A stretch of DNA of 64,000 nt. Origin: Dictyobacter aurantiacus (GTDB lineage: Bacteria > Chloroflexota > Ktedonobacteria > Ktedonobacterales > Ktedonobacteraceae). The stretch's first letter is position 1; each line of letters starts with the position of its first letter. Below are positions 1-64,000 of the stretch, piece after piece. The notes beneath the pieces were generated by a model. It was given only the letters and a program-made list of their open reading frames with translations, was not told the DNA's origin and searched no databases. Location of the stretch: the NCBI RefSeq assembly GCF_003967515.1, contig NZ_BIFQ01000001.1, positions 5,952,001 through 6,016,000 on the forward strand. The letters run 5' to 3'. The translations under genes were made by a program, and so were the position numbers.

Positions 1-14
1 AAGGGTGAGGATGT

Positions 15-60
15 GCGGTTGGCGCGACTGTGCCGATAGTGCACGGTTCGCGCCAACCGC
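15..60 (-). terminator. Hairpin downstream of pgi
   Basis: A 13-bp inverted repeat (15-27 pairs with 48-60, arm GCGGTTGGCGCGA) lies about 35 bases beyond the stop codon of the leftward isomerase gene. No T-tract follows it in the direction of transcription. It may be a weak terminator or an mRNA 3'-end stabiliser. Confidence 0.4.
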
Positions 61-95
61 TAGGCGTTGATGTCCCCTGGTGGTTGGATGACGGG

Positions 96-1727
<1,632 letters not shown>

Positions 1728-1965
1728 CTATCAATCTCCTCTATAAAACAAAGTTTCTGGTCTCATTGATTGCTTCTGCATACTGCATAAGTGACCCCTG
1801 TGAGTATATCACTGTTTAACACGAAGCTGCGCGCGCCAGGGCTACAATCCCATGGGAAACAGGTGGACTGTAGACTCTTGTTGCATTTGAAAGCCTGCTA
1901 TTTTTAGCATGTGTTACAAATAAAATGTGTTACAATAGGCTCAGCGAGAAAGACGTGGTCTTTTT

Positions 1966-2085
1966 TCCTCCCGCCTTCGGTGGGGAGGGAGAGGGAGGGA
2001 AGGGTGGGGGACACCCCCAGGCCCCCGGCAGGAGGGCCCTGGCGACCCTCCTGCACCTCCCGCCTGAGGGAAGGGGAAAAGGGGA
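1966..2085. repeat. C-rich hairpin repeat (family B)
   Basis: The unit contains CCGCCTTCGG(T)GGGGAGG, then GGGGGACACCCCC, then CCCGGCAGGAGGG...CCTCCTGCACCTCCC. Each block forms its own short hairpin. The same block order recurs at 39180-39280 and three times at 43186-43466, so this is a dispersed repeat family of the genome. It lies in the 620-bp gap between pgi and the next gene. Confidence 0.75.
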
Positions 2086-2105
2086 TGGAGAAAAATGTGG
2101 CTAAG

Positions 2106-2307
2106 AGCGTGTCTGACTTCCGTCATGTTGGGGGCGCATGAGCGCTCCCGCACGGGCGTCCGCTACGCGGCCGCACTGTTTTTGTATGTTCGTGCATGGG
2201 ACGCGCATCAGCGCGCCCCATGCACGAACATACAACGGGATGCTGAGCACCGAAGGTGCGAAAACCCATGCAGGCCGCAGGCCATCATCATGAGAGTCAG
2301 ACACGCT
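2106..2307. mobile_element. MITE-like TIR element with central palindrome (family C, copy 1)
   Basis: About 202 bp bounded by a perfect 13-bp inverted repeat, AGCGTGTCTGACT at 2106-2118 and its complement at 2295-2307. The centre is a large palindrome with 19-bp perfect arms, 2182-2200 and 2217-2235. The flanks carry the conserved GCGTCCGCTACGCGGCCGC block. There is no open reading frame of substance. Related copies lie at 35618-35813 and 55774-56434, with a truncated one near 12503-12615. Confidence 0.7.
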
Positions 2308-2351
2308 GTAAGATCTCGTGATGTATAGAGTTGAGAAGGAGTTGTAAGCGC

Positions 2352-3143
2352 ATGGAATGGGCGATTGCCGTAGCCGCTTTTCTGGCATCGGCGGTAGAGT
2401 TTGTAGAAGCATTTACGATTGTGCTGGTGGTCGGTGTGACGATCAACTGGCGCAGCGCCTTGATCGGGACCCTGGCGGCGGCGGCCAGCCTGGCCGTGAT
2501 TGTGGCAATCTTTGGGACCGCGCTGGTGAGATACGTCCCGATCGATGTATTGCGCCTGGTGGTTGGTATTATTCTGGTCTTATTTGGGTTGAAGTGGTTG
2601 AAGAAGGCTATCCTCCGCTATAGTGGTCTGAAGGCCCTGCACGACGAAGAGGCCATCTTTGAAGAGAACATGGCCGAACTGCGCGCGCGCGGCGAGGTCA
2701 CCACGAAGCTGCAGCCTTACGCGGTCCTGCTGGCCTTCAAATCGGTTCTGCTGGAGGGGCTGGAGGTCGCGTTCATCGTGATCACCTTTGGCAGTAACGC
2801 TGCCTCGCGGACCTGCGTCACCCAATGTGGGCTGGGAGGCATCGGCTCGGCCACCATCGGCGCTATCGTCGCGGGTCTGCTGGTCATCCTCGTAGGAGCG
2901 CTGGCACGTGCACCGCTCAAGCAGGTTCCTGAGAACACCCTCAAGTTCATCGTCGGCATCATGCTCACCACCTTTGGCACCTTCTGGGCCGTCGAAGGTT
3001 TCCATGTTGAGTGGCCGTTCTCCGACGCCTTCATCCTGATCCTGGCCGCCATCTACCTGCTGGCGTCGTTCGCCCTGATCAACTGGCTCAAGGGTCAGAA
3101 GCGAGCCATCAGCGCCCAGGCCGGCGCGCAGAAAGTAGCATAG
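2352..3143 (+). CDS. Polytopic membrane protein with duplicated E-x-x-E helices (COG4280-like)
   Basis: A 263-residue integral membrane protein with about seven hydrophobic segments. Two helices carry paired glutamates, VEFVEAF near residue 16 and LEGLEVAF near residue 136, suggesting an internal duplication. The second resembles the REGLE motif of Ftr1-type iron permeases. I chose the ATG at 2352 because AAGGAG sits about 10 bases upstream; an earlier in-frame TTG would place that site inside the gene. The resemblance to COG4280 and to iron/metal permeases is from memory, and the substrate is unknown. A small membrane protein follows 18 bases downstream and is probably cotranscribed. Confidence 0.7.
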   Translation: MEWAIAVAAFLASAVEFVEAFTIVLVVGVTINWRSALIGTLAAAASLAVIVAIFGTALVRYVPIDVLRLVVGIILVLFGLKWLKKAILRYSGLKALHDEEAIFEENMAELRARGEVTTKLQPYAVLLAFKSVLLEGLEVAFIVITFGSNAASRTCVTQCGLGGIGSATIGAIVAGLLVILVGALARAPLKQVPENTLKFIVGIMLTTFGTFWAVEGFHVEWPFSDAFILILAAIYLLASFALINWLKGQKRAISAQAGAQKVA

Positions 3144-3161
3144 AGGGAAAGAGGTAGAGAG

Positions 3162-3374
3162 ATGAACATCATCAAAGCCATCTATAATTTTATCGTCGGC
3201 GACATGGTTATTCTCATCGGCATCATCGTCACCGTGCTGATCCTGGTGCTGCTCAACACTGTCAGTGGATTGAGCGCGTTGCGGGGTGCCAGCGGCATCA
3301 TCATGATCCTGGGGACGCTGACCGTATTGACGCTGACCCTCACGCGTGAGGTACGCGGACACCGCGCGCGCTAG
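3162..3374 (+). CDS. Small two-helix membrane protein
   Basis: A 70-residue protein with two predicted membrane segments, roughly residues 10-32 and 42-60, and a short basic tail. It begins 18 bases after the larger membrane protein with GAAAGAGGTAGAGAG upstream of its ATG, so the pair looks like an operon, perhaps a permease and a small partner. Its last four bases overlap the 3' end of the convergent gene. No family is recognised. Confidence 0.65.
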   Translation: MNIIKAIYNFIVGDMVILIGIIVTVLILVLLNTVSGLSALRGASGIIMILGTLTVLTLTLTREVRGHRAR

Positions 3375-4012
3375 AACGGCCGCGCGTGTCCGCCACGGCG
3401 CTCCGAGCGTCGTGGATGGAGGCGCTTACGCGCATCCTCGGCGGATGGGTCCTGCGACTCATCCTCCTCCTGCTGGAGGAAGACCTTCTCCTCAAACTCC
3501 TCCAGCAGTTTCTCGCAGCGCTCGATGCTGCGCAGCGCGTCATCGCGGCGGGCCGCCCCGAACAGATCGCGCTCCACCACCCGGTCGTACCAGCGGCGAA
3601 TCTTATCCAGATCCTGGCGAATCTCCTCGGCCTCCGCGTACGTAAAGTTCTGGCGATAGGTCTCGAACTCGATCTCTTTACTGAAATTAACCTCGCAATC
3701 CTCAATGATCTCATCATATTGCAAGTTGCTCTGCGTAATAAAGCCATTGACGATCTTGGAATCCTCCGCCTCCGGCAGCTCATGCAGGGGGAGCAGATGG
3801 TAGGTTCCGCCGAGCTCGGTGATGCGCTCGGTGATCTTCTGCAGGGCCGCCACCAGGGTATCGGTGGCCGGAAGGATGCAGACACTCTGCTGCAAATAGA
3901 GGGCCCCGATCTTCTTCAGTTCGCGCCAGACGCTTACCCGTGCCGCCGAAGGCTGGCTCGGCACCTGGTAGATCAAGAGCATATATTGATGCTGGTCCAT
4001 GTTAGCACTCAT
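3371..4012 (-). CDS. ChrB N-terminal-domain-like protein
   Basis: A 213-residue soluble protein. The N-terminal third (LLIYQVPSQPSAARVSVWRE, then LKKIGALYLQQSVCILP) has the pattern of the ChrB N-terminal domain, a PaaX-like fold found in chromate-resistance and related proteins. The C-terminal half is highly charged and probably helical or coiled coil (ERCEKLLEEFEEK), with a basic tail. No chromate transporter (ChrA) is nearby, so a chromate role is not supported. It is convergent with the membrane-protein pair. Alternative starts are the ATG codons at 4012 and 4000; neither has a strong ribosome site. Confidence 0.65.
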   Translation of the reverse strand: MSANMDQHQYMLLIYQVPSQPSAARVSVWRELKKIGALYLQQSVCILPATDTLVAALQKITERITELGGTYHLLPLHELPEAEDSKIVNGFITQSNLQYDEIIEDCEVNFSKEIEFETYRQNFTYAEAEEIRQDLDKIRRWYDRVVERDLFGAARRDDALRSIERCEKLLEEFEEKVFLQQEEDESQDPSAEDARKRLHPRRSERRGGHARPF

Positions 4013-4249
4013 TTTTCTTTATAGGATGCCGCATATAGGTCGACTCGCTCCCATACAACCTCCACTATCTCGACCGATCTCATTGTATCATAGCCGGACC
4101 TGTAATTTATGAATCTCAGCTATCGCGTCATGTTCGCCAATGGAGCCTGGACGAGAGAGCAGGTGGATGCGTATGTGAACAACGCGCAGTCATAAGCGTC
4201 AATGTGTAAAGGCGTGGTTTGTGAGGCCGCCAGGGGCAATACATTCAAC

Positions 4250-4325
4250 AGGTATCGTTGGTGGAAGGTGCGCGCCCGGGCACGGGGCCGCTGCGCCCGC
4301 AAGGGGCGCACCTACGGCGGTCCTT
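4250..4325. repeat. REP-like hairpin (family A)
   Basis: GGTGGAAGGTGCGCG pairs across a GC-rich centre with CGCACCTACGG. The GCACCTACGG end is the hallmark of the most frequent REP family in this window, seen again at 12303-12490, 14750-14800, 21296-21370, 25228-25362 and elsewhere. The rest of the 4013-4340 gap shows no gene. Confidence 0.65.
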
Positions 4326-4339
4326 GCGGGCGTTTGCCC

Positions 4340-5101
4340 CTATATCATGGCGGAGACGTTTTGAAGCGGGTGTTTTTCCTCTGTTGAGAAAGGTTTTCCT
4401 ACATGCCACTCATGGGGGATGGCCCGCATCAGGAGGGCGCAATCGAGCTCGGCTGTACCTGCTGGGAAGCGTGCCGGATCGTCAAAGAAACTGGATTGGG
4501 CTTCTATGATCTGCAGAGGCTCAACCTTCCAATACTTACAGTGTAATGCCAGGTTATCGAGGGTTCCCGGCTTATTGGTGACCGAATAGCCGTGCTGACC
4601 GTGCTCAAAAAACGCAGAAGCCTCCTCCAGGGAGACAAAAAGAGAGTTGTCAGGCAAGCGTGACGCGCTCTGTGCCTGAACCGCCACCCTGGTCTCTCCA
4701 TCGTCGCTCAGCATACGAACGGAGAAATTTTCATCATCTTCCTCCACTTGAAATGTGGCATGATAGTGGATACCAGGGAACAGTCTGCCGCCAACCAGAG
4801 TGACGACCTGAGATGCCGTATCTCTTCTGGGGATATAGACGCCTTCCCGATAATTCCCATCTTCTTCCCACTCGACGGCGATGCGGTGTGCTGCATTCTC
4901 CGATGTTAAACCAATCTGGGATGGCAGTCCACGTGGGCGGAGCTGCTTAAGGCGGATGAGACAGATACCCGCTATCCCCATGCCATGGAGAAGTTTGGGT
5001 CGAAACGGCGAAGGCAACAGCTTCTGGAGATACGCTGGATCGACGCGATAATTGATAAGGAGGCGTCGATCAATGGTCCCTTCAAGAGTTGGTATTTGCA
5101 T
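4340..5101 (-). CDS. DUF2071 (YqjF-like) protein
   Basis: A 253-residue soluble protein of the DUF2071/YqjF family, whose fold is related to acetoacetate decarboxylase. The order seen is an N-terminal RRLLINYRVDPAYLQKLLP block, a central IPRRDTASQVVTLVGGRLFPGIH block, and a C-terminal half with the beta-strand pattern of the family. I prefer the ATG at 5101, with GTGAGGGA just upstream, over an in-frame GTG at 5119 that lacks a site. The catalytic role in this family is undefined. The gene stands alone. Confidence 0.75.
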   Translation of the reverse strand: MQIPTLEGTIDRRLLINYRVDPAYLQKLLPSPFRPKLLHGMGIAGICLIRLKQLRPRGLPSQIGLTSENAAHRIAVEWEEDGNYREGVYIPRRDTASQVVTLVGGRLFPGIHYHATFQVEEDDENFSVRMLSDDGETRVAVQAQSASRLPDNSLFVSLEEASAFFEHGQHGYSVTNKPGTLDNLALHCKYWKVEPLQIIEAQSSFFDDPARFPAGTAELDCALLMRAIPHEWHVGKPFSTEEKHPLQNVSAMI

Positions 5102-5219
5102 GTGATCCCTCACTCTCACCTGTAGAAACGCGATAAAGGTTTTTTCTTTTTCTGTATCATATTATAGCGGCTATAGAGACAAGAAAGCCAATCGATAGAA
5201 ATGAGGCTGATGAGGCATG

Positions 5220-5834
5220 TCAAGGCATTGGGCGTTGATCTACCTCATGCTGCCAGGTGGGATTGGACTTGATCGCGGTCGCACTCTGATGGGCGTAACG
5301 CTTTGCGTCTGTACGTACATGTATGTTGTATGATTCCCAGTCGTCGAGGTGGCCGATGAGCAGGTGGTGGGTGCGGCCCCTGATCTCGCAAAGGGTGATC
5401 AGGTTACGTGGATCAAGCTCGAGCTCGGGATAGAGATGGAACGGTTTAATGTGGTGCACCTGCAATCCTTGCCCCCGGTGACCACAGACCACGCAGGCAG
5501 GCTCGCGGCTAAGATGCTCCTGAGCGACTCTGGGCCATTCAGGACTGCGGGCCATGCCATACTTATTAGCGACCCTGGCGCCAGCGTCCTTTTGCCAGGA
5601 CGGGATATGTCCATTTCCCTTTGGGATGCTTTTCTTTTTCTTGTCGGCGGGTGGATGTTTGCGCCTGGGGGCGTAGCCGCGCCGTGAGCGATGTCTCTGG
5701 GTGCGCCGAGGGCGTGTTCTAAGCTGTCTGAGAGTAAGTATTAAAACGAGCAGCACAACGGCTACGAACGCCGCTGCAACCATTGGATCACCTATATAAA
5801 TGTGTATAAGTGGGTTATTTAAATGGAAATTCAT
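5220..5834 (-). CDS. Membrane-tethered HNH nuclease-like protein
   Basis: A 204-residue protein with an N-terminal hydrophobic segment (about residues 18-38), a strongly basic linker (residues 40-70, RTRPRRTQRHRSRR and a KKKK run), and a C-terminal HNH domain (about 105-185). The HNH core reads CVVCGHRG, then VHHIKPFHLYPELE with the HH pair, then ITLCE and HHLLIGHLDDW. HNH domains bind a metal and cut nucleic acid. A membrane anchor plus basic linker is unusual and suggests action at the envelope or on incoming DNA, which is inference. An alternative start at 5783 would still keep the hydrophobic segment. Confidence 0.75.
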   Translation of the reverse strand: MNFHLNNPLIHIYIGDPMVAAAFVAVVLLVLILTLRQLRTRPRRTQRHRSRRGYAPRRKHPPADKKKKSIPKGNGHIPSWQKDAGARVANKYGMARSPEWPRVAQEHLSREPACVVCGHRGQGLQVHHIKPFHLYPELELDPRNLITLCEIRGRTHHLLIGHLDDWESYNIHVRTDAKRYAHQSATAIKSNPTWQHEVDQRPMP

Positions 5835-5896
5835 ACTTCTTTTTCTCCGCTATGGGCAAAAATAATGAAAGCAGGCATATTGCAGGAGAGCATTGG

Positions 5897-6493
5897 TCAA
5901 GTCACAGTGACAGCAGGTGACAGGCCAGCAATCACAACAACCAGAACATACTGAGCCATCGCGTCTTTCGTGATGGTCCGGTCTCCCCGGCTCCACTGTA
6001 TTGCGGGACCGAAGATGGCCCAGCTGATGACCTGCGCCGTAGTTTCTACTTTTTCCTGACAGATGGGAACCGAAGATGGGACCCGGTTCAGCCAGTTTAA
6101 GAGAACCTCCTGGAGTTCTTGCTGCAAAGCGATCTCAAAGAACGGCACAAACTGCCTATCGGCTGGCTTGAGGTGGTACTGCCAGAGGGCAAGAAAATCG
6201 AACACGGCGAGAATAAGCAGGCGCAAGGTGTTTATCTGCAAGGTGGATGTGGCGGGAAGCTGGCTCTTCAACGCATGGTGAAACTTCTCGCGCATCCAGA
6301 TCTCTAAGAGGGCATACTTGTCTTCAAAGTGCGCATAAAAAGTGGCCCGATTGACCGTTGCGCGTTCTGTGATGTCCTGCACTGAAATAGAGTGAATATT
6401 TTGCCGTTCTTCAAGCAATGAGATGAATGCTTGCAGCAACAACTGACGGGTCCGCTTAACCCGTGGATCGTTCTTATTAGCCAGTATGGTCAT
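5897..6493 (-). CDS. TetR/AcrR family transcriptional regulator
   Basis: A 198-residue repressor-type protein. The N-terminal TetR helix-turn-helix (about residues 12-60) shows SISVQDITERATVNRATFYAHFEDKYALLE. The C-terminal region is the variable ligand-binding half. It is divergent from the NmrA-type reductase at 6696, with a 202-bp shared control region holding three short palindromes. It probably represses itself and the reductase/hydrolase pair; the inducer is unknown. Confidence 0.9.
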   Translation of the reverse strand: MTILANKNDPRVKRTRQLLLQAFISLLEERQNIHSISVQDITERATVNRATFYAHFEDKYALLEIWMREKFHHALKSQLPATSTLQINTLRLLILAVFDFLALWQYHLKPADRQFVPFFEIALQQELQEVLLNWLNRVPSSVPICQEKVETTAQVISWAIFGPAIQWSRGDRTITKDAMAQYVLVVVIAGLSPAVTVT

Positions 6494-6560
6494 GTTCCCT
6501 CCTTACCCCGGGTAATATCCTCCTCACATCTCCCGCTGAAAACCAACAGTTGCCTTCTTG

Positions 6561-6663
6561 TGTTGTCTAAACAACAATCCAGTCTGTTTGCTGATTGTTT
6601 CCAGTTCAGAGCCCATGTACTATTCCTGCTGTGTAGTATACACGAAAGTGTTGCATAGGCAAC
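6561..6663. promoter_or_regulatory. Palindromes in tetR/reductase divergent region
   Basis: Three short inverted repeats lie between the divergent genes: TGTTGT-CTAA-ACAACA at 6561-6576, GTGTA-GTA-TACAC at 6631-6643, and GTTGC-ATAG-GCAAC at 6650-6663. The central one has the size and symmetry of a TetR-family operator. None has been tested; the assignment rests on position. Confidence 0.45.
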
Positions 6664-6695
6664 AGTGTTGCCATTTTTTCCTGGAGGTAGTTTTC

Positions 6696-7580
6696 ATGAT
6701 CGTCATTACAACACCAACTGGCCTGATCGGCCATCAAGTTCTTAACAACCTGCTCGATAGCGACGAGCCGATCCGCGTGATCATGCGCGATCCCTCTCGC
6801 CTGTCCCCACGCGCACGCGAGCGTGTCGAAGTCGTGCAGGGATCGCATGGGGACCTCGATGTGGTCACCAGAGCGTTCGCGGGCGCGGACAGCGTGTTCT
6901 GGCTTGTACCCCCGGACCCCCGTGCCGAGAGCGTCGAGGACGCGTATGTGGGTTTCAGCCGACCGGCGTGCGAGGCCTTTAAGACTCAGGGGGTCAAGCG
7001 CGTGGTTGGCGTCTCGGCCTTTGGTCGCGGGGCTGCAGTGTCCAGCAATGCTGGCAATGTCACGGCATCGCTGGCGATGGACGACCTGATCGCCAGCACG
7101 GGGGTCAGCTATCGTGCTCTGGCCCTGGCTCCTTTCATGGATAACCTGCTGCGTCAGGTCGGGTCGATCAAGAACCAGGGCGTGTTCTTCGACATCATAT
7201 CCGGTGATCTCAGGCAGCCAACCTGCTCTACGCGCGACATCGCCACCGTTGCCACCAGGTTGCTGCTCGATCACACCTGGAGCGGAGTCGGAAGTTGCCC
7301 GGTGCTCGGTCCCGAGGACCTCTCCTACAACGACATGGCGCAGATCATGTCTGAGGTATTGGGCAGGCCTGTACGCTACCAGCAGATCCCTGCTGAGTCC
7401 TTGAAAGCCACGCTGACCAATTATGGGAGGTCCGAGGCTATGGCGCAGGCCCTGGTCGATATGATGGCGGCCTATGATCAGGGGCTCGCCACCGCTGAGC
7501 CGCGCACCCCCGAGTCCAGCACGCCCACCAGCTTCCGCCAGTGGTGTGAAGAGGTACTCAAACCAGCGGCGCTGGCATGA
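6696..7580 (+). CDS. NmrA-like NAD(P)-binding reductase
   Basis: A 294-residue atypical SDR of the NmrA/HSCARG class. The N-terminus MIVITTPTGLIGHQVLNNLL is a Rossmann nucleotide loop with TPTGLIG replacing the usual TGxTGxxG. Conserved elements are the VFWLVPPDP segment near residue 66 and the C-terminal YNDMAQIMSEVLGRPVRYQQ segment typical of the family. The ATG at 6696 has GGAGG 9 bases upstream; the longer in-frame reading runs through the control region. It forms an operon with the hydrolase that follows 28 bases later and is probably under the divergent TetR protein. The substrate is unknown; such proteins are often quinone reductases or redox sensors. Confidence 0.85.
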   Translation: MIVITTPTGLIGHQVLNNLLDSDEPIRVIMRDPSRLSPRARERVEVVQGSHGDLDVVTRAFAGADSVFWLVPPDPRAESVEDAYVGFSRPACEAFKTQGVKRVVGVSAFGRGAAVSSNAGNVTASLAMDDLIASTGVSYRALALAPFMDNLLRQVGSIKNQGVFFDIISGDLRQPTCSTRDIATVATRLLLDHTWSGVGSCPVLGPEDLSYNDMAQIMSEVLGRPVRYQQIPAESLKATLTNYGRSEAMAQALVDMMAAYDQGLATAEPRTPESSTPTSFRQWCEEVLKPAALA

Positions 7581-7608
7581 GTATCCCCGAAGACGAAAGG
7601 ATTATCAG

Positions 7609-8565
7609 ATGACTGAAGTACCGACAAATGAAGCGCCTCGCCTCTCTGATGATCAGATCATGGGCGTATTGCAGCAAATCGCCGATAGGTTCAGCCAGCC
7701 GCAGCGGTCGCCGGTCTTGCACACACCCGCGGAGCAGAACCTCGACTACGAGGATGTCACCTTTCCGTCCCTTGATGGAGTTCCATTGGAGGGATGGTTC
7801 ATCCCGGCAGCCGGGTCCAACAAGCTCATAATCGCTAATCACCCGATGGGGTTCAGCCGATCCGGGATACCCACGCAGTTCGAGCCGTGGCACTCAGGGT
7901 GGGTGTCCAGCGGGAACGGCTTCGAGGTCAACTTCATCCCGGACTACAAGATCCTCCATGACGCCGGGTACAATGTCCTGACCTATGACCTGCGCAACCA
8001 TGGTCTCAGTGGCGCGGCCAATGGCGGTATCGTGTCCAGCGGCATTTTTGAGGCGCGTGATGTTGTAGGCTCGTTGCAGTACGTGCGCAACCGTGACGAG
8101 ACGCGGGACATGACAATTGGCCTCTTCAGCCGCTGCCTGGGCTGCAACTCCACCTTCTTTGCGATGACGCGGTTCCCTGAGGTGTTCAACGAGGTGCGCT
8201 GCCTGGTCGCACCTCAGCCCGTGACCACACAGACCATCCTCGCGCATCGCCTGGCTCGGGCGGGAGTTCCCGCCAATCGCATCGAGGATCTGGAACAGCG
8301 CATCGTGTTAGGCACAGGCATCAGGTTCGCACAAACAGACCCGAAGGAGTGGGCGAAGCATGTCCGCATCCCTACGTTCCTCTATCAGGTCCACGACGAC
8401 GTGCTGACGCAGCCGAGCGATGTACAGACCATGTTCGACAACATTCCCATCGCCGAGAAGCAGCTACAGTGGATCTATGGCACCACGGCCCGCTTCGACG
8501 GCTACCTCGAGTTCCAGCGCCGCCCACAACCGATGTTAGAGTGGTTCGAGAAGTACATGGCCTGA
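7609..8565 (+). CDS. Alpha/beta hydrolase with Cys at the nucleophile position
   Basis: A 318-residue alpha/beta hydrolase. The central segment has the fold's order: LIIANHPMG (oxyanion region), YNVLTYDLRNHGLS, then the nucleophile elbow IGLFSRCLGCNS. At the elbow the usual G-x-S-x-G is S-R-C-L-G, which puts Cys176 where serine is expected. The C-terminal block, where a catalytic His would lie, reads GTTARFDGYLEFQ with no His. The ATG at 7609 has AAAGGA upstream. It follows the NmrA reductase by 28 bases, so the two probably act together. The reaction is unknown, and the altered triad makes ordinary esterase activity doubtful. Confidence 0.8.
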   Translation: MTEVPTNEAPRLSDDQIMGVLQQIADRFSQPQRSPVLHTPAEQNLDYEDVTFPSLDGVPLEGWFIPAAGSNKLIIANHPMGFSRSGIPTQFEPWHSGWVSSGNGFEVNFIPDYKILHDAGYNVLTYDLRNHGLSGAANGGIVSSGIFEARDVVGSLQYVRNRDETRDMTIGLFSRCLGCNSTFFAMTRFPEVFNEVRCLVAPQPVTTQTILAHRLARAGVPANRIEDLEQRIVLGTGIRFAQTDPKEWAKHVRIPTFLYQVHDDVLTQPSDVQTMFDNIPIAEKQLQWIYGTTARFDGYLEFQRRPQPMLEWFEKYMA

Positions 8566-8624
8566 TCAAGCCTCTTCTGCGGCCCGCTTCCTTCAGATAA
8601 GTGTGCACCAGGTGTGCCCTGCGT

Positions 8625-8680
8625 AGTCTGGCGATCCCCGAAACAGCGTGCGCGCACGCTGTTTCGGGGATCGCCAGACT
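8625..8680. repeat. Perfect 56-bp palindrome
   Basis: Two perfect 28-base arms meet with no spacer, starting AGTCTGGCGATCCCCG and centred on CGTGCG/CGCACG. It lies 60 bases after the hydrolase gene. No T-tract follows on either side. It could be a bidirectional terminator or a palindromic element remnant; no second copy is seen in the window. Confidence 0.75.
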
Positions 8681-8726
8681 GTATGTGCAGGTGAATGCGT
8701 TGCGTGAAATGTTTTTGCTGAATAGA

Positions 8727-8776
8727 TTGACCGTACCACAAATTAGATGGTATACTTAATGAGATACAACGTTGTA
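8727..8776 (+). promoter_or_regulatory. Promoter and candidate LacI-type operator of the GH43 gene
   Basis: TTGACC at 8727-8732, an 18-bp spacer, and TATACT at 8751-8756 make a sigma-70-type promoter. Eight bases further on is the perfect 12-bp palindrome TACAACGTTGTA at 8765-8776, centred on CG as LacI-family operators are. The same promoter layout (18-bp spacer, TATACT, then a palindrome) recurs at the lacI and ABC promoters of this locus. Confidence 0.6.
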
Positions 8777-8929
8777 AATTGTATGCCTCCCCTCTATACT
8801 TAGAAAACCGGATGCAGGATGGGCGGGGCAATGCTGGTAGCGCGTGCAAATAGTTTTTTTCTTCTGACTCTGGTGACATGATGTCAGGTCAACAGTAACA
8901 CCATGCGTAACATCAAGGAGGAACGGTCA

Positions 8930-11032
8930 ATGAAGAGATTCGCGCGTATATCTATGTTTATTTTTCTTATAGCCTTAGTGGCAGGAACTGTACTGATGGG
9001 AGTGGGGCGGGTGCAGCGGGCGCAGGCGGCAGGGACGAGTCTGACGAATCCGCTGTTGACGGGGCCAGTTGATCCATATGTGATCTATGTGAACGGCTAC
9101 TATTACTATACGGGGACGACGGCGGTCAACATTCAGATCTGGCGTTCGGCGACGATCGCGGGTCTGGCCTCGGCGACGCCGGTGACGGTATGGACGCCTA
9201 CGTCGGGGGCGCCTAACTGTTGTGATGTGTGGGCACCTGAGCTGCACTACATCAACAACACCTGGTATATCTACTATGCGGCTGATGGAGGTTCGGATAG
9301 CAGTCATCGCATGTTTGTGCTGCAAGCCAACAGCAATGATCCGCTGGGGAGCTATAGCGAGGCCAATACCGGGAACCCGCACGGGCAGCTGTCCGAGTCG
9401 AGTGGTCTCTGGGCGATCGATCCCGACGTGTTCCAGGATGCTAGCGGGAAGCTCTACGCGGTCTGGTCGGGCTGGCCCACGGCGAGTGGAGGGGTGCAGA
9501 ATATCTACATCGCTTCCATGAGCGATCCGCTGCACATCAGCAGTAATCGCGTGCAGATCTCCGCTCCCACGCAATCCTGGGAGACGCATGGCTTTGGCGT
9601 CAACGAGGGTCCGGTCGGCTTCACCCACGGTGGCAAGACCTTCATTACCTATTCGGCCAGCTTCTGCGGCACCCCCAACTATGCCGTTGGCTTGTTGACG
9701 GATAACAGCACCGATGGCAACAGCTATCTCAGCGCGGGCAACTGGAGCAAGACCGGTCCCATCCTGGAGCAGCACGACAGCATCAAGGGTCCCGCCTCGT
9801 TTGTGCCGGTGCAATCGGAAGACGGAACGGAGACCTGGTTCCTATATCACACCACGCCAGGAGCATGCGACGGCACACGCACGGTCCAGGCTCAGAAGAT
9901 GTCCTGGGACTCTGATGGCTCGCCGCTGCTCGGCTATCCGGTTGACGCCAATGTGCCGCTGACGCCACCCTCGGGCGAGAACGGTGTGTTTGGCTGGGGT
10001 CCATCGGCCTCGGGTGACGCGGTGGTGGGCTCATGGTCGAACAACAGCGTGACGAGCGCGGACAGCACCTCGCTGGGGACAGGCTGGCACCAGATCTTCC
10101 GTGGCGATCCAATGCTGTTCGACTACACGGTGCAGGTGGACGCGCAGGGCGTAGCCACTGGCAGTTCCGCGTATCCCAAATATGGGATGTACGCCGCCTA
10201 CCAGGATAGCAATAACTACGTACAGGGCTGGCTCGATACGAAATACAACGTATTCGCCACCTACGCTATGGTTGGTGGGGTCGCCCAGAGCTGGCAGAAC
10301 GCCAACCTGCCCGCCGGCTTTGATCCCACGCAATACCACACCATCAAGGTCAGCAAGGCCGACAACACCTTCACCTTCTACCTGGATGGCGTCCAGATGC
10401 AGCAGCGCAGCTTCAACATTCGGCGCGGGCAGGTCGGCCTGGTCACTGAAGACCGGACAGCCAACTACCGCAATTTCCTGGTGACCGACAACAGCCAGGG
10501 ATGGCGTGACGCTTTCGGTGATAGCGCGGAGGGGGATACGACCGACGGGCTCAAGACCGGCAACTGGTCGATCCAGGGTCCTGGCGCGGCCAACGGCAGC
10601 AGTCTGGGCGCCGGCTGGCAGCAGATCTTCCGTGGCAATCCCAACTACGAGAACTACACCGTGCAAGCGGACGCGCAATGGGTGCAGACCGGTACCACCT
10701 CGTCCTATCCCAAGTACGGCATCTACGCCGCCTATGTAGATCACAACAACTATGTGGTCGCCTTCCTCGATCGCCAGTATGGGGTCTACGCCACCTATGC
10801 CGTCGTAGGCGGCAGCGCTCAGGGCTGGCAGAACGCCAACCTGCCCTCGGGGTTTGATCCGACGCAGTTCCATACCATCAAGGTCAGCAAAGCCGGCAAC
10901 ACCTTTACCTTCTACCTGGACGGTGCGCAGATGCAGCAGCGCTCCTTCTCGCTGCTCGATGGTCAGCCGGGCCTCGTCACCGAGGATACGGCCGCTAATT
11001 ACCGCAACTTCTCGGTTACGGGGGTCAATTGA
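8930..11032 (+). CDS. Secreted GH43 arabinan-type glycosidase with two LamG-like domains
   Basis: A 700-residue secreted enzyme. The signal peptide ends near AQAAG (residue 36). The glycoside hydrolase family 43 beta-propeller spans about residues 40-370, with the three acidic residues in their expected contexts: D48 in GPVDPYVIY, D164 in WAIDPDVF, and E226 in NEGPVGF. GH43 enzymes release arabinose or xylose from plant polysaccharides; the closest remembered relatives act on arabinan. Two tandem jelly-roll domains follow (about 380-520 and 560-700) that are nearly identical to each other, probably carbohydrate-binding. The ATG is set by AAGGAGGA at 8915. The gene converges on the lacI gene. 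Confidence 0.85.
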   Translation: MKRFARISMFIFLIALVAGTVLMGVGRVQRAQAAGTSLTNPLLTGPVDPYVIYVNGYYYYTGTTAVNIQIWRSATIAGLASATPVTVWTPTSGAPNCCDVWAPELHYINNTWYIYYAADGGSDSSHRMFVLQANSNDPLGSYSEANTGNPHGQLSESSGLWAIDPDVFQDASGKLYAVWSGWPTASGGVQNIYIASMSDPLHISSNRVQISAPTQSWETHGFGVNEGPVGFTHGGKTFITYSASFCGTPNYAVGLLTDNSTDGNSYLSAGNWSKTGPILEQHDSIKGPASFVPVQSEDGTETWFLYHTTPGACDGTRTVQAQKMSWDSDGSPLLGYPVDANVPLTPPSGENGVFGWGPSASGDAVVGSWSNNSVTSADSTSLGTGWHQIFRGDPMLFDYTVQVDAQGVATGSSAYPKYGMYAAYQDSNNYVQGWLDTKYNVFATYAMVGGVAQSWQNANLPAGFDPTQYHTIKVSKADNTFTFYLDGVQMQQRSFNIRRGQVGLVTEDRTANYRNFLVTDNSQGWRDAFGDSAEGDTTDGLKTGNWSIQGPGAANGSSLGAGWQQIFRGNPNYENYTVQADAQWVQTGTTSSYPKYGIYAAYVDHNNYVVAFLDRQYGVYATYAVVGGSAQGWQNANLPSGFDPTQFHTIKVSKAGNTFTFYLDGAQMQQRSFSLLDGQPGLVTEDTAANYRNFSVTGVN

Positions 11033-11038
11033 GGTGAG

Positions 11039-11089
11039 GTGATCGTGCGCCGAGAGGTTTAATCGGACGCGAGGTCCGAACATATGGGC
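11039..11089. repeat. 53-bp repeat unit (family E), solo copy
   Basis: GATCGTGCG, CGGACGCGAGGTCCG (a hairpin), and CATATGG in this order match the tandem units at 14801-14958. It lies between the convergent GH43 and lacI genes and encodes the last residues and stop codon of lacI. Confidence 0.7.
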
Positions 11090-12135
11090 GCAGTGGACTG
11101 GCGGATGATGAGCCGGGGAGGGATTTCTGTGAGGATGGGTGGGCGGTCGCGCTGGGCCAGGCGTTCAATAGTTAGCCGGGCCGCTTCTTCGCCGATCAGG
11201 CGCGCGTTGTAGTCGACGGTGGTCAGGGCAGGGATGGTATAGGAGGCCTGGGGGATATTGTCGAAGCTGATCACGCTCATCTGCTGGGGAACGCGAATAT
11301 GGCTATGGGCGAGGGCGGCCAGCACCCCCATGGCGAGCAGGTCATTGACGACGACCAGTGCCGTAGGGCGCTGGTCGTCTGTTTCTGGCAGGGATTGCAG
11401 CAGGGATTGGGTGGCCCGATAGCCATCGTCGATGGTAGGGCCGCAGCGATAGATCCACTCCTCATGTATCGGCAGGCCGAGCTGCTGCTGGATGCGCAGG
11501 CAGGCGTCAAGGCGGTCTCGCAGCAGTTCGTGGTTGGCGACGCCATAGATGTAGCCGATGCGCTGATGGCCCAGTTCGGCCAGGTGGCGCAACACCAGCT
11601 GCTCACCCAGATCGGCCTGGGGGACCACGCTATCGATGTCGGCATCGAACATGGTATCGCTGCGGAAGCTCAGGTTGGTGATCAGGTTGCCGCGCTCGTG
11701 CAGGGAACGCACATCGCCGAGCAGCGCGCGTCCGGTACCTGACAGCAGGATCAAAGCATCGCTGCGCTTCTGCTGCAGCCAGGTAAAGCAGAGGCGTTCA
11801 CGCTCCTCGCTGAAGTTGGTGATAAAGACCGATGTGCTATAGCCCTGGCTCTGCGCATAGGTATCGATGCCACTCACGATCTGCATATAGTGGGGATTAT
11901 GGGCATCGGGAATGGCCACGCCAAGTGTTTGAGATGCCTGGGTACGCAGGTTGCGTGCCGCCTCCAGTGGCTGGTAATTCAACTGAACGACGGCATTGTG
12001 GATGCGGCTGCGCGTCTCGGGCGAAATGTTGGCGGAACTCACGTTGTTCAGTACCAGCGAAACCGTGGTGCGAGAAACCCCGGCCAACTGCGCCACATCC
12101 TTGATTGTCGGTCTTTTCGCGTGTATTTTTTCCAT
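11059..12135 (-). CDS. LacI-family regulator of the polysaccharide locus
   Basis: A 358-residue regulator. The LacI helix-turn-helix and hinge (residues 9-65) show TIKDVAQLAGVSRTTVSLVL and the YQPLEAARNLRT hinge region. A periplasmic-binding-protein-like sugar-sensing domain follows. It is divergent from the ABC importer, and its own promoter has a matching operator, so it probably represses both transcription units and responds to an oligosaccharide or sugar acid. The C-terminal tail (ICSDLASD) is encoded inside a dispersed 53-bp repeat, so a repeat insertion has replaced the original 3' end. Confidence 0.92.
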   Translation of the reverse strand: MEKIHAKRPTIKDVAQLAGVSRTTVSLVLNNVSSANISPETRSRIHNAVVQLNYQPLEAARNLRTQASQTLGVAIPDAHNPHYMQIVSGIDTYAQSQGYSTSVFITNFSEERERLCFTWLQQKRSDALILLSGTGRALLGDVRSLHERGNLITNLSFRSDTMFDADIDSVVPQADLGEQLVLRHLAELGHQRIGYIYGVANHELLRDRLDACLRIQQQLGLPIHEEWIYRCGPTIDDGYRATQSLLQSLPETDDQRPTALVVVNDLLAMGVLAALAHSHIRVPQQMSVISFDNIPQASYTIPALTTVDYNARLIGEEAARLTIERLAQRDRPPILTEIPPRLIIRQSTAPICSDLASD

Positions 12136-12180
12136 TGACTATCGGCACCCTGCTTCTTTGTTTATGGTAAGGATTCTTCA

Positions 12181-12246
12181 GTAAACCGAATCAATAAATC
12201 GATTTACCTCTACTAGAGTATAACGAAAGGATTGATTCTTTGTCAA
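12181..12246 (-). promoter_or_regulatory. lacI promoter and operator
   Basis: On the minus strand, TTGACA (12246-12241), an 18-bp spacer, and TATACT (12222-12217). Just downstream, 12181-12207 is an inverted repeat with GTAAAcCGAaT and AaTCGaTTTAC halves, a good LacI-family operator for autorepression. It shares the GTAAA/TTTAC ends with the site at 12706-12719. Confidence 0.65.
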
Positions 12247-12302
12247 TATGAAGGGCGCATTTCCCCAACGATGATTGGGAACGGTTCCATGTTGGGGAAA
12301 TG

Positions 12303-12490
12303 AGTGCCTGGGCACAGGCCGCTGCGCGGCAAGCCGGGGCAAGCCCGGCACCTACGGGGGATCGTGTGCGCTCGGGTACGAGCCGCTGTGCGGCAAGCCG
12401 GGGCAAGCCCGGCACCTACGGGGGATCGTGTGCGCTCGGGTACGAGCCGCTGCGCGGCAAGCCGGGGCAAGCCCGGCACCTACGGGGGGG
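12303..12490. repeat. Tandem REP array (family A, three units)
   Basis: Three direct copies of about 66 bp. Each contains GCCGCTGCGCGGC (hairpin), AAGCCGGGGCAAGCCCGGC (hairpin), ACCTACGGGGG, and GATCGTGTGCGCTCGGGTACGA as linker. Unlike a CRISPR array, the whole unit repeats and there are no unique spacers. Several reading frames stay open through it only because of the repeat. Confidence 0.85.
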
Positions 12491-12502
12491 GATTTTGGGA
12501 GA

Positions 12503-12615
12503 GTCCGTTGTGTGTTGGTGCGTGGGGCGCGCATGCGCACCCATGCACCAACACACAAAATTTGCGGCCGCGCAGCGGACGCGCGTGTGGAGGCGTGCAC
12601 GCGTCCCCATGATGA
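12503..12615. mobile_element. Truncated family C palindrome element
   Basis: The inverted-repeat core runs from TTGTGTGTTGGTGC to GCACCAACACACAA and is followed by GCGGCCGCGCAGCGGACGCG. This is the interior of the family C element in reverse orientation. Neither 13-bp terminal repeat is present, so this is a decayed or incomplete copy. Confidence 0.6.
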
Positions 12616-12667
12616 GGAGGGATGGTGGTGGATGAAAAGGAAAATAAATGAAATTATTCGAAAGCTA

Positions 12668-12735
12668 TTGACATATGGATGGGTTGTTGCTTATACTTCG
12701 TGTAGGTAAACTGATTTACTAAATCGAATTATCGA
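12668..12735 (+). promoter_or_regulatory. ABC importer promoter and LacI-type operator
   Basis: TTGACA at 12668-12673, an 18-bp spacer, and TATACT at 12692-12697. GTAAA-CTGA-TTTAC at 12706-12719 follows at once, then AAATCGAATTATCGAT. The ends and position match the operator at the divergent lacI promoter, so the same repressor probably binds both. Confidence 0.65.
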
Positions 12736-12873
12736 TTGTTCTATGCACGTTGCGAACTTCTGTGGGTGGGAATGGCTCATCCATTCATGCATATAAAATA
12801 AACACAATGGTGTCTGGCGCAGTGATGCTCCGGGCATGGCGCTTATTTGGTTCTCTGTTGAAGGAGCATTTGC

Positions 12874-13836
12874 ATGCAGACTATTTCTCGTCCTGAAAGG
12901 GTTGATGTGCATGAAGGTGGTCCGGCACGCAATGGCAGGTGGGTTGGGCGGCTGGTTCGTGTTGGCAGACTGTGGAAGTTTTATGTGCCGCTGCTGCCTC
13001 TCTTCGCGGTGCTGGGTCTCTTCAGCTACTATCCGGCGCTAAGCGGTCTCTATCACGCTTTTTTTGATTGGCGACCGGGGTTCGACTCGCCATTTGTGGG
13101 GATGAAGAACTTCGCGGCACTGTTGTCGGATGGCGTATTTGTGCATTCGTTTACCAATATCATTCAATTTTTTATTTTCGGCGTCACGCTGGCCTGGGTG
13201 GTGCCGTTGTTCGCGGCCGAGTTGGTGCTGGCGCATTCAAGCAAGCGCTGGCAGTTCATCTTTCGCACCCTGCTGATCATCCCGATTGCGTTCCCGATGG
13301 TAGTGGTCTTCTACCTGTGGGGATTTATGTATGAGCCCAACATCGGCATGATCAACACCATGCTGCACGGGCTGGGATGGAGCTCACTGGAGCGCAACTG
13401 GCTGGGAGATCCCAACATCGCCCTCTACTCGTTAATGTTTCTGGGATTTCCCTGGATCGCCAGCACGCCGTTTCTGCTCTTTCTGGCTGGTCTGCAGAGC
13501 ATTCCGGGCGAGGTATTTGATGCCGCCTCCATCGACGGTGCATCCTGGCTGACGCGCATCATACGGATCGATATCCCGCTGATTTCAGGCCAATTCCGGC
13601 TGCTATTTGTACTGGCCATCATCAACTATGTGCAGTTCGCCATCCCCATGGCCCTGCTGACAAACGGGGGGCCGGCCTACTCTACCATGACGCCGGCGCT
13701 CTATATGGTCAACCAGGCCTTCTACGATGGCAACTGGGGCTATGCCGCCGCCCTATCCTCGGTACTCTTTATCATCACCGCACTCTTTAGCGTTGTATCG
13801 CTGCGCACAAGGAAGCAGGCCGTCACGGCAGCCTGA
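12874..13836 (+). CDS. Sugar ABC importer permease (MalF-type)
   Basis: A 320-residue inner-membrane permease of the carbohydrate uptake-1 family with six or seven membrane segments. The cytoplasmic EAA loop that docks the ATPase reads EVFDAASIDGASWLTRIIRI near residue 210. The ATG has AAGGAG 7 bases upstream. It is the first gene of an operon with a MalG-type permease, a binding protein, an enolase-superfamily enzyme, an SDR and a secreted beta-helix protein. No ATPase gene is present; a shared MsmK/UgpC-type ATPase encoded elsewhere is expected. Confidence 0.92.
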   Translation: MQTISRPERVDVHEGGPARNGRWVGRLVRVGRLWKFYVPLLPLFAVLGLFSYYPALSGLYHAFFDWRPGFDSPFVGMKNFAALLSDGVFVHSFTNIIQFFIFGVTLAWVVPLFAAELVLAHSSKRWQFIFRTLLIIPIAFPMVVVFYLWGFMYEPNIGMINTMLHGLGWSSLERNWLGDPNIALYSLMFLGFPWIASTPFLLFLAGLQSIPGEVFDAASIDGASWLTRIIRIDIPLISGQFRLLFVLAIINYVQFAIPMALLTNGGPAYSTMTPALYMVNQAFYDGNWGYAAALSSVLFIITALFSVVSLRTRKQAVTAA

Positions 13837-13895
13837 GGCAGCGAGCACTGGTATGTAAGATCAAGATCGACGAGAGAATGAAAGGATGGCCGAGC

Positions 13896-14732
13896 ATGGC
13901 AACACGCCAGGAACGTCGTGACCTTCTGATTGGCAGTATCTTGATGATACTGGTCATACTGACCCTGTTCCCCTTTGTCTTTATGGTCATAACATCGCTC
14001 AAGGACAACAATCAGTTTCATACATCGTATTGGAGTCCCTCGCTGCCGTTCCACTGGGAGAACTACACGGTGGCCTGGAACCAGATCAGCGTTTACATCA
14101 TGAACTCGCTGGTTATTGCTGTTAGCTCCATGGTTGGAGTACTGGTACTCAGCTCGATCGCGGCTTTTGTGTTTGCCCGCTACCGTTTTCCGGGTCGCAA
14201 CTTTCTCTTCACGATGATCGCCGTTCTGCTAATGGTACCATCGATCTCCAGCCTGGTACCACTCTTTATCCTGGTGCGCGACATGGGGCTGATCAATACG
14301 CGCCTGGCCCTGATTCTGCCCTATATCGCCAGCGGATCTATTTTTGCCACCTTCTTAATGCGTACCTTCTTTCAGCAGGTGCCCAATGAACTATTTGAAG
14401 CCGCCCACATCGACGGGGCGGCGGGATGGCAGGCCTACTTCTACGTCATGCTGCCGCTCTCGGGGCCGATCATCGGCACCATTATTCTGCTCACCCTGAC
14501 CACGGTCTGGAACGACTATTTCTGGCCGCTCCTCACGCTCAACGACGACAGCCTGCGAACGGTCACCACTGGACTGGCCTTTCTGCAGGGGCAGAACGTC
14601 ACCCTGTGGGGACCTCTCTTCGCCGGCTATGTGCTGGCCAGTCTGCCGCTGGTCGTTGTCTACTTTATGGCTTCGCGCTACTTTATCGCCGGTGTTGGTG
14701 GTGTCGTTGGAGGTGGGGACATGTTGAAATAG
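13896..14732 (+). CDS. Sugar ABC importer permease (MalG-type)
   Basis: A 278-residue partner permease with six membrane segments and the EAA loop ELFEAAHIDGAAGWQAYF near residue 165. The ATG at 13896 is preceded by GAAAGGA at about 10 bases; the in-frame ATG at 13878 lacks a site. It forms the membrane heterodimer with the preceding MalF-type gene. A 260-bp space with one REP and three tandem 53-bp repeats separates it from the binding-protein gene. Confidence 0.92.
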   Translation: MATRQERRDLLIGSILMILVILTLFPFVFMVITSLKDNNQFHTSYWSPSLPFHWENYTVAWNQISVYIMNSLVIAVSSMVGVLVLSSIAAFVFARYRFPGRNFLFTMIAVLLMVPSISSLVPLFILVRDMGLINTRLALILPYIASGSIFATFLMRTFFQQVPNELFEAAHIDGAAGWQAYFYVMLPLSGPIIGTIILLTLTTVWNDYFWPLLTLNDDSLRTVTTGLAFLQGQNVTLWGPLFAGYVLASLPLVVVYFMASRYFIAGVGGVVGGGDMLK

Positions 14733-14749
14733 GTGTGATCGGCCGGGGA

Positions 14750-14800
14750 CGGGGCCGCTACGCGGCAAAGCGGGGGCAAGCCCGGCACCTACGGCGGGGG
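14750..14800. repeat. REP-like hairpin (family A)
   Basis: GGCCGCTACGCGGC and GCGGGGGCAAGCCCGGCACCTACGG, the standard family A order, lie between permease and binding-protein genes. It could stabilise or attenuate the operon transcript. Confidence 0.7.
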
Positions 14801-14958
14801 TGTGATCGTGCGGGGAGGGTGAAACCGGACGCGAGGTCCGGACATATGGTGGGTGTGATCGTGCGGGGAGGGTGAAATCGGACGCGAGGTCCGGACATAT
14901 GGTGGGTGTGATCGTGCGGGGAGAGGGAAATCGGACGCGAGGTCCGAACTTATGGGGG
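14801..14958. repeat. Three tandem 53-bp repeats (family E)
   Basis: Three direct copies begin at 14801, 14854 and 14907. Each has TGTGATCGTGCGGGGAG, then CGGACGCGAGGTCCG (a 5-bp stem with a GCGAG loop), then ACATATGG. The third unit is slightly diverged. The array ends about 35 bases before the binding-protein start, so it lies in its mRNA leader. A solo unit is at 11039-11089. Confidence 0.85.
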
Positions 14959-14993
14959 CGATTTGTATATTTTTACGGGAAAGGATTCATTTT

Positions 14994-16466
14994 ATGTCTA
15001 TGAACAAGACGATGTCTGTCTGGCGTTCAGGTCATGTGTTTGGTCTGCTCTTTTTGTTGGGAGCGTTGCTGCTCACCGCGTGCGGAAATGGGTCGCAGGC
15101 GCAGGGGAGCAGTGGTGGCCCCATCACCATTACACTGGCCGGACCGAACCAGTGGAACAGTAGTGGAAAAAGCTTTGGTCCCGCCTGGGATACTGCTGTG
15201 CAGCAATTTGAGAAGCTTAATCCCAATGTAAAAGTCAAGATTACCGTGCTGCCGCTCTCCAATTTCTCGCAGATTGAGGCGACTCAGCTGGCCTCGGGGA
15301 GCGCGCCCGACCTGATCTTCAACCAGACCAGCTACAAGCCATACCAGGTGACGCCGCTGGATAGCTATCTGCAGCAGCCCAATCCTTACGCGCCTGAAAA
15401 GCCACATTGGATGGACTGGTTTGACTCACGTGCATACAACCAGACGACCTCATCAGCGGCGGATGGTCACCTGTACTGGGTGCCGCTCAACCTGGTGAGC
15501 GTAGGTTTGTTCGTGAACCAGGACCTGTTCAAGAAGGCTGGTGTGGATTTCCCCATCAAGACCTATAGTGACTGGGAGACGGCGCTGAAGAAGTTCAAGG
15601 CCGCCGGCATTACGCCGATGGCGATGGACAACTCGCAGATCGGCATTGCCTGGCCGGTTGGCTCGATCCTCAACCAGATGATGAACAAATACTATAATGA
15701 CTTCAACTGGTATGATGCATCTGGCAAGCCCGGCAGCTACTCGACGCTGACCAACAAAGACCTGGTGCGCGCCATCAAGACTGGCAAGCTCAACGCCAGT
15801 CTGCCCGAGGTGGTTGAGACGTTAAAGCTGGCCAAAGACATGTACTCCACGGGTGCCACGCCCAACTGGTCCGGTATCAAGGGTCTCTCTGGTGCAGGCG
15901 TCAACCTGGACGATTTCCTGGCCGGGCGCGCCGCCATGGCCTGGGGTGTTAACTTCGGCGCCGCCGAGGTTTCCAAGGCCACCTTCAAGGTTGGCAGCAT
16001 GGGCTTCCCGACCATCACCAGTGATACCACACCGCTCTCCACCGGCGCTCCGGCGCAGTTCGGCGTCACAGCTGGTGGTACCAGCTATATGATCCCCTCA
16101 ACCGTCAAGGGCGATCACCTGAAGTATGCAGTGCGCTTCCTGCAGTTTATGACCGCGCCCAAATACGCACAGGACTGGATTACCGCCACCACCGGCGTCC
16201 CCTCGGTAAGTGGGGTCACGGCGCCATCGGTGATTAGCGGCTTCTCAGAAGGCGCATGGGGAGAATCGCCAAAGTCCAACGGCTACTCCTTGCAGGGGCT
16301 CTCGCCACAGCAGGGTCAGGACTACACCCAGATCATGCAGGGCTATCTGCTCGGCACCACCAGTCTCTCTGCCACACAGAGCAAGCTGGACGCCTCCTGG
16401 AAGTCCGCTGCCGACTACCAGATACAGCAGAATCCCAGCTGGGGGAACGAGAGCTGGGCCAAATAG
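14994..16466 (+). CDS. Sugar-binding lipoprotein of the ABC importer
   Basis: A 490-residue extracellular solute-binding protein, family 1. The signal peptide ends in the lipobox LLLTAC (Cys about residue 30), so it is anchored to the outer face of the membrane. The mature part begins with a low-complexity linker and then the SBP fold (ITITLAGPNQWN...). I chose ATG 14994 because AAAGGA lies upstream and it gives a clean signal peptide. It delivers substrate to the permease pair at 12874-14732. The locus content suggests an arabino- or rhamno-oligosaccharide, which is inference. Confidence 0.92.
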   Translation: MSMNKTMSVWRSGHVFGLLFLLGALLLTACGNGSQAQGSSGGPITITLAGPNQWNSSGKSFGPAWDTAVQQFEKLNPNVKVKITVLPLSNFSQIEATQLASGSAPDLIFNQTSYKPYQVTPLDSYLQQPNPYAPEKPHWMDWFDSRAYNQTTSSAADGHLYWVPLNLVSVGLFVNQDLFKKAGVDFPIKTYSDWETALKKFKAAGITPMAMDNSQIGIAWPVGSILNQMMNKYYNDFNWYDASGKPGSYSTLTNKDLVRAIKTGKLNASLPEVVETLKLAKDMYSTGATPNWSGIKGLSGAGVNLDDFLAGRAAMAWGVNFGAAEVSKATFKVGSMGFPTITSDTTPLSTGAPAQFGVTAGGTSYMIPSTVKGDHLKYAVRFLQFMTAPKYAQDWITATTGVPSVSGVTAPSVISGFSEGAWGESPKSNGYSLQGLSPQQGQDYTQIMQGYLLGTTSLSATQSKLDASWKSAADYQIQQNPSWGNESWAK

Positions 16467-16489
16467 CCATCCTGATACAGACCTGTTAT

Positions 16490-16531
16490 ATCGGGGTGCC
16501 ACGGTGCGACGGCGTAGCGTGGTATCCCGAT
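16490..16531 (+). terminator. Hairpin between binding-protein and dehydratase genes
   Basis: ATCGGGGTGCCACG at 16490-16503 pairs, with one wobble and one mismatch, with CGTGGTATCCCGAT at 16518-16531. No T-tract follows, so it more likely limits read-through or protects the upstream mRNA, as in malE-malF spacers. Confidence 0.5.
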
Positions 16532-16544
16532 TGAAAGGTAGAGC

Positions 16545-17687
16545 ATGAAAATCACCGCCATTCGCTGCCAACGTTTACGTTTAAAACAAGAGGTCGCCTC
16601 ACAGCCGTCCTGGCTGTCGGAGAGCGTGATCGCCAATCCGATGTCTATCTATCCCCGCTATGCCGCCCGGCGTTCATCCTGGACCGCACCGTTCGGGGGA
16701 TTAGCTGTTATCATTGAGACCGACGAAGGGATTGAGGGGCTGGCCACCGCCGATGGAGGGGAGGCCGTTCAGATCATCATCGAGCAGCACTTCGCGCGCC
16801 TGCTGGTGGGGGAAGATCCGACCGACATCGAGCGCCTGTGGGACCAGATGTTCCGCGCCTCTACTCCCTATGGCCGCAAGGGGCTGAGCATGTTCGCCAT
16901 CAGCGCCGTCGACTGCGCCCTGTGGGACATCTTCGGCAAGGCGCTCAAGCAGCCGGTCTATCGGCTGCTGGGTGGGGCCACCAAAGAGGACATGCCGGTC
17001 TACGAAACAACCAACGACCGCGTCGACTGGGACAACCACGAGTTCTTTGGCGTCAAGTTGGCCATGCCGTATGGTCCCGCCGACGGGCGCGAGGGACTGC
17101 TCAAGAACCGCGACCTGGTCAAAGAGTGTCGCCAGCTCATCGGCGACAAGCGAGACATCATGCTCGACTGCTACATGGCCTGGGATGTCGAGTACACCAT
17201 TCGCATGATCGACCTGGTCGAGCCCTACGCGGTTCGCTGGATCGAAGAGGCGCTGCCGCCCGACAACATTCAGGGTTACGAAAAGCTGGCGCGCTACACA
17301 GGTCCCGTAGCCCTGGCGACCGGCGAGCACGAATACTCGCGCTGGGGACATCGCGACCTGCTGGCGACCGGCGCCATCTCGGTCTTCCAGCCCGACATCA
17401 ACTGGGTTGGCGGCATCAGCGAGACACGCAAGATCTGCGCCATGGCCTCCGCCTGGGGCCTGATCGTTGTTCCCCACGCCGGAGGGCTGCAGGCGGCCGG
17501 ACTCCACCTGATGAAGAGCCAGGTCAACTGTCCCTTCGCCGAATGGGTACGCACCTGGAATCGAGACGCGGGACGACCGGCGGCAGCCATCCTCGGCGTG
17601 CCCGATCCAGAGCACGGCCGCATCCGACCGAGCGAGGAGGCGGGCCTGGGCATCAGCTTAAATCAAGACGTGCTGGACCTGACATAG
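16545..17687 (+). CDS. Enolase-superfamily sugar-acid dehydratase, L-rhamnonate dehydratase-like
   Basis: A 380-residue mandelate racemase/muconate lactonizing-type enzyme. The closest pattern I recall is L-rhamnonate dehydratase (RhmD). Shared blocks are NPMSIYPRYAARRSSW, MLDCYMAWDVEYTIRM, WIEEALPPDNIQGYEKL and the end HGRIRPSEEAGLGISLN. Metal ligands are D208, E234 and E261, with H311 in VVPHAGG as the catalytic base. The reaction would be dehydration of a sugar acid to a 2-keto-3-deoxy acid. It has GAAAGG upstream and is followed 9 bases later by an SDR, fitting a non-phosphorylating oxidative pathway. Related acids such as L-fuconate cannot be excluded. Confidence 0.8.
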   Translation: MKITAIRCQRLRLKQEVASQPSWLSESVIANPMSIYPRYAARRSSWTAPFGGLAVIIETDEGIEGLATADGGEAVQIIIEQHFARLLVGEDPTDIERLWDQMFRASTPYGRKGLSMFAISAVDCALWDIFGKALKQPVYRLLGGATKEDMPVYETTNDRVDWDNHEFFGVKLAMPYGPADGREGLLKNRDLVKECRQLIGDKRDIMLDCYMAWDVEYTIRMIDLVEPYAVRWIEEALPPDNIQGYEKLARYTGPVALATGEHEYSRWGHRDLLATGAISVFQPDINWVGGISETRKICAMASAWGLIVVPHAGGLQAAGLHLMKSQVNCPFAEWVRTWNRDAGRPAAAILGVPDPEHGRIRPSEEAGLGISLNQDVLDLT

Positions 17688-17696
17688 GGGGGTAGA

Positions 17697-18467
17697 ATGC
17701 ATAAACTAGATGGCCGGGTGGCGATCGTCACCGGTGGCGCGCGCGGCATCGGCGCCAGCATCGCCCGTACCCTGGCGGCCTACGGCGCCGACATCGCCAT
17801 CCTGGATTGGATGCTCGACGAGGAGGCGGCCGCCCTGGTCAGTGAGATCGAGTTGCAGGGACGGCGCGTGCAGACGATCGAGGTCGACGTCTCTGTCTCC
17901 GAGCAGGTTAACGCCGCCGTACAGGAGGTCCTGAAGAGCTATGGCCGCATCGACATCCTGGTCAACAACGCCGGCATCTGCCCCTTTCGCGACCTGCTCT
18001 CGATCAGCGACGAGATCTGGCAGAAGACGCTCAACGTCAATCTGAGCGGCATGTTCTACCTGGCCCGCGCCGTCGCGCCCACCATGATGGAGCAGCAGAG
18101 CGGCGTCATCATCAATATCTCAACGGTCTCCACCCAGATCTGTAGTCCCCACCAGGTCCACTACATCGCCTCCAAAGGTGGGGTTGACGCCCTCACGCGA
18201 GCGCTGGCCGTGGCGCTCTCACCCTACAACGTACGCGTCAACGCCGTTGCCCCCCTCGGCGCGGCCACCGCCATCAACGCCAACGCCGAGGAGCAGCGCC
18301 AGGCCTGGGAAAAGAGCGGGATGCCGCGCATCCAGCGCCATAGCCTGGTCAGGAGACCAGGGGAGACGCAGGACTACGCCAACGGAGTTCTGTATCTTGT
18401 CTCGGACGAAGCCTCGTTTATCACCGGAATCGTTCTGCCCATAGAAGGAGGAGCCCTCATCTTTTAA
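17697..18467 (+). CDS. SDR sugar dehydrogenase
   Basis: A 256-residue classical short-chain dehydrogenase. The NAD(P)-binding motif is TGGARGIG at residues 12-19, the structural motif NNAG near residue 90, and the catalytic set is Ser in STVS, then Y-x-x-x-K in YIASK. The family often oxidises sugars. Next to a rhamnonate-dehydratase-like gene, with nine bases between them, an L-rhamnose or related sugar 1-dehydrogenase is the best guess. A later step of the pathway is also possible. Confidence 0.82.
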   Translation: MHKLDGRVAIVTGGARGIGASIARTLAAYGADIAILDWMLDEEAAALVSEIELQGRRVQTIEVDVSVSEQVNAAVQEVLKSYGRIDILVNNAGICPFRDLLSISDEIWQKTLNVNLSGMFYLARAVAPTMMEQQSGVIINISTVSTQICSPHQVHYIASKGGVDALTRALAVALSPYNVRVNAVAPLGAATAINANAEEQRQAWEKSGMPRIQRHSLVRRPGETQDYANGVLYLVSDEASFITGIVLPIEGGALIF

Positions 18468-18497
18468 TATCCCTAATATCAAAGGAGAAAAAGGATA

Positions 18498-20633
18498 ATG
18501 CCAATAAGGAAGTTGGGATCTTTGCTCGGTAGCGTCTCAGTGATTATCATCCTGTTATGTTCGCTCAACCTGGTTACGGTTCAAGTCGCGCGGGCGAATA
18601 GTACCACATATTACGTCAACAACCAGAGCGGCTCCAACTGCAGCGACGCCGGATCTGGAACATCACAGGGAGCGCCCTGGTGTGATTTCACGCCCATCAA
18701 CGGGCAAACCTTTGGCCCTGGCGACCAGATCCTGCTGGCGCGCGGAGCCAGCTGGAACCAGCAGATGACTATCAACGGCTCCGGCTCGGCCGCCAGCTAC
18801 GCCAGGATCGACGCCTACGGTTCGGGGGCACGCCCAAAGATCATCAGGAACGGCAACGAAGCCGACCGCGCCATTCGCATGAACGACCCATCCTACTGGA
18901 GCGTCAACAACCTGGAGATCGGCTCAGCCGGCACCGGCATCCTGGTCTACTACGACACGCTATCGCACCAGGGCCTGCAATTCTCCAACATCTACGTCCA
19001 CGACATCCGGGGCATCCACCAGGGAGACACGACCAGTGGACAGAACGACCGCATCTGGAACTCGGCCGGCATCGAGATCACGGGCAGTGTCTCCTTCACC
19101 TCAAGCCAGTACGCGCTGCAGAACGTCACGGTCAGCGGCATTGAAGGGACCCACAACCAGGACAGCATCTCCTTCGACTGGTTCAACGGGGTGCAATCCA
19201 GCGATGGCGGTGATGGTCACAACCTGGTACAGAACGTCACCCTCAGCGACCTCTATCTGCACGACGACAATGGCCCGGCGGCCGGCTGCGACGAGGGGAT
19301 GAGGCTGGTCAACATACAGAACGTCACCGTCTTCAACTCGCGCCTCAACGACGAAGCCGCCTGCCACAGCAACACCGGGACGGCCGGCATCATCTTTGGT
19401 CGTCTGCAGAACGTCTCATTCGTCAACAGCATCATGACCAACGTCCCCAATACTGGATCCCCCGACCAGACTGGCTTTGACTATGAGTGCTGCAATGACC
19501 AGGTGCGCATTCGCGACAGCTATATCGCGGGTAACGCCGGGCCGGGCATCGAGTTTCTGGCCGTCCATGGCAGCGGAGACCACAGCACGAACAGCGAGGT
19601 ATCCGGCAACGTCTTCGTCAACGATGGCTATGGTGGCATTGAACGCGGTGGCGCGGACATCACGCCGACCGGAATTATTCGTGATAACCTCTACTCCGAG
19701 CCAGCCGGCCTGACCACGACGGCGGGCGGCGGCGACTTTAGCGGCTTCACGCTGAGCAACAATCTACAGGCAACCACGGCCAGCGCGCTCTACAACGCCG
19801 GCAACGACTATAGCGGCACACAGGGACAGCAGCAGTGGTCGTATCAATACAGCAATGACGGCACGAACTGGAGCAACCTGCCCTACGACAGCAGCACTGG
19901 CATCTGGAAGCCCACTTCATCCAGCGTCCCCCAGATTACCCGCTTCGGCATGCATCCCGACAGCTGCTCACAATGTTGGGTCGGCAGGGCCTGGACCTCG
20001 CCCAGCAGCGGCACGATCAGCGTACGCGGCCGCGTACTGAAGGGGGATATTGGCGGCGGCAACGGCATCGTGGCCCGCATCACCAAAAACGGCAGCGTCA
20101 TCTGGGGTCCCCAGACGGTCGCCTATAACGACCAGGTCGGCATCGAAGCCAATGTGGATAACATCGCCGTCAACGCCAACGACGTGGTACGTTTCGAGGT
20201 CGCCAATAATGGGGATAACTCCTATGACACCACCAGCTGGGACCCCTCGGTCGGCTATACAGCGCTGGGAACGCCCGCGCTGAACCGCTACTACAATGGG
20301 TCGACCGATCATTGGATTACCAGCGGCAGCGTCACGAGCGGCTATCATCTAGAATCGACGCTGGGTTACGTTTTTAGCAGCAGTCAGAGCGGAACGGTGC
20401 CCATCTATGGTTGTCTCAATGGTGGCAGCGACCACTTTATCTCACTGACATCCAATTGTGAGGGGACCAGTGTCCTGCGGACCGAAGGCTGGATCTATAG
20501 CAGCCCAGCGGCGGGGACGACACAGATCTACCGTTGCTATACTGGTAGTGACCACTTTGTGTCGATTGATCCCGGCTGCGAAGGGCAGACCTATGAAGAA
20601 TCGCTGGGGTACGTGCTGAACGCGCCCCAGTGA
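18498..20633 (+). CDS. Secreted right-handed beta-helix protein with C-terminal lectin-like repeats
   Basis: A 711-residue exported protein. The signal peptide ends near VARAN (residue 34). Residues 35-430 form a parallel beta-helix with recurring N-V-T/V-N-x-x-I turns, a fold common in pectate lyases, rhamnogalacturonases and alginate lyases. A beta-sandwich follows (about 440-590, beginning QWSYQYSNDGTNWSNL). The end (595-711) has three repeats of the pattern LxRYYN/IYGCxxG...DHF/W...LGYV, as in DUF5648-type carbohydrate-binding domains. AAAGGAG precedes the ATG. It ends the operon, with a terminator after it. No catalytic residues are assigned, so lyase activity is inference. Confidence 0.8.
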   Translation: MPIRKLGSLLGSVSVIIILLCSLNLVTVQVARANSTTYYVNNQSGSNCSDAGSGTSQGAPWCDFTPINGQTFGPGDQILLARGASWNQQMTINGSGSAASYARIDAYGSGARPKIIRNGNEADRAIRMNDPSYWSVNNLEIGSAGTGILVYYDTLSHQGLQFSNIYVHDIRGIHQGDTTSGQNDRIWNSAGIEITGSVSFTSSQYALQNVTVSGIEGTHNQDSISFDWFNGVQSSDGGDGHNLVQNVTLSDLYLHDDNGPAAGCDEGMRLVNIQNVTVFNSRLNDEAACHSNTGTAGIIFGRLQNVSFVNSIMTNVPNTGSPDQTGFDYECCNDQVRIRDSYIAGNAGPGIEFLAVHGSGDHSTNSEVSGNVFVNDGYGGIERGGADITPTGIIRDNLYSEPAGLTTTAGGGDFSGFTLSNNLQATTASALYNAGNDYSGTQGQQQWSYQYSNDGTNWSNLPYDSSTGIWKPTSSSVPQITRFGMHPDSCSQCWVGRAWTSPSSGTISVRGRVLKGDIGGGNGIVARITKNGSVIWGPQTVAYNDQVGIEANVDNIAVNANDVVRFEVANNGDNSYDTTSWDPSVGYTALGTPALNRYYNGSTDHWITSGSVTSGYHLESTLGYVFSSSQSGTVPIYGCLNGGSDHFISLTSNCEGTSVLRTEGWIYSSPAAGTTQIYRCYTGSDHFVSIDPGCEGQTYEESLGYVLNAPQ

Positions 20634-20648
20634 TAGAGAGGATGGGAG

Positions 20649-20687
20649 GCGCGGCCATGCACGATTGTGTATGGTCGCGCTTTTTTT
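20649..20687 (+). terminator. Rho-independent terminator of the polysaccharide operon
   Basis: A 14-bp stem with two mismatches (GCGCGGCCATGCAC with GTGTATGGTCGCGC), loop GATT, followed by seven T residues, lies 16 bases after the beta-helix stop codon. It is the clearest intrinsic terminator in the window. Confidence 0.88.
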
Positions 20688-20780
20688 GTCATACGTAGCT
20701 TGAGGAGCGATACAAACAGTGTTGCGGTGCTTTAAAGTGCTAAAGTAGTCAGGTGCTTGCGATCTCCACGACAGAACTGC

Positions 20781-20820
20781 TATACTTTCATAAACAAATT
20801 TATATAAGGAAGCTTATATA
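20781..20820 (+). promoter_or_regulatory. MarR-type operator and -10 region
   Basis: A perfect 8-bp inverted repeat with 4-nt spacer, TATATAAG-GAAG-CTTATATA, at 20801-20820, just after a TATACT -10 at 20781-20786. The size and position suit MarR autorepression of the gene at 20863. Confidence 0.6.
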
Positions 20821-20862
20821 TGAATCATAATATAAATGCAGAATGCAGCGGAGGGAGAGGCT

Positions 20863-21282
20863 ATGGGGGCCACACTTGAGAATCTGGCGCTGGCCATTAA
20901 GGGGATGCAGTATCGGCATCATCGCACGCTTGATGCGAAGCTGATGCCGCTGGGGATTACGCTTGTGCAGTGGGATGCGTTGCGTGCGATCAGCCGTAAT
21001 CCAGATGCGTCGTCGCACCGGCTGGCGCAGCTGACATTTCAGACCGACCAATCCTTTGGCGCCCTGGCGGGCCGGCTGCTGGCGCACGGATGGATTGAGC
21101 GTATCAGTGGACCCGGCCGGGCGATCCGCCATCGCATTACGCCTGCCGGAGAGGCGATCCTGCACGAAGGGTTTGGCATCTACAATGAGGTGATCGCGCA
21201 GTCATTCGCGCCACTTTCGCCGGCGGAACGCGATACTTTGTACGACCTGCTGACGCGTTTGTTGGAAGGAGCTGGCGAATAG
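20863..21282 (+). CDS. MarR-family transcriptional regulator
   Basis: A 139-residue winged-helix regulator with the recognition region SSHRLAQLTFQTDQSFGALAGRLLAHGWIER followed by the wing GPGRAIRHRITPAG. The dimerisation helices lie at both ends. I chose ATG 20863 because GGAGGGAG precedes it; an in-frame ATG at 20836 lacks a site. A palindrome overlaps its promoter. The next gene, for the large metallo-beta-lactamase protein, is 306 bases downstream behind a REP, so cotranscription is doubtful and the target is unknown. Confidence 0.88.
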   Translation: MGATLENLALAIKGMQYRHHRTLDAKLMPLGITLVQWDALRAISRNPDASSHRLAQLTFQTDQSFGALAGRLLAHGWIERISGPGRAIRHRITPAGEAILHEGFGIYNEVIAQSFAPLSPAERDTLYDLLTRLLEGAGE

Positions 21283-21295
21283 AGAGGGAGATGGT

Positions 21296-21370
21296 ATCGC
21301 TGGTGGAAGGTGCGTAACGGGGGAGGGGCCGCTGCGCGGCCAAGCCGGGGCAAGCCCGGCACCTACGGAA
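21296..21370. repeat. REP-like hairpin (family A)
   Basis: GTATCGCTGGTGGAAGGTGCG, GCCGCTGCGCGGC and AAGCCGGGGCAAGCCCGGC-ACCTACGG in family A order. The remaining 21371-21588 stretch before the next gene shows no reading frame or signal I can support. Confidence 0.75.
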
Positions 21371-21588
21371 GGTTGTCGTAGGAGGGGAACGTTTTCATGT
21401 GGGATGATGTGGTCAGGCATGATTTCTTTATCGGTGGGGGGATTTCCGTTATGGAGACATTGGTGGAAGTGCAATCACAGAACGGCGTTGACAAGGTGGG
21501 ATGGGAGAAATAGAATGCGTATGCAATGGGATGTATTCGGTATCTTAAGGCGTGAGAGAATACGAGCTAGAAAAGGTGATGGGATAGT

Positions 21589-24500
21589 ATGCAGGTTATT
21601 TTTGCTGGCGGTGCTGCCGGGGTGGGGGCGAGCTGCGTGGCGATCGAGATCGCGGGGCAGTGGATTGTGGTTGATGCCGGGGTGCGGGTGGATCGGTCGG
21701 CGGATCCGTTGCCGGACCTGGCGCTGCTGGAGGGGAAGGATGTGCGGGCGATCTTCGTGACGCACGCGCACGCGGACCACATTGGGGCGCTGCCGTTGCT
21801 GCACCGGGCATTTCCGAGCGCGCCTATTTATACGTCGCGGGCCACGCATCTGCTGATGGAGATCATGCTGGCCGACGCGCTGAAGATCATGAACAAGCGC
21901 GCGGTTGAAGAGATGGAGATCCCGCTCTATCCAGCGGTCCTGGTAGGGAGCATGCTGAGCCGGGTGAGGCCGATTCCGGTAGGCGAGAACTGCACGGTGG
22001 CGCAGCTGCCGGGGGTCACCATTCACACCAGCCGGGCGGGGCATATCGCGGGCGCTATGAGCCTGGGCTTCAGCAGCCAGCAGGAGAGCATCGTGGTGTC
22101 AGGAGACCTGAGTCTGACTCCGCAACGGACCGTGCTGGGAGCGGTGCCGCCGGAGATCGAGCGGCCCGACTTACTAATCCTGGAATCAACCTATGGCGCC
22201 CGGCTGCATCCCAATCGACAGGCGGAAGAGCAGCGCATGGCCGAGGCGGTGGCCGAAGGGCTGAAGAGCGGACACGTATTGTTGCCCTGCTTTGGTCTGG
22301 GACGTGGACAGGAGATCCTGCTGCTGCTGCAGGCGATGCAGGAGCAAGGGGTAGTGCCGATCTTCCCCATCTACGTCGATGGGCTGGTGCGGCGCGTCTG
22401 CACGGCCTATCAGCTGATGCCCGAAGCCCTGACGCCACGACTGGGGAGGCAGATTCGCAAGGGCTTCCTGCCCTTTCAAGGCGACAATGTCAGTTTTGTG
22501 CGCGACGCCAGGGAGCGGCAGACGATCCTGGATGGTCCCCCCGCCTGTATCATCGCCAGCTCAGGCATGCTGACCGGTGGTCCCAGCGCCTGGTACGCCG
22601 CCCGGCTGGCCAGCAATCCCAACGCCTCCATCCTGATCACTGGCTACCAGGACGAAGAATCGCCGGGCAAGCGGCTGCTGGACCTGGCCGAAAACAAGAA
22701 AGAGACGCTGGAACTTGAGGACCAGCAGATCGCGGTCCAGTGTACGGTGGCCAAGTACAGCCTGTCAGCGCACGCCGATGGAGGGGAGCTGGCCTCGTAC
22801 GCGGCGCATCTCAAGCCAAAACGCGTGGCGCTGGTGCACGGTGATGACGACGCCCGGCGCGCCCTGCAGACCCTGTTGGAGCAGAGCGAGGTTCTCTTGC
22901 CGCGCAATGGCGAGACCCTGGATCTGAGCGCGCGGCAGAAGAAGAAACTGGCGGTTGAGCCTGCGCCAGTGGTTGAGATGGTCATCGAGCCCGAAAGCCT
23001 GCCGTATGGGATTGGCGAGCCGGATGGCATCTTCAACGCCTCCAACCTGGAACAGCTCTGGCGTGCCCTGGAGCACGTCCCCTCGTACCAGGTGGTGACG
23101 GTGCGCGACCTTGTCAACGTCTGGTATGGTGAGCGCGCCATCCCCGAGCACGCCATGTGGCTTTACGACGTCCTGGAAGAAGAGCAGCCCTACGACGAGC
23201 CATATTTTATCCCCGCCGGCGAGATCGCTGAAGCCTACTATGTGAGGCATACGGAGGAGGACGAGCAGGAAGACCGCCTGCGCCAGCTGGTCGGACGCAT
23301 CATCCTGCTGCGCACCAATCCATCCGCCTCCAAGCCGGTGCTATGCCGGGCCATCGCTGCCCGCGAGACCCTGCGTGTCCTCTTCCCACGCGGCGAAGCG
23401 AATGATCGCACGCGCTTCCCCCTGAGATCTTTGATCGAGGTGGTTGGACGCCTGCCCTATGAGGAAGGGTTAAGCGAGAAGGAGACGCTGACCAGCTGCG
23501 TGCGCAACGCGCGCAGGATACGCCGGGGGCTCTCGGCCCATGAACTGGCCCGCAGCTGCCAGCCAGACGAAAGCTATACCCTGACTGATCTGTGTGAGCT
23601 AGCCGGGGTCTCACAGCACAAGATAGAGGAACGACTGGCGATCGCCAAGCTGGTGCAGCAGCATCCCCGCCTCTTCGAGCAGCTCGACGACCTGGTAGAG
23701 GGGTCTGGCCCGGTCCACTACGGGCTGGCGCCGACGTGGAGTGAGGCCCTGACCGAACCCGAACAGCGCGAACGGCCCGACCAGAACTGGATCCTCACCA
23801 CCATCGAGCGTTATATAGGAACGCCATCCGACATGGTGCGGCGCAGCGTCGATGGCGAGAGCGGAGACGTCACCCTGACCTTCATCTATCCCGAGGGAGC
23901 CTGGGAGCGCTATCACGAACGGCTGGAGGCCGCCGCCGAAGAGACCAGTGTCAACATCATCATCTCCCCGCACACGCCATTGGGAGAGTTGAGCAAGCTC
24001 GTCCTGCAGATGCTGCCCGAGGGCCTCAGCGCCCAGGGCAATCCCTCCATCTTTGTGGAGCAGCGCGTGATTCGCTTCACCTGTTCGGGGCAGGCGAGCG
24101 AGGAAGAGCTGGAAGCGGCCCAGCAGCGTGTCCTGAAAGAGACCGGCTGGCAGCTGGAGGTGGCTGGCCTCAAGGTCGGTGGAGAGCGATCCATGAAATC
24201 CCCAGAGAGCGTTCCAACCAGTAGCGCACCGGTTGGGCCAGTGAGAAGCGGCGGCGCGCCCGTACAGGAGCAACAGGCGATCAGCTATGCGCGCACGCTA
24301 TTGAGTGGACTGGCTGGCTTTCTCAAGGTTGGGATGGACAAGGCCAACTATGTGCTGCGGGCACGCTTCGAATTTCCCGAGGTCGCGCAGCAGCGCTATG
24401 GAGCCATCTTCCAGCAGATCGAAGAGAGCACCGGCTGGACCGTCCAGATCTATCCGCTGACGCCGAGCCAGGAGGCGCTGGTCGCCATGGCGCACAGCAT

Positions 24501-25221
24501 GCTACCGGATGGACTGGAAGCCCTCGGGCGTCCCTCCATCTACTGGGACCGCAACACCGTAGGCGTGCTCTGCAAAGGGAGCGCCGAGGTCGAAGCGGTC
24601 TACGAGGCGCAGCGACAGTTCGCGGCCGAGACGGCCTGGACGCTCGAAATGCAGGGCATGACCCTGCAGAGCGGCCCCATCTCCAAGGACGGTCGTCAGC
24701 TGGAGCCAGAGCTGTCCCCTAATCAGGAGCAGACGGTAGAAGAGCAGACGCAGGAAGCGAGCCCAATGCTGGTTGAGGAGGATCCCGGTGCTCGCGTCTC
24801 CCAGGTGCAGGCGATGGCCAAAGCCAGCGAGCTACTCAGCGACGCCGAAGACCTGTACCAGATCGGCGTGGATGCCAGGCGCGGTTGCCTATGGCTGCAC
24901 TTCTACTTTCCACAGGGGGCCCGTGTACGCTACGCGCAGCGCTTCCTGCAGATCAAAGAACAGACCGGCTGGGGCGTTGAGCTCCACGAGCGCGTCCACG
25001 TGAAGGCCCTCATCAACACCGCCCGCCGACTGATCCCGATCGACGCCAGGATCATTGGCACGCCCCAGATCGATCATGGGCGGCAGCGCATCATCTTCAC
25101 CGGCAACGGCGTCATGAGCCAGCAGGCCAAAGATGACGCGCGCAGCACTTTCGAGGCCGCCACCGGATGGGAGCTTGTGCTGCGGGTGGGCGCGCCCGAA
25201 GAGAGCGGCAACGCGTTATAA
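21589..25221 (+). CDS. Beta-CASP metallo-beta-lactamase protein with triplicated C-terminal domain
   Basis: A 1210-residue protein. Residues 1-450 are a complete CPSF73/RNase J-type nuclease core: D28 in VVDAGV, H59-x-H61-x-D63-H64, His in SRAGHIAGA, Asp in VVSGDLS, then beta-CASP motifs Glu in LESTYG, His in SLSAHAD and His in ALVHGDD. All metal and catalytic residues are present, so RNA (or DNA) cleavage is likely. Residues 490-740 are a helical, winged-helix-like region. The rest holds three copies of a 105-115-residue domain (about 752-862, 912-1027, 1091-1204), each with a [FY]xFP/YPEG strand, an ETxW segment, a GxPxI strand and a closing TGW/TAW. It may bind RNA as KH domains do in archaeal CPSF homologues. 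No close neighbour suggests a partner. Confidence 0.85.
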   Translation: MQVIFAGGAAGVGASCVAIEIAGQWIVVDAGVRVDRSADPLPDLALLEGKDVRAIFVTHAHADHIGALPLLHRAFPSAPIYTSRATHLLMEIMLADALKIMNKRAVEEMEIPLYPAVLVGSMLSRVRPIPVGENCTVAQLPGVTIHTSRAGHIAGAMSLGFSSQQESIVVSGDLSLTPQRTVLGAVPPEIERPDLLILESTYGARLHPNRQAEEQRMAEAVAEGLKSGHVLLPCFGLGRGQEILLLLQAMQEQGVVPIFPIYVDGLVRRVCTAYQLMPEALTPRLGRQIRKGFLPFQGDNVSFVRDARERQTILDGPPACIIASSGMLTGGPSAWYAARLASNPNASILITGYQDEESPGKRLLDLAENKKETLELEDQQIAVQCTVAKYSLSAHADGGELASYAAHLKPKRVALVHGDDDARRALQTLLEQSEVLLPRNGETLDLSARQKKKLAVEPAPVVEMVIEPESLPYGIGEPDGIFNASNLEQLWRALEHVPSYQVVTVRDLVNVWYGERAIPEHAMWLYDVLEEEQPYDEPYFIPAGEIAEAYYVRHTEEDEQEDRLRQLVGRIILLRTNPSASKPVLCRAIAARETLRVLFPRGEANDRTRFPLRSLIEVVGRLPYEEGLSEKETLTSCVRNARRIRRGLSAHELARSCQPDESYTLTDLCELAGVSQHKIEERLAIAKLVQQHPRLFEQLDDLVEGSGPVHYGLAPTWSEALTEPEQRERPDQNWILTTIERYIGTPSDMVRRSVDGESGDVTLTFIYPEGAWERYHERLEAAAEETSVNIIISPHTPLGELSKLVLQMLPEGLSAQGNPSIFVEQRVIRFTCSGQASEEELEAAQQRVLKETGWQLEVAGLKVGGERSMKSPESVPTSSAPVGPVRSGGAPVQEQQAISYARTLLSGLAGFLKVGMDKANYVLRARFEFPEVAQQRYGAIFQQIEESTGWTVQIYPLTPSQEALVAMAHSMLPDGLEALGRPSIYWDRNTVGVLCKGSAEVEAVYEAQRQFAAETAWTLEMQGMTLQSGPISKDGRQLEPELSPNQEQTVEEQTQEASPMLVEEDPGARVSQVQAMAKASELLSDAEDLYQIGVDARRGCLWLHFYFPQGARVRYAQRFLQIKEQTGWGVELHERVHVKALINTARRLIPIDARIIGTPQIDHGRQRIIFTGNGVMSQQAKDDARSTFEAATGWELVLRVGAPEESGNAL

Positions 25222-25227
25222 GCGCCC

Positions 25228-25362
25228 GCGAGGGGCCGCATCGCAAAGCTCGCGACCCAAGCCGGGGCAAGCCCGGCACCTCCGGTGGGAAGTGGGTGGC
25301 CGGGGACGGGGTCGCCTTCGGCTCCAAGCCGGGGCAAGCCCGGCACCTACAGGGAGAGAACG
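25228..25362. repeat. Two REP-like hairpins (family A)
   Basis: Two copies of AAGCCGGGGCAAGCCCGGC-ACCT (25258-25280 and 25328-25350), each preceded by a different GC-rich hairpin. They fill the space between the convergent genes, and the TAG stop of the leftward lipoprotein lies in the second copy. Confidence 0.8.
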
Positions 25363-26081
25363 CGGATGGGGCCGATGTTGAGGATGGCTTTGCCGCAGAC
25401 GAGGCGGATGGGCCCCTGGGACAGGCTGTTGGTTTTGGCGCTACTGGCGCGGCTGACGCCGTGACCATCGATATAGAAGAGGGCGCGTTCTCCTCGGATA
25501 TCGACGCGATAGGTGTGCCACTGGTTGCCCGGCACGTAGTCGAGAACCTGGGGGCTAGCGTCATCCATCTCATGTTCAAATGGTTCGATGACGATTTCAG
25601 AGAGCGGATGGGTGGCGTAGCCATGCTGGGTTGGCGTGAGGAGGTTGAGGATGTGGGCCTGGTAGCCATCTCTGCCCGTTGCCGGATCGGCATTGAGCAT
25701 AAAGTAGCCTCCATCTTTGGGCACGCTCACAATCTGGACGCGGTACTCGACCGAATAGTTGGAAGTGGTCGGGGTATAGGGAATCTGGAGCGAACGATTC
25801 TCACCTAGATCGGTCTGAAGCGTATTGCCTTTAATCTTCCACCCGGCCGAAGCATGCCAGTCTTTGAGTCCCCGCGACCAGTCAGATTGATAGAGTACCA
25901 CGCCTGCCGCCTGTTTCGTCGGGGTGGGTGTGGCATTGGTGTTTGTCGGGGTAGCGGTGCTGGCGGATGGGGTTGAAGCGCAGCCATAAGACAGGATACA
26001 GAGCAGGAGAAGTGGCACCAGAGAGCCTCTGATGCGCCTTAGAACCGTGGACTGATGGTTTGGATAAGGGGTAGCAAACAT
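25347..26081 (-). CDS. Lipoprotein with LamG/DUF1080-like domain
   Basis: A 244-residue exported lipoprotein. The signal sequence ends in the lipobox LSYGC (Cys about residue 34), then comes a Thr/Pro/Ser-rich linker (residues 35-58) and a jelly-roll domain (60-244) with WSRGLKDWHASAGWKIKGN at the start and WHTYRVDIRGERALFYIDG near 205. This domain type binds or hydrolyses glycans and is also similar to the tandem domains of the GH43 protein. The stop codon falls inside a REP element. It is convergent with the metallo-beta-lactamase gene. Function unknown. Confidence 0.75.
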   Translation of the reverse strand: MFATPYPNHQSTVLRRIRGSLVPLLLLCILSYGCASTPSASTATPTNTNATPTPTKQAAGVVLYQSDWSRGLKDWHASAGWKIKGNTLQTDLGENRSLQIPYTPTTSNYSVEYRVQIVSVPKDGGYFMLNADPATGRDGYQAHILNLLTPTQHGYATHPLSEIVIEPFEHEMDDASPQVLDYVPGNQWHTYRVDIRGERALFYIDGHGVSRASSAKTNSLSQGPIRLVCGKAILNIGPIRVLSL

Positions 26082-26355
26082 AGTGGAAATCCTTTTCTAC
26101 TTGCATGACAAGGGCCATATTTCGATCATTATGGTACTCATTGTTGTTTGTGTATCTATATATATACGGTTTTTATGTTCCTGTCTTCACGCCCTGGAAT
26201 AATGTTACTAGAGTCAGGTGAAGAAGGTTGCAGCCCAAAAGTCATCTTATCTGCTAAAAGACCAGAGAGACATGTTATAATTTTTGTGTATTACCAATAA
26301 CCATAAAATATATTACAAAAAGATGATGGAAGATTGACAGCCAGGAGTAGAAAAT

Positions 26356-27597
26356 ATGAGTGTTATTATAGGCGCCACCGGCCAGGCATCTGATACCTCA
26401 AATACCACTTATGATGTTACTGTACTGGGCGCTGGCCCCTATGGACTCTCGGCGGCGGCTCACCTGAAGCAGCAGGGATTAAAGGTTGCCACCTTTGGCA
26501 AGCCACTGGTGTTGTGGAGGGAGCACATGCCGAAAGGGATGTTGTTGCGTTCATACTGGTGGGCCTCCAACCTCTCTGATCCCGCGCAAAAATATTGCTT
26601 TAAAAACTACCTGATTGAGCAGGGGATGGAGCCATCCCCCGATCTTGATCCCCTTCCCATCCAGACGTTTATCGACTACGCGATGTGGTTCCAGCGGAAC
26701 GCGGTTCCCGATCTGGATGAAACCTACATCTCCTCGATTGCACGCAACGGCCAATCCTACATGGTCAAACTGGTTGATGGGCGCACTATCTCCAGTAAAA
26801 CGATCGTGATGGCTCCGGGCCTCCATTACTATCGTTACATCCCTGAAGAGTACCAGGGGCTGCCATTGTCGCTGGTCTCGCATTCGACCGATCACCAGGA
26901 CTTCACGTCCCTGGCCGGCAAGGATGTCGCCATCATTGGACGTGGGCAGGCGGCACTGGAGACGGCGGCGCTGGCGTCGGAGGCGGGGGCCAATATTCAG
27001 ATCATCAGTCGCAGCCCGCTACGCTGGGTCAAGATCGCCAGCGGCAAGCTTCCCCCCTGGCTGCAACAGCTACGTGCCCCCAGGGCTGGCATGGGGAGCG
27101 GCTGGATGAATCTCCTGCTCGAAACCTATCCCTATATGCTGCAGCGGCTGCCACAGGAGCGCAGGGACAACCTGGTAGACACCACGCACGGACCAGCGGG
27201 CTCTCACTGGCTCAAGCCCCGCCTGCTCGGCAAGGTCCAGATCCTGGAAGAGACCTCAGTCTTAAAGGTCGAAGAGGTTGGCGGACGCATCCGACTCACC
27301 CTCTCGGGTGGCAAAGAGACCGAAGTAGATCATGTCATTCTGGGGACAGGCTTCAAGGCGGACCTCAAGCGCCTGCCCATGCTTGATCAAGAGATCATCG
27401 ACTCTGTCCGGACCTACCAGGGATCGCCCGTTTTGAACACCTGGTTCCAGTCCAGCATTCCCAGCCTCTACTTCATCGGCTACTCATCGGTACGCAGCTT
27501 CAGTCCGCTCTATCGCTTCGTCATCGGAGCGGATGCGGCGGCCAAACGCGTCTCCTCATCCATCAAGCGCGAAGCGCGTCAGCTCGCGCGGGTATAA
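26356..27597 (+). CDS. FAD-dependent NAD(P)-binding oxidoreductase
   Basis: A 413-residue flavoprotein of the pyridine-nucleotide-disulfide/flavin monooxygenase type. The FAD-binding motif is GAGPYG near residue 27, a second Rossmann motif GRGQAALE (about 195) would bind NAD(P)H, and the ATG-like motif is VILGTGF near 330. The C-terminal FIGYSSVRSFSPLYRFVIGADAA closes the FAD site. The substrate is unknown. An upstream gap of 274 bases is AT-rich with no gene. An insertion sequence begins four bases after its stop codon. Confidence 0.85.
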   Translation: MSVIIGATGQASDTSNTTYDVTVLGAGPYGLSAAAHLKQQGLKVATFGKPLVLWREHMPKGMLLRSYWWASNLSDPAQKYCFKNYLIEQGMEPSPDLDPLPIQTFIDYAMWFQRNAVPDLDETYISSIARNGQSYMVKLVDGRTISSKTIVMAPGLHYYRYIPEEYQGLPLSLVSHSTDHQDFTSLAGKDVAIIGRGQAALETAALASEAGANIQIISRSPLRWVKIASGKLPPWLQQLRAPRAGMGSGWMNLLLETYPYMLQRLPQERRDNLVDTTHGPAGSHWLKPRLLGKVQILEETSVLKVEEVGGRIRLTLSGGKETEVDHVILGTGFKADLKRLPMLDQEIIDSVRTYQGSPVLNTWFQSSIPSLYFIGYSSVRSFSPLYRFVIGADAAAKRVSSSIKREARQLARV

Positions 27598-27642
27598 AAG
27601 AATACATGAGACATCCCAAATTTTAGGGATGAACTTGTGAAA

Positions 27643-27685
27643 GAAGCGAGCAGTTCTCCATTTTTGAAGGAGAACTGCTCGCTTC
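27643..27685. terminator. Hairpin inside the IS left end
   Basis: GAAGCGAGCAGTTCTCC pairs perfectly with GGAGAACTGCTCGCTTC around a 9-base loop. It lies about 280 bases beyond the transposase stop and may end its transcript or block transcription entering from outside. Confidence 0.65.
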
Positions 27686-27962
27686 TCTTCTCTTGCAGAA
27701 CAACGTGCTTTCCCCGTTTGGCTCGCTGAAAAGCACCACTGTGCCAAAAAACGGAAAAAGAGAAAGGAGCTGGTCAACCGACTTTCCACTCCCAAAGCAT
27801 CCCAGCGGCTTCCACAGGGCCTAGGGGTATGCTCTTTTTGCACGCATTCGCATCCTCTGTTGGCAAGACGCGTTGTACCCGATGAACACCGGACACACGC
27901 CCACATGGTCAGCCGATGCCGACCAGAGCGTCTCTCGTCACGTGGGGAACCTCCACACCACC

Positions 27963-29369
27963 TCAGAGCATGATGATCTGGACGCGAGGCTGGGGCCGGG
28001 GCCGGCCAGCTACCTCCTCCCAGCGCGCAGGGATCCGTTGCCACAACCGACTCAAGGCCAGGCGCAGCCGTGCAAACGGCTGGTGTGCTTGCCGGGCATG
28101 ACGGCCTGTGCGATGACAGTAGTGCCGCAACAGCCAGCGGCGTAAGAGTTCGTAAAACGGCGCCAGCAGGCTCAGCAGAAAGGCGTAGGCCAGCGCCGCC
28201 AACAGCAGCAGTTTTTCTCGCGTCTCCCACTCCCAGAGCCGCGGGCTTTGGAAGCCCAATTCGCTCTTGTTTTCTTTCCAGGTCAGTTCGATCTGCCAGC
28301 GGCGCGCATAGGCAAACATGATCCGCCAGGCATCTTCCGCGGTGGTGATGGACTCGGCGGTGAGCAGATACCAGGGCAAGCCACCTTTGCGCCGAGCTAC
28401 GACCAACCACAAGGGCTGCTCAGGATGGTCGGGGTGCGTCACCGGAAAGGCAAGAATGCTGCCCATGACCCACTGGTGACGACGGCAATCCCACACCCAG
28501 CGTTCTTGCCATCCTCGTTTGCCGCGGGTGATTTTCCAGGCTGCACGTCGCTGACCCTGGGCATCCACGAGCTGATAGTCTTTGTTCCAGCGCAGCACAA
28601 AGCGGAGCGAGAACGCCAGCAACAGACCCAGCCAGAAACTGCTGGCGAAGCCTTGATCAAAGACATGCATCACCTCGCGTCCCCAGAGCAGAACGCCTTG
28701 CAGCAACAGTTTGGCTTGCTCATCGCGTTTGAAGGAGGCGCGCGCCCCACGGCTGGTCCACCACCGCATGCTGGCTAGTTCAGGCGGGTCGTCTTGCTGC
28801 TCGCTACCGACCAGGACCACGGCCAGCCAATGGAGGCCCGGCACAAAAATGGGGCCACGCGGTGGGGTGTAGTAGCCCTTTTTGATATGGGTGAGTCGCG
28901 CCGCTTTACTTGAGCGCACCGGGGCAAGATCATCGGAGGCGATACTTTCTGGTTTCTCCCAGGCGCTCTCATCCCACAGCGCCAGCACATCCCTTCCCAT
29001 CTGTTTCCACCTTGTGAGGCGCTGGCTGGCTCGATGCCACAGATACGAGCGGATCAGCTCAGCGGACCATTTGCGACAATGCAGCAGCCGAGACAGCCGC
29101 TTGGTGCCTGCCGGGGCTTTGTCAGGCGTTTCGAGATAGCCGCCCATTTCCGAGAGGAGCAAGCCATTGACGCGATCACGAAAGGTCAAGATCACTGCGA
29201 CCGTGTGCAACATCGTGCGCACCAGTCGTTTGTCCATGCGGGTATCAGCTTCCATGAGCAACGGAGCTAGAAACCGAGCGAGAGCGGTGTACAATCCCTG
29301 AGCCATCTCGGCAGGGGGATATGGTGGAACTTGTGGCTCCTCAAGCCGTGTGAGATACTGGGATGACAT
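27963..29369 (-). CDS. IS4-family transposase
   Basis: A 468-residue DDE transposase. The first Asp lies in LALWDESAWEKPE (about residue 135), the second in HVFDQGFASSFWL (about 240), and the third acidic residue in YARRWQIELTWKENK. That last segment fits the Y-(2)-R-(3)-E-(6)-K signature of the IS4 family and is followed by ELGFQSPRLW. The ATG at 29369 has AGGAGG about 8 bases upstream. The frame is intact from end to end, so the element may still be active. Confidence 0.92.
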   Translation of the reverse strand: MSSQYLTRLEEPQVPPYPPAEMAQGLYTALARFLAPLLMEADTRMDKRLVRTMLHTVAVILTFRDRVNGLLLSEMGGYLETPDKAPAGTKRLSRLLHCRKWSAELIRSYLWHRASQRLTRWKQMGRDVLALWDESAWEKPESIASDDLAPVRSSKAARLTHIKKGYYTPPRGPIFVPGLHWLAVVLVGSEQQDDPPELASMRWWTSRGARASFKRDEQAKLLLQGVLLWGREVMHVFDQGFASSFWLGLLLAFSLRFVLRWNKDYQLVDAQGQRRAAWKITRGKRGWQERWVWDCRRHQWVMGSILAFPVTHPDHPEQPLWLVVARRKGGLPWYLLTAESITTAEDAWRIMFAYARRWQIELTWKENKSELGFQSPRLWEWETREKLLLLAALAYAFLLSLLAPFYELLRRWLLRHYCHRTGRHARQAHQPFARLRLALSRLWQRIPARWEEVAGRPRPQPRVQIIML

Positions 29370-29510
29370 GAACAACACCTCCTGGATTGACTGAATGATG
29401 GTTGGTTGCTTTCTTCAGTCTCGCTCAGGAGGTGTCTTTTTACAAGCCCGACCTTAAAATTCGGGATGTCTCATGTATATAATTGAGAACCGGCAGGGCG
29501 GGGTTGGTAT

Positions 29511-31442
29511 TTATGGGGTGACGACGTTAAAGGTTGGTTCAAAGGTGTCCATGAGGGAGAGGAGCTCAAGGACCTTGTTTTTGTCGCCCTGAATCTGGAT
29601 GGCGTTGAAGGCGATCTCGTTCTCAAAGGTGGTGGCGCCCAGGTTGATAGCGTCCAGGATGGCCCTGCTCAGGGTCAGGGTGGCATCGGGTCGGGCAAAC
29701 TGCTTATCGGGGGTATAGGTGAGGGCGCTATTTTCCAGCTGTATGGCGTAGCGCTGATTGGTATCGCTGAAGGAGAGGTTCAACGCGATAGATTTGCCAT
29801 TGGCTTTGGGTCCATTGAGGCGAATGCCCAGGTAGTCAAGGAGCATATCGATGGTCATGGCTTTAATGACATCCGGACTATCGGTTTTGGTGCTGGAGGT
29901 AATGGCATGTCCCTGGCGGAGTTCCAGGGCACCCATCAGGTATTCATTACGCCAGGTAGGATTCTCGCACTGATAGGCGAGCTGTTCGAAGGTCGCGGCC
30001 AGCAGTTCGCGCGCGGGCTGTAGCGTGGGATCGGCGAAAACCACATGATGCATGACCTGGGCCACCCAGCGATACTCACCCGCGTCGAACGACCGCCGTG
30101 CCTTCTGCATGATCTGCTCGGGGCCGCCCATATATTCAACATACTTGCGCGCCGCTTCCTCGGGAGGGAGGGGATGCAGGTCGGCCGGGTTGGAGCTATA
30201 GAAGCCCAGGTATTTCTGATAGATGCCCTTCACATTATGATTGACGCTGCCATAATATCCCCGGTTATACCAGCACTGAGCCAGTTCCGCGGGGAGCTGT
30301 ATCTTTTCCGCCACCTCCAGCATGGTATAGCCATGATTAATCAGACGCAACGTCTGATCGTGGAGATACTTATACAGGTCGCGCTGCTTCTTGAGGAAGG
30401 TCAGGATCTGTGCTTGTCCCCAGGTGGGCCAATGATGTTGCGCAAAGACCACCTCGGTACGGCTGCCAAAGCGCTCGATGGTCTCATTAATGGTTTTCCA
30501 CCACGAAACGGGATCGCGCACCTCGGCGCCACGCAGGGTATAGAGGTTATGCAGGGTATGGGTCATATCCTCAGCGGCACAGAGCGCCTGGAATTGTGGG
30601 AAGAAGATCAGCATCTCGGAAGGCGCCTCCGTATTCATCGCCATCAGGAACTCCATCTCGACCCCATCGATGGTGCGCCACTCTCCGCTCTGGCGGATCG
30701 TATCGGTGGGAGGGATCAGCGTAATCGTCCCCAGTGGAATCGTTTTGCCGAGGCCCGCGTCAACCTGTCCCAGCTCACTTTTCGGAAGCAAGGCTCCGTA
30801 CATGTACATGGCACGCCGACTCATGGCATTGCCCGCGAAGACATTCTCGCTCACCGCATGTGCCATAAAGTCTGCCGGGGCCAGGATCTGTACTTTGCCC
30901 GCTTCAACATCATCCTCAGAGACCACTCCTTTCACGCCCCCATAATGGTCGGTATGGCTATGGGTATAGATGACGGCGCGCACAGGTCTGGGCGCAAAAT
31001 GCGCGTAGTAGAGCTGAAGGCTCGCATGGGCTGTCTCCAGCGACGTCAGCGGATCGATGATGATCAGGCCGGTATCACCTTCGATGATGGTCATATTGGA
31101 GAGATCCAGACCCCGCACCTGGTAGATACGATCGGTCACCTTGAACAAGCCATGGATATAGTTTAGCCGGGCCTGGCGCCACAGGCTGGGATGCACGGTA
31201 GGAGGGGCTGATTGGGTAGAAAGGAAATCGTATGGAGCCAGGTCCCAGACCACCTGTCCCTGCGCGTTAACGATGGCCTGATCGGCAATGGTGCCGACAA
31301 AGCCACGCGTGGCCTGATCAAAATCATCCTGTTGCTCAAAAGGCAACTGTGTCAGGACACTGGCGTTGGCGGCCAGAGTGGTTGAAGAGGGTGTAGCGTG
31401 CAAAGAAATGTTTTGGCGGGTATCGGGATTATAATGTGTCAT
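29511..31442 (-). CDS. Linear primary-alkylsulfatase (SdsA1-like)
   Basis: A 643-residue metallo-beta-lactamase-fold sulfatase that would release sulfate from alkyl sulfates such as dodecyl sulfate. The zinc motif is THSHTDHYGG (about residue 175). Typical class elements are the N-terminal GLFKVTDRIYQVRGLDLSNM, SEMLIFFPQFQALCAAED, and QHHWPTWG. The central alkylsulfatase dimerisation region is followed by an SCP2-like C-terminal domain (about 520-643) that binds the lipid tail. No signal peptide is visible. The gene stands alone, with the IS downstream. Confidence 0.93.
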   Translation of the reverse strand: MTHYNPDTRQNISLHATPSSTTLAANASVLTQLPFEQQDDFDQATRGFVGTIADQAIVNAQGQVVWDLAPYDFLSTQSAPPTVHPSLWRQARLNYIHGLFKVTDRIYQVRGLDLSNMTIIEGDTGLIIIDPLTSLETAHASLQLYYAHFAPRPVRAVIYTHSHTDHYGGVKGVVSEDDVEAGKVQILAPADFMAHAVSENVFAGNAMSRRAMYMYGALLPKSELGQVDAGLGKTIPLGTITLIPPTDTIRQSGEWRTIDGVEMEFLMAMNTEAPSEMLIFFPQFQALCAAEDMTHTLHNLYTLRGAEVRDPVSWWKTINETIERFGSRTEVVFAQHHWPTWGQAQILTFLKKQRDLYKYLHDQTLRLINHGYTMLEVAEKIQLPAELAQCWYNRGYYGSVNHNVKGIYQKYLGFYSSNPADLHPLPPEEAARKYVEYMGGPEQIMQKARRSFDAGEYRWVAQVMHHVVFADPTLQPARELLAATFEQLAYQCENPTWRNEYLMGALELRQGHAITSSTKTDSPDVIKAMTIDMLLDYLGIRLNGPKANGKSIALNLSFSDTNQRYAIQLENSALTYTPDKQFARPDATLTLSRAILDAINLGATTFENEIAFNAIQIQGDKNKVLELLSLMDTFEPTFNVVTP

Positions 31443-31692
31443 CTTGCAATCCTTTCTGAACCGCTGCGATCAAGCAAGCGGCAACGATCACAATATTTCT
31501 TATAAAGCAAAGCGAAGGAAAGGACATCAGCCGATCGATGGAGATTTCTGCTTTGTATTCCAATTATTAATGATGACAACGTCTATGTGTATGTGCCATA
31601 AGTTTATTTGGATGAATGATAGGTAATAATGGAATGAAATAGGCCATTAATGCAAGAGGTTGAATTCATCAAAGGAGATGGAAAGGCATAAA

Positions 31693-32163
31693 ATGCTGCT
31701 AGCGGTGTATCCATTTACGATCGAAGCCAGGTTTGTGCTGGAGCATGCTCGCCTATCAGCCACGAATCGGGAGCAGCCGGTTGGGCCGGAAGATCTGCTG
31801 GCAGCATTGGCGTATCTGGGTGCAGGTAAGGGCACACGCATGAACGAGATCCTGACAGGCACGCGTGTGCAGTTGGGCAATGTGCAGAAGGTGCTCAAGG
31901 ACAGGCAAGGGCAGCAAAGAAAAGTGGCCGCGCCCATTCTGGTGTACAGCGCCCTGGGGCGGGCCTGCATACTGCTCGCGGCAGACGAAGCGGAGCGCAG
32001 GGATGGTCCGGGGAGTCCAATCAAGAGCGAGCACCTGCTGCCTGGCCTGTTGCGCGAAGAGAAGGGCATCATCGCGGACCTGCTGACCGAGCTTGGAACC
32101 AGCGTGGAGGCCTTGCGGGCCAGAGCGGAAGCGATTGCTACGACTGGCCCAACCTCCACTTGA
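31693..32163 (+). CDS. Stand-alone Clp N-terminal repeat protein
   Basis: A 156-residue protein made of the Clp-N double repeat: first unit FTIEARFVLEHARLSATNRE...GPEDLLAALAYLG, second unit YSALGRACILLAADEAERR...IKSEHLLPGLL. There is no AAA+ domain, so it cannot unfold proteins itself; similar short proteins may act as adaptors or are of unknown use. I chose ATG 31693 with GGAAAGG five bases away; an ATG at 31678 overlaps the AAAGGAG. It is convergent with the next gene. Confidence 0.8.
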   Translation: MLLAVYPFTIEARFVLEHARLSATNREQPVGPEDLLAALAYLGAGKGTRMNEILTGTRVQLGNVQKVLKDRQGQQRKVAAPILVYSALGRACILLAADEAERRDGPGSPIKSEHLLPGLLREEKGIIADLLTELGTSVEALRARAEAIATTGPTST

Positions 32164-32216
32164 TCTTTTGGGAAACATAGGAGACAGGTGTGTTTGAGCG
32201 GCACGCACGGGGGAGC

Positions 32217-32819
32217 CTATGGCACCTGCAGGACAAACTGTCGGGAGGCCAGGATGCGCATAGATTGTCCCAGCATAAAATGAATATCGCGCACTTGATC
32301 TTTTGTCAATGGTTGTGGTGTAAAAAAAGCCACAACCAGCGTCAATGCAGTAGGTACATAGGTGATCGACGATGGTTTCTGTGGTACGGGAAGGTAAGCT
32401 GGATAGCGCAAGAAATAGTCCGATAGAAAATGGATGTTGTACTGCCTGAACATCTTCACCAGGATAGGTTGAAAGGCCTGCTCGATCGGGAGCGACAGGG
32501 CGCTGCGCTCCTCCTGCAAGAAACGCTGCACAACGGCCTCTATCTGTTTATTGGCATATACAGGGTGCGAGGGAGAAAATAAGTAATTGGCTTCGGCGCG
32601 CAGCAGGAGATGGGAGTTACCCTGCGTATCGAGCTGAGGTGCCCAGCATTGAATCGCGGATACACCCAGATACCGCCCCATGGCACGGCACAGCCACAGA
32701 AGCGATTCATCCACATGTCGCGAATTGGTGACCTGGCTCAATAGTTGAGAAATAAGCACAACAGGCTTTTGTCGTTCCTCCTGTTGAGAAGGCTGAGGCG
32801 AAAATTTGCTATCTTCCAT
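32217..32819 (-). CDS. Hypothetical protein, possible GAF-like sensor
   Basis: A 200-residue soluble protein. A polar N-terminal tail (1-25) precedes a mixed alpha/beta domain with LISQLLSQVTNSRHVDESLLWLCRAMGRYLGVSAIQCWAP, a layout like GAF domains. The end, LTKDQVRDIHFMLGQSMRIL, looks like a final helix. It lacks recognised catalytic residues. The start at 32819 has GAGAGG upstream. A signalling role is a guess from fold pattern and from the PAS kinase downstream on the other strand. Confidence 0.5.
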   Translation of the reverse strand: MEDSKFSPQPSQQEERQKPVVLISQLLSQVTNSRHVDESLLWLCRAMGRYLGVSAIQCWAPQLDTQGNSHLLLRAEANYLFSPSHPVYANKQIEAVVQRFLQEERSALSLPIEQAFQPILVKMFRQYNIHFLSDYFLRYPAYLPVPQKPSSITYVPTALTLVVAFFTPQPLTKDQVRDIHFMLGQSMRILASRQFVLQVP

Positions 32820-32870
32820 ACAAGCCTCTCGTTTTGTTACACAAACAAAACATGTTATACGCAACGACAC

Positions 32871-33545
32871 GATATATACAGAAGCAGGGATGTATTAAAG
32901 GTGGTCAAAACCCTACAGCAAGCCAGGGCAGAGCGCATAAAAAGGATGACCGGTGCAGGTCACGGGAGGGCCTGATGATCATCCATTTTTCCGTTAAGGA
33001 ACATTGTGCAAGCGGCGATGCTACAAATGTAACCTGTTTGATAGAGTAGTACTTGAATTTGTTTTTGTATTGTAACATACTGCACAGGTTAATAGTAACA
33101 TAAATTTTCCCGTTCTCATAGTGAAAAGCGGCGAGTATATGCATTTTGGATGATTGTGATCCATCTGTGATGGCGGGATATAGATTTGTAGAGCAGGATG
33201 TGGTTTGATAGAGAAATAGGTGCATTAATACCTGTTCTGTTTTGTCCAGGTAGCATGCAGAACGGGCCACACCTGTTAGTTACCCGATGTATTGGTTGGC
33301 GTTCTCTTCTAAGGAAGAGGACCTCACTGTTTATTCTCAGCCAGCGGTGAGCAGTTTTGAATGGATAGCTGATCGGAGAAAAAGCTTGACGACGCCAGTA
33401 CGGTATCTTATTATAGTTGAGCTAAATGAGTGTAGTAACTCGTTAATATATTTCGTCTGCAACTCATTTTTGAGTACTCCACGTGATACTATCTATGCAA
33501 TCACCACGTATTGATGAATATATGTGAAGCGACCGGGACAAAATA
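32871..33545. other. AT-rich gap before the histidine kinase
   Basis: About 675 bases of lower GC content than the surroundings. Short open frames on both strands lack ribosome sites and recognisable protein features. The only signal I can support is the promoter at 33386-33414. This could be old foreign DNA or a degraded gene. Confidence 0.5.
33386..33414 (+). promoter_or_regulatory. Promoter of the PAS histidine kinase
   Basis: TTGACG (33386-33391), a 17-bp spacer, and TATTAT (33409-33414) lie about 130 bases before the kinase start. The match to sigma-70 consensus is good. Confidence 0.55.
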
Positions 33546-35444
33546 ATGGCAACGAATACTTATGAACACAATGAAGCATTCTTTCAAGCACTGATAGAAC
33601 ATAGCACGAATGCGCTCGTCCTCTTGCAGCCTGATGGATGTATTACCTATGCCAGTCCCGCAACGGAAGGCTACACCGGTTACACCTGCAAGGAATTGGT
33701 GGAGCGGAATAGCTTTACCCTTATTCATCCTCTCGATCTGGCCATGGTACAGTCAGCACTGGCAACGGTGCTGGCTATCCCTGATCGCACAGAAACCATT
33801 GAATATCGGTTTCTGTGTAAAGATGGTGATCACGGCTGGTTTAGAGGGACCTTTACCAATATGCTGACTCGCCCCCCGGTATGCGCGATCTTAAGTACTC
33901 TATATGATATCAGTGAGCAAAAGCGAACTGAAGAGCGTTTGAGGAGGAACAAGGAGAGTTCTCAAACGCTGCTCGCCCGTGAGCAGGCGGTACTCAGGCA
34001 GGAAGAGGTAGCCAGGCGGCATCTAAACGACCTGTTCATGCAGGCACCAGCCATGGTCTGTGTATTGCGGGGTCCTGAACACCGACTTGAACTGGTCAAT
34101 GATGCCTTTCGCCAGCTTTACCCAAGGCGAGAATTTGTGCTTGAGAAGACCGTACGCGAGAACTGGCCGGACCTGGAGGATCAAGACTTCTTCGAAGAGC
34201 TTGACAGGGTATATCAATCTGGTAGAGCGTATGCCGCCAATGAGAAGCTGGCCCTGATTGATCGGGAGGATAGCGGTATACGGGATGAGGGCTACTTTAA
34301 TATTGTATATCAGCCCATCTTTGACGAGCGGGGCAGTGTTGAGAGCATCATTGTATACATCATGGAGGTAACGGAACAGGTGCTGGCGCGCCAGCGCATC
34401 CAGGAGAGCGAGGCGCGGCTGCGTCGTCTCATTGATGCCAACATTGTCGGGGTAACGTTTTGCACCCTGGAGGGTCGTATCAACGAAGCCAATGACGTAT
34501 TTTTGCGGATGATAGGCTACACGCGAGAGGACCTGCGGGCGGGCAGAATCGACTGGGCCAGGATGACGCCACCGGAATATGAAGAGATTGATGCCCAGGC
34601 GATCAGTGACTTACGGGCGCGAGGCGCCATCCCGCACCCATATGAAAAAGCATATCGGCGCAAGGATGGGACCCTGCTCCCAGTGGTCGTCACGGCTGCC
34701 GCCCTGGATGAGGCCAATCCCAACGAATGTATCGCCTTTATTCTGGATAACAGCATGCAGAAAGAGCTCGACCAGCGTAAAGACGACTTCATCAGTATGA
34801 CCAGCCATGAGCTCAAGACCCCGGTCACCAGCATCAAGGGTCTCACCCAGGTGTTGCTTAAGCGCTTCGAGCAACGCGACGAGCCTGATATCAAACGCAT
34901 GCTCCTGATTATGGATGTGCAGCTCAACAAGCTCACCAAGCTGATTGGCGACTTGCTCGACATCTCGAAGGCGCAGGGTGGCCAGTTGATCATGGAGCAG
35001 AAGCCGTTTGACCTGGACACATTGGTGTGCGAGACGATTGAGCATATGCAGACGACCATGGCCACGCAACATATCAAGCTGGTAGGAAAGGCGAACGCGA
35101 CCATTATGGGAGATCGCGACCGGATTGGTCAGGTGATCGTCAACCTGTTGAGCAATGCCATCAAGTATTCGTCCCGCAACTCTCCCATCGTTGTAAAGGT
35201 TTTTCGAGAAGGCCAGCAGGCGGTAACGCAGATACAAGATTTTGGCATCGGTATCGATGCGGGCTACCAGGACAAGCTCTTCAACCAGTTCTATCGTGTA
35301 ACGGACCCGCGCGAGCCTTATCCGGGTCTAGGGATTGGCCTCTATCTTTCGCGTCAGATCATTGAGCGCCACAGCGGGAGGATCTGGCTGCAAAGCAGAA
35401 AAGGGGAGGGGTCAATTTTTGCTTTTTCTCTTCCTGTTGTGTGA
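33546..35444 (+). CDS. PAS-domain sensor histidine kinase
   Basis: A 632-residue soluble kinase with no membrane segment. It has three PAS domains (about 8-130, 155-275, 285-400), a HisKA phosphoacceptor domain with H421 in SMTSHELKTPVTSIKG, and an HATPase domain (about 520-632) with the N-box NLLSNAIKYS, DFGIGID, and GLGIGLYLSRQI. It would sense a cytoplasmic signal, perhaps redox or a ligand, and phosphorylate a response regulator. No response-regulator gene is adjacent, so it is an orphan. The ATG follows a weak GAAGCGACCGGGAC. Confidence 0.92.
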   Translation: MATNTYEHNEAFFQALIEHSTNALVLLQPDGCITYASPATEGYTGYTCKELVERNSFTLIHPLDLAMVQSALATVLAIPDRTETIEYRFLCKDGDHGWFRGTFTNMLTRPPVCAILSTLYDISEQKRTEERLRRNKESSQTLLAREQAVLRQEEVARRHLNDLFMQAPAMVCVLRGPEHRLELVNDAFRQLYPRREFVLEKTVRENWPDLEDQDFFEELDRVYQSGRAYAANEKLALIDREDSGIRDEGYFNIVYQPIFDERGSVESIIVYIMEVTEQVLARQRIQESEARLRRLIDANIVGVTFCTLEGRINEANDVFLRMIGYTREDLRAGRIDWARMTPPEYEEIDAQAISDLRARGAIPHPYEKAYRRKDGTLLPVVVTAAALDEANPNECIAFILDNSMQKELDQRKDDFISMTSHELKTPVTSIKGLTQVLLKRFEQRDEPDIKRMLLIMDVQLNKLTKLIGDLLDISKAQGGQLIMEQKPFDLDTLVCETIEHMQTTMATQHIKLVGKANATIMGDRDRIGQVIVNLLSNAIKYSSRNSPIVVKVFREGQQAVTQIQDFGIGIDAGYQDKLFNQFYRVTDPREPYPGLGIGLYLSRQIIERHSGRIWLQSRKGEGSIFAFSLPVV

Positions 35445-35505
35445 GAATAGGGGGAGCATTCCCGTGCAGGGGGAAGTGCGCGGCCGCGCACGCGCGGGTG
35501 CTTTG

Positions 35506-35584
35506 CACCCGCACTTTATTTAGAGAGAGGTGCTGCGGGTCGCACAGCGACCCGCAGCACCTCTCTCTAAATAAAGTGCGGGTG
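35506..35584. repeat. Large palindrome with 37-bp perfect arms
   Basis: Arm 35506-35542 (starting CACCCGCACTTTATTTAGAG) pairs perfectly with 35548-35584 around the 5-base loop CACAG. It starts about 60 bases after the kinase gene. A TAAATAAAGNGCGGG motif at its right end is found again right after the neighbouring family C element, so the two structures may share a history. Confidence 0.85.
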
Positions 35585-35617
35585 GAGCACTTCTCTATGT
35601 GGAGCACTTCTCTATTA

Positions 35618-35813
35618 AGAATGCGTCTTACTTTTATGATTATCGCTGGCAGCCTGGATGCATTTTCGCACCTGAGGTGTTTAATAGTTTATGGTGTGTT
35701 GGTGCAGCAGGGGCGCAATCGCGCCCCTGCTGCACCAACACACCATAAACAGGGCGGACGCGCGTACGGGGGCGCGCAAGTGCCCTCAACATGGCGGAAG
35801 TAAGACACATTCT
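35618..35813. mobile_element. MITE-like TIR element with central palindrome (family C, copy 2)
   Basis: 196 bp with 16-bp terminal inverted repeats differing at one position (AGAATGCGTCTTACTT at the left end). The core is a palindrome with 30-bp perfect arms, 35687-35716 and 35721-35750, around AATC. Its orientation is opposite to copy 1. No coding capacity. Confidence 0.78.
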
Positions 35814-35871
35814 AAATAAAGCGCGGGATCAGTATCATTATATATAAATGTAGAAGGATAAGGTTAGGGAT

Positions 35872-36717
35872 ATGATGGAGCAATTTGAAGGCGGGGCGAG
35901 GTCAAACCGGATTGTGTTACCGGCTGGTGAATTTCATTATTTGAGCTGGGGGGCCGAGCGGAGTGAGCTGCCGGCGTGCGTTTTGCTGCATGGGATTACC
36001 AGTTCGGTGCTGAGTTGGGTGCGTGTGGGGCCGGCATTGGCCGGGCGGTATCGGGTGTTCGCGCTGGATATGCGCGGTCATGGTGATAGTGTCAAGCCGA
36101 CCGCAGGGGTGTACAGCCTGCGTGAGACGGCGGCCGATGCCGAGGCCTTTATTCAGAGTCTTGATCTGAGGAATCCTGTGCTGGTAGGTCATTCGTGGGG
36201 AGGGGCGACGGCGCTGGTGCTGGCCAGTGGCAACGGGGCGGCGCGACCGAGTATTGAGTTCTCGCAGGTTATTCTGGAGGATCCGGCGCATAATTTCGGG
36301 CATGGTAATCCCGAGAAGCGCGCGGCGCAATTTACCGCCGATATCGGGGTTGCTCCTGATATATTACGGGCTAGATTGATGGAAAGCAATCCAGAATGGA
36401 CGGAAGAGGATATTGAGGGGAAGCTCGATGCCAACAGCAAGGTCAGCAAGGAGGCGGTGGTGAGCGTGTTCGCGGACACGGAAAAAGAGGGTGAGCTCTT
36501 GCCGCTGCTGAGCCAGTTAGAGGCTCCAACGCTGGTTGTGCGTGCCGATCGGAATCTGGGTTCGACACTGGACGATAGAGCCTGGGCCGCTGTACGGGAG
36601 CAGTTGTCCGCGCCCAGTATGGCTGTTGAGATCCCTGGCGCTTCGCATAATATTCATCGCAGCAAGTTCGCTGAATTCATGCAGAGTGTGGATGCGTTCC
36701 TACAAGCGAGCGCTTGA
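35872..36717 (+). CDS. Alpha/beta hydrolase
   Basis: A 281-residue hydrolase of the epoxide-hydrolase/esterase-like class. The oxyanion motif is LLHGITSS, followed by ALDMRGHGDS, the nucleophile elbow GHSWGG (Ser about residue 107), and the final His in GASHNIHR (about 262). The triad is intact, unlike the hydrolase at 7609. AAGGTTAGGGA precedes the ATG. The substrate is unknown, and neighbours give no clue. Confidence 0.88.
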   Translation: MMEQFEGGARSNRIVLPAGEFHYLSWGAERSELPACVLLHGITSSVLSWVRVGPALAGRYRVFALDMRGHGDSVKPTAGVYSLRETAADAEAFIQSLDLRNPVLVGHSWGGATALVLASGNGAARPSIEFSQVILEDPAHNFGHGNPEKRAAQFTADIGVAPDILRARLMESNPEWTEEDIEGKLDANSKVSKEAVVSVFADTEKEGELLPLLSQLEAPTLVVRADRNLGSTLDDRAWAAVREQLSAPSMAVEIPGASHNIHRSKFAEFMQSVDAFLQASA

Positions 36718-36843
36718 GGTGATAGAACGATGTGTATGCCGGCAAAAGCGGCATACGCACAGAGTGAGTGGAGAGTCCGGTTGTTAAGGGGAATATACCC
36801 ACAAAAAATATATTAGAACAAGGTTATACAAAAGGTTTTCTCT

Positions 36844-37470
36844 ATGCTTATCCATATACTCGATATACTTGGTACGGCGGTGTTTGCTATCAGTGGGGTG
36901 CTGGCGGCTGGTCGGAAGAAGATGGATATCTCTGGTGTGGTGGTGATCGCCGCGGTTACCGCCATTGGTGGGGGAACGTTGCGCGATGTGCTGCTGGGAC
37001 GTCATCCGATCTTCTGGTTTCATGATCCTACCTATCTCTATGTCATACTGGCTGCCGCGGTAGCGACGATGCTCTATACGCGTTTCTTTCGACCTCCTCA
37101 TCGCCTGCTCCTGCTGGCGGATGCTGTCGGGCTGGCGACCTTTGTGGTACTGGGCGCGAATGCCGCCTCTGTGGCGGCGCTTCCTATGGTGATTGTCGTC
37201 CTGCTGGCGGTGATGACCGGGGTGGTTGGCGGCGTGATCCGCGATGTGCTCTGCGCAGAGATTCCGCTCGTATTGCAAAAAGACATCTATATGCTGGCCG
37301 CCCTGGCCGGTGCCAGTATCTATGTAATCTTAAAGATGGCGGCAGGCTGGGATAATACGCTGGTGACGCTGCTGGCGATGGGGTGTGTGATTGTGCTGCG
37401 CCTGGCCGCGATCTTCTGGCATCTGCACCTACCGCTGTACCAGGTGCGCGAGACGCCGCTCAAGGGGTGA
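36844..37470 (+). CDS. TRIC-type (UPF0126/YadS-like) channel protein
   Basis: A 208-residue membrane protein with about seven hydrophobic segments and two copies of the family repeat. Repeat one has AISGVLAAGRKKMDISGVVVIAAVTAIGGGTLRDVLLG, and repeat two has DAVGLATFVVLGA with MTGVVGGVIRDVL. The GGGTxRDVLLG motif is diagnostic of bacterial trimeric intracellular cation channels. An earlier open stretch in another frame was rejected. It is independent of its neighbours. Confidence 0.9.
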   Translation: MLIHILDILGTAVFAISGVLAAGRKKMDISGVVVIAAVTAIGGGTLRDVLLGRHPIFWFHDPTYLYVILAAAVATMLYTRFFRPPHRLLLLADAVGLATFVVLGANAASVAALPMVIVVLLAVMTGVVGGVIRDVLCAEIPLVLQKDIYMLAALAGASIYVILKMAAGWDNTLVTLLAMGCVIVLRLAAIFWHLHLPLYQVRETPLKG

Positions 37471-37559
37471 GGGGGTCCGATTTGAACGCGAGCGCCTGAT
37501 TGCGTGTACAATAAGGGAACTATTTAACCGGATTATTGTGACGCGAGAGGAGCGATGCG

Positions 37560-38084
37560 ATGAGTGATCTTCCGTGGCTGGCAAGCCTGCTGAAATCGAG
37601 AAACACCATTGATGCTAAGATTGCCACGCTGATCGGGTGCGCGGCCCAGGTTGGGAATGTGGGGGAATATATTGCCGCGGCTGTTTTTCATATAGCGCTT
37701 GATGAAGAGAGGAAGCGGCAGGGCTACGATGGACGTTTTACCACGGGCCCGCTGGCGGGACAGACGGTCGATGTCCAATGGCGTCCCAGGCGTGATGGGC
37801 AGATGAACATCAAAGTAGACGCGCGGCCCGACTACTATCTGGTGTTTACGGGTCCAGCGGAGGCCGCCACACCGAGCTTCGCCAATCCCTGGCTGATCGA
37901 CGCGGTCTTCCTCTTTCATGCTGGCGAACTGCTTAATGCGCTGCGCGAGCGCGGCGTTCAGTTGGGGAGCAGCACCAGCGTGACCGGCCCATTGTGGGAG
38001 CGAGCCCAGATCTTCCCGGTCCCATTGAATGCACGCCTGCGGCTCTCTGACGACGAACTGAAGCAACTGATGCTTTTTCGTTGA
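37560..38084 (+). CDS. Hypothetical protein, PD-(D/E)XK-like pattern
   Basis: A 174-residue soluble protein. The order GEYIAAAVFHIAL (residues 35-48), GPLAGQTVDVQWRP (63-77), MNIKVDARPDYYLVFTG (81-98) resembles DUF6998-type nuclease-fold domains, where an acidic residue and D/E-x-K strand form the site. The lysine here is in MNIK, and a clear D/E-x-K is lacking, so activity is uncertain. GAGAGGAGCG precedes the ATG at 37560. It is convergent with the iol operon's last gene. Confidence 0.5.
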   Translation: MSDLPWLASLLKSRNTIDAKIATLIGCAAQVGNVGEYIAAAVFHIALDEERKRQGYDGRFTTGPLAGQTVDVQWRPRRDGQMNIKVDARPDYYLVFTGPAEAATPSFANPWLIDAVFLFHAGELLNALRERGVQLGSSTSVTGPLWERAQIFPVPLNARLRLSDDELKQLMLFR

Positions 38085-38141
38085 TGCTGTTCCGCTGGAT
38101 GGTTGCCAGCAATTGAGGATGGAGAACGCATACAGGTCGGA

Positions 38142-39164
38142 TCAGACGATCTCGATAGCATCGCGGCCCCCGTAGACATCCCACCATCCGGTGGCGCTGG
38201 CGACCACCACGCGATTGATGGTCTGAATATTGCGCGCGCCATGCTCGGCGAGCCAGTCTGTTAGCGCCTCCTGTCCCTGTTGGGCGTAGATGGGGATGCC
38301 ACCCTGCCAGGTCGCGCGTCCGCAGAGCACGCCCGCAAAGCGAGCTCCCGCTTCAGCGGCCAGTTCCAGCATCTCGCAGAAGGCCGCGTCGGAGACCCCG
38401 GCGCTTAAATAGATCAAGGGGAGTGTGGCAGCCAGCGTGGCCTCACGCAGATATGTGAGTGCCTGCCGGCGTGTATATGCAGCTGTATCACCGGTGAAGG
38501 CGCGCGTCCCGGCTACAAAGGCGGGATTGATGGGCAGCTCGACCTTGAGCACATCGACGCCGTAGCGCGGCTGGCCAAATTCCGCAATCACCTCTGTCAC
38601 ATAGGCTGGCTTCTGGCGGGCGAAGGCTAATCCCTGACTACCACCCACCGTATGGTCATAGACCAGTGGCTCCAGGAAGAAAGGGATATCCAGGGCCGCG
38701 CACTCGGCTCCGACGCGTTCAATGTATGCCTGCTTGCGCGCATTGACGTCCGCGTGATCGCGGGGATTATAGTACAGCAGGATCTTGATCGCGCGCGCAC
38801 CGGCCTCGACGAGGCGGCGTACGCTCCAGGCTGGTAGCAGGTCGGGCAAACGATCGCCCGCTTCGCCCGTATAACCGGACTTCTCATAGGCCAGCATCAC
38901 CGCGGTGCTGGGCGCGCAACTGGTGATCGCCTCCAGACCATATTCGGGATCGAGCAGCAGGGCGCTGGCATAGGGCGAGAGTACCCTGGTCACCGTGGCC
39001 TTGAACGTCTGCAGATCTTGAACCGTTGCCCTGGCTCCGCGTGCCTCGGCGATGGCCTGCAAGAGATTCAAGCGGTGGTCGACCGCCAGTGCGGCGATCA
39101 CGCCTTGCTCGTTGGAGCAGGCGTTTAACGCCGTGAATTTGCCATGGCTCATTTTGACTGCCAT
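38142..39164 (-). CDS. LacD-type aldolase (tagatose-1,6-bisphosphate aldolase family)
   Basis: A 340-residue class I aldolase of the LacD family. Conserved blocks are ALAVDHRLNL, LLLDPEYGLEA, AIKILLYYNPRD, FFLEPLVYDH, VDVLKVELPINP (Schiff-base Lys in the LKVE block), and PLIYLSAGVSD. It is the last gene of the inositol operon. The usual aldolase for 2-deoxy-5-keto-gluconate 6-phosphate is IolJ, a class II enzyme. A LacD enzyme here probably does that step, giving dihydroxyacetone phosphate and malonate semialdehyde, by inference from position. AGGAGAG precedes the ATG. Confidence 0.85.
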   Translation of the reverse strand: MAVKMSHGKFTALNACSNEQGVIAALAVDHRLNLLQAIAEARGARATVQDLQTFKATVTRVLSPYASALLLDPEYGLEAITSCAPSTAVMLAYEKSGYTGEAGDRLPDLLPAWSVRRLVEAGARAIKILLYYNPRDHADVNARKQAYIERVGAECAALDIPFFLEPLVYDHTVGGSQGLAFARQKPAYVTEVIAEFGQPRYGVDVLKVELPINPAFVAGTRAFTGDTAAYTRRQALTYLREATLAATLPLIYLSAGVSDAAFCEMLELAAEAGARFAGVLCGRATWQGGIPIYAQQGQEALTDWLAEHGARNIQTINRVVVASATGWWDVYGGRDAIEIV

Positions 39165-39179
39165 TGTTGGTCTCTCCTA

Positions 39180-39280
39180 TGTTTCCTCGCCTACGGCGGG
39201 GAAGGGAAAAAGGGAAATATTGGGGACACCCCAAACCCCGGCAGGAGGGGCTAAACGCCCCTCCTGTACCTCCCGCTTTA
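39180..39280. repeat. C-rich hairpin repeat (family B)
   Basis: CGCCTACGGCGGGGAAGGG, GGGGACACCCC, and GGCAGGAGGGGC...GCCCCTCCTGTACCTCCCGC, in the same order as at 1966. It fills the space between iolG and the aldolase gene within the operon. Confidence 0.75.
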
Positions 39281-40306
39281 TTAAAAATCTTCGTTCAGGC
39301 GCACGGGTCGCTGCTCGTCCAGCGAGCGGCGTGCGGCTATGGCCAACAGCACCGGTGCGCGTCCGTCCTGTCCGTTGACGGGTACGGGTTGGTCGTGCTG
39401 GACCGCCTCTACAAAGGCGGTGAGCTCGCGGACAAAGCTTTCGGTGTAGCGTTCCAGGAAAAAGTGCAGTGGCAGGTCGCGATGCACGCTCTGGCCATCA
39501 CTGATGATAGCCGTGTTGGGATAGTTGTTGTCGGTGCGGATTGCTCCGGCGCTGCCCAGCAGTTCTACACGCTGGTCGTAGCCGTAGGCGGCACGGCGAC
39601 TGTTGTCGATCGTCGCGATGACGCCGCTGGCGAAGCGCAGCATCACCACCGCCGTATCTACATCTCCCGCCTCGCCTATGTCGGGATCGCTCATCACTCC
39701 GGCCAGGGTAAAGACCTCCTCAACTTCATCTCCGATCAGGAAGCGGGCCATATCGAAGTCATGGATCATCATGTCGAGGAAGATGCCTCCGGAGACGCGA
39801 ATGTACTCGATGGGTGGTGGGGCAGGGTCACGGCTGGTAATATGCAGCAGATGCGGGCGACCAATCTCCGCCTGCTCGACCGCCTGGCGCACGCGGCGAT
39901 AGTTGGCGTCGAAGCGCCGATTGAAGCCGATCTGCAGCTTTATCTTGCCCCCTGCCTGATCGACCGCCGCGAGTGCGCGGTCGATTGAGCGCAGATCGAG
40001 GGCGATCGGCTTCTCGCAGAAGATATGCTTGCCCATTCGCGCCGCCTCTTCAATGATCTGCGCATGCGTATTGGTTGATGTGCAGATGACGACCGCCTGG
40101 ATATCGGGATGCCGCAGGATATTCATATAGTCTTGAGTGCAATGGGGGACGGCGTAGCGCTCCGCGCAGGAGCGCGCCGCCTCCTCATTGGAGTCGGCTA
40201 TCATCAGCAATTGGGTGGCGGGGATGCGGGTCGCGAGATGTTCGGCATGTAGTGAGCCGATGCGACCCGCTCCGATCAGGCCAATCTTTAAAGGGTGTGC
40301 TGGCAC
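39281..40306 (-). CDS. iolG: Inositol 2-dehydrogenase (Gfo/Idh/MocA family)
   Basis: A 341-residue NAD-dependent dehydrogenase oxidising myo-inositol to scyllo-inosose. The Rossmann motif is IGLIGAGRIGSLHAEHL at residues 6-22, with the EKPIAL catalytic Lys near 100 and the DMMIHDFDMARFLIG segment carrying Asp and His near 175. The start is a GTG at 40306 with GAGGAG just upstream; a longer frame would overlap iolE out of register with the family. It lies 22 bases after iolE. Confidence 0.93.
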   Translation of the reverse strand: MPAHPLKIGLIGAGRIGSLHAEHLATRIPATQLLMIADSNEEAARSCAERYAVPHCTQDYMNILRHPDIQAVVICTSTNTHAQIIEEAARMGKHIFCEKPIALDLRSIDRALAAVDQAGGKIKLQIGFNRRFDANYRRVRQAVEQAEIGRPHLLHITSRDPAPPPIEYIRVSGGIFLDMMIHDFDMARFLIGDEVEEVFTLAGVMSDPDIGEAGDVDTAVVMLRFASGVIATIDNSRRAAYGYDQRVELLGSAGAIRTDNNYPNTAIISDGQSVHRDLPLHFFLERYTESFVRELTAFVEAVQHDQPVPVNGQDGRAPVLLAIAARRSLDEQRPVRLNEDF

Positions 40307-40328
40307 AGGGCTTCTCCTCTCCCTTCGC

Positions 40329-41258
40329 CTAGAGCCCGATCGTCTGCAGATAGTCCCGGTTGCGCTGCGCGCTCTCTCTGGGGCTACCCATGCCAGGCAG
40401 GACGTCCTGTTCCACGACGATCCAGCCACTGTAGTGCTGTTCGTATAGCCACGATTTGATGGTCGCGAAAGGAACGCTGCCCTGGCCCAGTTCGCAAAAG
40501 ACCCCATCATGTACGGCGGCGAAATAATCCTGGCCGGTAGAGCGGGCCCGCTCGGCTATGCGGGGATGGCAGTCTTTGAAGTGCACATGCCAGATGCGTT
40601 CGCGAAAGCGCTGCAGGCCATCCAGGACGCTCTGGCCATCGGTACCACCGGTTCCGTAGAGATAATGACCGGTATCGAAGACCAGTCCCAGCAGCAACGG
40701 ATCGGTCAGTTCGAGCAGGCGGGTGATCTCCTGCGGGGTCTCGACATAGCCGGCGCAGTGATGGTGGAAGGCGGTACGCAGGCCCGTCTCGTTGTGAACG
40801 GCGCGCGCGATCTGTTCGGCGCCACGCGCAAAGGTTGTCCACCGCTGCGAGTTCAGGCCCTGATCGGGTTTGATGCGACCAGCGTTCTGGGTGCGTTCCG
40901 GTACGGTTCCGTTGGCGTCGGCGAGAATGAGGAAGGGGGCTTGATCGCCTGGATTGGCCACAGCGGCCAGCAGGCGAGCGACCTTGAGAGCCTCGGCCTC
41001 ACCGGAGTTGTGAGCCTCTGGCTGAGCCAGCGCCACCGGCACGAACGCACCCACCATGGTGAGCTCACGCTGTACTAACTCTGAGCGTAGTTGCGCGGGA
41101 TCAGTGGGCATAAAGCCCCAATCTCCTAGCTCGGTGCCGACGTAGCCGGTAGCGCGCAGCTCATCGAGCATCTGCTGGTAGCCGATGCTCTCGCCGGCCA
41201 GCCCTTCAAATTCGAGCGCGCCCCATGAGCAGGGAGCGTTCGCAACACGGATCGTCAT
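40329..41258 (-). CDS. iolE: Inosose dehydratase-like TIM-barrel protein
   Basis: A 309-residue xylose-isomerase-like barrel. The opening [15 protein letters not shown] and [17 protein letters not shown] are typical of IolE, which dehydrates scyllo-inosose to the cyclohexane-dione. Metal-site residues lie in [25 protein letters not shown] and VVEQD. AAGGAG precedes the ATG. IolI/IolH-type isomerases share the fold, but the opening motif favours IolE. Confidence 0.9.
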
Positions 41259-41284
41259 CTTGTTGATCTCCTTGTCGTGAATAC

Positions 41285-43165
41285 TTATAAGAAGTAGCGT
41301 TCGCGCTGGCGCTTCTCGGCCCAGTCTGTGCGAGCGTCCTGCACCGTAGACAACTCACTAACCTCCGCCACCGGCACATCCCACCAGCTTTCATAGTCCG
41401 GTACGCCGAGATAGCGGTCGTTCTGGATATAGATGACCGTGGTACGATCGTTTTTTGGCGCCTCCTCAAGCGCGGCCACAAAATCGGCGCGGGTCTGGCA
41501 CGCGATCACGTGTGCGCCCAGGCTGCGCGCGTTGGTGGCCAGATCGACTGGCAGGGTATGGATCTCCGAGTCCGGCGCATCACCTGGAAGGATACCGTTG
41601 TCGCGATAGGCGTAGCGCGTCCCAAAGCCCTGCTGGCCCAGTGAGCGGCTGAGGCCACCGATGCTCTTGAAGCCATGGTTGTCGAGCAGGACGATGATCA
41701 ATTTGTAATTTTCCTGGATCGAGGTGACGATCTCGCTATTCATCATCAAGTAGGAGCCGTCGCCGACCATGACGTAGACGTCGCGCTCGGGAGCGGCCAT
41801 CTTGATGCCCAGTCCGCCGGCGATCTCATAGCCCATGCAGCTATAGCCATATTCGAGGTGATAATTCTTGACGTGGCGGGCGCGCCACAGCTTGTGCAGA
41901 TCGCCCGGCAAGCTACCGGCGGCGCAGACCATGATCGCCTCCGGCGAGCTCAGTTCGTTGACCGCCCCGATCAGCTCGCTCTGGCTTGGTAGAGGCTCGT
42001 TGCGGATGGCGTACTGGCGCTCGACCTCGGTGTCCCATTCGGTATGCAGTTGCGTGGCCAGGGAGCGGTAGTCTGCAGCGACCGTATAGCTATCCAACAG
42101 TTCCGATAGCTCCGCCAGCGTTTCGCGTGCATCTCCGATCAGTGGGCAGGCCGCGTGCTTGAACGCATCGAACTCGGCCACGTTGAGGTTGATGAAGCGC
42201 ACATCGGGATGCTGAAAGGCGGTCTTGGAGGCGGTGGTGAAATCGCTGTAGCGCGTGCCGATGCCGATCACCAGGTCGGCCTCGCGGGCGACGCGGTTGG
42301 CGGCGAACGTGCCGGTAACGCCGATCGCGCCCAGGTTCAGCGGATCATCGTAGCACAGGCTGCCCTTGCCGGCCATGGTTTCGCCTACCGGGATGCCCGT
42401 CTGCTCGACGAAGCGGCGCAGCAGCTCGCTGGCCTCCGAATAGATCACGCCGCCGCCGGCGACGATGAGTGGACGCTGGCTGGCGCGAATCCACTCGGAG
42501 GCCATGCGCAGGGCCTGACGATCGGCTCGTGGGCGCGCGATGCGCCAGGTGCGCGGTTGGAAAAAGTCCGCCGGGTACGCGAAGGCCTCGGTCTGCACAT
42601 CTTGCGGGAGGGCGAGCGTGACCGCGCCAGTCTCAGATGGGCTGGTCAGCACGCGCATGGCCTCCGGCAGCGAGGTCAGAATCTGCTCCGGGCGGTTGAT
42701 GCGGTCCCAATAGCGGCTGACCGGTTTAAAGCTATCGTTGACCGAGATGTCCTGCGAGTGTGGTGATTCAAGCTGCTGCAGCACGGGTGCCACATTGCGG
42801 CGCGCGAAGATATCCCCCGGAAGCAGGAGAACTGGCAGGCGATTGATCGTCGCCAGCGCTGCCCCCGTGAGCATGTTGGTCGCGCCGGGACCGATTGAGG
42901 AGGTGCAGGCAAAGGCTTGCAGCCGATTTTTGGTCTTCGCGAAGGCCACTGCGCTATGCACCATCGCTTGCTCGTTGCGCGACTGGTAGTAGCGGAACTC
43001 TGGCATCTGCTGCAGCGCCTGGCCGATGCCGGAGACGTTGCCGTGTCCGAAGATGCCGAAGCATCCGGCAAAGAAGGGGTGGGAGACGCCGTCGCGTTCC
43101 ATATATTGGTTCTTGAGAAAGGAGATGATGGCCTGCGCCATCGTCAGCGTTGACGGTTTGCTCAT
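41285..43165 (-). CDS. iolD: Trihydroxycyclohexane-1,2-dione hydrolase
   Basis: A 626-residue thiamine-diphosphate enzyme that opens the cyclohexane-dione ring to 5-deoxyglucuronate. The N-terminal pyrimidine-binding domain has the catalytic Glu in [14 protein letters not shown] (about residue 67), the central domain has [11 protein letters not shown], and the C-terminal domain has the ThDP motif [22 protein letters not shown], whose Asn completes the metal site. The length and motif order match IolD. A cluster of three C-rich repeats separates it from iolC. Confidence 0.94.
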
Positions 43166-43185
43166 GCGTTATTCCTGTGTTTTTA

Positions 43186-43466
43186 TTCCCCGCCTTCGGC
43201 GGGGAGAGAGAAAAAGAAAGAGTATTGGGGGACACCCCCAAACCCCCGGCAGGAGGGGCTATCCGCCCCTCCTGCACCTCCCCGCCACAAAGAGGGAGAG
43301 AAAGAGTATTGGGGGACTTGATCATGCCCCCAGCATGCTCGCCCCAAACCCCTGGCAGGAGGGCTCGCCGCCCTCCTGCACCTCCCGGCCACGAAGGGGG
43401 GAGAAAAGGTGTTGGGAGACACCCCCACACCCCTGGTAGGAAGGTTGGTGGCCTTCTTGCACCTCT
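43186..43466. repeat. Three tandem C-rich hairpin repeats (family B)
   Basis: Three units follow each other (about 43186-43285, 43286-43388, 43389-43466). Each has GGGGGACACCCCC-like or GGGAGACACCCCC, then GGCAGGAGG...CCTCCTGCACCTCCC. The middle one carries an extra CATGCCCCCAGCATG insert. They form the whole iolC-iolD spacer. Confidence 0.8.
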
Positions 43467-43470
43467 CGGG

Positions 43471-44499
43471 TTAAAATCCGCCGTGGTTTTGGATGAAGGT
43501 CATGACCTCGTCGTGGGTGGGCATGAAGTTGGCGCAGCCGTGCTGGGTGACGAGGATGGCGCCGCAGGCGTTGGCGAGGCGCACCGTTTTATACCAGTCC
43601 CAGCCGTTGACGAAGCCGTAGAGCACGCCGGAGGCGAAGCCATCGCCGGCGCCGAGGATGTTTTTGACCTCGACGGGGAAGCCGGGCACCTCCAGCGGCT
43701 CGGCGATGACGCCATCGGAGATGGTGTGGATCAGCGAGCTGCCGGCGCCACGTTTCTGGATGACCAGGTCGGGCCCGAGTTTGAGCATGGCCTGGATGGC
43801 GGCCAGGCTGTCGCCGCTGACGCGCGCATCCGAGACCTGGGAGTGGGTCAGATTGACCTGGCTGGCCTCCGTCAGCATGACGGCGTTGATCTCGTCTTCG
43901 GTGCCGATGACTACGTCGACCAGGCGCAGAGCCGAGCGCAGGGTGATGCCGAATGCGCGCGCATCGTGCCACTGGTCGGGCCGAAAATCGATATCGAGCA
44001 TGACGGTGACACCGGCCTGCCGCGCCAGTTCCGCTGCCAGCAGGGTGGAGCTGCGGCTGGGCTCCTTGCACAGGCCGGTGCCGCTGATCAGCAGGGCACG
44101 AGCCTCGGTGATCGGTGTGGCCAGGACATCATCGATGGTAAGGGCGATATCGGCGCAATTCTCGCGGTAATAGGTCAGGGGGAAGCGATCCGGCGGCTCG
44201 ATGCCGAGTACGACCGCGCTTGAGCGCAGTCCCGGCTTGCGCGAGATAAACTGTGTATCGACCCCCTCGCGTTTAAGAAAATGCAGGATAAAGTCACCGA
44301 CCTGGTCGTCTCCAACCGCCGTCAGCAGCGCCACGTTCAAGCCCAGGCGGCGCGTGCCCACGCTGATATTGGTAGGGCAGCCGCCGACGTAGGCGGCAAA
44401 GCTACTGATATCGACGAAGGGAGCTCCGATGTCGTTGGAATACAGATCAATGGAAGAGCGGCCCATCGTAATCACATCGAATTTCTGCTGCGTTTCCAT
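43471..44499 (-). CDS. iolC: 5-dehydro-2-deoxygluconokinase
   Basis: A 342-residue PfkB-family kinase that phosphorylates 2-deoxy-5-keto-gluconate. PfkB signature 1 region is FAAYVGGCPTNISVGTRRLG (about 34-53), and signature 2 is NILGAGDGFASGVLYG (about 285) with the catalytic Asp. VMLDIDFRPDQW is typical of the IolC branch. It follows iolB by 15 bases. Confidence 0.94.
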   Translation of the reverse strand: METQQKFDVITMGRSSIDLYSNDIGAPFVDISSFAAYVGGCPTNISVGTRRLGLNVALLTAVGDDQVGDFILHFLKREGVDTQFISRKPGLRSSAVVLGIEPPDRFPLTYYRENCADIALTIDDVLATPITEARALLISGTGLCKEPSRSSTLLAAELARQAGVTVMLDIDFRPDQWHDARAFGITLRSALRLVDVVIGTEDEINAVMLTEASQVNLTHSQVSDARVSGDSLAAIQAMLKLGPDLVIQKRGAGSSLIHTISDGVIAEPLEVPGFPVEVKNILGAGDGFASGVLYGFVNGWDWYKTVRLANACGAILVTQHGCANFMPTHDEVMTFIQNHGGF

Positions 44500-44514
44500 G
44501 CTTGCACCTCTCCT

Positions 44515-45420
44515 CTAGGCCTTGTGCCCGATATCGTAGATCGGCACGCGCGCATCCTGTCCCTGGTAGCCTGTTTTGACCCAGACGTAACGTGGATCTT
44601 CACTGTTAGCCAGCGACTGGGCGCTGCCGGCCAGGGCATTGAGGTAATAGGTGGTATAGCCGGGAGGTGAGGCGACGGGATGGTAGCCCTCGGGCACCAT
44701 CACAGCATCGTTCTCGCGGGCCAGCAGGACTGCGTCGATGGGCTTGCCAGCGCGGTGCAGAGGAGACTCGGGATCGGTATAGATGCGCTGGAAAGCGTAG
44801 CCCTCGGGGCGGTCGATTTTATAGAAATAGATCTCCTCCAGATCGGCCTCAAGAATGCCGCCGGCGCTATCCGTCTTATGGATATCGTGTTTGTGTGGTG
44901 GATAGCTTGACCAGTTGCCGCCGGGCGTATAGACCTCGACGACGACCAGGCGATGGCAGGGGAAGCCGGGCGGGATGATGCTATTGATCTGGCGAGTCGC
45001 GTTATCGCCGCCCCGGATCTCGATCGAGACATCGGCAGGCGTCACCAGGCGCGGCTCATGATCCTGATCGGTGCGTACCCAGACCGCCACGTATTCGCAG
45101 GCGGTCTCGGCATGGACACTGAATGAGGTGCGGCGCGGCAGATAGAGCGCGTGCGGCAGACCGCTAAAGACGCTATCACGCTCGCCGATACGCGACCACT
45201 GCCCGCGATTCGACTCGACGCGGACGCGGCCGCTCAGGAGCACCAGCGCCATCTCATGCTCATCGGTGGTAGAGGTCCAGGAGCCATGTTCTGGCAGGCG
45301 GCGGGCTTGAAAATGGAGATAATCCCATCCGGCCAGTTCTGGCGTGACCTCGGTAATCACAGCGGTATCGCTGACACTATCAGGATGAACAATCAAATTG
45401 TCGGAAGTATACTGACGCAT
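44515..45420 (-). CDS. iolB: 5-deoxy-glucuronate isomerase
   Basis: A 301-residue double-cupin enzyme converting 5-deoxyglucuronate to 2-deoxy-5-keto-gluconate. The metal-binding cupin motif is in SSYPPHKHDIH (about 172-182) with a Glu in LEEIYFYKI and a His in EGYHPV. The order and length fit IolB. It lies 22 bases after the lacI gene, so the regulator leads the operon. Confidence 0.93.
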   Translation of the reverse strand: MRQYTSDNLIVHPDSVSDTAVITEVTPELAGWDYLHFQARRLPEHGSWTSTTDEHEMALVLLSGRVRVESNRGQWSRIGERDSVFSGLPHALYLPRRTSFSVHAETACEYVAVWVRTDQDHEPRLVTPADVSIEIRGGDNATRQINSIIPPGFPCHRLVVVEVYTPGGNWSSYPPHKHDIHKTDSAGGILEADLEEIYFYKIDRPEGYAFQRIYTDPESPLHRAGKPIDAVLLARENDAVMVPEGYHPVASPPGYTTYYLNALAGSAQSLANSEDPRYVWVKTGYQGQDARVPIYDIGHKA

Positions 45421-45442
45421 GGATTATTTCCTTTCCAGATAA

Positions 45443-46474
45443 CTATGTCGACAAGGGAGCGGTGCTGGCGCGCACTACGAGCGTGGGGCAGAGGGTATGG
45501 TTGGCTCCCGGACGTTCTTGCAGCAAGTCCAGCATGACCTGCGTTGCCAGGCGCCCCAGTTCTACGCGCGGCTGATGAATGGTGGTCAAAGGTGGTGTGA
45601 AGCAGCTGGCGATCGTAATATCATCAAAGCCGATGACGCTCAGATCCTGCGGCACGCGAACACCTTTGGCATGGCAGGAAGTCAGCATACCGATCGCCGT
45701 CATATCGTTATAGCAGAAGACCGCAGTAACGCCGGCGGCAAGGAAGCGCGAGAGCGCCTGCTGTCCCGCGCTGATGTCCTCCTCCTGAGAAGCCTCATTG
45801 CCCGGAGGTATCACCACCCAGGATGGCGACGGCTCCACGCCAGTGGCGCGCAGAGCGTCGAGGTACCCTTGATAGCGCTGAGAGCTTGATGCGGGACGGC
45901 TATGGCTCCCCAGGTAGCCGATCGCGCGATGTCCCAGTTGCTGCAGGTGTTCAACGGCCATCTGAGCGCCCCGGCGATCATCAACCGAGATCCAATGGAG
46001 CAGATTGGTTTGTCCCTCAACCTGACTGTTAATGAGCACGGTCGGGATGTGGGTATGGTGAAGACGACGGCTGTAATTGTCGGAGATGCGCGAAGAAGCG
46101 ACCAGGATGCCATCGACGCGGCGGCGATGGAAGGTCTCGATGATATCCAGCGTCTGCTCGGGATCGTTGTAGGACGCGCTGAGCAACACGCTAAAGTCAG
46201 AGGCGCGCGCCACCTCCTCCACTCCCTTGACGATATCGCCGAAGAATGGGTCCGCGATCGAGGTCACGACCAGGCCCACCGTGCTGGACTGCTTCGTTTG
46301 CAGGCTGCGCGCGATCGCGTTGGGAGTATAGCCCAGTTCTCCCGCCAGGCGCTGGATGCGCTCACGCGTCTTGGTGCTGATGAGTGGGCTCTCGCGCAGC
46401 GCGCGCGAAACGGTGGTATGAGAGACACCGGCGATGCGGGCGATATCAGAGATAGAGACCTCAGATTGGCGCAA
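45443..46474 (-). CDS. LacI-family regulator of the inositol operon
   Basis: A 343-residue regulator. The helix-turn-helix and hinge read SISDIARIAGVSHTTVSRALR and YTPNAIARSLQT. The effector domain has the LacI/RbsR-type order (VGLVVTSIADPFFG, HRAIGYLGSH, SVIGFDDITIA). It is the first gene of the iol operon, so it probably autoregulates the whole set and responds to inositol or an early intermediate. A strong promoter with palindromes lies upstream. Confidence 0.92.
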   Translation of the reverse strand: MRQSEVSISDIARIAGVSHTTVSRALRESPLISTKTRERIQRLAGELGYTPNAIARSLQTKQSSTVGLVVTSIADPFFGDIVKGVEEVARASDFSVLLSASYNDPEQTLDIIETFHRRRVDGILVASSRISDNYSRRLHHTHIPTVLINSQVEGQTNLLHWISVDDRRGAQMAVEHLQQLGHRAIGYLGSHSRPASSSQRYQGYLDALRATGVEPSPSWVVIPPGNEASQEEDISAGQQALSRFLAAGVTAVFCYNDMTAIGMLTSCHAKGVRVPQDLSVIGFDDITIASCFTPPLTTIHQPRVELGRLATQVMLDLLQERPGANHTLCPTLVVRASTAPLST

Positions 46475-46519
46475 ACGTTTGCTCCCTCCACCGGCATTGA
46501 TGCCAGCTCACACTATCAA

Positions 46520-46626
46520 TGCACACGTGTGCAAAGCGCTGCAAAAAATCCCGATACGCGATAAACGCAAAATAAAAAAGGAAATGTTATATTTGCAAGT
46601 ATAGATTTTATGTTTTCCGTTGTCAA
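46520..46626 (-). promoter_or_regulatory. iol operon promoter and operator candidates
   Basis: On the minus strand TTGACA (46626-46621), a 17-bp spacer, and TATACT (46603-46598) make a near-consensus promoter. Between it and the lacI start is the perfect palindrome TGCACACGTGTGCA (46520-46533), overlapped by the LacI-like TGCAAAGCGCTGCA. Confidence 0.7.
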
Positions 46627-46659
46627 GGAATAAGTGGCGAAGGAGCTTTTGGGTACGTG

Positions 46660-46800
46660 TGCGGTACGGTGGCGTGCGGGTACCACGTGGGCCGGCGTGG
46701 GTGCCACGAGAAGCCGAATCGGCCGGGTATGGGGGCCGCAATCGCTGGCGCTCGCGGCCCGGTCGACCGTTGAAGGTCGACCTTACGATTACGTTTCATA
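46660..46800. repeat. Dispersed repeat (family F)
   Basis: Contains CCACGTGGG, GGCCGCAATCG and CCGTTGAAGGTCG. The same three blocks in the same order recur at 48650-48745. The rest of the 46475-47189 gap holds this, the family D element, a REP remnant and the iol promoter. Confidence 0.6.
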
Positions 46801-46845
46801 TGGAATTGGGCGTTGCATTTTTTTTGGGGGGGAGGCTTACAGGTA

Positions 46846-46984
46846 TAGGTTTTTTGGAGCGGGGTCCAGGGGCCGCGGCCCCTGGCGGGGTTTCAGGGGT
46901 GTCCCCTGATTTCCTCTCTCCTTGTGCCGCCGTCAGGCGGCACAAGCGGGTTCAAGGGGCAAGGCCCCTGAAAACCTATACTTG
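46846..46984. repeat. GC-rich element with short terminal inverted repeats (family D)
   Basis: Begins GTATAGGTTTT and ends with the complement AAAACCTATAC. Inside are hairpins CCAGGGGCCGCGGCCCCTGG and TTGTGCCGCCGTCAGGCGGCACAA, and an AGGGGTGTCCCCT. No reading frame. A GTATAG box also stands at 46599 beside the iol promoter. Confidence 0.6.
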
Positions 46985-47114
46985 CAAAGGGGGGAGGGGG
47001 CGCTTGCGGACAATGTATGCTGTCATGGAGATGGATATATGTCGTATGATGCATATATGGTATTGAAAGCTGGGTCAGGCTTGGTATCTATGATGTATGT
47101 TTATGGTGTAGAAA

Positions 47115-47166
47115 GAAAGGCCGGGCGAGTCCGGCACGTAAGCCGGAGTGAGCCTGGCACCTACGA
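47115..47166. repeat. Decayed REP (family A)
   Basis: GGCCGGGCGAGTCCGGC-ACGTAAGCCGG and CCTGGCACCTACG follow the family A layout with many changes. It precedes the serine hydrolase start by about 25 bases. Confidence 0.5.
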
Positions 47167-47189
47167 CGACGTATTTTTGGGGAGAAAAA

Positions 47190-48645
47190 GTGATGGATCA
47201 TGCTACCTCATTGCAGCGCAGCACGGCGGAGGCTCAGGGAATTTCGTCTGCTGCCATTCAATCGTTCATTGATGCCGTTGAGGAGAGGAGGCTTGGTGTT
47301 CAGAGTTTGATCCTTATGCGTAACGGGCGGATCGTAGCGGAGGGTTGGTGGAGGCCGTATGCGGAGCAACTTCCGCATAGTATGTACTCGGTGAGTAAGA
47401 GCTTTACGGCGACCGCGATAGGGCTGGCGGTATCTGAAGGCCGCTTATCGGTCAACGACGCGGTGCTCTCGTTTTTTCCGGCGTATGTAACTCCTGAGAT
47501 CAAAGAGAATATGGAAGCCCTGCAGGTCCGTCATCTGCTGGCTATGAGTACGGGTCACGAAAAGGATACTTTTCCTCTTTTAGCGCGTGAGCCGGAAGGG
47601 AACTGGGTACAGATCTTCCTATCGACCCCTATCACCTATGAGCCGGGTACGCATTTTCTTTACAACACCGGGGCCAGTTTTATGCTCTCGGCCATTCTGC
47701 AATCTTTGACCGGCCAGACGGTGTTGGAGTATCTGCGCCCACGTCTCTTCCAGCCGCTGGGTATTGAGAATCCGACATGGGAGTCCAATCGGGATGGCAT
47801 CAATTTAGGCGGCACCGGCTTGAGCATAAAGACGCTTGACCTGGCAAAGTTTGGTCAGCTCTTTCTGCAGCGTGGTGTATGGAATGGAAAGAGGGTCGTC
47901 CCTGAAGACTGGATTGAAGAGGCAAGCTCGATTCACACTCCGAACGGGGACGATCCAAACGATGACTGGCAGCAGGGGTATGGATACCAGATGTGGCGTT
48001 GTCGGCATAACGCGTACCGCGCGGATGGGGCCTTTGGGCAGTTCAGCGTGATCATGCCTGAGCAAAATGCTGTTCTTGCTCTTACCAGCGGAACAAGCGA
48101 CATGCATGCCATCTTAGATGAGGTCTGGAGGCATATCTTGCCAGGCATGCACGCGGAGCCATTGCCGGACAACACGGAGGCGACGCAGAAGTTGAGGAAA
48201 GCGCCTGGCCGATCTGGTATTGCCTCTGCCGGAAGTGTTGTCCGTGGCGCCAGCAACGGCTGCGAGGATAGAGAAGCGGACCATTCGTCTGGAAGCGAAT
48301 AAGTTGCATGTTGAGGAAGTGTCGTTTGAGTTTGGGCAAGACGAATGTGTCTTTACGGCCCTTGATAACAAGGGCGCTCGGCATACCATTCGCTGCGGAC
48401 GCACCGACTGGATCGCCGGGACGTCGGCGCTGGGGTATCGCCGGGAGTTATCGACAGAAATGCCTGTCGCGGCCCATGGTGGTTGGGTGAATGAGCATAC
48501 ATTTGTGATGACGTGGCAGTATATCGAAACGCCATTCTCTCATGTTCTTACCTTTGATTTTGGCTCTGACGAGGTCGATGTATCCATTAAGATTGTGCCA
48601 TTCTGGCAAGATAATGACGAGCACATTAAGGGACGGTTGGTATAA
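47190..48645 (+). pseudogene. Serine hydrolase (beta-lactamase family), frameshifted near 48200
   Basis: A penicillin-binding-protein-like hydrolase of about 485 residues split into two frames. Frame one (from ATG 47190) has the SxxK nucleophile motif SVSKSF, the YNT motif in FLYNTGASF, and the late GAFGQFS. After TEATQKLRK it runs into unrelated sequence and stops at 48302. The +1 frame from about 48200 continues naturally as RLADLVLPLPE and then a C-terminal beta domain (LHVEEVSFEFGQDE...) to 48645. Removing one G after AGGAAA would join them. The catalytic domain is intact, so a shortened protein might still work; a sequencing error is also possible. Confidence 0.8.
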
Positions 48646-48649
48646 GGGG

Positions 48650-48745
48650 GTGGTGCGTGGTGCCCAAAGGGAAGGTTTCATTTGGGCGCCACGTGGGGCC
48701 GCAATCGGCCTGGCGAACCGTTGAAGGTCGTCGTTACAGGGGCAT
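48650..48745. repeat. Dispersed repeat (family F), second copy
   Basis: GCGCCACGTGGGGCCGCAAT, CGGCCTGGCG and CCGTTGAAGGTCG match the copy at 46660-46800. It lies between the serine hydrolase and the iclR promoter. Confidence 0.6.
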
Positions 48746-48764
48746 TCCGGTCGTGGTACCTGCA

Positions 48765-48830
48765 TTGACAGGTTGTTGGCTGAATAATTACAATATTTCA
48801 TATATGAATATAGTCATTTGTAGGTGAAAT
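48765..48830 (+). promoter_or_regulatory. iclR promoter and operator
   Basis: TTGACA (48765-48770), an 18-bp spacer, and TACAAT (48789-48794). The operator follows at once: TTTCATATATGAATAT at 48797-48812, then, ten bases on, AGGTGAAA (48822-48829). The two blocks TATATGAATAT and AGGTGAAA, 9-10 bp apart, also occur at 52624-52654 and, inverted, at 52796-52827. Confidence 0.72.
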
Positions 48831-48873
48831 TTAGCCATTCTATTATTTTTGAGAGCGGCAGAGGCAAAAAGGC

Positions 48874-49668
48874 ATGGATAAGAAGTTAGACGATATTGAT
48901 ACGAGCTCGTCGCAGCCGGCGTATCATGTTCCGGCGCTGGAGAAGGGGTTGGATATTCTGGAGTGCCTGGCGGCGCATACGGTGCCGCTGACTCAGGCGC
49001 AGCTGGCACGTTTGCTGGGGCGCGGCGCGAGTGAGCTCTTCCGTATGCTTACCTGTCTGGAACGGCGGCGCTATATCCAGCGCGATCCGGTGTCGGGCGC
49101 CTACAGTCTGACGTTGCGCCTGTTTGAGCTGGGTCATACTCACTCTCCTTACCAGGGATTGCTGCGGGCGGCGGCGCGTCCCATGCGCGAGCTGGTCGAT
49201 GAGATCAACGAGTCCTGTCATCTGAGCGTGGTGCATCAGGGCAGACTGGTGGTGCTGGCGCAGGAGGAGAATCATGCTCGCCTGCGACTCTCGGTTGAGG
49301 TGGGGGGGACCTTTCCGCTCCTGCATACCGCCTCTGGTCGTCTGCTGCTGGCACACATGAGCCCGGTCGCGGCCGAGGAAGCCTACCAGCTGGATGAGGA
49401 GTACGCGAGCTTATCCGCGCAGGAGCGCGAGGAGCTGGCGGCGCGTCTCGACGAGATCCGTGCTCGTGGCTACGAATATGTGGTGGGCGAGTCGAACGAT
49501 GGCGTGCAGGATCTGGTGCTGCTGGTTGGCTCGCAGACCTCGCACTTGCAGGCTGCGCTGGCGATCTGCTCGCTCTCGCGCAGACATGTTTCATTCCTCG
49601 ATACGATGCTGCCCCCATTGCGCCACTGTGCCGACGCCATCGCGAGTGCCGCAGGCATCGTGGTGTAA
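48874..49668 (+). CDS. IclR-family regulator
   Basis: A 264-residue regulator. The winged helix (about residues 18-80) has VPALEKGLDILECLAAH and LTQAQLARLLGRGASELFRML. The C-terminal ligand domain has CHLSVVHQGRLVVLAQ, HTASGRLLLAH, and GVQDLVLLVG. IclR proteins control degradative pathways and bind pathway metabolites. Shared operator blocks place the divergent 52.6-52.9 kb promoters, and thus the MaoC/CaiB/SBP-like/Gfo genes, under it, with autoregulation. It is convergent with the maoC-like gene. Confidence 0.92.
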   Translation: MDKKLDDIDTSSSQPAYHVPALEKGLDILECLAAHTVPLTQAQLARLLGRGASELFRMLTCLERRRYIQRDPVSGAYSLTLRLFELGHTHSPYQGLLRAAARPMRELVDEINESCHLSVVHQGRLVVLAQEENHARLRLSVEVGGTFPLLHTASGRLLLAHMSPVAAEEAYQLDEEYASLSAQEREELAARLDEIRARGYEYVVGESNDGVQDLVLLVGSQTSHLQAALAICSLSRRHVSFLDTMLPPLRHCADAIASAAGIVV

Positions 49669-49713
49669 TTTCTCCCTTCTTTCTTTTTCCTCTTCGGGTC
49701 AGATGTATAGCGA

Positions 49714-50172
49714 TCAAATAGATGTCGTCGGCGTTCTACGCCTGGCAAGGAGGAGGTGTTCGCAGACCAGCACCAGTTCATCGTGCTGATTGAAGACCTC
49801 ACACTTTTCTACGACGACGCCGTGATCGGTGCGTTTGGCGTGCTCCCGCTTGTCGCTGATGGTGACGCGCACATGGATGGTGTCGTTGATGAAGACGGGC
49901 TTGATGAAGCGCAGCCGGTCATAGCCATAGGAGAAGGCAAGCTGATTGATGGCACCGGCGGTCATACCGATGGCGACGCTGAAGATCAGGGTGCCGTGGG
50001 CGATGCGCTGGCCGAAATCCTGTGTCTTGCACCATTCGCGATCCATGTGATGCGGATAGAAATCGCCGGTCTGTCCAGCGTGGATCACGATGTCGGTTTC
50101 GGTAATGGTGCGTCCCATAGTCTGACGCTGCTCACCGATCTGATAATCTTCGAAATAGCGGTCCTGGAACAT
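49714..50172 (-). CDS. MaoC-like hot-dog hydratase
   Basis: A 152-residue single hot-dog domain protein. The catalytic Asp/His region reads [22 protein letters not shown], and [14 protein letters not shown] is the family's second conserved block. Such enzymes hydrate 2-enoyl-CoA or related acyl-CoA thioesters. It is third in a leftward operon with an SBP-like gene and a CoA transferase, 18 bases after the latter, which suggests the CoA transferase supplies its substrate. Confidence 0.9.
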
Positions 50173-50190
50173 CGTTATCTCCCCCTTCGC

Positions 50191-51363
50191 TTATAGATCA
50201 AACAGGTCAAATTCCTGGGCGATGAGCGCGTTGTGCTCGCCGATGGTTGGCGCTCCGACCGGCGAGGTTAGCAGGGTGCCATCGATGCGGATGGGGCAGC
50301 GCGTGGTGGTCAGAGCGGCACCGTTGGCGCGGCTCACACGCTGGACCATATCGAGGGCCTTGAAGCCGTCGTGCGCCAGCAGTTGATGCCAGTTGAGGAC
50401 TTCGGCGCACCACATGCCCGCCGGCTCCAGGATGCGCAACCAGTACGCGGTCGTCTCACCCAGGAGATGTTGGGCCAGCCGGGCTTTGATGGTATCGCGT
50501 TCACTAAACCAGGTTTTGGGGTTGGTGTAGAGCAGAAGTTCAGGGCAGTTCAAGAGCTGACCGAGGCGGGGGATGTCGTTCATGGCCAGCGCCAGGTAGC
50601 CATCGCTGGTCGCGTAGATACCATAGGGGGCACTCAGATAGGCGTTGGCATTGTTGACCTGGCTGCGCAGCGGCAGCTTTCCGCCATCATTGAGGTGCGT
50701 CGTGAGCAGCTCGAACTGGCAATCGAGGATGGATTCGAGCAGGCTGACCTCAACGAGGCCGCCCTGACCACTGATGCCACGACGGACCAGGCAGGCCAGG
50801 ATGCCCTGGGCCAGGTAGGTACCGGTCAGCATATCCGCGATGGAGAGTCCGAAGGGGACCGGACCCTGCGTCGCGTCGCCGCTCAGCCAGGTCACTCCCG
50901 ATAGGGCCTGCGCGAGCAGGTCCTGTCCCGGCAGATCGCGCCAGGGGCCCTCTTTCCCATAGCCACTCACCGAGGCGTAGACGAGGCGTGGATACTCCGC
51001 GCGCAGCTGATCATAGCCGAGCCCCAGCCGCTCGATGACGCCCGGGCGGAAATTCTGGATCAACACATCGGCGCGTGATATCAGCTTCTTCACCTGCCGC
51101 AGCTCAGCCGGATTCTTGAGATCGACGGCGAAGCCCTGCTTGTTACGGTTGATCGAATGAAATAACGTACTGTCACCGTCCAGATCAAGGTTGGAGATGT
51201 AGAGCTGGCGGCAGAGGTCACCGCCCTGGGGGCGCTCGATCTTGATGACGCGCGCGCCCATATCGGCCAGGCGCAGCGAACAAAATGGCCCGGCCAGGAA
51301 TTGACTGAAATCGAGGACGAGGAGTCCGCTCAACGGCTTTGTACTGTCGTAATGCTGGCTCAT
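50191..51363 (-). CDS. CaiB/BaiF-type family III CoA transferase
   Basis: A 390-residue enzyme moving CoA between carboxylic acids. The N-terminal LSGLLVLDFSQFLAGPFCS and GARVIKIERPQGGD, the NRNKQGFAVDLKNP segment, and LSIADMLTGTYLAQGIL with the catalytic Asp (about residue 176) are all present. It stands between the SBP-like gene (76 bases upstream) and the hydratase. The acid is unknown; the neighbouring dehydrogenase suggests a sugar- or cyclitol-derived acid, by inference. Confidence 0.92.
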   Translation of the reverse strand: MSQHYDSTKPLSGLLVLDFSQFLAGPFCSLRLADMGARVIKIERPQGGDLCRQLYISNLDLDGDSTLFHSINRNKQGFAVDLKNPAELRQVKKLISRADVLIQNFRPGVIERLGLGYDQLRAEYPRLVYASVSGYGKEGPWRDLPGQDLLAQALSGVTWLSGDATQGPVPFGLSIADMLTGTYLAQGILACLVRRGISGQGGLVEVSLLESILDCQFELLTTHLNDGGKLPLRSQVNNANAYLSAPYGIYATSDGYLALAMNDIPRLGQLLNCPELLLYTNPKTWFSERDTIKARLAQHLLGETTAYWLRILEPAGMWCAEVLNWHQLLAHDGFKALDMVQRVSRANGAALTTTRCPIRIDGTLLTSPVGAPTIGEHNALIAQEFDLFDL

Positions 51364-51439
51364 GCTTGCCTGCTTTCCCGCTTTCAGAATTTTAAACTTA
51401 TCAATTTCATAAACATTACTGAAACGTAAGAAGATAGAG

Positions 51440-52585
51440 CTATGCGAGCGAATGGGCGTAGAGGTTGTCGATCTCGCGCAGCACCGCGCGAGGATCTCCT
51501 CCCTCGCTCAGGTAGCGATGTACCAGCGGACCCGCGTGATCCTGGAAAGGGATCGCGCCGGAGTGGCGGGGGCGCAGATAGGCCTGATCCAACGTGGGGA
51601 GGGTACGGGCGAAGAAGTGGTCGCAGGCCTGGTTGACGGTATGATCCAGCCATGCCTGACGATGGCCGGGCTGACCACCGCTGACGAAATACAGCCCACG
51701 CTGATTGACCGGGTCGGCGACAAAGCGCGCGTAGGCGAGCGCAGCCTCCCGCTGGTCGCTGCGCGCCGAGAGGGCCAGCCCGGTTCCACCCAGCGTCGAG
51801 CGCAGTTGCATAGAGTTGAGGCTGACCAGTTCGCCGAAGCGTAGCGGCGACCGCGCGTACTCGGGTCGCGCATAGTTGACGTAGCCATAGGCGGCGGGAC
51901 AGTAGGCGATCTGATCGCTGGAGATCATGGCCTCGTAGGTGGCGATGGGATTGCGCCGCAGACACGCCGGATCGCACAGACCGACCAGTTCGCGCAGGGA
52001 GTTGAGCGCGGCCACACCCACCTCCGTACTGACCACGTTGCGTCCATTGGCGAACGGCTCCTCCCCGAGTCCACAGCAGAGCATGTAGAAATGCATCAGG
52101 CTATCGATGGGAATGGCGGGCAGCGCTACCAGGCCGCGACGCGCCAGCGCCAGCACCTCATCCCAGGTGCGCGGAAGCTCGATCCGCCAGCGGGCCAGCA
52201 GGTCGGCGCGCCAGGAACTGACCGGCGTGGCCGCGTCGACGGCCAGCGCCCACTGATGATCTCCAAATGTGTAGCTCTCGTGCGAACGACCAACACTATG
52301 GCTGGCCTGATCGGCCAGAAACTCCGCTGGAAGATGCTCATCGAGCGGCAGCAGGACGGGATGGCTGGCCGCGTAACCGACAAAGGGATGATCAATGATC
52401 AGCAGGTCGAATTTATCCGCCAGCTGGTCAACGGGGAAATCGGCAAACTCCTGCAGCGAGCGCTTATGCCAGTGGACCTCGATGCCAGGGTTCAACTCGC
52501 TAAAGCGCTGGGCGCTGGCCACCAGCGGTAGATAGCCGCGCGTGTGATTCCAGGTGATGCCGTTGAGAGTGATGACAGCGGACAT
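51440..52585 (-). CDS. Solute-binding-protein homologue without signal peptide (1)
   Basis: A 381-residue protein with the family 1 extracellular SBP pattern: RFSELNPGIEVHWHKRSLQEF, FDLLIIDHPFVGYA, LPRTWDEVLALAR, and the late AALAYARFVADPVNQRGLYF. The N-terminus MSAVITLNGITWNHTRG starts directly in the first beta-strand, with no signal peptide, lipobox or Tat motif. GAGGAAATAT before the ATG at 52585 fixes the start, so the protein is expected to stay in the cytoplasm. It leads an operon with CaiB and MaoC genes. It may be a metabolite sensor, a carrier or an enzyme built on the SBP fold. Confidence 0.82.
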   Translation of the reverse strand: MSAVITLNGITWNHTRGYLPLVASAQRFSELNPGIEVHWHKRSLQEFADFPVDQLADKFDLLIIDHPFVGYAASHPVLLPLDEHLPAEFLADQASHSVGRSHESYTFGDHQWALAVDAATPVSSWRADLLARWRIELPRTWDEVLALARRGLVALPAIPIDSLMHFYMLCCGLGEEPFANGRNVVSTEVGVAALNSLRELVGLCDPACLRRNPIATYEAMISSDQIAYCPAAYGYVNYARPEYARSPLRFGELVSLNSMQLRSTLGGTGLALSARSDQREAALAYARFVADPVNQRGLYFVSGGQPGHRQAWLDHTVNQACDHFFARTLPTLDQAYLRPRHSGAIPFQDHAGPLVHRYLSEGGDPRAVLREIDNLYAHSLA

Positions 52586-52623
52586 ATATTTCCTCTGCAA
52601 ATAGGCTTTGTCGAAATATGTTT

Positions 52624-52663
52624 TCGTATATGAATATTGTAATCACAGGTGAAAAATTGTCAA
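52624..52663 (-). promoter_or_regulatory. Leftward promoter/operator of the SBP-like/CaiB/MaoC operon
   Basis: On the minus strand TTGACA (52663-52658), a 16-bp spacer holding TTTCACCTGTGAT, and TACAAT (52641-52636), then ATTCATATACGA. This block is nearly identical to the rightward promoter at 52787-52827, which makes the divergent region a 43-bp inverted repeat. Confidence 0.78.
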
Positions 52664-52786
52664 GCTGGTTTAAGTTGCGAGCATTGGAGATATTGTCCTT
52701 GCACCGCAGGCAGGGGGTGGTAGGAAGACAATGTCCGGTATGGACGGTGAAGGGAATCGGTACGAGGAAAAGGTATTTTGACTCCC

Positions 52787-52827
52787 TTGACAAACTTTCA
52801 CCTGTGATTACAATATTCATATACGAA
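52787..52827 (+). promoter_or_regulatory. Rightward promoter/operator of the Gfo/Idh operon
   Basis: TTGACA (52787-52792), a 16-bp spacer, and TACAAT (52809-52814). The presumed IclR operator TTTCACC...TTCATATACGAA (52796-52827) covers the spacer and -10, so bound regulator would block RNA polymerase, or would act from a nearby position as activator. Confidence 0.78.
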
Positions 52828-52854
52828 CATATGAAAGCCGAGGGTGGGCATGTG

Positions 52855-52915
52855 CTTTCCGGGGACGTGGCCGCTTTGCGGCAAGCGCCCGCAAGGGGCG
52901 CACGTACGGGTGGAC
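52855..52915. repeat. REP-like hairpin (family A variant)
   Basis: GTGGCCGCTTTGCGGCAAGC, then GCGCCCGCAAGGGGCGCACGTACGG. It lies in the mRNA leader of the Gfo/Idh gene, between promoter and ribosome site. Confidence 0.6.
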
Positions 52916-52947
52916 GTGTGCGCCCGGGGAAAAGGGGATATGCCGTT

Positions 52948-54060
52948 ATGAGCAATGATGCAATACAGGGGCCCCCACGTGGTGATTGGCAGGTTTCGTC
53001 GGAGATTCCGCTGCCGAGGCGCCGCGATTATCCCATCGCGATTGTTGGCGCGGGCAGCATCGTCAATGACGCGCATCTGCCGGCGTATCGGAAGGCTGGC
53101 TTCAACGTCATTGGTATCTATGATCAGCAGACCGATAAGGCGCGGGCGACCGCCGCGCGCTACGGCATTGATACCGTCTATGCCAGTCTGGACGATGTGC
53201 TTGCCAGTCCAGCGGCTATCGTCGATGTCGCGGTCCCGGCGCGCGAGAATTATGCTATCGCCACTCGCGTCGCGCAGGCGGGCAAGGCTCTTTTATTGCA
53301 GAAGCCGATGGCGGAGGACCTTGCCACAGCCGGGTCGATCGTCGCAGCCGTTGAAGAGGCGGGCATCGTAGCAGCGGTGAACCAGCAGGCGCGCTGGATG
53401 CCAGCGGCGCTGGCGATGCGAGACCTCATCAGGCGCGGCCTGCTGGGAGAAATCTACCAGGTCACGTTTCTGATCAACGTGCTGACCCCCTGGGATACCT
53501 GGCCCTGGATCGTCGCGGGCGAGCACGTCGAAGTCATGTATCACTCGATCCATTATCTCGATACTATTCGCGCCCTGCTGGGACGTGAGCCGCGCCTGGT
53601 CTTCGCCGATGGCAGCACTGTGCCCGGCTTCGCGACCGGAGGCGAGACACGCACGACGATCCAACTCATCTTCGATGGACAATTGCGCGCCACGGTCGTC
53701 GATACCCATCACAATAGCGGCGGACTGGTTGACCAGTTCGCAACCTTTCGCGTTGAGGGGACCGAGGGGAGCGCGGTAGCGGAGCTGGGTCTGCTCAAGA
53801 ACTATCCCACCGGCGTCCCCGATAGCTTCCGTTACATGAGCCATAATCTGCAATCTGGTACCTGGATCAGCCCTGATCTTGCCGGCAGCTGGTTTCCTGA
53901 TGCCTTTATCGGCACGATGGCCAGCGTCATGCGTGGTCTGGAGGGCGCTCCTGGCGCTCCCGAGACATCGCTGCGTGACAATCTGGGCACGCTGCGCATC
54001 GTCATGGCCGCCTATCGTTCTATGACCAGCCACTGCGCCGTTGATCCACAATCACTATAA
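52948..54060 (+). CDS. Gfo/Idh/MocA-family dehydrogenase
   Basis: A 370-residue NAD(P)-dependent oxidoreductase. The Rossmann motif is IAIVGAGSIVNDAHLPAY (about 31-48); the family Lys is in LLLQKPMAEDL (about 120), where the usual EKP is QKP. The C-terminal sheet domain has VMYHSIHYLDTIRALLG with the expected His/Asp area. I chose ATG 52948, preceded by AAAAGGGGATA; the longer frame runs through the promoter and a REP. It is the first gene of the rightward operon. The substrate is probably a polyol, sugar or cyclitol. Confidence 0.88.
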   Translation: MSNDAIQGPPRGDWQVSSEIPLPRRRDYPIAIVGAGSIVNDAHLPAYRKAGFNVIGIYDQQTDKARATAARYGIDTVYASLDDVLASPAAIVDVAVPARENYAIATRVAQAGKALLLQKPMAEDLATAGSIVAAVEEAGIVAAVNQQARWMPAALAMRDLIRRGLLGEIYQVTFLINVLTPWDTWPWIVAGEHVEVMYHSIHYLDTIRALLGREPRLVFADGSTVPGFATGGETRTTIQLIFDGQLRATVVDTHHNSGGLVDQFATFRVEGTEGSAVAELGLLKNYPTGVPDSFRYMSHNLQSGTWISPDLAGSWFPDAFIGTMASVMRGLEGAPGAPETSLRDNLGTLRIVMAAYRSMTSHCAVDPQSL

Positions 54061-54189
54061 TGCGGTTAACTATTCAAGCGACCACTCCCATCCAAATGCA
54101 TGACCTATCCATCAGGAATGGTGTCAGAGAAAAGTCTGATGAACGTCAATTGATTTTATGTCAGAGACGGAAATGGAGGCACAAAGCGT

Positions 54190-55443
54190 ATGGTCACTGG
54201 AGACAAAACGGTACTACGCCTGGTGGGGCGCAGCTTTGTCGGCTTCGAGCAGGCACTGGCCGAGCAGGCGGCGGCCTTTGAGCAGGCCTATCCTGGCGTC
54301 AAGGTGGAGCTGACCTTTCGCGAACCACAGGCACTCTACGAGAGTACGATTGCCCGAGCCGAACTGGCGAGTGGCGACATTGACGTAACGCTGACCCTGA
54401 CAGACTGGCTGCCCGAAGCAATGCAGCGTGGCCTGCTGGTGGCGCTCGACCCTTTGCTGGAGCAGGCACCACCCGAAGGATGGCCGGATGGCTGGTCGCC
54501 CAGCCTGCGGAGCTTGCAGCGTGACGCAGGCGGCCGGACCTATGCCCTGCCGTATCATGATGGTCCCATGATGTTTATCTATCGGCGCGACCTGTTTGAG
54601 GATCCGCGTGAGCAGTCCGACTTCCAGGCACGCTACGGACAGGCGCTACGACCTCCTGAGACCTGGTCCGAGTATTTAAAGATCGCGCAATTTTTTACAC
54701 GGCCCGAGCAGGATCTGTATGGCGTGGTGGCCGCTGGCCTGAACGACGCGCACAACAACGTCTACGACTTCATGATTCACACCTGGAGCCGTGGTGGTCG
54801 CCTGCTTGATGACCAGGGGCTACCGATCTTTCACGACCCGATCGCCATTGAGGCCCTACAATTTCACGTCGACCTGTTTAACCGCTACAAGGTTGTGCCA
54901 CCGGAGGCGAAAGAGCTCGATTCGGTAGCTTCTGGGGCCTGTTACGCAAGTGGGCGCGCCGCCATGATGGTTAACTGGTGCGGCTTCGCCACGATGGCCG
55001 AGGTGCCAGAGCAGTCGCGTGTAGTGGGCAAGAACGGTCTGGGCCTGATACCGCGTGGTGATAGCGCCCATGGTGCGCATACATCGATCAACGTCTACTG
55101 GGTACTGGCGGTCGCGGCGGGTAGCGCGCAGAAAGAGCTGGCCTATGCGTTTCTGCGCTCAACGGCATCGCCTGCCCTTGATAAGGTCACGGCGCTTAAT
55201 GGCTGCATCGCCACGCGATACACGACGTGGCGCGATCCCGAGATTCTGCGCCAGTTTCCTGTCTACTCCACCATTGAAGCCGTGCATAAGAGTGTGGACA
55301 GTCCACCCCCCATTCCCCAGTGGCCGGCGATCACCGAGATTTTGAACGTCGCGATAGACGATGCTTTGCACCAGCGCAAGAGCGTCGAAGAGGCGTTGAC
55401 CTGGGCCAGCGCTCAGGCGCGGCAACTCATGGAGGCAAGATGA
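54190..55443 (+). CDS. Solute-binding-protein homologue without signal peptide (2)
   Basis: A 417-residue family 1 SBP-like protein. LRLVGRSFVGFEQALAEQAAAF, AYPGVKVELTFRE, LPYHDGPMMFIYRRDLFEDP, and AAMMVNWCGFATM follow the SBP order. The N-terminus MVTGDKTVLRLVGRSF again enters the fold directly, with no export signal, and GGAGG 9 bases before ATG 54190 rules out a nearby earlier start. It sits 129 bases after the dehydrogenase gene and shares its promoter. It is the second cytoplasmic-looking SBP homologue in one regulon, not a close copy of the first. Confidence 0.82.
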   Translation: MVTGDKTVLRLVGRSFVGFEQALAEQAAAFEQAYPGVKVELTFREPQALYESTIARAELASGDIDVTLTLTDWLPEAMQRGLLVALDPLLEQAPPEGWPDGWSPSLRSLQRDAGGRTYALPYHDGPMMFIYRRDLFEDPREQSDFQARYGQALRPPETWSEYLKIAQFFTRPEQDLYGVVAAGLNDAHNNVYDFMIHTWSRGGRLLDDQGLPIFHDPIAIEALQFHVDLFNRYKVVPPEAKELDSVASGACYASGRAAMMVNWCGFATMAEVPEQSRVVGKNGLGLIPRGDSAHGAHTSINVYWVLAVAAGSAQKELAYAFLRSTASPALDKVTALNGCIATRYTTWRDPEILRQFPVYSTIEAVHKSVDSPPPIPQWPAITEILNVAIDDALHQRKSVEEALTWASAQARQLMEAR

Positions 55444-55592
55444 CCACTGGCAGATAAAGTCCGGGTAAGGATGTATAGAACTTATTTTTTCTGAGCAGGA
55501 GGTAATAAATAATATACTTTTCTTTCATGTACGAAAACCCATATTTGTGCTACTATGCATGCTTTATCCACCACAAGCACATGTATTGCCTC

Positions 55593-55621
55593 TTGACAAG
55601 AAGCAAATACTGTTTTATATA
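55593..55621 (+). promoter_or_regulatory. Promoter upstream of the second ABC importer
   Basis: TTGACA (55593-55598), a 17-bp spacer, and TATATA (55616-55621). The nearest substantial gene downstream, the ABC binding protein, is 950 bases away behind two TIR elements, so the elements may have been inserted into the leader of this transcript. Confidence 0.55.
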
Positions 55622-55663
55622 ACCTCTAACCAGTAATTGATATTCTTTGATTTAAAGGGAGGA

Positions 55664-55681
55664 ATGAAAAAGAAAAGATAG
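55664..55681 (+). CDS. Possible five-codon leader peptide
   Basis: AAAGGGAGGA followed by ATG and codons for MKKKR, then TAG. The ribosome site is among the best in the window, and the mini-gene lies 43 bases after a good promoter. A 9-bp hairpin (GCTAAAATG at 55697 with CATTTTAGC at 55715) follows. It could be a regulatory upstream frame, or the surviving start of a gene destroyed by the element insertions. Confidence 0.35.
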   Translation: MKKKR

Positions 55682-55773
55682 AAGATGGTGATCTTTGCTA
55701 AAATGTGTCATACTCATTTTAGCAGGTGATGGCTTTTATTTTTAAGCGGTGTAGAGAAAGCGCTTTCCCACTT

Positions 55774-56434
55774 AGAATGTGTCTGACTTTTGTTACCATG
55801 GGGGCACGTGAGCGCCTCCGCACGCGCGTCCGCTATGCGGCCGCACCGGTTTTGGTTGTTGGTGCACCAGGGGCGCATCCGCGCCCCTGGTGCACCAACA
55901 ACCAGAGGACTCTTAAGCACCTTATGCAGGCCGCTGGCCGTAATCATGAGGGTCCAGAAGTGTCTGACTGCCGTTACCATAGGGGCACGTGAGCGCCCCC
56001 GCACGCGCGTCCGCTGCGCAGCCGAGCTGGTTTGGTGAGCTGGTGCATGGTATGAGCGGCTGAGCTGGTTTGGTGTGTTGGTGCATGGTATGAGCGGCTG
56101 AGCTGGTTTGGTGTGTTGGTGCATAGGGTGCGCAGCCGCGCACCCTATGCACCAACACACAACGGACTCGTTGAGCACCGTAGTGCTCTGTCAAAGTTCA
56201 TTTGATGGGGGAGCGGGGATGCAAGCGAGCATGCCGGGGGCATGATCAAGCGGCTAGCCCCAAGCTGGGGCTAGCCCAGCACCTACGGGGGTTCGGGGGC
56301 TGTGCCCCCGGCAACTCCTTCCCCTCTCGCCCGCGTAGCGGGCGAACAATCCATCAAACGAAGTTTGACAAAGCAGTAGGTGCGAAAGATCAGGAGTGCC
56401 GCAGGCGAAAGATCATGGGTGTAAGACACGTTCT
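55774..56434. mobile_element. Composite family C element with two palindromes
   Basis: Left terminal repeat AGAATGTGTCTGACTT at 55774 and right terminal repeat GTAAGACACGTTCT ending at 56434. Inside are one palindrome with 24-bp arms (55853-55876/55881-55904), a second left-end copy at 55956-55969, a run of GAGCTGGTTTGGTG repeats, and a second palindrome with 23-bp arms (56111-56133/56138-56160). It looks like one element inserted in or fused to another, with a third element nested at 56189-56370. Confidence 0.68.
56189..56370. mobile_element. Nested 182-bp TIR element
   Basis: 20-bp terminal inverted repeats matching at 18 positions, TGTCAAAGTTCATTTGATGG at the left and the complement at 56351-56370. 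It interrupts the GAGCACCG..GGTGCGAAA stretch that is continuous in family C copy 1. It carries a family A REP-like hairpin (GCTAGCCCCAAGCTGGGGCTAGC) and no reading frame. Confidence 0.7.
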
Positions 56435-56567
56435 TAAGAAGATAGTTGTACAGCGTTGGTACGTATCTTATCGAACAAGTGATGATCCTGTCATGGATGT
56501 GCTATGAATGGACTAGCGGGCATCGTGACGGGTCAGAGCCAGGTCCAATCCAAGGGAGGATTAGATA

Positions 56568-58049
56568 ATGGAATATTCTAATCGGGACGGCATCACACCT
56601 GAACTCGAACGTGAACTTTTGAAGCGCGGTTACAGTAGGAGAGAAATTCTCAAGTTAGCAGGGATAGTCGGGGTGAGTGGACTGCTTGCCGCCTGTGGAA
56701 GTGTAAAGCCGCAGACCTCGCAAGGCAAGGCTGCCGCCGGTACACCGACCCCGGTCACGAAATCAATCTACTCAATTAGCGACGCCAATGGCCTGCAATG
56801 GCCCAAAACGGTCCTGCCCGAACCGACCTCGAAGGTTCAGCTTAGTATCTCTCACTCCTGGGATGCTACGTTCTGGACGCGCCAGGTGCAGTTTGACACG
56901 CTATTCATGAAACGCCATCCCAACATCAGCATCAGCGCCGAGAATACACCGTTTAACAATTATCTGCAGAAATACATCGCGCAGGCGGCTGGCGGGACCT
57001 TGCCTGATGTGATGTATTGTCAGTTTGCCTGGGCGCAGCAATTTATTTCACAGGGAGCAATCGCGCCGCTCGACGACTATATCAGCAAGCAGACCGACTT
57101 CAACCTCAGCGACTTCACCAAGCCATCGATGGGTTTCTATCAGCGCGGAGGAAAAACATACGGCATAGCTTACGACTGCGGCCCTGGTCTGCTCTACTAC
57201 AATAAGGATCTATTTGATAAAGCTGGCGTGAAGTATCCCACCAACGATTGGACGCTTGATGATCTCAAGCAGAACGCTATCAAGCTGGCCAGCGGCCAGG
57301 GGCGTGACAGGATTTTTGGCATCAGTGCGACTCCCAATCCCTCCGATGGTGGTATCGGGCCCAACTATCTCTTCCCCTTTGGGGGCCAGTACACCAACGA
57401 GCCTCAGGAGACGCAGTGCTATCTCGACCAGCCGGCGGCCGTCCAGGCCATGCAATGGTGGCTGGAGATACGGCTCAAGCACAACGCCGTCCCCTCGCCA
57501 GCCGAGGCGCAGGGCTTCCAGATTCAGCAGCTCGATCCCTTCACGCTGGGAAGGTCGGCCATGATGCTGGCAGGCTCCTGGTCGACACCCGCCCTCAGCC
57601 AGAATGCCCGTTTCAAGTGGGACTTCGCCCTCTGGCCCAAGGGGCCCAAAGGGCGCTCGACATTTGCTGAAGGGAGCGCGTACATGATTCCCAAAAATGG
57701 TCAGAACAAAGATGCCGCCTGGATCTATCTGAACGAGTACCTCTCCTCAGCGGGTCAGCAATTTATGTGGGGGATGACCGGGCGTGGCAGTCCAGCTCGT
57801 TCGTCGGCCTGGGATTCCTATTTCAAATCAAAATACGCTCCGCCAAGCGCGAAGCTGGTACTGGAGTCGCTGGAGAAGTATGGCTCGAACGCGGTGCTCC
57901 ACCAGCCCACGACGCCGAAGGTATCCAACACAGTTACACCAATCTGGGACCGCGTTGAAGCGGGTCAGCTGGCTGTAGCGGATGCCCTGAAGCAGGTTGC
58001 TCAGCAGGTAGGCCCGATACTGGCGCAGAATGCCAACTCCGGCAGCTGA
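56568..58049 (+). CDS. Sugar-binding Tat/lipoprotein of second ABC importer
   Basis: A 493-residue extracellular SBP. The N-terminal region has SRREILKLAG followed by LLAAC, that is, a twin-arginine-like signal plus lipobox, so it is probably exported folded and lipid-anchored. The fold begins at KVQLSISHSWDATFW, and typical SBP blocks are GGTLPDVMYCQFAW, YYNKDLFDKAGVKYP, and GRSAMMLAGSW. AAGGGAGGAT precedes the ATG. It is followed by two permease genes. The ligand is unknown. Confidence 0.92.
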   Translation: MEYSNRDGITPELERELLKRGYSRREILKLAGIVGVSGLLAACGSVKPQTSQGKAAAGTPTPVTKSIYSISDANGLQWPKTVLPEPTSKVQLSISHSWDATFWTRQVQFDTLFMKRHPNISISAENTPFNNYLQKYIAQAAGGTLPDVMYCQFAWAQQFISQGAIAPLDDYISKQTDFNLSDFTKPSMGFYQRGGKTYGIAYDCGPGLLYYNKDLFDKAGVKYPTNDWTLDDLKQNAIKLASGQGRDRIFGISATPNPSDGGIGPNYLFPFGGQYTNEPQETQCYLDQPAAVQAMQWWLEIRLKHNAVPSPAEAQGFQIQQLDPFTLGRSAMMLAGSWSTPALSQNARFKWDFALWPKGPKGRSTFAEGSAYMIPKNGQNKDAAWIYLNEYLSSAGQQFMWGMTGRGSPARSSAWDSYFKSKYAPPSAKLVLESLEKYGSNAVLHQPTTPKVSNTVTPIWDRVEAGQLAVADALKQVAQQVGPILAQNANSGS

Positions 58050-58063
58050 TTAGCTACACGCGG

Positions 58064-58117
58064 CACATCCTGTCATGCAGACGCAGCATATATGCCGTGT
58101 TTGCATGACAGGATGTG
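58064..58117 (+). promoter_or_regulatory. Intercistronic hairpin between binding-protein and permease genes
   Basis: Perfect 15-bp arms CACATCCTGTCATGC (58064-58078) and its complement (58103-58117), with an inner GCATATATGC in the loop. There is no T-tract. Such structures after binding-protein genes usually protect the 5' message and lower permease expression. Confidence 0.7.
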
Positions 58118-58145
58118 TACGATGCTGTGAAAGGAGTCGTTTAGC

Positions 58146-59093
58146 ATGCAACTGACGAGCGAAAAAGTGAGTCCGCAGCAGAAAGCCGTAAAAAAGGCTA
58201 CTTCCCGGCGGGCGCGGCGCGAGGAGCGCGAGTTTTACCTGTTTATCTTACCCTGGCTGATAGGATTCATCTTCTTTGGTGGGGGACCGATCATCGCTTC
58301 GGCCTTCCTCAGCTTCTCCAACTGGTCGCTGCTCTCCAGCCCGCAATGGATCGGGCTGCAAAACTATCAGCGTCTCTTTCAGGATCCCCTTTTCTATGTT
58401 GCCCTCAAGAACACGCTGTATTATGGCATCGGCAGCGTTCTGCTGAGTGTGGTGGTCTCGTTTCTGCTGGCGCTACTGCTTAACCAGAAGGTACACGGCA
58501 TCGCCTTCTTTCGCACTATCTTCTACCTGCCATCGGTTGTCTCGGGCATCGCGACCGCGCTGCTCTGGATCAACATCTTCCATCCAGATTTTGGCATGGT
58601 CAACTTCCTGCTCGGGCTGGTTGGTATCCAGGGACCAGGCTGGCTGGCATCGGAGCAGTGGGTGATTCCCGCGCTCATCATCATGAGCGCCTGGAGTGCC
58701 GGAAGCACGATGATCATCTACCTGGCGGGCCTGCAGGGCATACCCGCGCACCTGTACGAGGCGGCGTCGATCGATGGAGCGGGCAACTGGTCCAAGTTCT
58801 GGCACGTCACCGTCCCAATGATCTCACCGGTCATCTTCTTCAACCTGATTACAGGCTTCATCGCCTCGCTGCAAGCCTTTGTGCTGATCCTGGTCATGAC
58901 CAATGGGGGTCCCGCCAATGGCTCGCTGGTCTATGGGCTCTATATCTATCGCGAGGCCTTCCAGTATTTCGACATGGGTTATGCATCCGCGCTGGCATGG
59001 GTACTCTTCATCCTGATCATGCTAATCACGATGATCCAGCTTGGTCTGGCCCGGCGCTGGGTCCACTATGAAGGCGCAATACAAAGGAGATAG
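58146..59093 (+). CDS. Sugar ABC importer permease (MalF-type), second system
   Basis: A 315-residue membrane permease with six main hydrophobic segments after a basic cytoplasmic N-terminus. The EAA loop is LYEAASIDGAGNWSKFWHV (about residue 205). AAAGGAG precedes the ATG. Three bases separate it from the next permease. No ATPase gene is nearby, as for the first importer. Confidence 0.93.
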   Translation: MQLTSEKVSPQQKAVKKATSRRARREEREFYLFILPWLIGFIFFGGGPIIASAFLSFSNWSLLSSPQWIGLQNYQRLFQDPLFYVALKNTLYYGIGSVLLSVVVSFLLALLLNQKVHGIAFFRTIFYLPSVVSGIATALLWINIFHPDFGMVNFLLGLVGIQGPGWLASEQWVIPALIIMSAWSAGSTMIIYLAGLQGIPAHLYEAASIDGAGNWSKFWHVTVPMISPVIFFNLITGFIASLQAFVLILVMTNGGPANGSLVYGLYIYREAFQYFDMGYASALAWVLFILIMLITMIQLGLARRWVHYEGAIQRR

Positions 59094-59096
59094 GTT

Positions 59097-59990
59097 ATGA
59101 AAGTAAGCGCAACCACCGATTCGCCTGTAGTAGAGACGTTGAAGCCAGCGCAACAGAGCAGGAGGACTGCTATAAAGCCCGGAAGAATCATGATCTATGT
59201 CTTGCTCGTGCTGGGGGCGATCGTTTTCATCTTGCCATTTATGTGGATGGTCACGACATCGCTCAAGCCATCGCAGCAGGTCTTTACCTTCCCGCCACAG
59301 TTTTTCCCCAGCACCTTTCAATGGCAGAACTACATAGATGGCTGGACAACGCTTCCCTTCACCCACTTTTTGATCAATACAATCATTGTCACGGTCGCCA
59401 ACGTATTCGGAAACCTGATCTCATGCGCGCTCCCGGCGTACGGCTTCGCGCGCCTGCGCGCGCGCGGCAGCAATGTTATGTTTGTTCTCATGCTGGCAAC
59501 CATGATGATCCCGGCCGAGGTAACGCTGGTGCCCACGTTTATCCTCTTCAGTAAAGTAGGCCTGGTCAACACGCTCTGGCCGCTGATCCTGCCGGCCTGG
59601 TTTGGCTATCCCTTCTCGATTTTTCTATTGCGACAATTCTTTATGAGCATTCCCAATGAGCTGGATGATGCCGCGCGCATTGAGGGCGCCTCGAATCTAC
59701 GCATCCTGACCAGTATCATCCTGCCGCTCTCCAAGCCAGCCCTGGCAACCGTGGCGATTTTCGCCTTTGTCGGCAACTGGAACAACCTGCTATCGGCATT
59801 GATCTACCTACGCTCCACCAATCAGTTCACGCTGGCGATTGGCCTCAACCTGTTCTATGGTCAGTCCGTCACCGCGTATAATCAGCTGATGGCGGTATCT
59901 ATTCTGACCATTCTACCGATCATCGTAACCTTCTTCTTCTCGCAGAAGTACTTTATTCGTGGGGTTGTCCTGAGTATGGGAGAACGCTAA
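59097..59990 (+). CDS. Sugar ABC importer permease (MalG-type), second system
   Basis: A 297-residue partner permease with six membrane segments. The EAA loop is ELDDAARIEGASNLRILTS (about residue 190), and FILPFMWMVTTSLKP near the start is typical of MalG proteins. The spacing of three bases to the upstream gene implies translational coupling. It ends the operon; a GC-rich hairpin (60021-60058) follows. Confidence 0.93.
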   Translation: MKVSATTDSPVVETLKPAQQSRRTAIKPGRIMIYVLLVLGAIVFILPFMWMVTTSLKPSQQVFTFPPQFFPSTFQWQNYIDGWTTLPFTHFLINTIIVTVANVFGNLISCALPAYGFARLRARGSNVMFVLMLATMMIPAEVTLVPTFILFSKVGLVNTLWPLILPAWFGYPFSIFLLRQFFMSIPNELDDAARIEGASNLRILTSIILPLSKPALATVAIFAFVGNWNNLLSALIYLRSTNQFTLAIGLNLFYGQSVTAYNQLMAVSILTILPIIVTFFFSQKYFIRGVVLSMGER

Positions 59991-60020
59991 TGTAGCAAGC
60001 GCTGAAAGTCATGACTTGAT

Positions 60021-60058
60021 GGCGCTGGTCACACCTGGAGGTGTTGCCAGCGAGCGCC
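60021..60058. terminator. Hairpin between convergent genes
   Basis: GGCGCTGG...CACACC-TGGA-GGTGT...CCAGCGAGCGCC forms an interrupted long stem. It has no T-tract, but it sits between the convergent permease and acetamidase genes, where a two-way stop signal is expected. Confidence 0.45.
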
Positions 60059-60101
60059 GTTGACTACAGCGGATGCCACAAAACAGAAAACAGAGAAAAA
60101 T

Positions 60102-61043
60102 CTATGAAGATAGAGTCGCGAGGCGATCATCGGGCAAGAGGGCATGGACGCCAAGGACGCCATTGGCGATCTGCGTGATGCGCAGATCAACGACCAGACT
60201 GGCAAGCGCGAGGGCCTGGTTTCGCGGCAGATGGTAGTGATCGGTCATGATGTCGATCATAGCATCTAACGCGATCAACGAGGCCTCGTGGAGGTCCTCG
60301 TGAAATCCCAGCGTGATCCAGGCGTTGTCGACCCTGGCTTGAGGTGTCTTCAAAGAGAGATCGTCGCGCAGATGAAAGGTGAGATCGACGCGCTCCATGG
60401 GGCATTCGATGGCGACCCCGCTCACCTCGCCATCGCCCTGGACGCCGTGCCCATCCCCAACCGAAAAGAGCGCGCCGGGCACGGAAATAGGGAGATAGAG
60501 GGTTGTGCCAGCGACCAGTTCTTTGCAATCGATATTGCCGCCACAATAGCGCGGTGGGGAGGTGGGATGGATGCCCGGCTCATCGGGAGGCATCCCCATC
60601 ACGCCCATGAAGGGTCGTAGGGTGATGGCATGGCCATACTGATCACGCGCGATCATCTGATCGATGTTCAGCGACCAGCGCAGCCGCAACTTCTCTTCGA
60701 GCAGACCGAGCTTCTTATTGACGGCGCTCTCCCAGCCACCGGCGACGGTCCAGCCCCAGGGGCCGGGGCGTATCTCATTGATATGGACTTCAAGCACCAT
60801 GCCGGGCTGCGCGCCACGGATAGCGACGGGTCCGCAGAGGGCGTGACCACGGTCACGTGTTTCATCGCGCGGTTGAAATTTGTGGTCTGGCTCGCCATCC
60901 TCACCTAAGGAAAGGTTCCAGCCCGCATCCAGGGTGCGGAATTGTACGGTGTCCCCTGACTCGATGGTGAGCACCGGGGGATATTCCCGCGAGAAGGTGC
61001 CGTGAAGCGTTTGTGAGTCGGGTCCGATGGTATAGGTTGTCAT
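60102..61043 (-). CDS. Acetamidase/formamidase family protein
   Basis: A 313-residue amidase of the FmdA/AmdA family, which hydrolyses formamide, acetamide or other small amides to ammonia and acid. Blocks seen are GPVAIRGAQPGMVLEVHI (about 75), GWTVAGGW, PFMGVMGMPPDEPG, PPRYCGGNIDCKEL (metal/active site region with Cys and Asp), and FSVGDGHGVQGDGEVSG. The ATG at 61043 gives the usual N-terminus; an earlier in-frame start at 61094 has no ribosome site. Confidence 0.9.
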   Translation of the reverse strand: MTTYTIGPDSQTLHGTFSREYPPVLTIESGDTVQFRTLDAGWNLSLGEDGEPDHKFQPRDETRDRGHALCGPVAIRGAQPGMVLEVHINEIRPGPWGWTVAGGWESAVNKKLGLLEEKLRLRWSLNIDQMIARDQYGHAITLRPFMGVMGMPPDEPGIHPTSPPRYCGGNIDCKELVAGTTLYLPISVPGALFSVGDGHGVQGDGEVSGVAIECPMERVDLTFHLRDDLSLKTPQARVDNAWITLGFHEDLHEASLIALDAMIDIMTDHYHLPRNQALALASLVVDLRITQIANGVLGVHALLPDDRLATLSS

Positions 61044-61235
61044 GTTTGTTGCCCTGCATTCTTTCAGTGAAACTGTATCTAGATATTCTACCATGTAAGT
61101 ATATAGATGGAGGCCGTTTGAATTTCAAGCAACCCATTGTGTACGCCGTTCAGAGCGGGTTGTTGATATGGGAAGTTGTGGATATAATTTGTTGTCGTTT
61201 TTGGCAGGATAGTGGGTAGCAGTATTCACTCAGCC

Positions 61236-61283
61236 TTGCAAAAAGCCTATCCCTCTGTTATAATGAGTGTGTACTCAGTCATT
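61236..61283 (+). promoter_or_regulatory. tetR promoter with operator
   Basis: TTGCAA (61236-61241), a 17-bp spacer, and TATAAT (61259-61264). A 22-bp inverted repeat, AATGAGTG...ACTCAGTCATT (61262-61283), overlaps the -10. Its AATGAGT/ACTCATT halves recur at 61890-61915. Confidence 0.75.
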
Positions 61284-61302
61284 ATTCGATTGGTGAGAGT
61301 GT

Positions 61303-61875
61303 ATGGCAAGACCAAAAAGTCCAGAGAAACGCGAGGCTATCCTTGCGGCAGCAGTTCAGGTGATCGCCGAGCAAGGTTTGAGCGTCTCTACCTCCAAAAT
61401 CGCCAGAGTAGCTGGAGTCTCAGAAGGGTCGCTATTCACCTACTTTGAGACCAAGGAGACGCTGCTCAATGAATTGTATGTGGAATTGAAGGCTGAAGTG
61501 CGAGCAAACATGCTCGACACGTATCCCGCCCATGCAAACTTAGAGGTCCGTGCTCGCTACATTTGGGACATGTATGTCAGGTTCGGCCTTGCCCATCCTG
61601 ACAAATACAAAGTCATAACCCAATTGAGCGTTTCAGATTCCATCTGGGAACAGACTAAACGTCTGAGTATGGAAGGATACGAAGCTCTTCATGCGATGGT
61701 TCAAGAGCTGTTTACTTATGGTGCCCTCAAGGACCAGCCCTATGAGTTTGGCACAGCCTTACTCCTCTCTCTCATGAATATGACGATTGAGTTCATTGCA
61801 CACCATCCTACAGAGGTAGAGCGTTTTTGGGATGCTGGCTTTACCGCATTCTGGAATGCGGTGACAGGACCTTAA
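61303..61875 (+). CDS. TetR-family transcriptional regulator
   Basis: A 190-residue regulator with the TetR helix-turn-helix VSTSKIARVAGVSEGSLFTYFETKETLLNELY (about 28-60) and an all-helical ligand domain. It begins 20 bases after its operator, so autorepression is likely. The second operator lies between it and the SDR gene at 62068, which is therefore the probable target. Confidence 0.92.
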   Translation: MARPKSPEKREAILAAAVQVIAEQGLSVSTSKIARVAGVSEGSLFTYFETKETLLNELYVELKAEVRANMLDTYPAHANLEVRARYIWDMYVRFGLAHPDKYKVITQLSVSDSIWEQTKRLSMEGYEALHAMVQELFTYGALKDQPYEFGTALLLSLMNMTIEFIAHHPTEVERFWDAGFTAFWNAVTGP

Positions 61876-61889
61876 AAATTTTTTGCCAT

Positions 61890-61915
61890 TAAATGAGTAT
61901 GTAAGCACTCATTTA
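61890..61915 (+). promoter_or_regulatory. Second TetR operator before the SDR gene
   Basis: TAAATGAGT, 8 bases, ACTCATTTA: perfect 9-bp arms, matching the halves at 61262-61283. It lies 15 bases past the tetR stop codon; A and T runs on both sides mean it could also end the tetR transcript. Confidence 0.68.
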
Positions 61916-62067
61916 AAAAAAAACACATAACTGCCAGACTTTCTGGTTTCCTTTGTCACATGTAGATTAGATCGTGCCAGAGCAAAGGGAGCGTGGGTGT
62001 CATCAATCACAGCTCTCCACACTTCTGGTACAATCGCACACATTCAAATTTCTTTAAGAAGGTTTTC

Positions 62068-63051
62068 ATGCAAGCATCTAACTCACTTATCACAACCCGA
62101 TTCAACGCCACAAGCACCGCTGAGGACGTCGTGGCTGGTCTTGACCTCTCCGGTGTCCGCGCCATTATCACCGGAGCTTCGTCTGGCATCGGCCTTGAGA
62201 CCGCTCGCGTCCTCGCCGGTGCTGGCGCGGAAGTTACCCTCGCCGTCCGCAATACCGCCGCGGGCGCGAAGGCTGCGGAGTACATTGTGAAGTCAACCAG
62301 AAATGAGCGTGTGATTGTCACCGCTCTGGACCTCGCTAATCAAGCCTCAATAGCCAACTTTGTCCAGAACTGGAATGGTCCGCTGCATCTACTGATCAAC
62401 AATGCAGGGGCCATTCCGAGCACGCTGTCCCGAACCGCGGAAGGCTGGGAACTGCAGTTCGCCACCAATTACCTTGGACACTTCACCCTAAGTCTTGGAT
62501 TGCATGACGCCCTCGCCGCTGGCGCCCGCGAACGGGGCGAGGCCCGCATCGTCTCAGTCAGCTCCACGGCACATATGAGATCACCGGTCGTATTCGACGA
62601 CATCCACTTTGAACGACGCGAGTACGACCCGCAGGCCGCCTACGCGCAGTCCAAGACGGCCGACTCGTTATTCGCGGTCGAAGCCACGCGCCGCTGGGCT
62701 GCTGACGGCATCGTCGCCAACGTTGTCAGTCCCGGCGGCGTCGCCACCGGACTGCAAAGAGACTTCACGCAGAAACAAAAAGATTACCTGGCCGAGGCCG
62801 AGGCGGCAGGAGTCTTCGTCTACAAGACTGTGGGGCAAGGCGCCGCTACTACTCTCGTCGCGGCGGTTGCCCCTGAATTCGCCCACACCGGCGGGCACTA
62901 TCTTACCGACTGCCAGGAGGCCCACACGGTGCCCAACGACGCCGACCTATTCAACAATGGTGACGGCGTCAAGCAATGGGCGCTTGACCCGGCCACCGCC
63001 CAGAAACTGTGGAAGATCTCGCTCGAACTCATCGGCCAACCCGCCGCGTAA
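62068..63051 (+). CDS. SDR oxidoreductase (retinol dehydrogenase-like class)
   Basis: A 327-residue short-chain dehydrogenase with the cofactor motif ITGASSGIG (about 33-41), NNAG near 110, catalytic Ser in VSVSSTAH, and Y-x-x-x-K in YAQSK (about 192-196). The long C-terminal region is typical of the WWOX/retinol dehydrogenase-like branch. AAGAAGG precedes ATG 62068. It is probably controlled by the upstream TetR. The substrate is unknown. Confidence 0.88.
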   Translation: MQASNSLITTRFNATSTAEDVVAGLDLSGVRAIITGASSGIGLETARVLAGAGAEVTLAVRNTAAGAKAAEYIVKSTRNERVIVTALDLANQASIANFVQNWNGPLHLLINNAGAIPSTLSRTAEGWELQFATNYLGHFTLSLGLHDALAAGARERGEARIVSVSSTAHMRSPVVFDDIHFERREYDPQAAYAQSKTADSLFAVEATRRWAADGIVANVVSPGGVATGLQRDFTQKQKDYLAEAEAAGVFVYKTVGQGAATTLVAAVAPEFAHTGGHYLTDCQEAHTVPNDADLFNNGDGVKQWALDPATAQKLWKISLELIGQPAA

Positions 63052-63109
63052 GGCGATATGCTGCGGACCTTCCCGATGGAGAGAAATGGACTAAAGCTCC
63101 TTTTTATCA

Positions 63110-63155
63110 AGAGCAGCGCGGCAAATTCGGGACAAGCCCGACACTTACGAGGGCG
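63110..63155. repeat. Decayed REP (family A)
   Basis: GCGCGGCAAATTCGGGACAAGCCCGACACTTACG keeps the family A hairpin and end with several changes. It lies between the convergent SDR genes. Confidence 0.5.
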
Positions 63156-63224
63156 TTGCGGGTTTCTTGAGTGCAACAAAAATCACCTCATTGCTGGCAA
63201 TAAGGTGATGTATATATATGGAGG

Positions 63225-64000
63225 TTAGCCGGTGATAAGGGAAGAGGCGCCATCGATCCAGATCTCGGTGCCGGTGATGTGGGAGGCGGCATCCGACGAC
63301 AGGAATTGAACCGCCTGCGCGACCTGTGCGGCGGTAGCGGGCTTTCCTTCACCCAGGGGGATGCGGCCCTTCGGATATTCGACCGGGAACTTAATTTTAT
63401 CCACGTCCTGTTGCCGGGTATTATCGCTGATCTCGGTATCGGTCGCGCCGGGGCAGATCACATTGACGCGAACGTTGTGGGGAGCCAGTTCCACGGCCAG
63501 CATCTTTGTAATCGCCACCTGGCCGGCTTTACTGGCGGAGTAGGCCGTCGCGCCGGTATTGCTGAACACACGGGTACCGTTCACCGAAGCGATCACCGTA
63601 ATCGCGCCCCCCTGCTTTTTCAGGTGGGGAGTGGCATACTTAATCGTCAGGAAGGTACCGGTCAGGTTGGTCGTAATCGTATTGGACCAATCCTGCAGAG
63701 ACAGTTCCTCGATGGGGGCCCAGACGCCATTGATGCCGGCGTTCGCCAGCACGATATCCAGGCGGCCCCACTTATCGATGACCTGCTGGATCCCCTGCCG
63801 AAGCTGGTTCTCCTGAGAGACATCGGCCACGATAGCCAGGGCCTCATGGCCAGCGCGCGTAATCTCGTCTACCGTCTCCTGCACCTCATCAGCGGTATGA
63901 CTGACGGCCGCGACCTTGATGCCCTGTTGCGCTAACAGAGTTGCCGTAGCCTTACCGATACCCGAACCAGCCCCTGTAACCAATGCCACTTTTTCTGTAG
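63225..64000 (-). CDS. SDR oxidoreductase, 5' end beyond window
   Basis: At least 258 residues of a classical SDR. The frame stays open to the window edge, reading TEKVALVTGAGSGIG, so the true start is just outside. Cofactor motif TGAGSGIG, NAG in LANAGI, Ser in ITVIASVNG, and Y-x-x-x-K in YSASK are present. The end SHITGTEIWIDGASSLITG is typical of the FabG-like group. The GTG at 63989 is inside the first beta-strand and is not a likely start. Confidence 0.88.
   Translation of the reverse strand, partial: TEKVALVTGAGSGIGKATATLLAQQGIKVAAVSHTADEVQETVDEITRAGHEALAIVADVSQENQLRQGIQQVIDKWGRLDIVLANAGINGVWAPIEELSLQDWSNTITTNLTGTFLTIKYATPHLKKQGGAITVIASVNGTRVFSNTGATAYSASKAGQVAITKMLAVELAPHNVRVNVICPGATDTEISDNTRQQDVDKIKFPVEYPKGRIPLGEGKPATAAQVAQAVQFLSSDAASHITGTEIWIDGASSLITG

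Follow-up and report, generated by a model that had tools for sequence, protein, structure and literature searches.

The described nucleases closest to the protein reported here are archaeal and eukaryotic. The eukaryotic enzymes CPSF73 and INTS11 have the same MBL/beta-CASP core, with a His residue in motif C, but lack a KH array; their C-terminal parts bind protein partners. Archaeal aCPSF1/FttA (MTH1203, PH1404, TIGR03675, arCOG00543) joins this type of core to tandem KH type II modules, a single pair named KHa and KHb, placed at the N terminus. A 2011 study regarded the KH pair of aCPSF1 as restricted to MTH1203 and its orthologues; KHa, which lacks the GXXG motif, binds RNA poorly and may be structural, and residues K115 and Y116 in the loop of MTH1203 KHb are proposed RNA contacts (PMC3095777). 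Isolated KH domains of aCPSF1 bind terminator U-tracts, and these domains confer the specificity for terminators (PMC8716108). Within the openly accessible journal literature that was searched we found archaeal work only, and no bacterial beta-CASP protein with KH domains.

Here we describe a gene of the soil bacterium Dictyobacter aurantiacus (Chloroflexota, Ktedonobacteria) whose product carries a core of this type at the N terminus, starting at residue 1-5, and three pairs of KH-like modules at the C terminus (residues 734-1202). It lies in the window, the whole stretch of 64,000 nucleotides that was analysed, as one unbroken open reading frame whose GC3 is of coding type (0.73-0.81) and uniform over the full length (Table 1). 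A sister Dictyobacter species has a full-length orthologue with 79% identity, and the matches listed include a Dictyobacter vulcani homologue with 78% identity.

Table 1. Features of the nuclease gene; positions are those of the window.
Feature	Position	Strand	Evidence
Whole ORF, beta-CASP nuclease with C-terminal KH-like array, 1210 aa	21589..25221	+	Frame, GC3, 79% orthologue
MBL/beta-CASP core, aa 1-450	21589..22938	+	Pfam, NCBIfam, PDB sequences, invariant columns
HAHADH metal-binding motif 2, aa 59-64	21763..21780	+	Sequence, family-invariant columns
Beta-Casp domain, aa 241-363	22309..22677	+	Pfam
First winged-helix-like segment, aa ~484-552	23038..23244	+	AlphaFold m287fa36d5554 secondary structure, pLDDT ~70-89; no fold match of its own
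Small beta-barrel (Tudor/SH3-like), aa ~559-623	23263..23457	+	AlphaFold; VIA Z 6.9 to PHF1 Tudor, a weak match
MarR-like winged helix, aa ~646-726	23524..23766	+	AlphaFold; VIA Z 8.1 to MarR/SarZ proteins
R1, tandem KH type II-like pair, aa 734-862, acidic	23788..24174	+	HMM E 1.6e-43; AlphaFold; Foldseek to FttA/aCPSF1 KH
R2, tandem KH type II-like pair, aa 896-1025	24274..24663	+	HMM E 1.7e-42; AlphaFold pLDDT 97.2; Foldseek, VIA
R2 half A, aa ~897-955; R2 half B, aa ~960-1022			
Acidic low-complexity linker, R2 to R3	24664..24810	+	pI 4.05
R3, tandem KH type II-like pair, aa 1075-1202, basic, pI ~8-9	24811..25194	+	HMM E 4.5e-42; charge; fold by homology to R1/R2

The Pfam domains Lactamase_B, Beta-Casp and RMMBL were all found within residues 12-432, and Pfam recognised no domain beyond residue 432. 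The seven metal and beta-CASP motifs are conserved: D29, H59/H61/D63/H64, H152, D173, E199 (motif A), H395 (motif B) and H417 (motif C) are all present and invariant in the family. A His in motif C is the residue typical of enzymes acting on RNA (PMC3095777, citing Callebaut 2002). Judged by homology, the protein is almost certainly a beta-CASP ribonuclease, with predicted activity. A previous interpretation of this DNA, hereafter the sequence-only reading, had proposed a complete core of CPSF73/RNase J type. Completeness and RNA type were borne out, as was the likeness to CPSF73: the nearest PDB sequences are those of aCPSF1/FttA, INTS11 and CPSF73, and the best NCBIfam model for the core is aCPSF1/FttA, at 269.5 bits with a curated cut-off of 580.2. 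The RNase J part of the proposal did not hold. Although RNase J1/J2 have the MBL/beta-CASP fold in common with the protein, model TIGR00649 matches residues 3-95 only, with 55.1 bits against a cut-off of 400, and membership was rejected on this score; the earlier statement that the tail is not that of RNase J was right. An RNase J-like gene with a product of about 561 aa is present elsewhere in the same genome. Membership in type VII CRISPR Cas14, which has a beta-CASP core as well, was likewise rejected: model NF045584 scores 214.9 bits over residues 1-453, below its cut-off of 800, and the match ends where the tail begins. The bacterial TTHA0252-type RNase matches at 134 bits but consists of the core only (431 aa).

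A midpoint-rooted maximum-likelihood tree of 50 cores, some inner forks of which are weakly settled, placed the KH-tailed family in a bacterial cluster (split 100/97). This cluster stands apart from archaeal aCPSF1, from eukaryotic CPSF73/INTS11 and from the core-only enzymes of Chloroflexota and Patescibacteria. The side of the KH-tailed family also took in the tailless paralogues, together with two long-branch rows.

The segment between core and tail (residues 450-733), previously taken for a helical region, was modelled by AlphaFold as a winged helix, a small beta-barrel and a MarR-like winged helix. This segment is extra with respect to aCPSF1/FttA. In some family members, those of the Oscillochloris type with about 850 aa, neither the barrel nor the second winged helix is present.

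The repeats of the tail are visible only by HMM; a BLASTP comparison of the tail with itself detected none. An HMM seeded with the three tail segments converged to a unit of 121 positions and found exactly three copies in the tail, at residues 738-857, 900-1020 and 1079-1198 (all with E <1e-41). Each unit of about 120 residues is made of two related halves (hhalign 92.9%), most of which end in TG[WFY]; the tail therefore has six modules. The sequence-only reading had thus counted the diverged copies correctly, while making them 105-115 residues long and undivided. Of the acidic or low-complexity linkers that it saw between them, the second is acidic and the first is not. Searches of Pfam, NCBIfam and PDB sequences with single repeats or with the repeat profile, a check proposed at the time, recognised no family, in line with the description of the tail as unassigned. 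TY-Chap3 (E 0.03), GSPE_N1E (E 0.005) and others were isolated weak matches scattered over unrelated families and were dropped. The tail repeat, which neither Pfam nor NCBIfam contains, adds a domain family to a nuclease family central to the formation of transcript 3' ends.

Structure prediction and comparison with KH folds, also proposed earlier, were carried out on R2. The AlphaFold model, built with 38 aligned repeats, had a mean pLDDT of 97.2 and contained two KH type II-like modules. In half A the elements follow the KH order, with a helix kink at the position of the loop; in half B two helices are fused and there is an extra short strand. A Foldseek search of R2 against all PDB chains gave eight matches with E <0.001: archaeal NusA, NusA2, five chains of aCPSF1/FttA and one ribosomal protein. 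The top matches, archaeal NusA and aCPSF1/FttA, had E values of about 1e-4 and a probability of 1.00, and the part of aCPSF1/FttA that was matched is its N-terminal KH domains. When R1 was modelled in a separate job together with the middle segment, aCPSF1/FttA and NusA again headed the Foldseek matches. VIA placed 66 residues of half B on FttA residues 76-143 (KHb) and 62 residues of half A on the S3 KH domain, at 2.4 A in both cases; the Z scores of the halves (6.8-7.3) fall short of 8, in a range also attained by common folds, and are weak by themselves. As a whole the R2 pair superposed poorly on KHa-KHb (rmsd 8.9 A over 122 residues), and the two modules must therefore be packed unlike those of the archaeal pair. 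Across the family a GXXG loop was found in 0 of 115 halves A and in 1 of 115 halves B. Since this hallmark of KH type II domains is missing, we call the modules KH-like; it is also missing from certain domains accepted as KH, aCPSF1 KHa among them (PMC3095777).

Tail repeats were found in 29 of 400 Chloroflexota genomes (about 7%). Wherever the frame was long enough they were fused to the nuclease core, several frames ending at contig ends or masked stretches. Beyond the Chloroflexota, a search by whole-protein alignment, which sets a lower bound to the spread, found repeats in at least Lentibacillus, Virgibacillus, Aquibacillus, Halalkalibacter, Bacillus niameyensis and Sporolactobacillus (about 910 aa, two units), in at least one Bacillota MAG, and in at least one MAG of Bryobacter (Acidobacteriota), which has one unit. 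D. aurantiacus itself has two further core paralogues. One (~G000:C1:1787320-1791530, minus strand; L002), of 1404 aa, bears four complete units, with half of another at the C terminus, and the other (~G000:C2:625370-627820, minus strand; L003), of 815 aa, is free of KH-like repeats and constitutes a natural tailless control. To the eye, the latter seems to have kept the middle segment. Long paralogues of the L002 type also occur in the sister species examined. Thus modules of this kind stand, in at least three phyla, at the end opposite to that in aCPSF1, in 1 to 4.5 pairs and without GXXG, which provides a natural test of what KH domains do in these enzymes; the differing copy numbers and the tailless paralogue of the same genome are at hand for it. 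Among viral sequences 14 matches to the core were found; the repeat HMM detected no repeats in the best of them.

The relation of the tail to KHb was analysed by profile comparison. Half A aligned with the KHb part of an aCPSF1 KH profile, made from only four archaeal KHa-KHb sequences taken from PDB chains and found with an approximate consensus query, without gaps over 49-50 columns and with a probability of 81-95% depending on direction and trimming. Shuffled controls stayed far lower, with maxima of 9.4% (150 shuffles of the complete KHa-KHb profile) and 6% (200 shuffles of KHb), and none of 200 column shuffles of KHb attained the score of the true pair. Slices of the beta-CASP core, used as a profile control, gave less than 1%, and Chloroflexota profiles of NusA and S3 gave 3.2% and 0.9% with half A; as a yardstick, KHb scored 90% with the S3 profile. 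Half A thus resembles KHb specifically, in profile as well as in fold. NusA has the same tandem KH type II pair and, in its archaeal form, gave the top Foldseek match, but it shows no profile similarity to half A and carries no nuclease. In the alignment, the GKYG loop of MTH1203 KHb faces QRYG of R2, and an R/K-Y/H pair occupies the place of Lys115-Tyr116 in 66 of 115 repeats. Half B alone produced no match with the aCPSF1 KH profile; it is assigned to KH because of its fold and its similarity to half A.

One could imagine that the tail is a convergent alpha/beta fold which resembles KHb by chance. The tail has no HMMER match to Pfam KH models or PDB chains, the VIA scores are modest, MamB/MamM domains and ring proteins of type III secretion systems also appear among the Foldseek and VIA matches, and half B by itself is silent in the profile comparison. 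Against this, two independently modelled repeats brought the same KH proteins to the top, the profile alignment spans a full module without gaps while shuffles fall far short of it, and both the element order and the helix kink are in place. We consider convergence very improbable. The tail modules probably share a KH lineage with archaeal KHb, having been placed at the opposite end of the enzyme and multiplied to three pairs; common descent followed by relocation and multiplication is the simplest reading. The suggestion that the tail might be an independent solution for RNA binding is, accordingly, not supported by these comparisons.

As to function, we lean towards a beta-CASP ribonuclease in which the three pairs of KH-like modules, six in all, without GXXG and most likely derived from the KHb lineage, form a C-terminal array holding RNA or an RNP. 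The core would cut single-stranded RNA, probably as an endonuclease like CPSF73 and aCPSF1, and the winged helix-barrel-winged helix segment would join the array to it. Most likely the array would grip the substrate RNA or RNP flexibly at several points and so select or position it. Most RNA contacts would fall to the last pair, which is more basic, and the first, acidic pair would serve mainly for structure or docking. Binding of RNA by the tail is plausible, and RNA holding is our best guess in view of the KH fold, the basic-aromatic pair in the loop, the more basic last unit and the binding of U-tracts by the KH domains of aCPSF1.

The loss of GXXG and the acidity of R1 and R2 (pI 4.7-4.9) count against the RNA-holding role; the packing that departs from KHa-KHb, the modest VIA scores, the four-sequence basis of the aCPSF1 KH profile and the lack of conserved neighbours that might point to a pathway weigh against the picture as a whole. 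The main rival of RNA holding is that the KH-like modules have lost nucleic-acid binding and serve as a scaffold for dimerisation or protein docking, as proposed for aCPSF1 KHa. Every half A has lost the GXXG, as has KHa with its weak RNA binding and perhaps structural role (PMC3095777), and a copy number varying from 1 to 4.5 pairs is what scaffolds would display. Charge can be read both ways. It forms a gradient along the tail, since in 41 of 47 KH-tailed proteins the acidity of the first repeat exceeds that of the last (mean net charge over the family -5.4 for the first unit and -0.4 for the last), which speaks for a scaffold; yet many members have a basic last pair (pI 8-10), and over half of the copies retain the basic-aromatic loop pair, both of which speak against it. 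On balance a scaffold appears unlikely, if far from negligible. Much less credence goes to a defence or mobile-element nuclease degrading foreign RNA. Relatives of the core do occur on plasmids, two of them, in Klebsiella and Priestia, within operon-like runs with Hsp70-family proteins. However, the plasmid relatives listed match the core only (residues 1-503 at most), no PADLOC model matches the 1210-aa protein and a homologue from Bacilli obtains just a weak generic MBL score, the KH-tailed genes have no conserved neighbours, and the gene is maintained across sister species; we regard such a role as very improbable. In principle the enzyme could be the working bacterial counterpart of FttA/aCPSF1, an endonuclease that recognises transcript 3' regions through its relocated, multiplied non-GXXG KH array and processes or terminates transcripts in Chloroflexota and Bacilli. 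At present this must be deemed a long shot.

The two plasmid runs deserve a separate mention. In Klebsiella grimontii plasmid pNY3A (L215:4924-12533) a related beta-CASP gene stands first in an operon-like run that also encodes Hsp70-family proteins, and in Priestia megaterium plasmid pNCT2_2 (L217:5422-12279) another heads such a run, here with Hsp70-family proteins and a HEAT-repeat protein. Recurring in two phyla, this arrangement looks like a mobile, possibly defence-type cassette.

No neighbour gene was conserved across 27 KH-tailed loci, only some close relatives sharing neighbours. In the window, the gene immediately upstream, which shares the strand of the nuclease gene (20836-21282, plus), codes for a MarR-like regulator, an assignment made by eye; it is not conserved beside other members of the nuclease family. 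One sister-species orthologue (G004:C1:5953869-5957482) is split into two overlapping frames with a break near residue 333, a frameshift or a sequencing error. Finally, a 25-base intergenic element, CCAAGCCGGGGCAAGCCCGGCACCT, flanks the nuclease gene on both sides (21340-21364, 25257-25281 and 25324-25348) and recurs near 12329-12481. It has 17 exact copies genome-wide, and six copies with at most one mismatch in the window, where none would be expected by chance.

Follow-up and report, generated by a model that had tools for sequence, protein, structure and literature searches.

The known oxidative pathway for L-fucose and L-rhamnose comprises L-fucose dehydrogenase, fuconolactonase, fuconate dehydratase, KDF dehydrogenase and an FAH-type hydrolase, and to our knowledge it lacks a CoA step, MaoC and any intracellular protein with a solute-binding-protein (SBP) fold. 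Intracellular SBP-like folds with catalysis do occur in proteins of the MqnA/MqnD and THI5/NMT1 types. Cyclohexadienyl dehydratase (CDT) is an enzyme that evolved from an amino-acid SBP (PMC7683729), providing a precedent for an SBP fold turned enzyme through its ligand cleft.

Here we analyse two SBP homologues, SBP1 and SBP2, that share fold and family profile with the MalE-type SBPs of CUT1 (PF01547; SmoF, 7ofy, and TMBP, 1eu8). Unlike those proteins, they have no signal, no permease dependence, a different set of invariant cleft residues, and genes for CoA enzymes or a dehydrogenase as partners. CDT has its origin among amino-acid SBPs; the two proteins described here match sugar SBP profiles only, are almost certainly intracellular and lie beside CoA enzymes. 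MqnA/MqnD and THI5/NMT1 represent another fold subclass and other sequence families, and Pfam and NCBIfam searches placed neither SBP1 nor SBP2 with CDT, MqnA/D or THI5. A literature search, which reached few subscription papers, turned up no account of an SBP that is cytoplasmic and associated with CaiB/MaoC. The SBP1/SBP2 system is conserved and unrecognised.

Organization of the locus

The window, the whole stretch of DNA analysed, is 64,000 nt of Dictyobacter aurantiacus (GCF_003967515.1, NZ_BIFQ01000001.1, 5,952,001-6,016,000 of the forward strand). Features are listed in Table 1.

Table 1. Features of the cluster and its surroundings, in window positions.
Feature	Position	Strand	Remarks
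Operator-like palindrome TTCATATATGAA, before IclR gene	48797..48808	.	third copy of 21-nt element, 3 mismatches
IclR-family regulator of cluster	48874..49668	+	Pfam IclR_C + HTH_IclR
MaoC-type hydratase/dehydratase	49714..50172	-	Pfam MaoC_dehydratas 5e-24
CaiB class III CoA-transferase	50191..51363	-	Pfam CoA_transf_3 2.6e-99
SBP1, signal-less MalE-type solute-binding fold, caiB partner	51440..52585	-	
Left mirrored promoter TTGACA-16-TACAAT, toward SBP1-caiB-maoC	52618..52664	-	47-nt inverted repeat, 91% complementary
Right mirrored promoter, same element, toward gfo-SBP2	52786..52832	+	palindrome at 52816-52827
Gfo/Idh/MocA-family oxidoreductase, SBP2 partner	52948..54060	+	Pfam GFO_IDH_MocA 4.7e-19
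SBP2, second signal-less MalE-type solute-binding fold	54190..55443	+	separate origin from SBP1
ABC-type SBP with signal (RREILK...LLAAC)	56568..58049	+	internal control
Two ABC sugar permeases	58146..59990 (58146-59093, 59097-59990)	+	

The MaoC protein is 66% identical to the Rufibacter copy. CaiB has both the CoA_transf_3 domain and the catalytic Asp of class III CoA-transferases; the latter, which by comparison with an FRC reference sequence we take to be the equivalent of FRC Asp169, is conserved in all 154 copies that have a residue at that position. The first-pass annotation had SBP1 and SBP2 flanking one divergent control region, which is incorrect, as the Gfo/Idh/MocA gene intervenes before SBP2. 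Neither a promoter nor a terminator signal was found in the gfo-SBP2 gap.

Palindrome TTCGTATATGAA lies at 52623-52634 inside the left mirrored promoter and TTCATATATGAA lies 66 nt upstream of the IclR gene; no copies of the 21-nt element are expected by chance. Because palindromes are shared within the window, the cluster appears to be co-regulated. An operator conserved across relatives was rejected, since the window's TTCRTATAYGAA palindrome was not common to other loci when we searched for it among relatives.

An ABC importer lies 1.1 kb downstream, with two permeases and its own signal-bearing SBP, which is probably the receptor of the importer for this same cluster. It had been proposed that SBP1 and SBP2 go with CoA-transferase, hydratase and dehydrogenase genes instead of permeases; the enzyme partners proved to be conserved, but with a full importer so close, "instead of permeases" is too strong.

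Gene starts, export signals and fold

SBP1 is a protein of 381 aa read from ATG 52585 on the minus strand, with AGAGG immediately upstream. A TTG start is also listed at 52600, and as it overlaps this ribosome site, ATG 52585 is likely the true start. Reading the frame from stop to stop adds only LQYSYTKTYFDKAYLQRKY, which lies partly upstream of the predicted transcription start and would thus be unable to encode a signal. SBP2 (417 aa) starts at ATG 54190 on the plus strand with GGAGG upstream, and a search upstream of that ATG found no usable signal. Peak N-terminal hydrophobicity is 1.33 for SBP1 and 1.13 for SBP2; the mean for ABC-type SBPs sampled from this genome is about 2.2, and a lipobox or a twin-Arg/lipoprotein N-terminus is seen in nearly all of them.

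The same result was obtained among homologues. An export signal was absent from 82 of 82 SBP1 and all of about 60 SBP2 sequences from the genome loci, and neither the window proteins nor any of the approximately 140 homologues examined has a Sec/Tat or lipoprotein signal. In every copy examined, the conserved N-terminus is strand 1 of the fold. The initial claims that both homologues lack an export signal, that they begin in the first strand of the SBP fold and that signal loss is no start-call artefact are therefore borne out by the open reading frames, their ribosome sites and the extended frames, and about 90 loci yielded no close homologue with an export signal.

In a few Flavobacterium loci (L048, L056), an AT-rich stretch upstream translates as hydrophobic residues and is not conserved. 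Apart from this stretch, stop-to-stop frames yield no signal, and a start-call artefact was rejected.

Both proteins match Pfam SBP_bac_1 above cutoff; their only Pfam matches are SBP_bac_1/8/11, and nothing in NCBIfam was matched by either. AlphaFold models (pLDDT 95) have an intact two-lobe fold, and Foldseek comparisons with SmoF (7ofy) and TMBP (1eu8) gave TM scores of 0.85-0.88, with SBP2 26% identical to TMBP. In profile and two-lobe fold, SBP1 and SBP2 agree with the PF01547/CUT1 proteins. As the first-pass annotation noted, the two differ from each other: they are 19% identical in a profile alignment, and in our tree each forms one clade with 100% support, the two clades not being sisters. 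Export was therefore lost at least twice.

Many His, Asp, Arg and Trp residues are invariant in SBP1 and SBP2. Invariant residues cluster at positions equivalent to the maltose contacts of MalE (p=2e-4 for SBP2; p=0.008 for SBP1, to which the contact positions were transferred by anchored profile alignment). As a sign of catalytic turnover, this enrichment is suggestive only; a binding protein of high specificity could show the same invariant residues, and no catalytic motif of the known SBP-fold enzymes was identified in either sequence. Divergence of SBP1 is almost as slow as that of caiB (mean pairwise identity 56.8% vs 61.6%) and slower than that of IclR.

Gene partners and the question of transport

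At least 572 relatives of SBP1 occur in Chloroflexota, Bacteroidota, Acidobacteria, Paenibacillus, Proteobacteria and others, so we reject an oddity confined to one genome; SBP2 was found in a haloarchaeon too. Of these relatives, our 80 genome loci represent the most similar, linkage in more distant ones being sampled only through plasmid and phylum loci. Homologues do keep company with caiB and a hydratase: among 92 SBP1 neighbourhoods, 89 contain caiB, 87 a MaoC or enoyl-CoA hydratase, 70 gfo, 64 SBP2 and 39 an IclR homologue. Where caiB is downstream on the same strand (n=81), it overlaps SBP1 by exactly 4 nt in 43 cases and lies within 30 nt in 69. SBP2 adjoins gfo in 53 of 57 loci, an association with p=2e-10 (not corrected for phylogeny).

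That both proteins are clearly homologous to MalE-type SBPs, and that an importer lies downstream, would suit ordinary transport SBPs whose signals were recently lost or missed, or that use another export route or serve the nearby importer. We consider this extremely improbable, as no lineage examined has a signal, some hosts have no such permeases and the importer comes with a signal-bearing SBP of its own, encoded in the same operon. Using the window's first permease (58146-59093) as query, we found homologues in 0 of 12 SBP1-bearing Bacteroidota genomes; positive controls gave 41 matches in the query's own genome and more than 100 in Paenibacillus. In several of these Bacteroidota genomes (e.g. 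G047, G048, G049, G051, G052, G055, G056), SBP1 and SBP2 are the sole PF01547 proteins. Permeases are no consistent partner either, being present at only 9 of the 92 SBP1 loci. In Chloroflexota, a third, signal-bearing SBP and permeases are sometimes within the same operon, as at L147 (SBP1-caiB-maoC-gfo-[signal-bearing SBP]-permease-permease-SBP2). The permease-less hosts and the L147 importer's own SBP led us to reject a misannotated ABC component; in those hosts the cognate permeases of a CUT1 protein are lacking, and, like the SBP-fold enzymes, SBP1 and SBP2 have an SBP fold without a transport role. There is strong support for the core of the original proposal, that SBP homologues have left transport for a CoA-linked catabolic cluster, and SBP1 and SBP2 almost certainly have a non-transport role in the cytoplasm.

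Deoxyhexose setting and candidate roles

The pathway setting is L-fucose/L-rhamnose catabolism. Near the module are FucP and L-fucose dehydrogenase, both above curated cutoffs, as well as rhamnosidases (GH78/GH106) and homologues of RhaI and RhaD, and the oxidative pathway shares gene neighbourhoods with it in Flavobacterium, Roseibium and Pararhizobium. Complete L-fucose operons in Roseibium and Pararhizobium contain the module, and the presence of the full conventional route suggests that the module adds a branch. Certain Flavobacterium loci, among them L048, have a lactonase, fucose dehydrogenase, ADH and FAH hydrolase with no enolase-type dehydratase nearby, which led us to consider the module as a stand-in for a missing sugar-acid dehydratase. 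As a general rule this is unsupported, as Roseibium and Pararhizobium have an annotated L-fuconate dehydratase together with the module, and MR_MLE proteins occur elsewhere in the Bacteroidota genomes.

We propose that SBP1 and SBP2 each derived independently from exported sugar-binding proteins and were then recruited to one CoA-linked branch. A sugar or sugar acid would be imported via ABC, RhaT or FucP, depending on lineage, and the Gfo/Idh/MocA enzyme would oxidise it. The acid so formed would next receive CoA through the class III CoA-transferase, and water would be added to or removed from the thioester by MaoC or, in the other variant, by a crotonase. SBP1, with CaiB, would close over the acid or its CoA ester, and SBP2 over the substrate of the dehydrogenase, each either performing catalysis (e.g. 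of elimination, isomerisation or retro-aldol type) or presenting substrate to its partner.

The first-pass annotation offered enzyme, carrier and sensor as options; of these, an enzyme or enzyme subunit is favoured because the cleft residues are invariant, divergence is enzyme-like in its slowness and SBP1 is translationally coupled to caiB. Cytoplasmic, non-catalytic carriers or buffers could instead bind a reactive or scarce intermediate (a sugar lactone, sugar acid or acyl-CoA) and pass it to CaiB and the dehydrogenase. The intact two-lobe fold would allow this, tight gene coupling to one enzyme each suits substrate hand-over, and binding would come free from a sugar-SBP ancestry. However, soluble carriers for small water-soluble acids are rare, and slow divergence with so many invariant residues exceeds the needs of simple binding, making carriers rather unlikely. 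Less likely still, the proteins could be intracellular sensors that gauge a pathway intermediate and tune the activity of IclR or of the enzymes. SBP-type folds serve as ligand sensors elsewhere and the cluster's shared palindromes fit this proposal, but both proteins lack an output domain, regulation of the cluster is already provided for by IclR, and the coupling is to caiB and gfo, with IclR at only 39 of the 92 loci.

We therefore favour enzymes or enzyme subunits, and catalysis by SBP1 and SBP2 is likely. SBP1, at least, probably either catalyses a reaction itself or serves the CoA-transferase as an obligate subunit. On balance, we would describe SBP1 (with CaiB) and SBP2 (with the dehydrogenase) as cytoplasmic SBP-fold enzymes, or catalytic or substrate-clamping subunits, of an undescribed CoA-linked 6-deoxyhexose branch. 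We hold as evenly balanced the fuller hypothesis that two convergent cytoplasmic MBP-fold enzymes, SBP1 as obligate partner of the CoA-transferase and SBP2 of the Gfo/Idh/MocA dehydrogenase, define an undescribed CoA-dependent branch of L-fucose/L-rhamnose type that has spread horizontally across bacterial phyla.

Hundreds of genomes list these proteins as "extracellular solute-binding protein", a label that misleads. Should they be enzymes or subunits, intracellular metabolic proteins would have arisen from a large transport fold at least two times within a single pathway, which would amount to a natural replicate experiment in turning a binding cleft into an active site. A CoA-linked route would also come to light for 6-deoxy sugars, plentiful components of plant and algal polysaccharides.

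Missing export signals and cluster layout

The first-pass annotation held that SBP1 and SBP2, the window's two solute-binding-protein (SBP) homologues, lack export signals, and the family comparison bears this out. Both N-termini fall in strand 1 of the fold, and across 82 SBP1 and about 60 SBP2 sequences from genome loci the conserved N-terminus lies at one same position, frequently preceded, within a few codons, by an in-frame stop. As a control we inspected another 23 PF01547 proteins encoded in this genome (8.9 Mb, Chloroflexota-like by gene content). Nearly all have lipoprotein or twin-arginine type N-termini, with a mean peak hydrophobicity of 2.2, as against 0.7-0.8 in SBP1 and SBP2.

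Features of the cluster and its surroundings in the window
Feature	Coordinates	Strand	Comment
PfkB-type sugar kinase (IolC-like), IolB-like isomerase, LacI regulator	43471-46474		just upstream; translations read by eye; looks like an inositol catabolic cluster
Third TTCGTATATGAA copy	48797-48808		in front of IclR gene
IclR regulator	48874-49668	+	
MaoC	49714-50172	-	
CaiB	50191-51363	-	
SBP1	51440-52585	-	Pfam SBP_bac_1 1e-9
Divergent control region			between SBP1 and Gfo/Idh/MocA gene
Mirror-image promoters	52618-52832		
Inverted-repeat arms	52618-52664 / 52786-52832		
Gfo/Idh/MocA oxidoreductase	52948-54060	+	
SBP2	54190-55443	+	Pfam SBP_bac_1 6e-31
Looser TTCGTATATGAA copy	55524-55535		
Repeats	55779-56169		intergenic
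ABC importer's own SBP	56568-58049		downstream of SBP2
Two ABC permeases	58146-59990		
Acetamidase/formamidase-like protein	60102-61094		adjoins importer; by eye

The 47-nt arms are 91% complementary, and each carries an outward-facing TTGACA-16-TACAAT and the palindrome TTCGTATATGAA. These mirror-image promoters drive the two divergent operons, and the palindrome, which was not found as a common element of the other loci, is probably this genome's operator for IclR. Neither a promoter nor a terminator signal was seen between SBP1 and caiB or between gfo (the dehydrogenase gene) and SBP2. Mirrored promoters, shared palindromes and unbroken gene pairs together support a single IclR regulon holding both SBPs. 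The intergenic repeats look like a mobile or regulatory family. Long inverted repeats there pair perfectly over 24/24 and 23/23 bp around 4-nt loops, and the stretch also has a direct repeat of 88 nt (82%) and three 38-nt units in tandem.

Gene partners

The proposed company of CoA-linked genes was recovered widely: at 92 SBP1 loci we found caiB in 89, MaoC or enoyl-CoA hydratase in 87, gfo in 70, SBP2 in 64, IclR in 39 and an ABC permease in 9. Where caiB follows SBP1 on the same strand, 43 of the 81 pairs overlap by exactly 4 nt and 69 are no more than 30 nt apart. Among 83 loci of at least 17 kb, 55 pair SBP1-CaiB with SBP2-gfo-MaoC, and 13 combine SBP1-CaiB with enoyl-CoA hydratase, often plus aldehyde dehydrogenase, without SBP2 or gfo. 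SBP2 is strongly associated with gfo (p=2e-10, shared descent not corrected for) and adjoins it in 53/57 loci; some Chloroflexota have SBP2 beside gfo with SBP1 absent nearby. These counts indicate that SBP1 partners CaiB and SBP2 the dehydrogenase.

The class III catalytic Asp, located with what we take to be the sequence of the reference protein FRC, is kept in every CaiB copy having a residue at that column. In Hymenobacter (L023, L035, L036) the module's two caiB genes are fused, encoding about 820-850 aa, which suggests that the two CaiB proteins work as a heterodimer. An Ammoniphilus locus holds a second, divergent SBP1 (L032:6665-7813, 41% identity) accompanied by a caiB, an AMP-binding enzyme and an enoyl-CoA hydratase of its own, possibly a sub-family for another substrate.

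Fold, ancestry and distribution

SBP1 and SBP2 are sugar-type SBP folds. Their AlphaFold models, built on family alignments, reach a mean pLDDT of 95.5 (SBP1) and 95.0 (SBP2). By Foldseek, SBP1 is closest to SmoF and MalE3 (TM about 0.85, 15-18% identity) and SBP2 to TMBP (TM 0.86-0.88, 26% identity). The families have 56 and 48 invariant columns, respectively, enriched within 2 residues of the equivalents of what we presume to be the maltose contacts of MalE (maltose-binding protein; SBP2 p=2e-4, SBP1 p=0.008), an enrichment that drops at wider margins. Invariant cleft residues include R16 beside H14 (loop after strand 1), D65-H66-P67, D117-A118-A119 and Q348 in SBP1, and D72-W73, H123-D124-G125-P126 and the N262-A267 loop in SBP2. 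The divergence of SBP1 is almost as slow as that of CaiB.

In a 66-row tree with true SBPs, SBP1 and SBP2 each form one clade (100% SH-aLRT), in keeping with the earlier view that they differ. SBP2 falls within the ABC SBPs and SBP1 stands apart on a long stem, with precise placement unsure given many long ABC branches. Even so, the two families are not sisters and have two origins.

SBP1 occurs in 145 plasmid records by tblastn (rhizobia, Azospirillum, Streptomyces, Rufibacter, Persicobacter, others), and SBP2 in Rufibacter, Persicobacter, Croceibacterium and the haloarchaeon Halostagnicola. On genome contigs SBP1 relatives number at least 572, and the 80 best loci span Acidobacteria, Thermomicrobiales, Bacteroidota, Paenibacillus, Alicyclobacillus, Gammaproteobacteria, a Burkholderiales relative and Verrucomicrobia. 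Only this genome among 47 of its class has either gene; in its phylum, 6/400 genomes have SBP1 and 9/400 SBP2, a patchiness that suggests horizontal transfer. No description of such SBPs was found in the open-access literature, subscription papers lying outside the search.

Possible roles in sugar catabolism

The fold and the neighboring importer would suit transport proteins, a very unlikely reading. None of 12 SBP1-bearing Bacteroidota genomes has a homologue of the cluster's permease (41 in the window's own genome, over 100 in Paenibacillus), and in several SBP1 and SBP2 are the sole PF01547 proteins. The Chloroflexota operon L147 reads SBP1-caiB-maoC-gfo-[signal-bearing SBP]-permease-permease-SBP2; of its three SBPs only the importer's own carries a signal. 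These patterns make a role outside transport almost certain.

The genes around the module suggest a 6-deoxyhexose setting. Curated cutoffs are exceeded by an L-fucose:H+ symporter and an L-fucose dehydrogenase; also present are fuconolactonase-like and rhamnonate-hydrolase-like proteins, GH78/GH106 rhamnosidases, alpha-L-fucosidases, L-rhamnose mutarotase and RhaT, RhaI and RhaD homologues. On Roseibium and Pararhizobium plasmids the module is embedded in a full L-fucose operon; since the L-fucose pathway is not known to have a CoA step, the module would be an extra branch. Near the Paenibacillus radicis module (L027:3001-5667) lie a RuBisCO-like protein and, by eye, a putative four-carbon acid sugar kinase, a pairing known from D-apionate catabolism that may point to a branched or rare sugar being the substrate.

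Absent signals, gene partnership, co-regulation signals, fold and invariant cleft are directly supported. The same partnerships would fit proteins that present substrate to CaiB and the Gfo/Idh/MocA enzyme, which we consider rather unlikely, and sensors, tied to the module through the shared IclR signals, are also less likely. We lean modestly toward catalysis by both SBPs: SBP1 and CaiB would jointly work on an acid derived from the sugar, or on the CoA ester of that acid, and SBP2 would act together with the Gfo/Idh/MocA enzyme.
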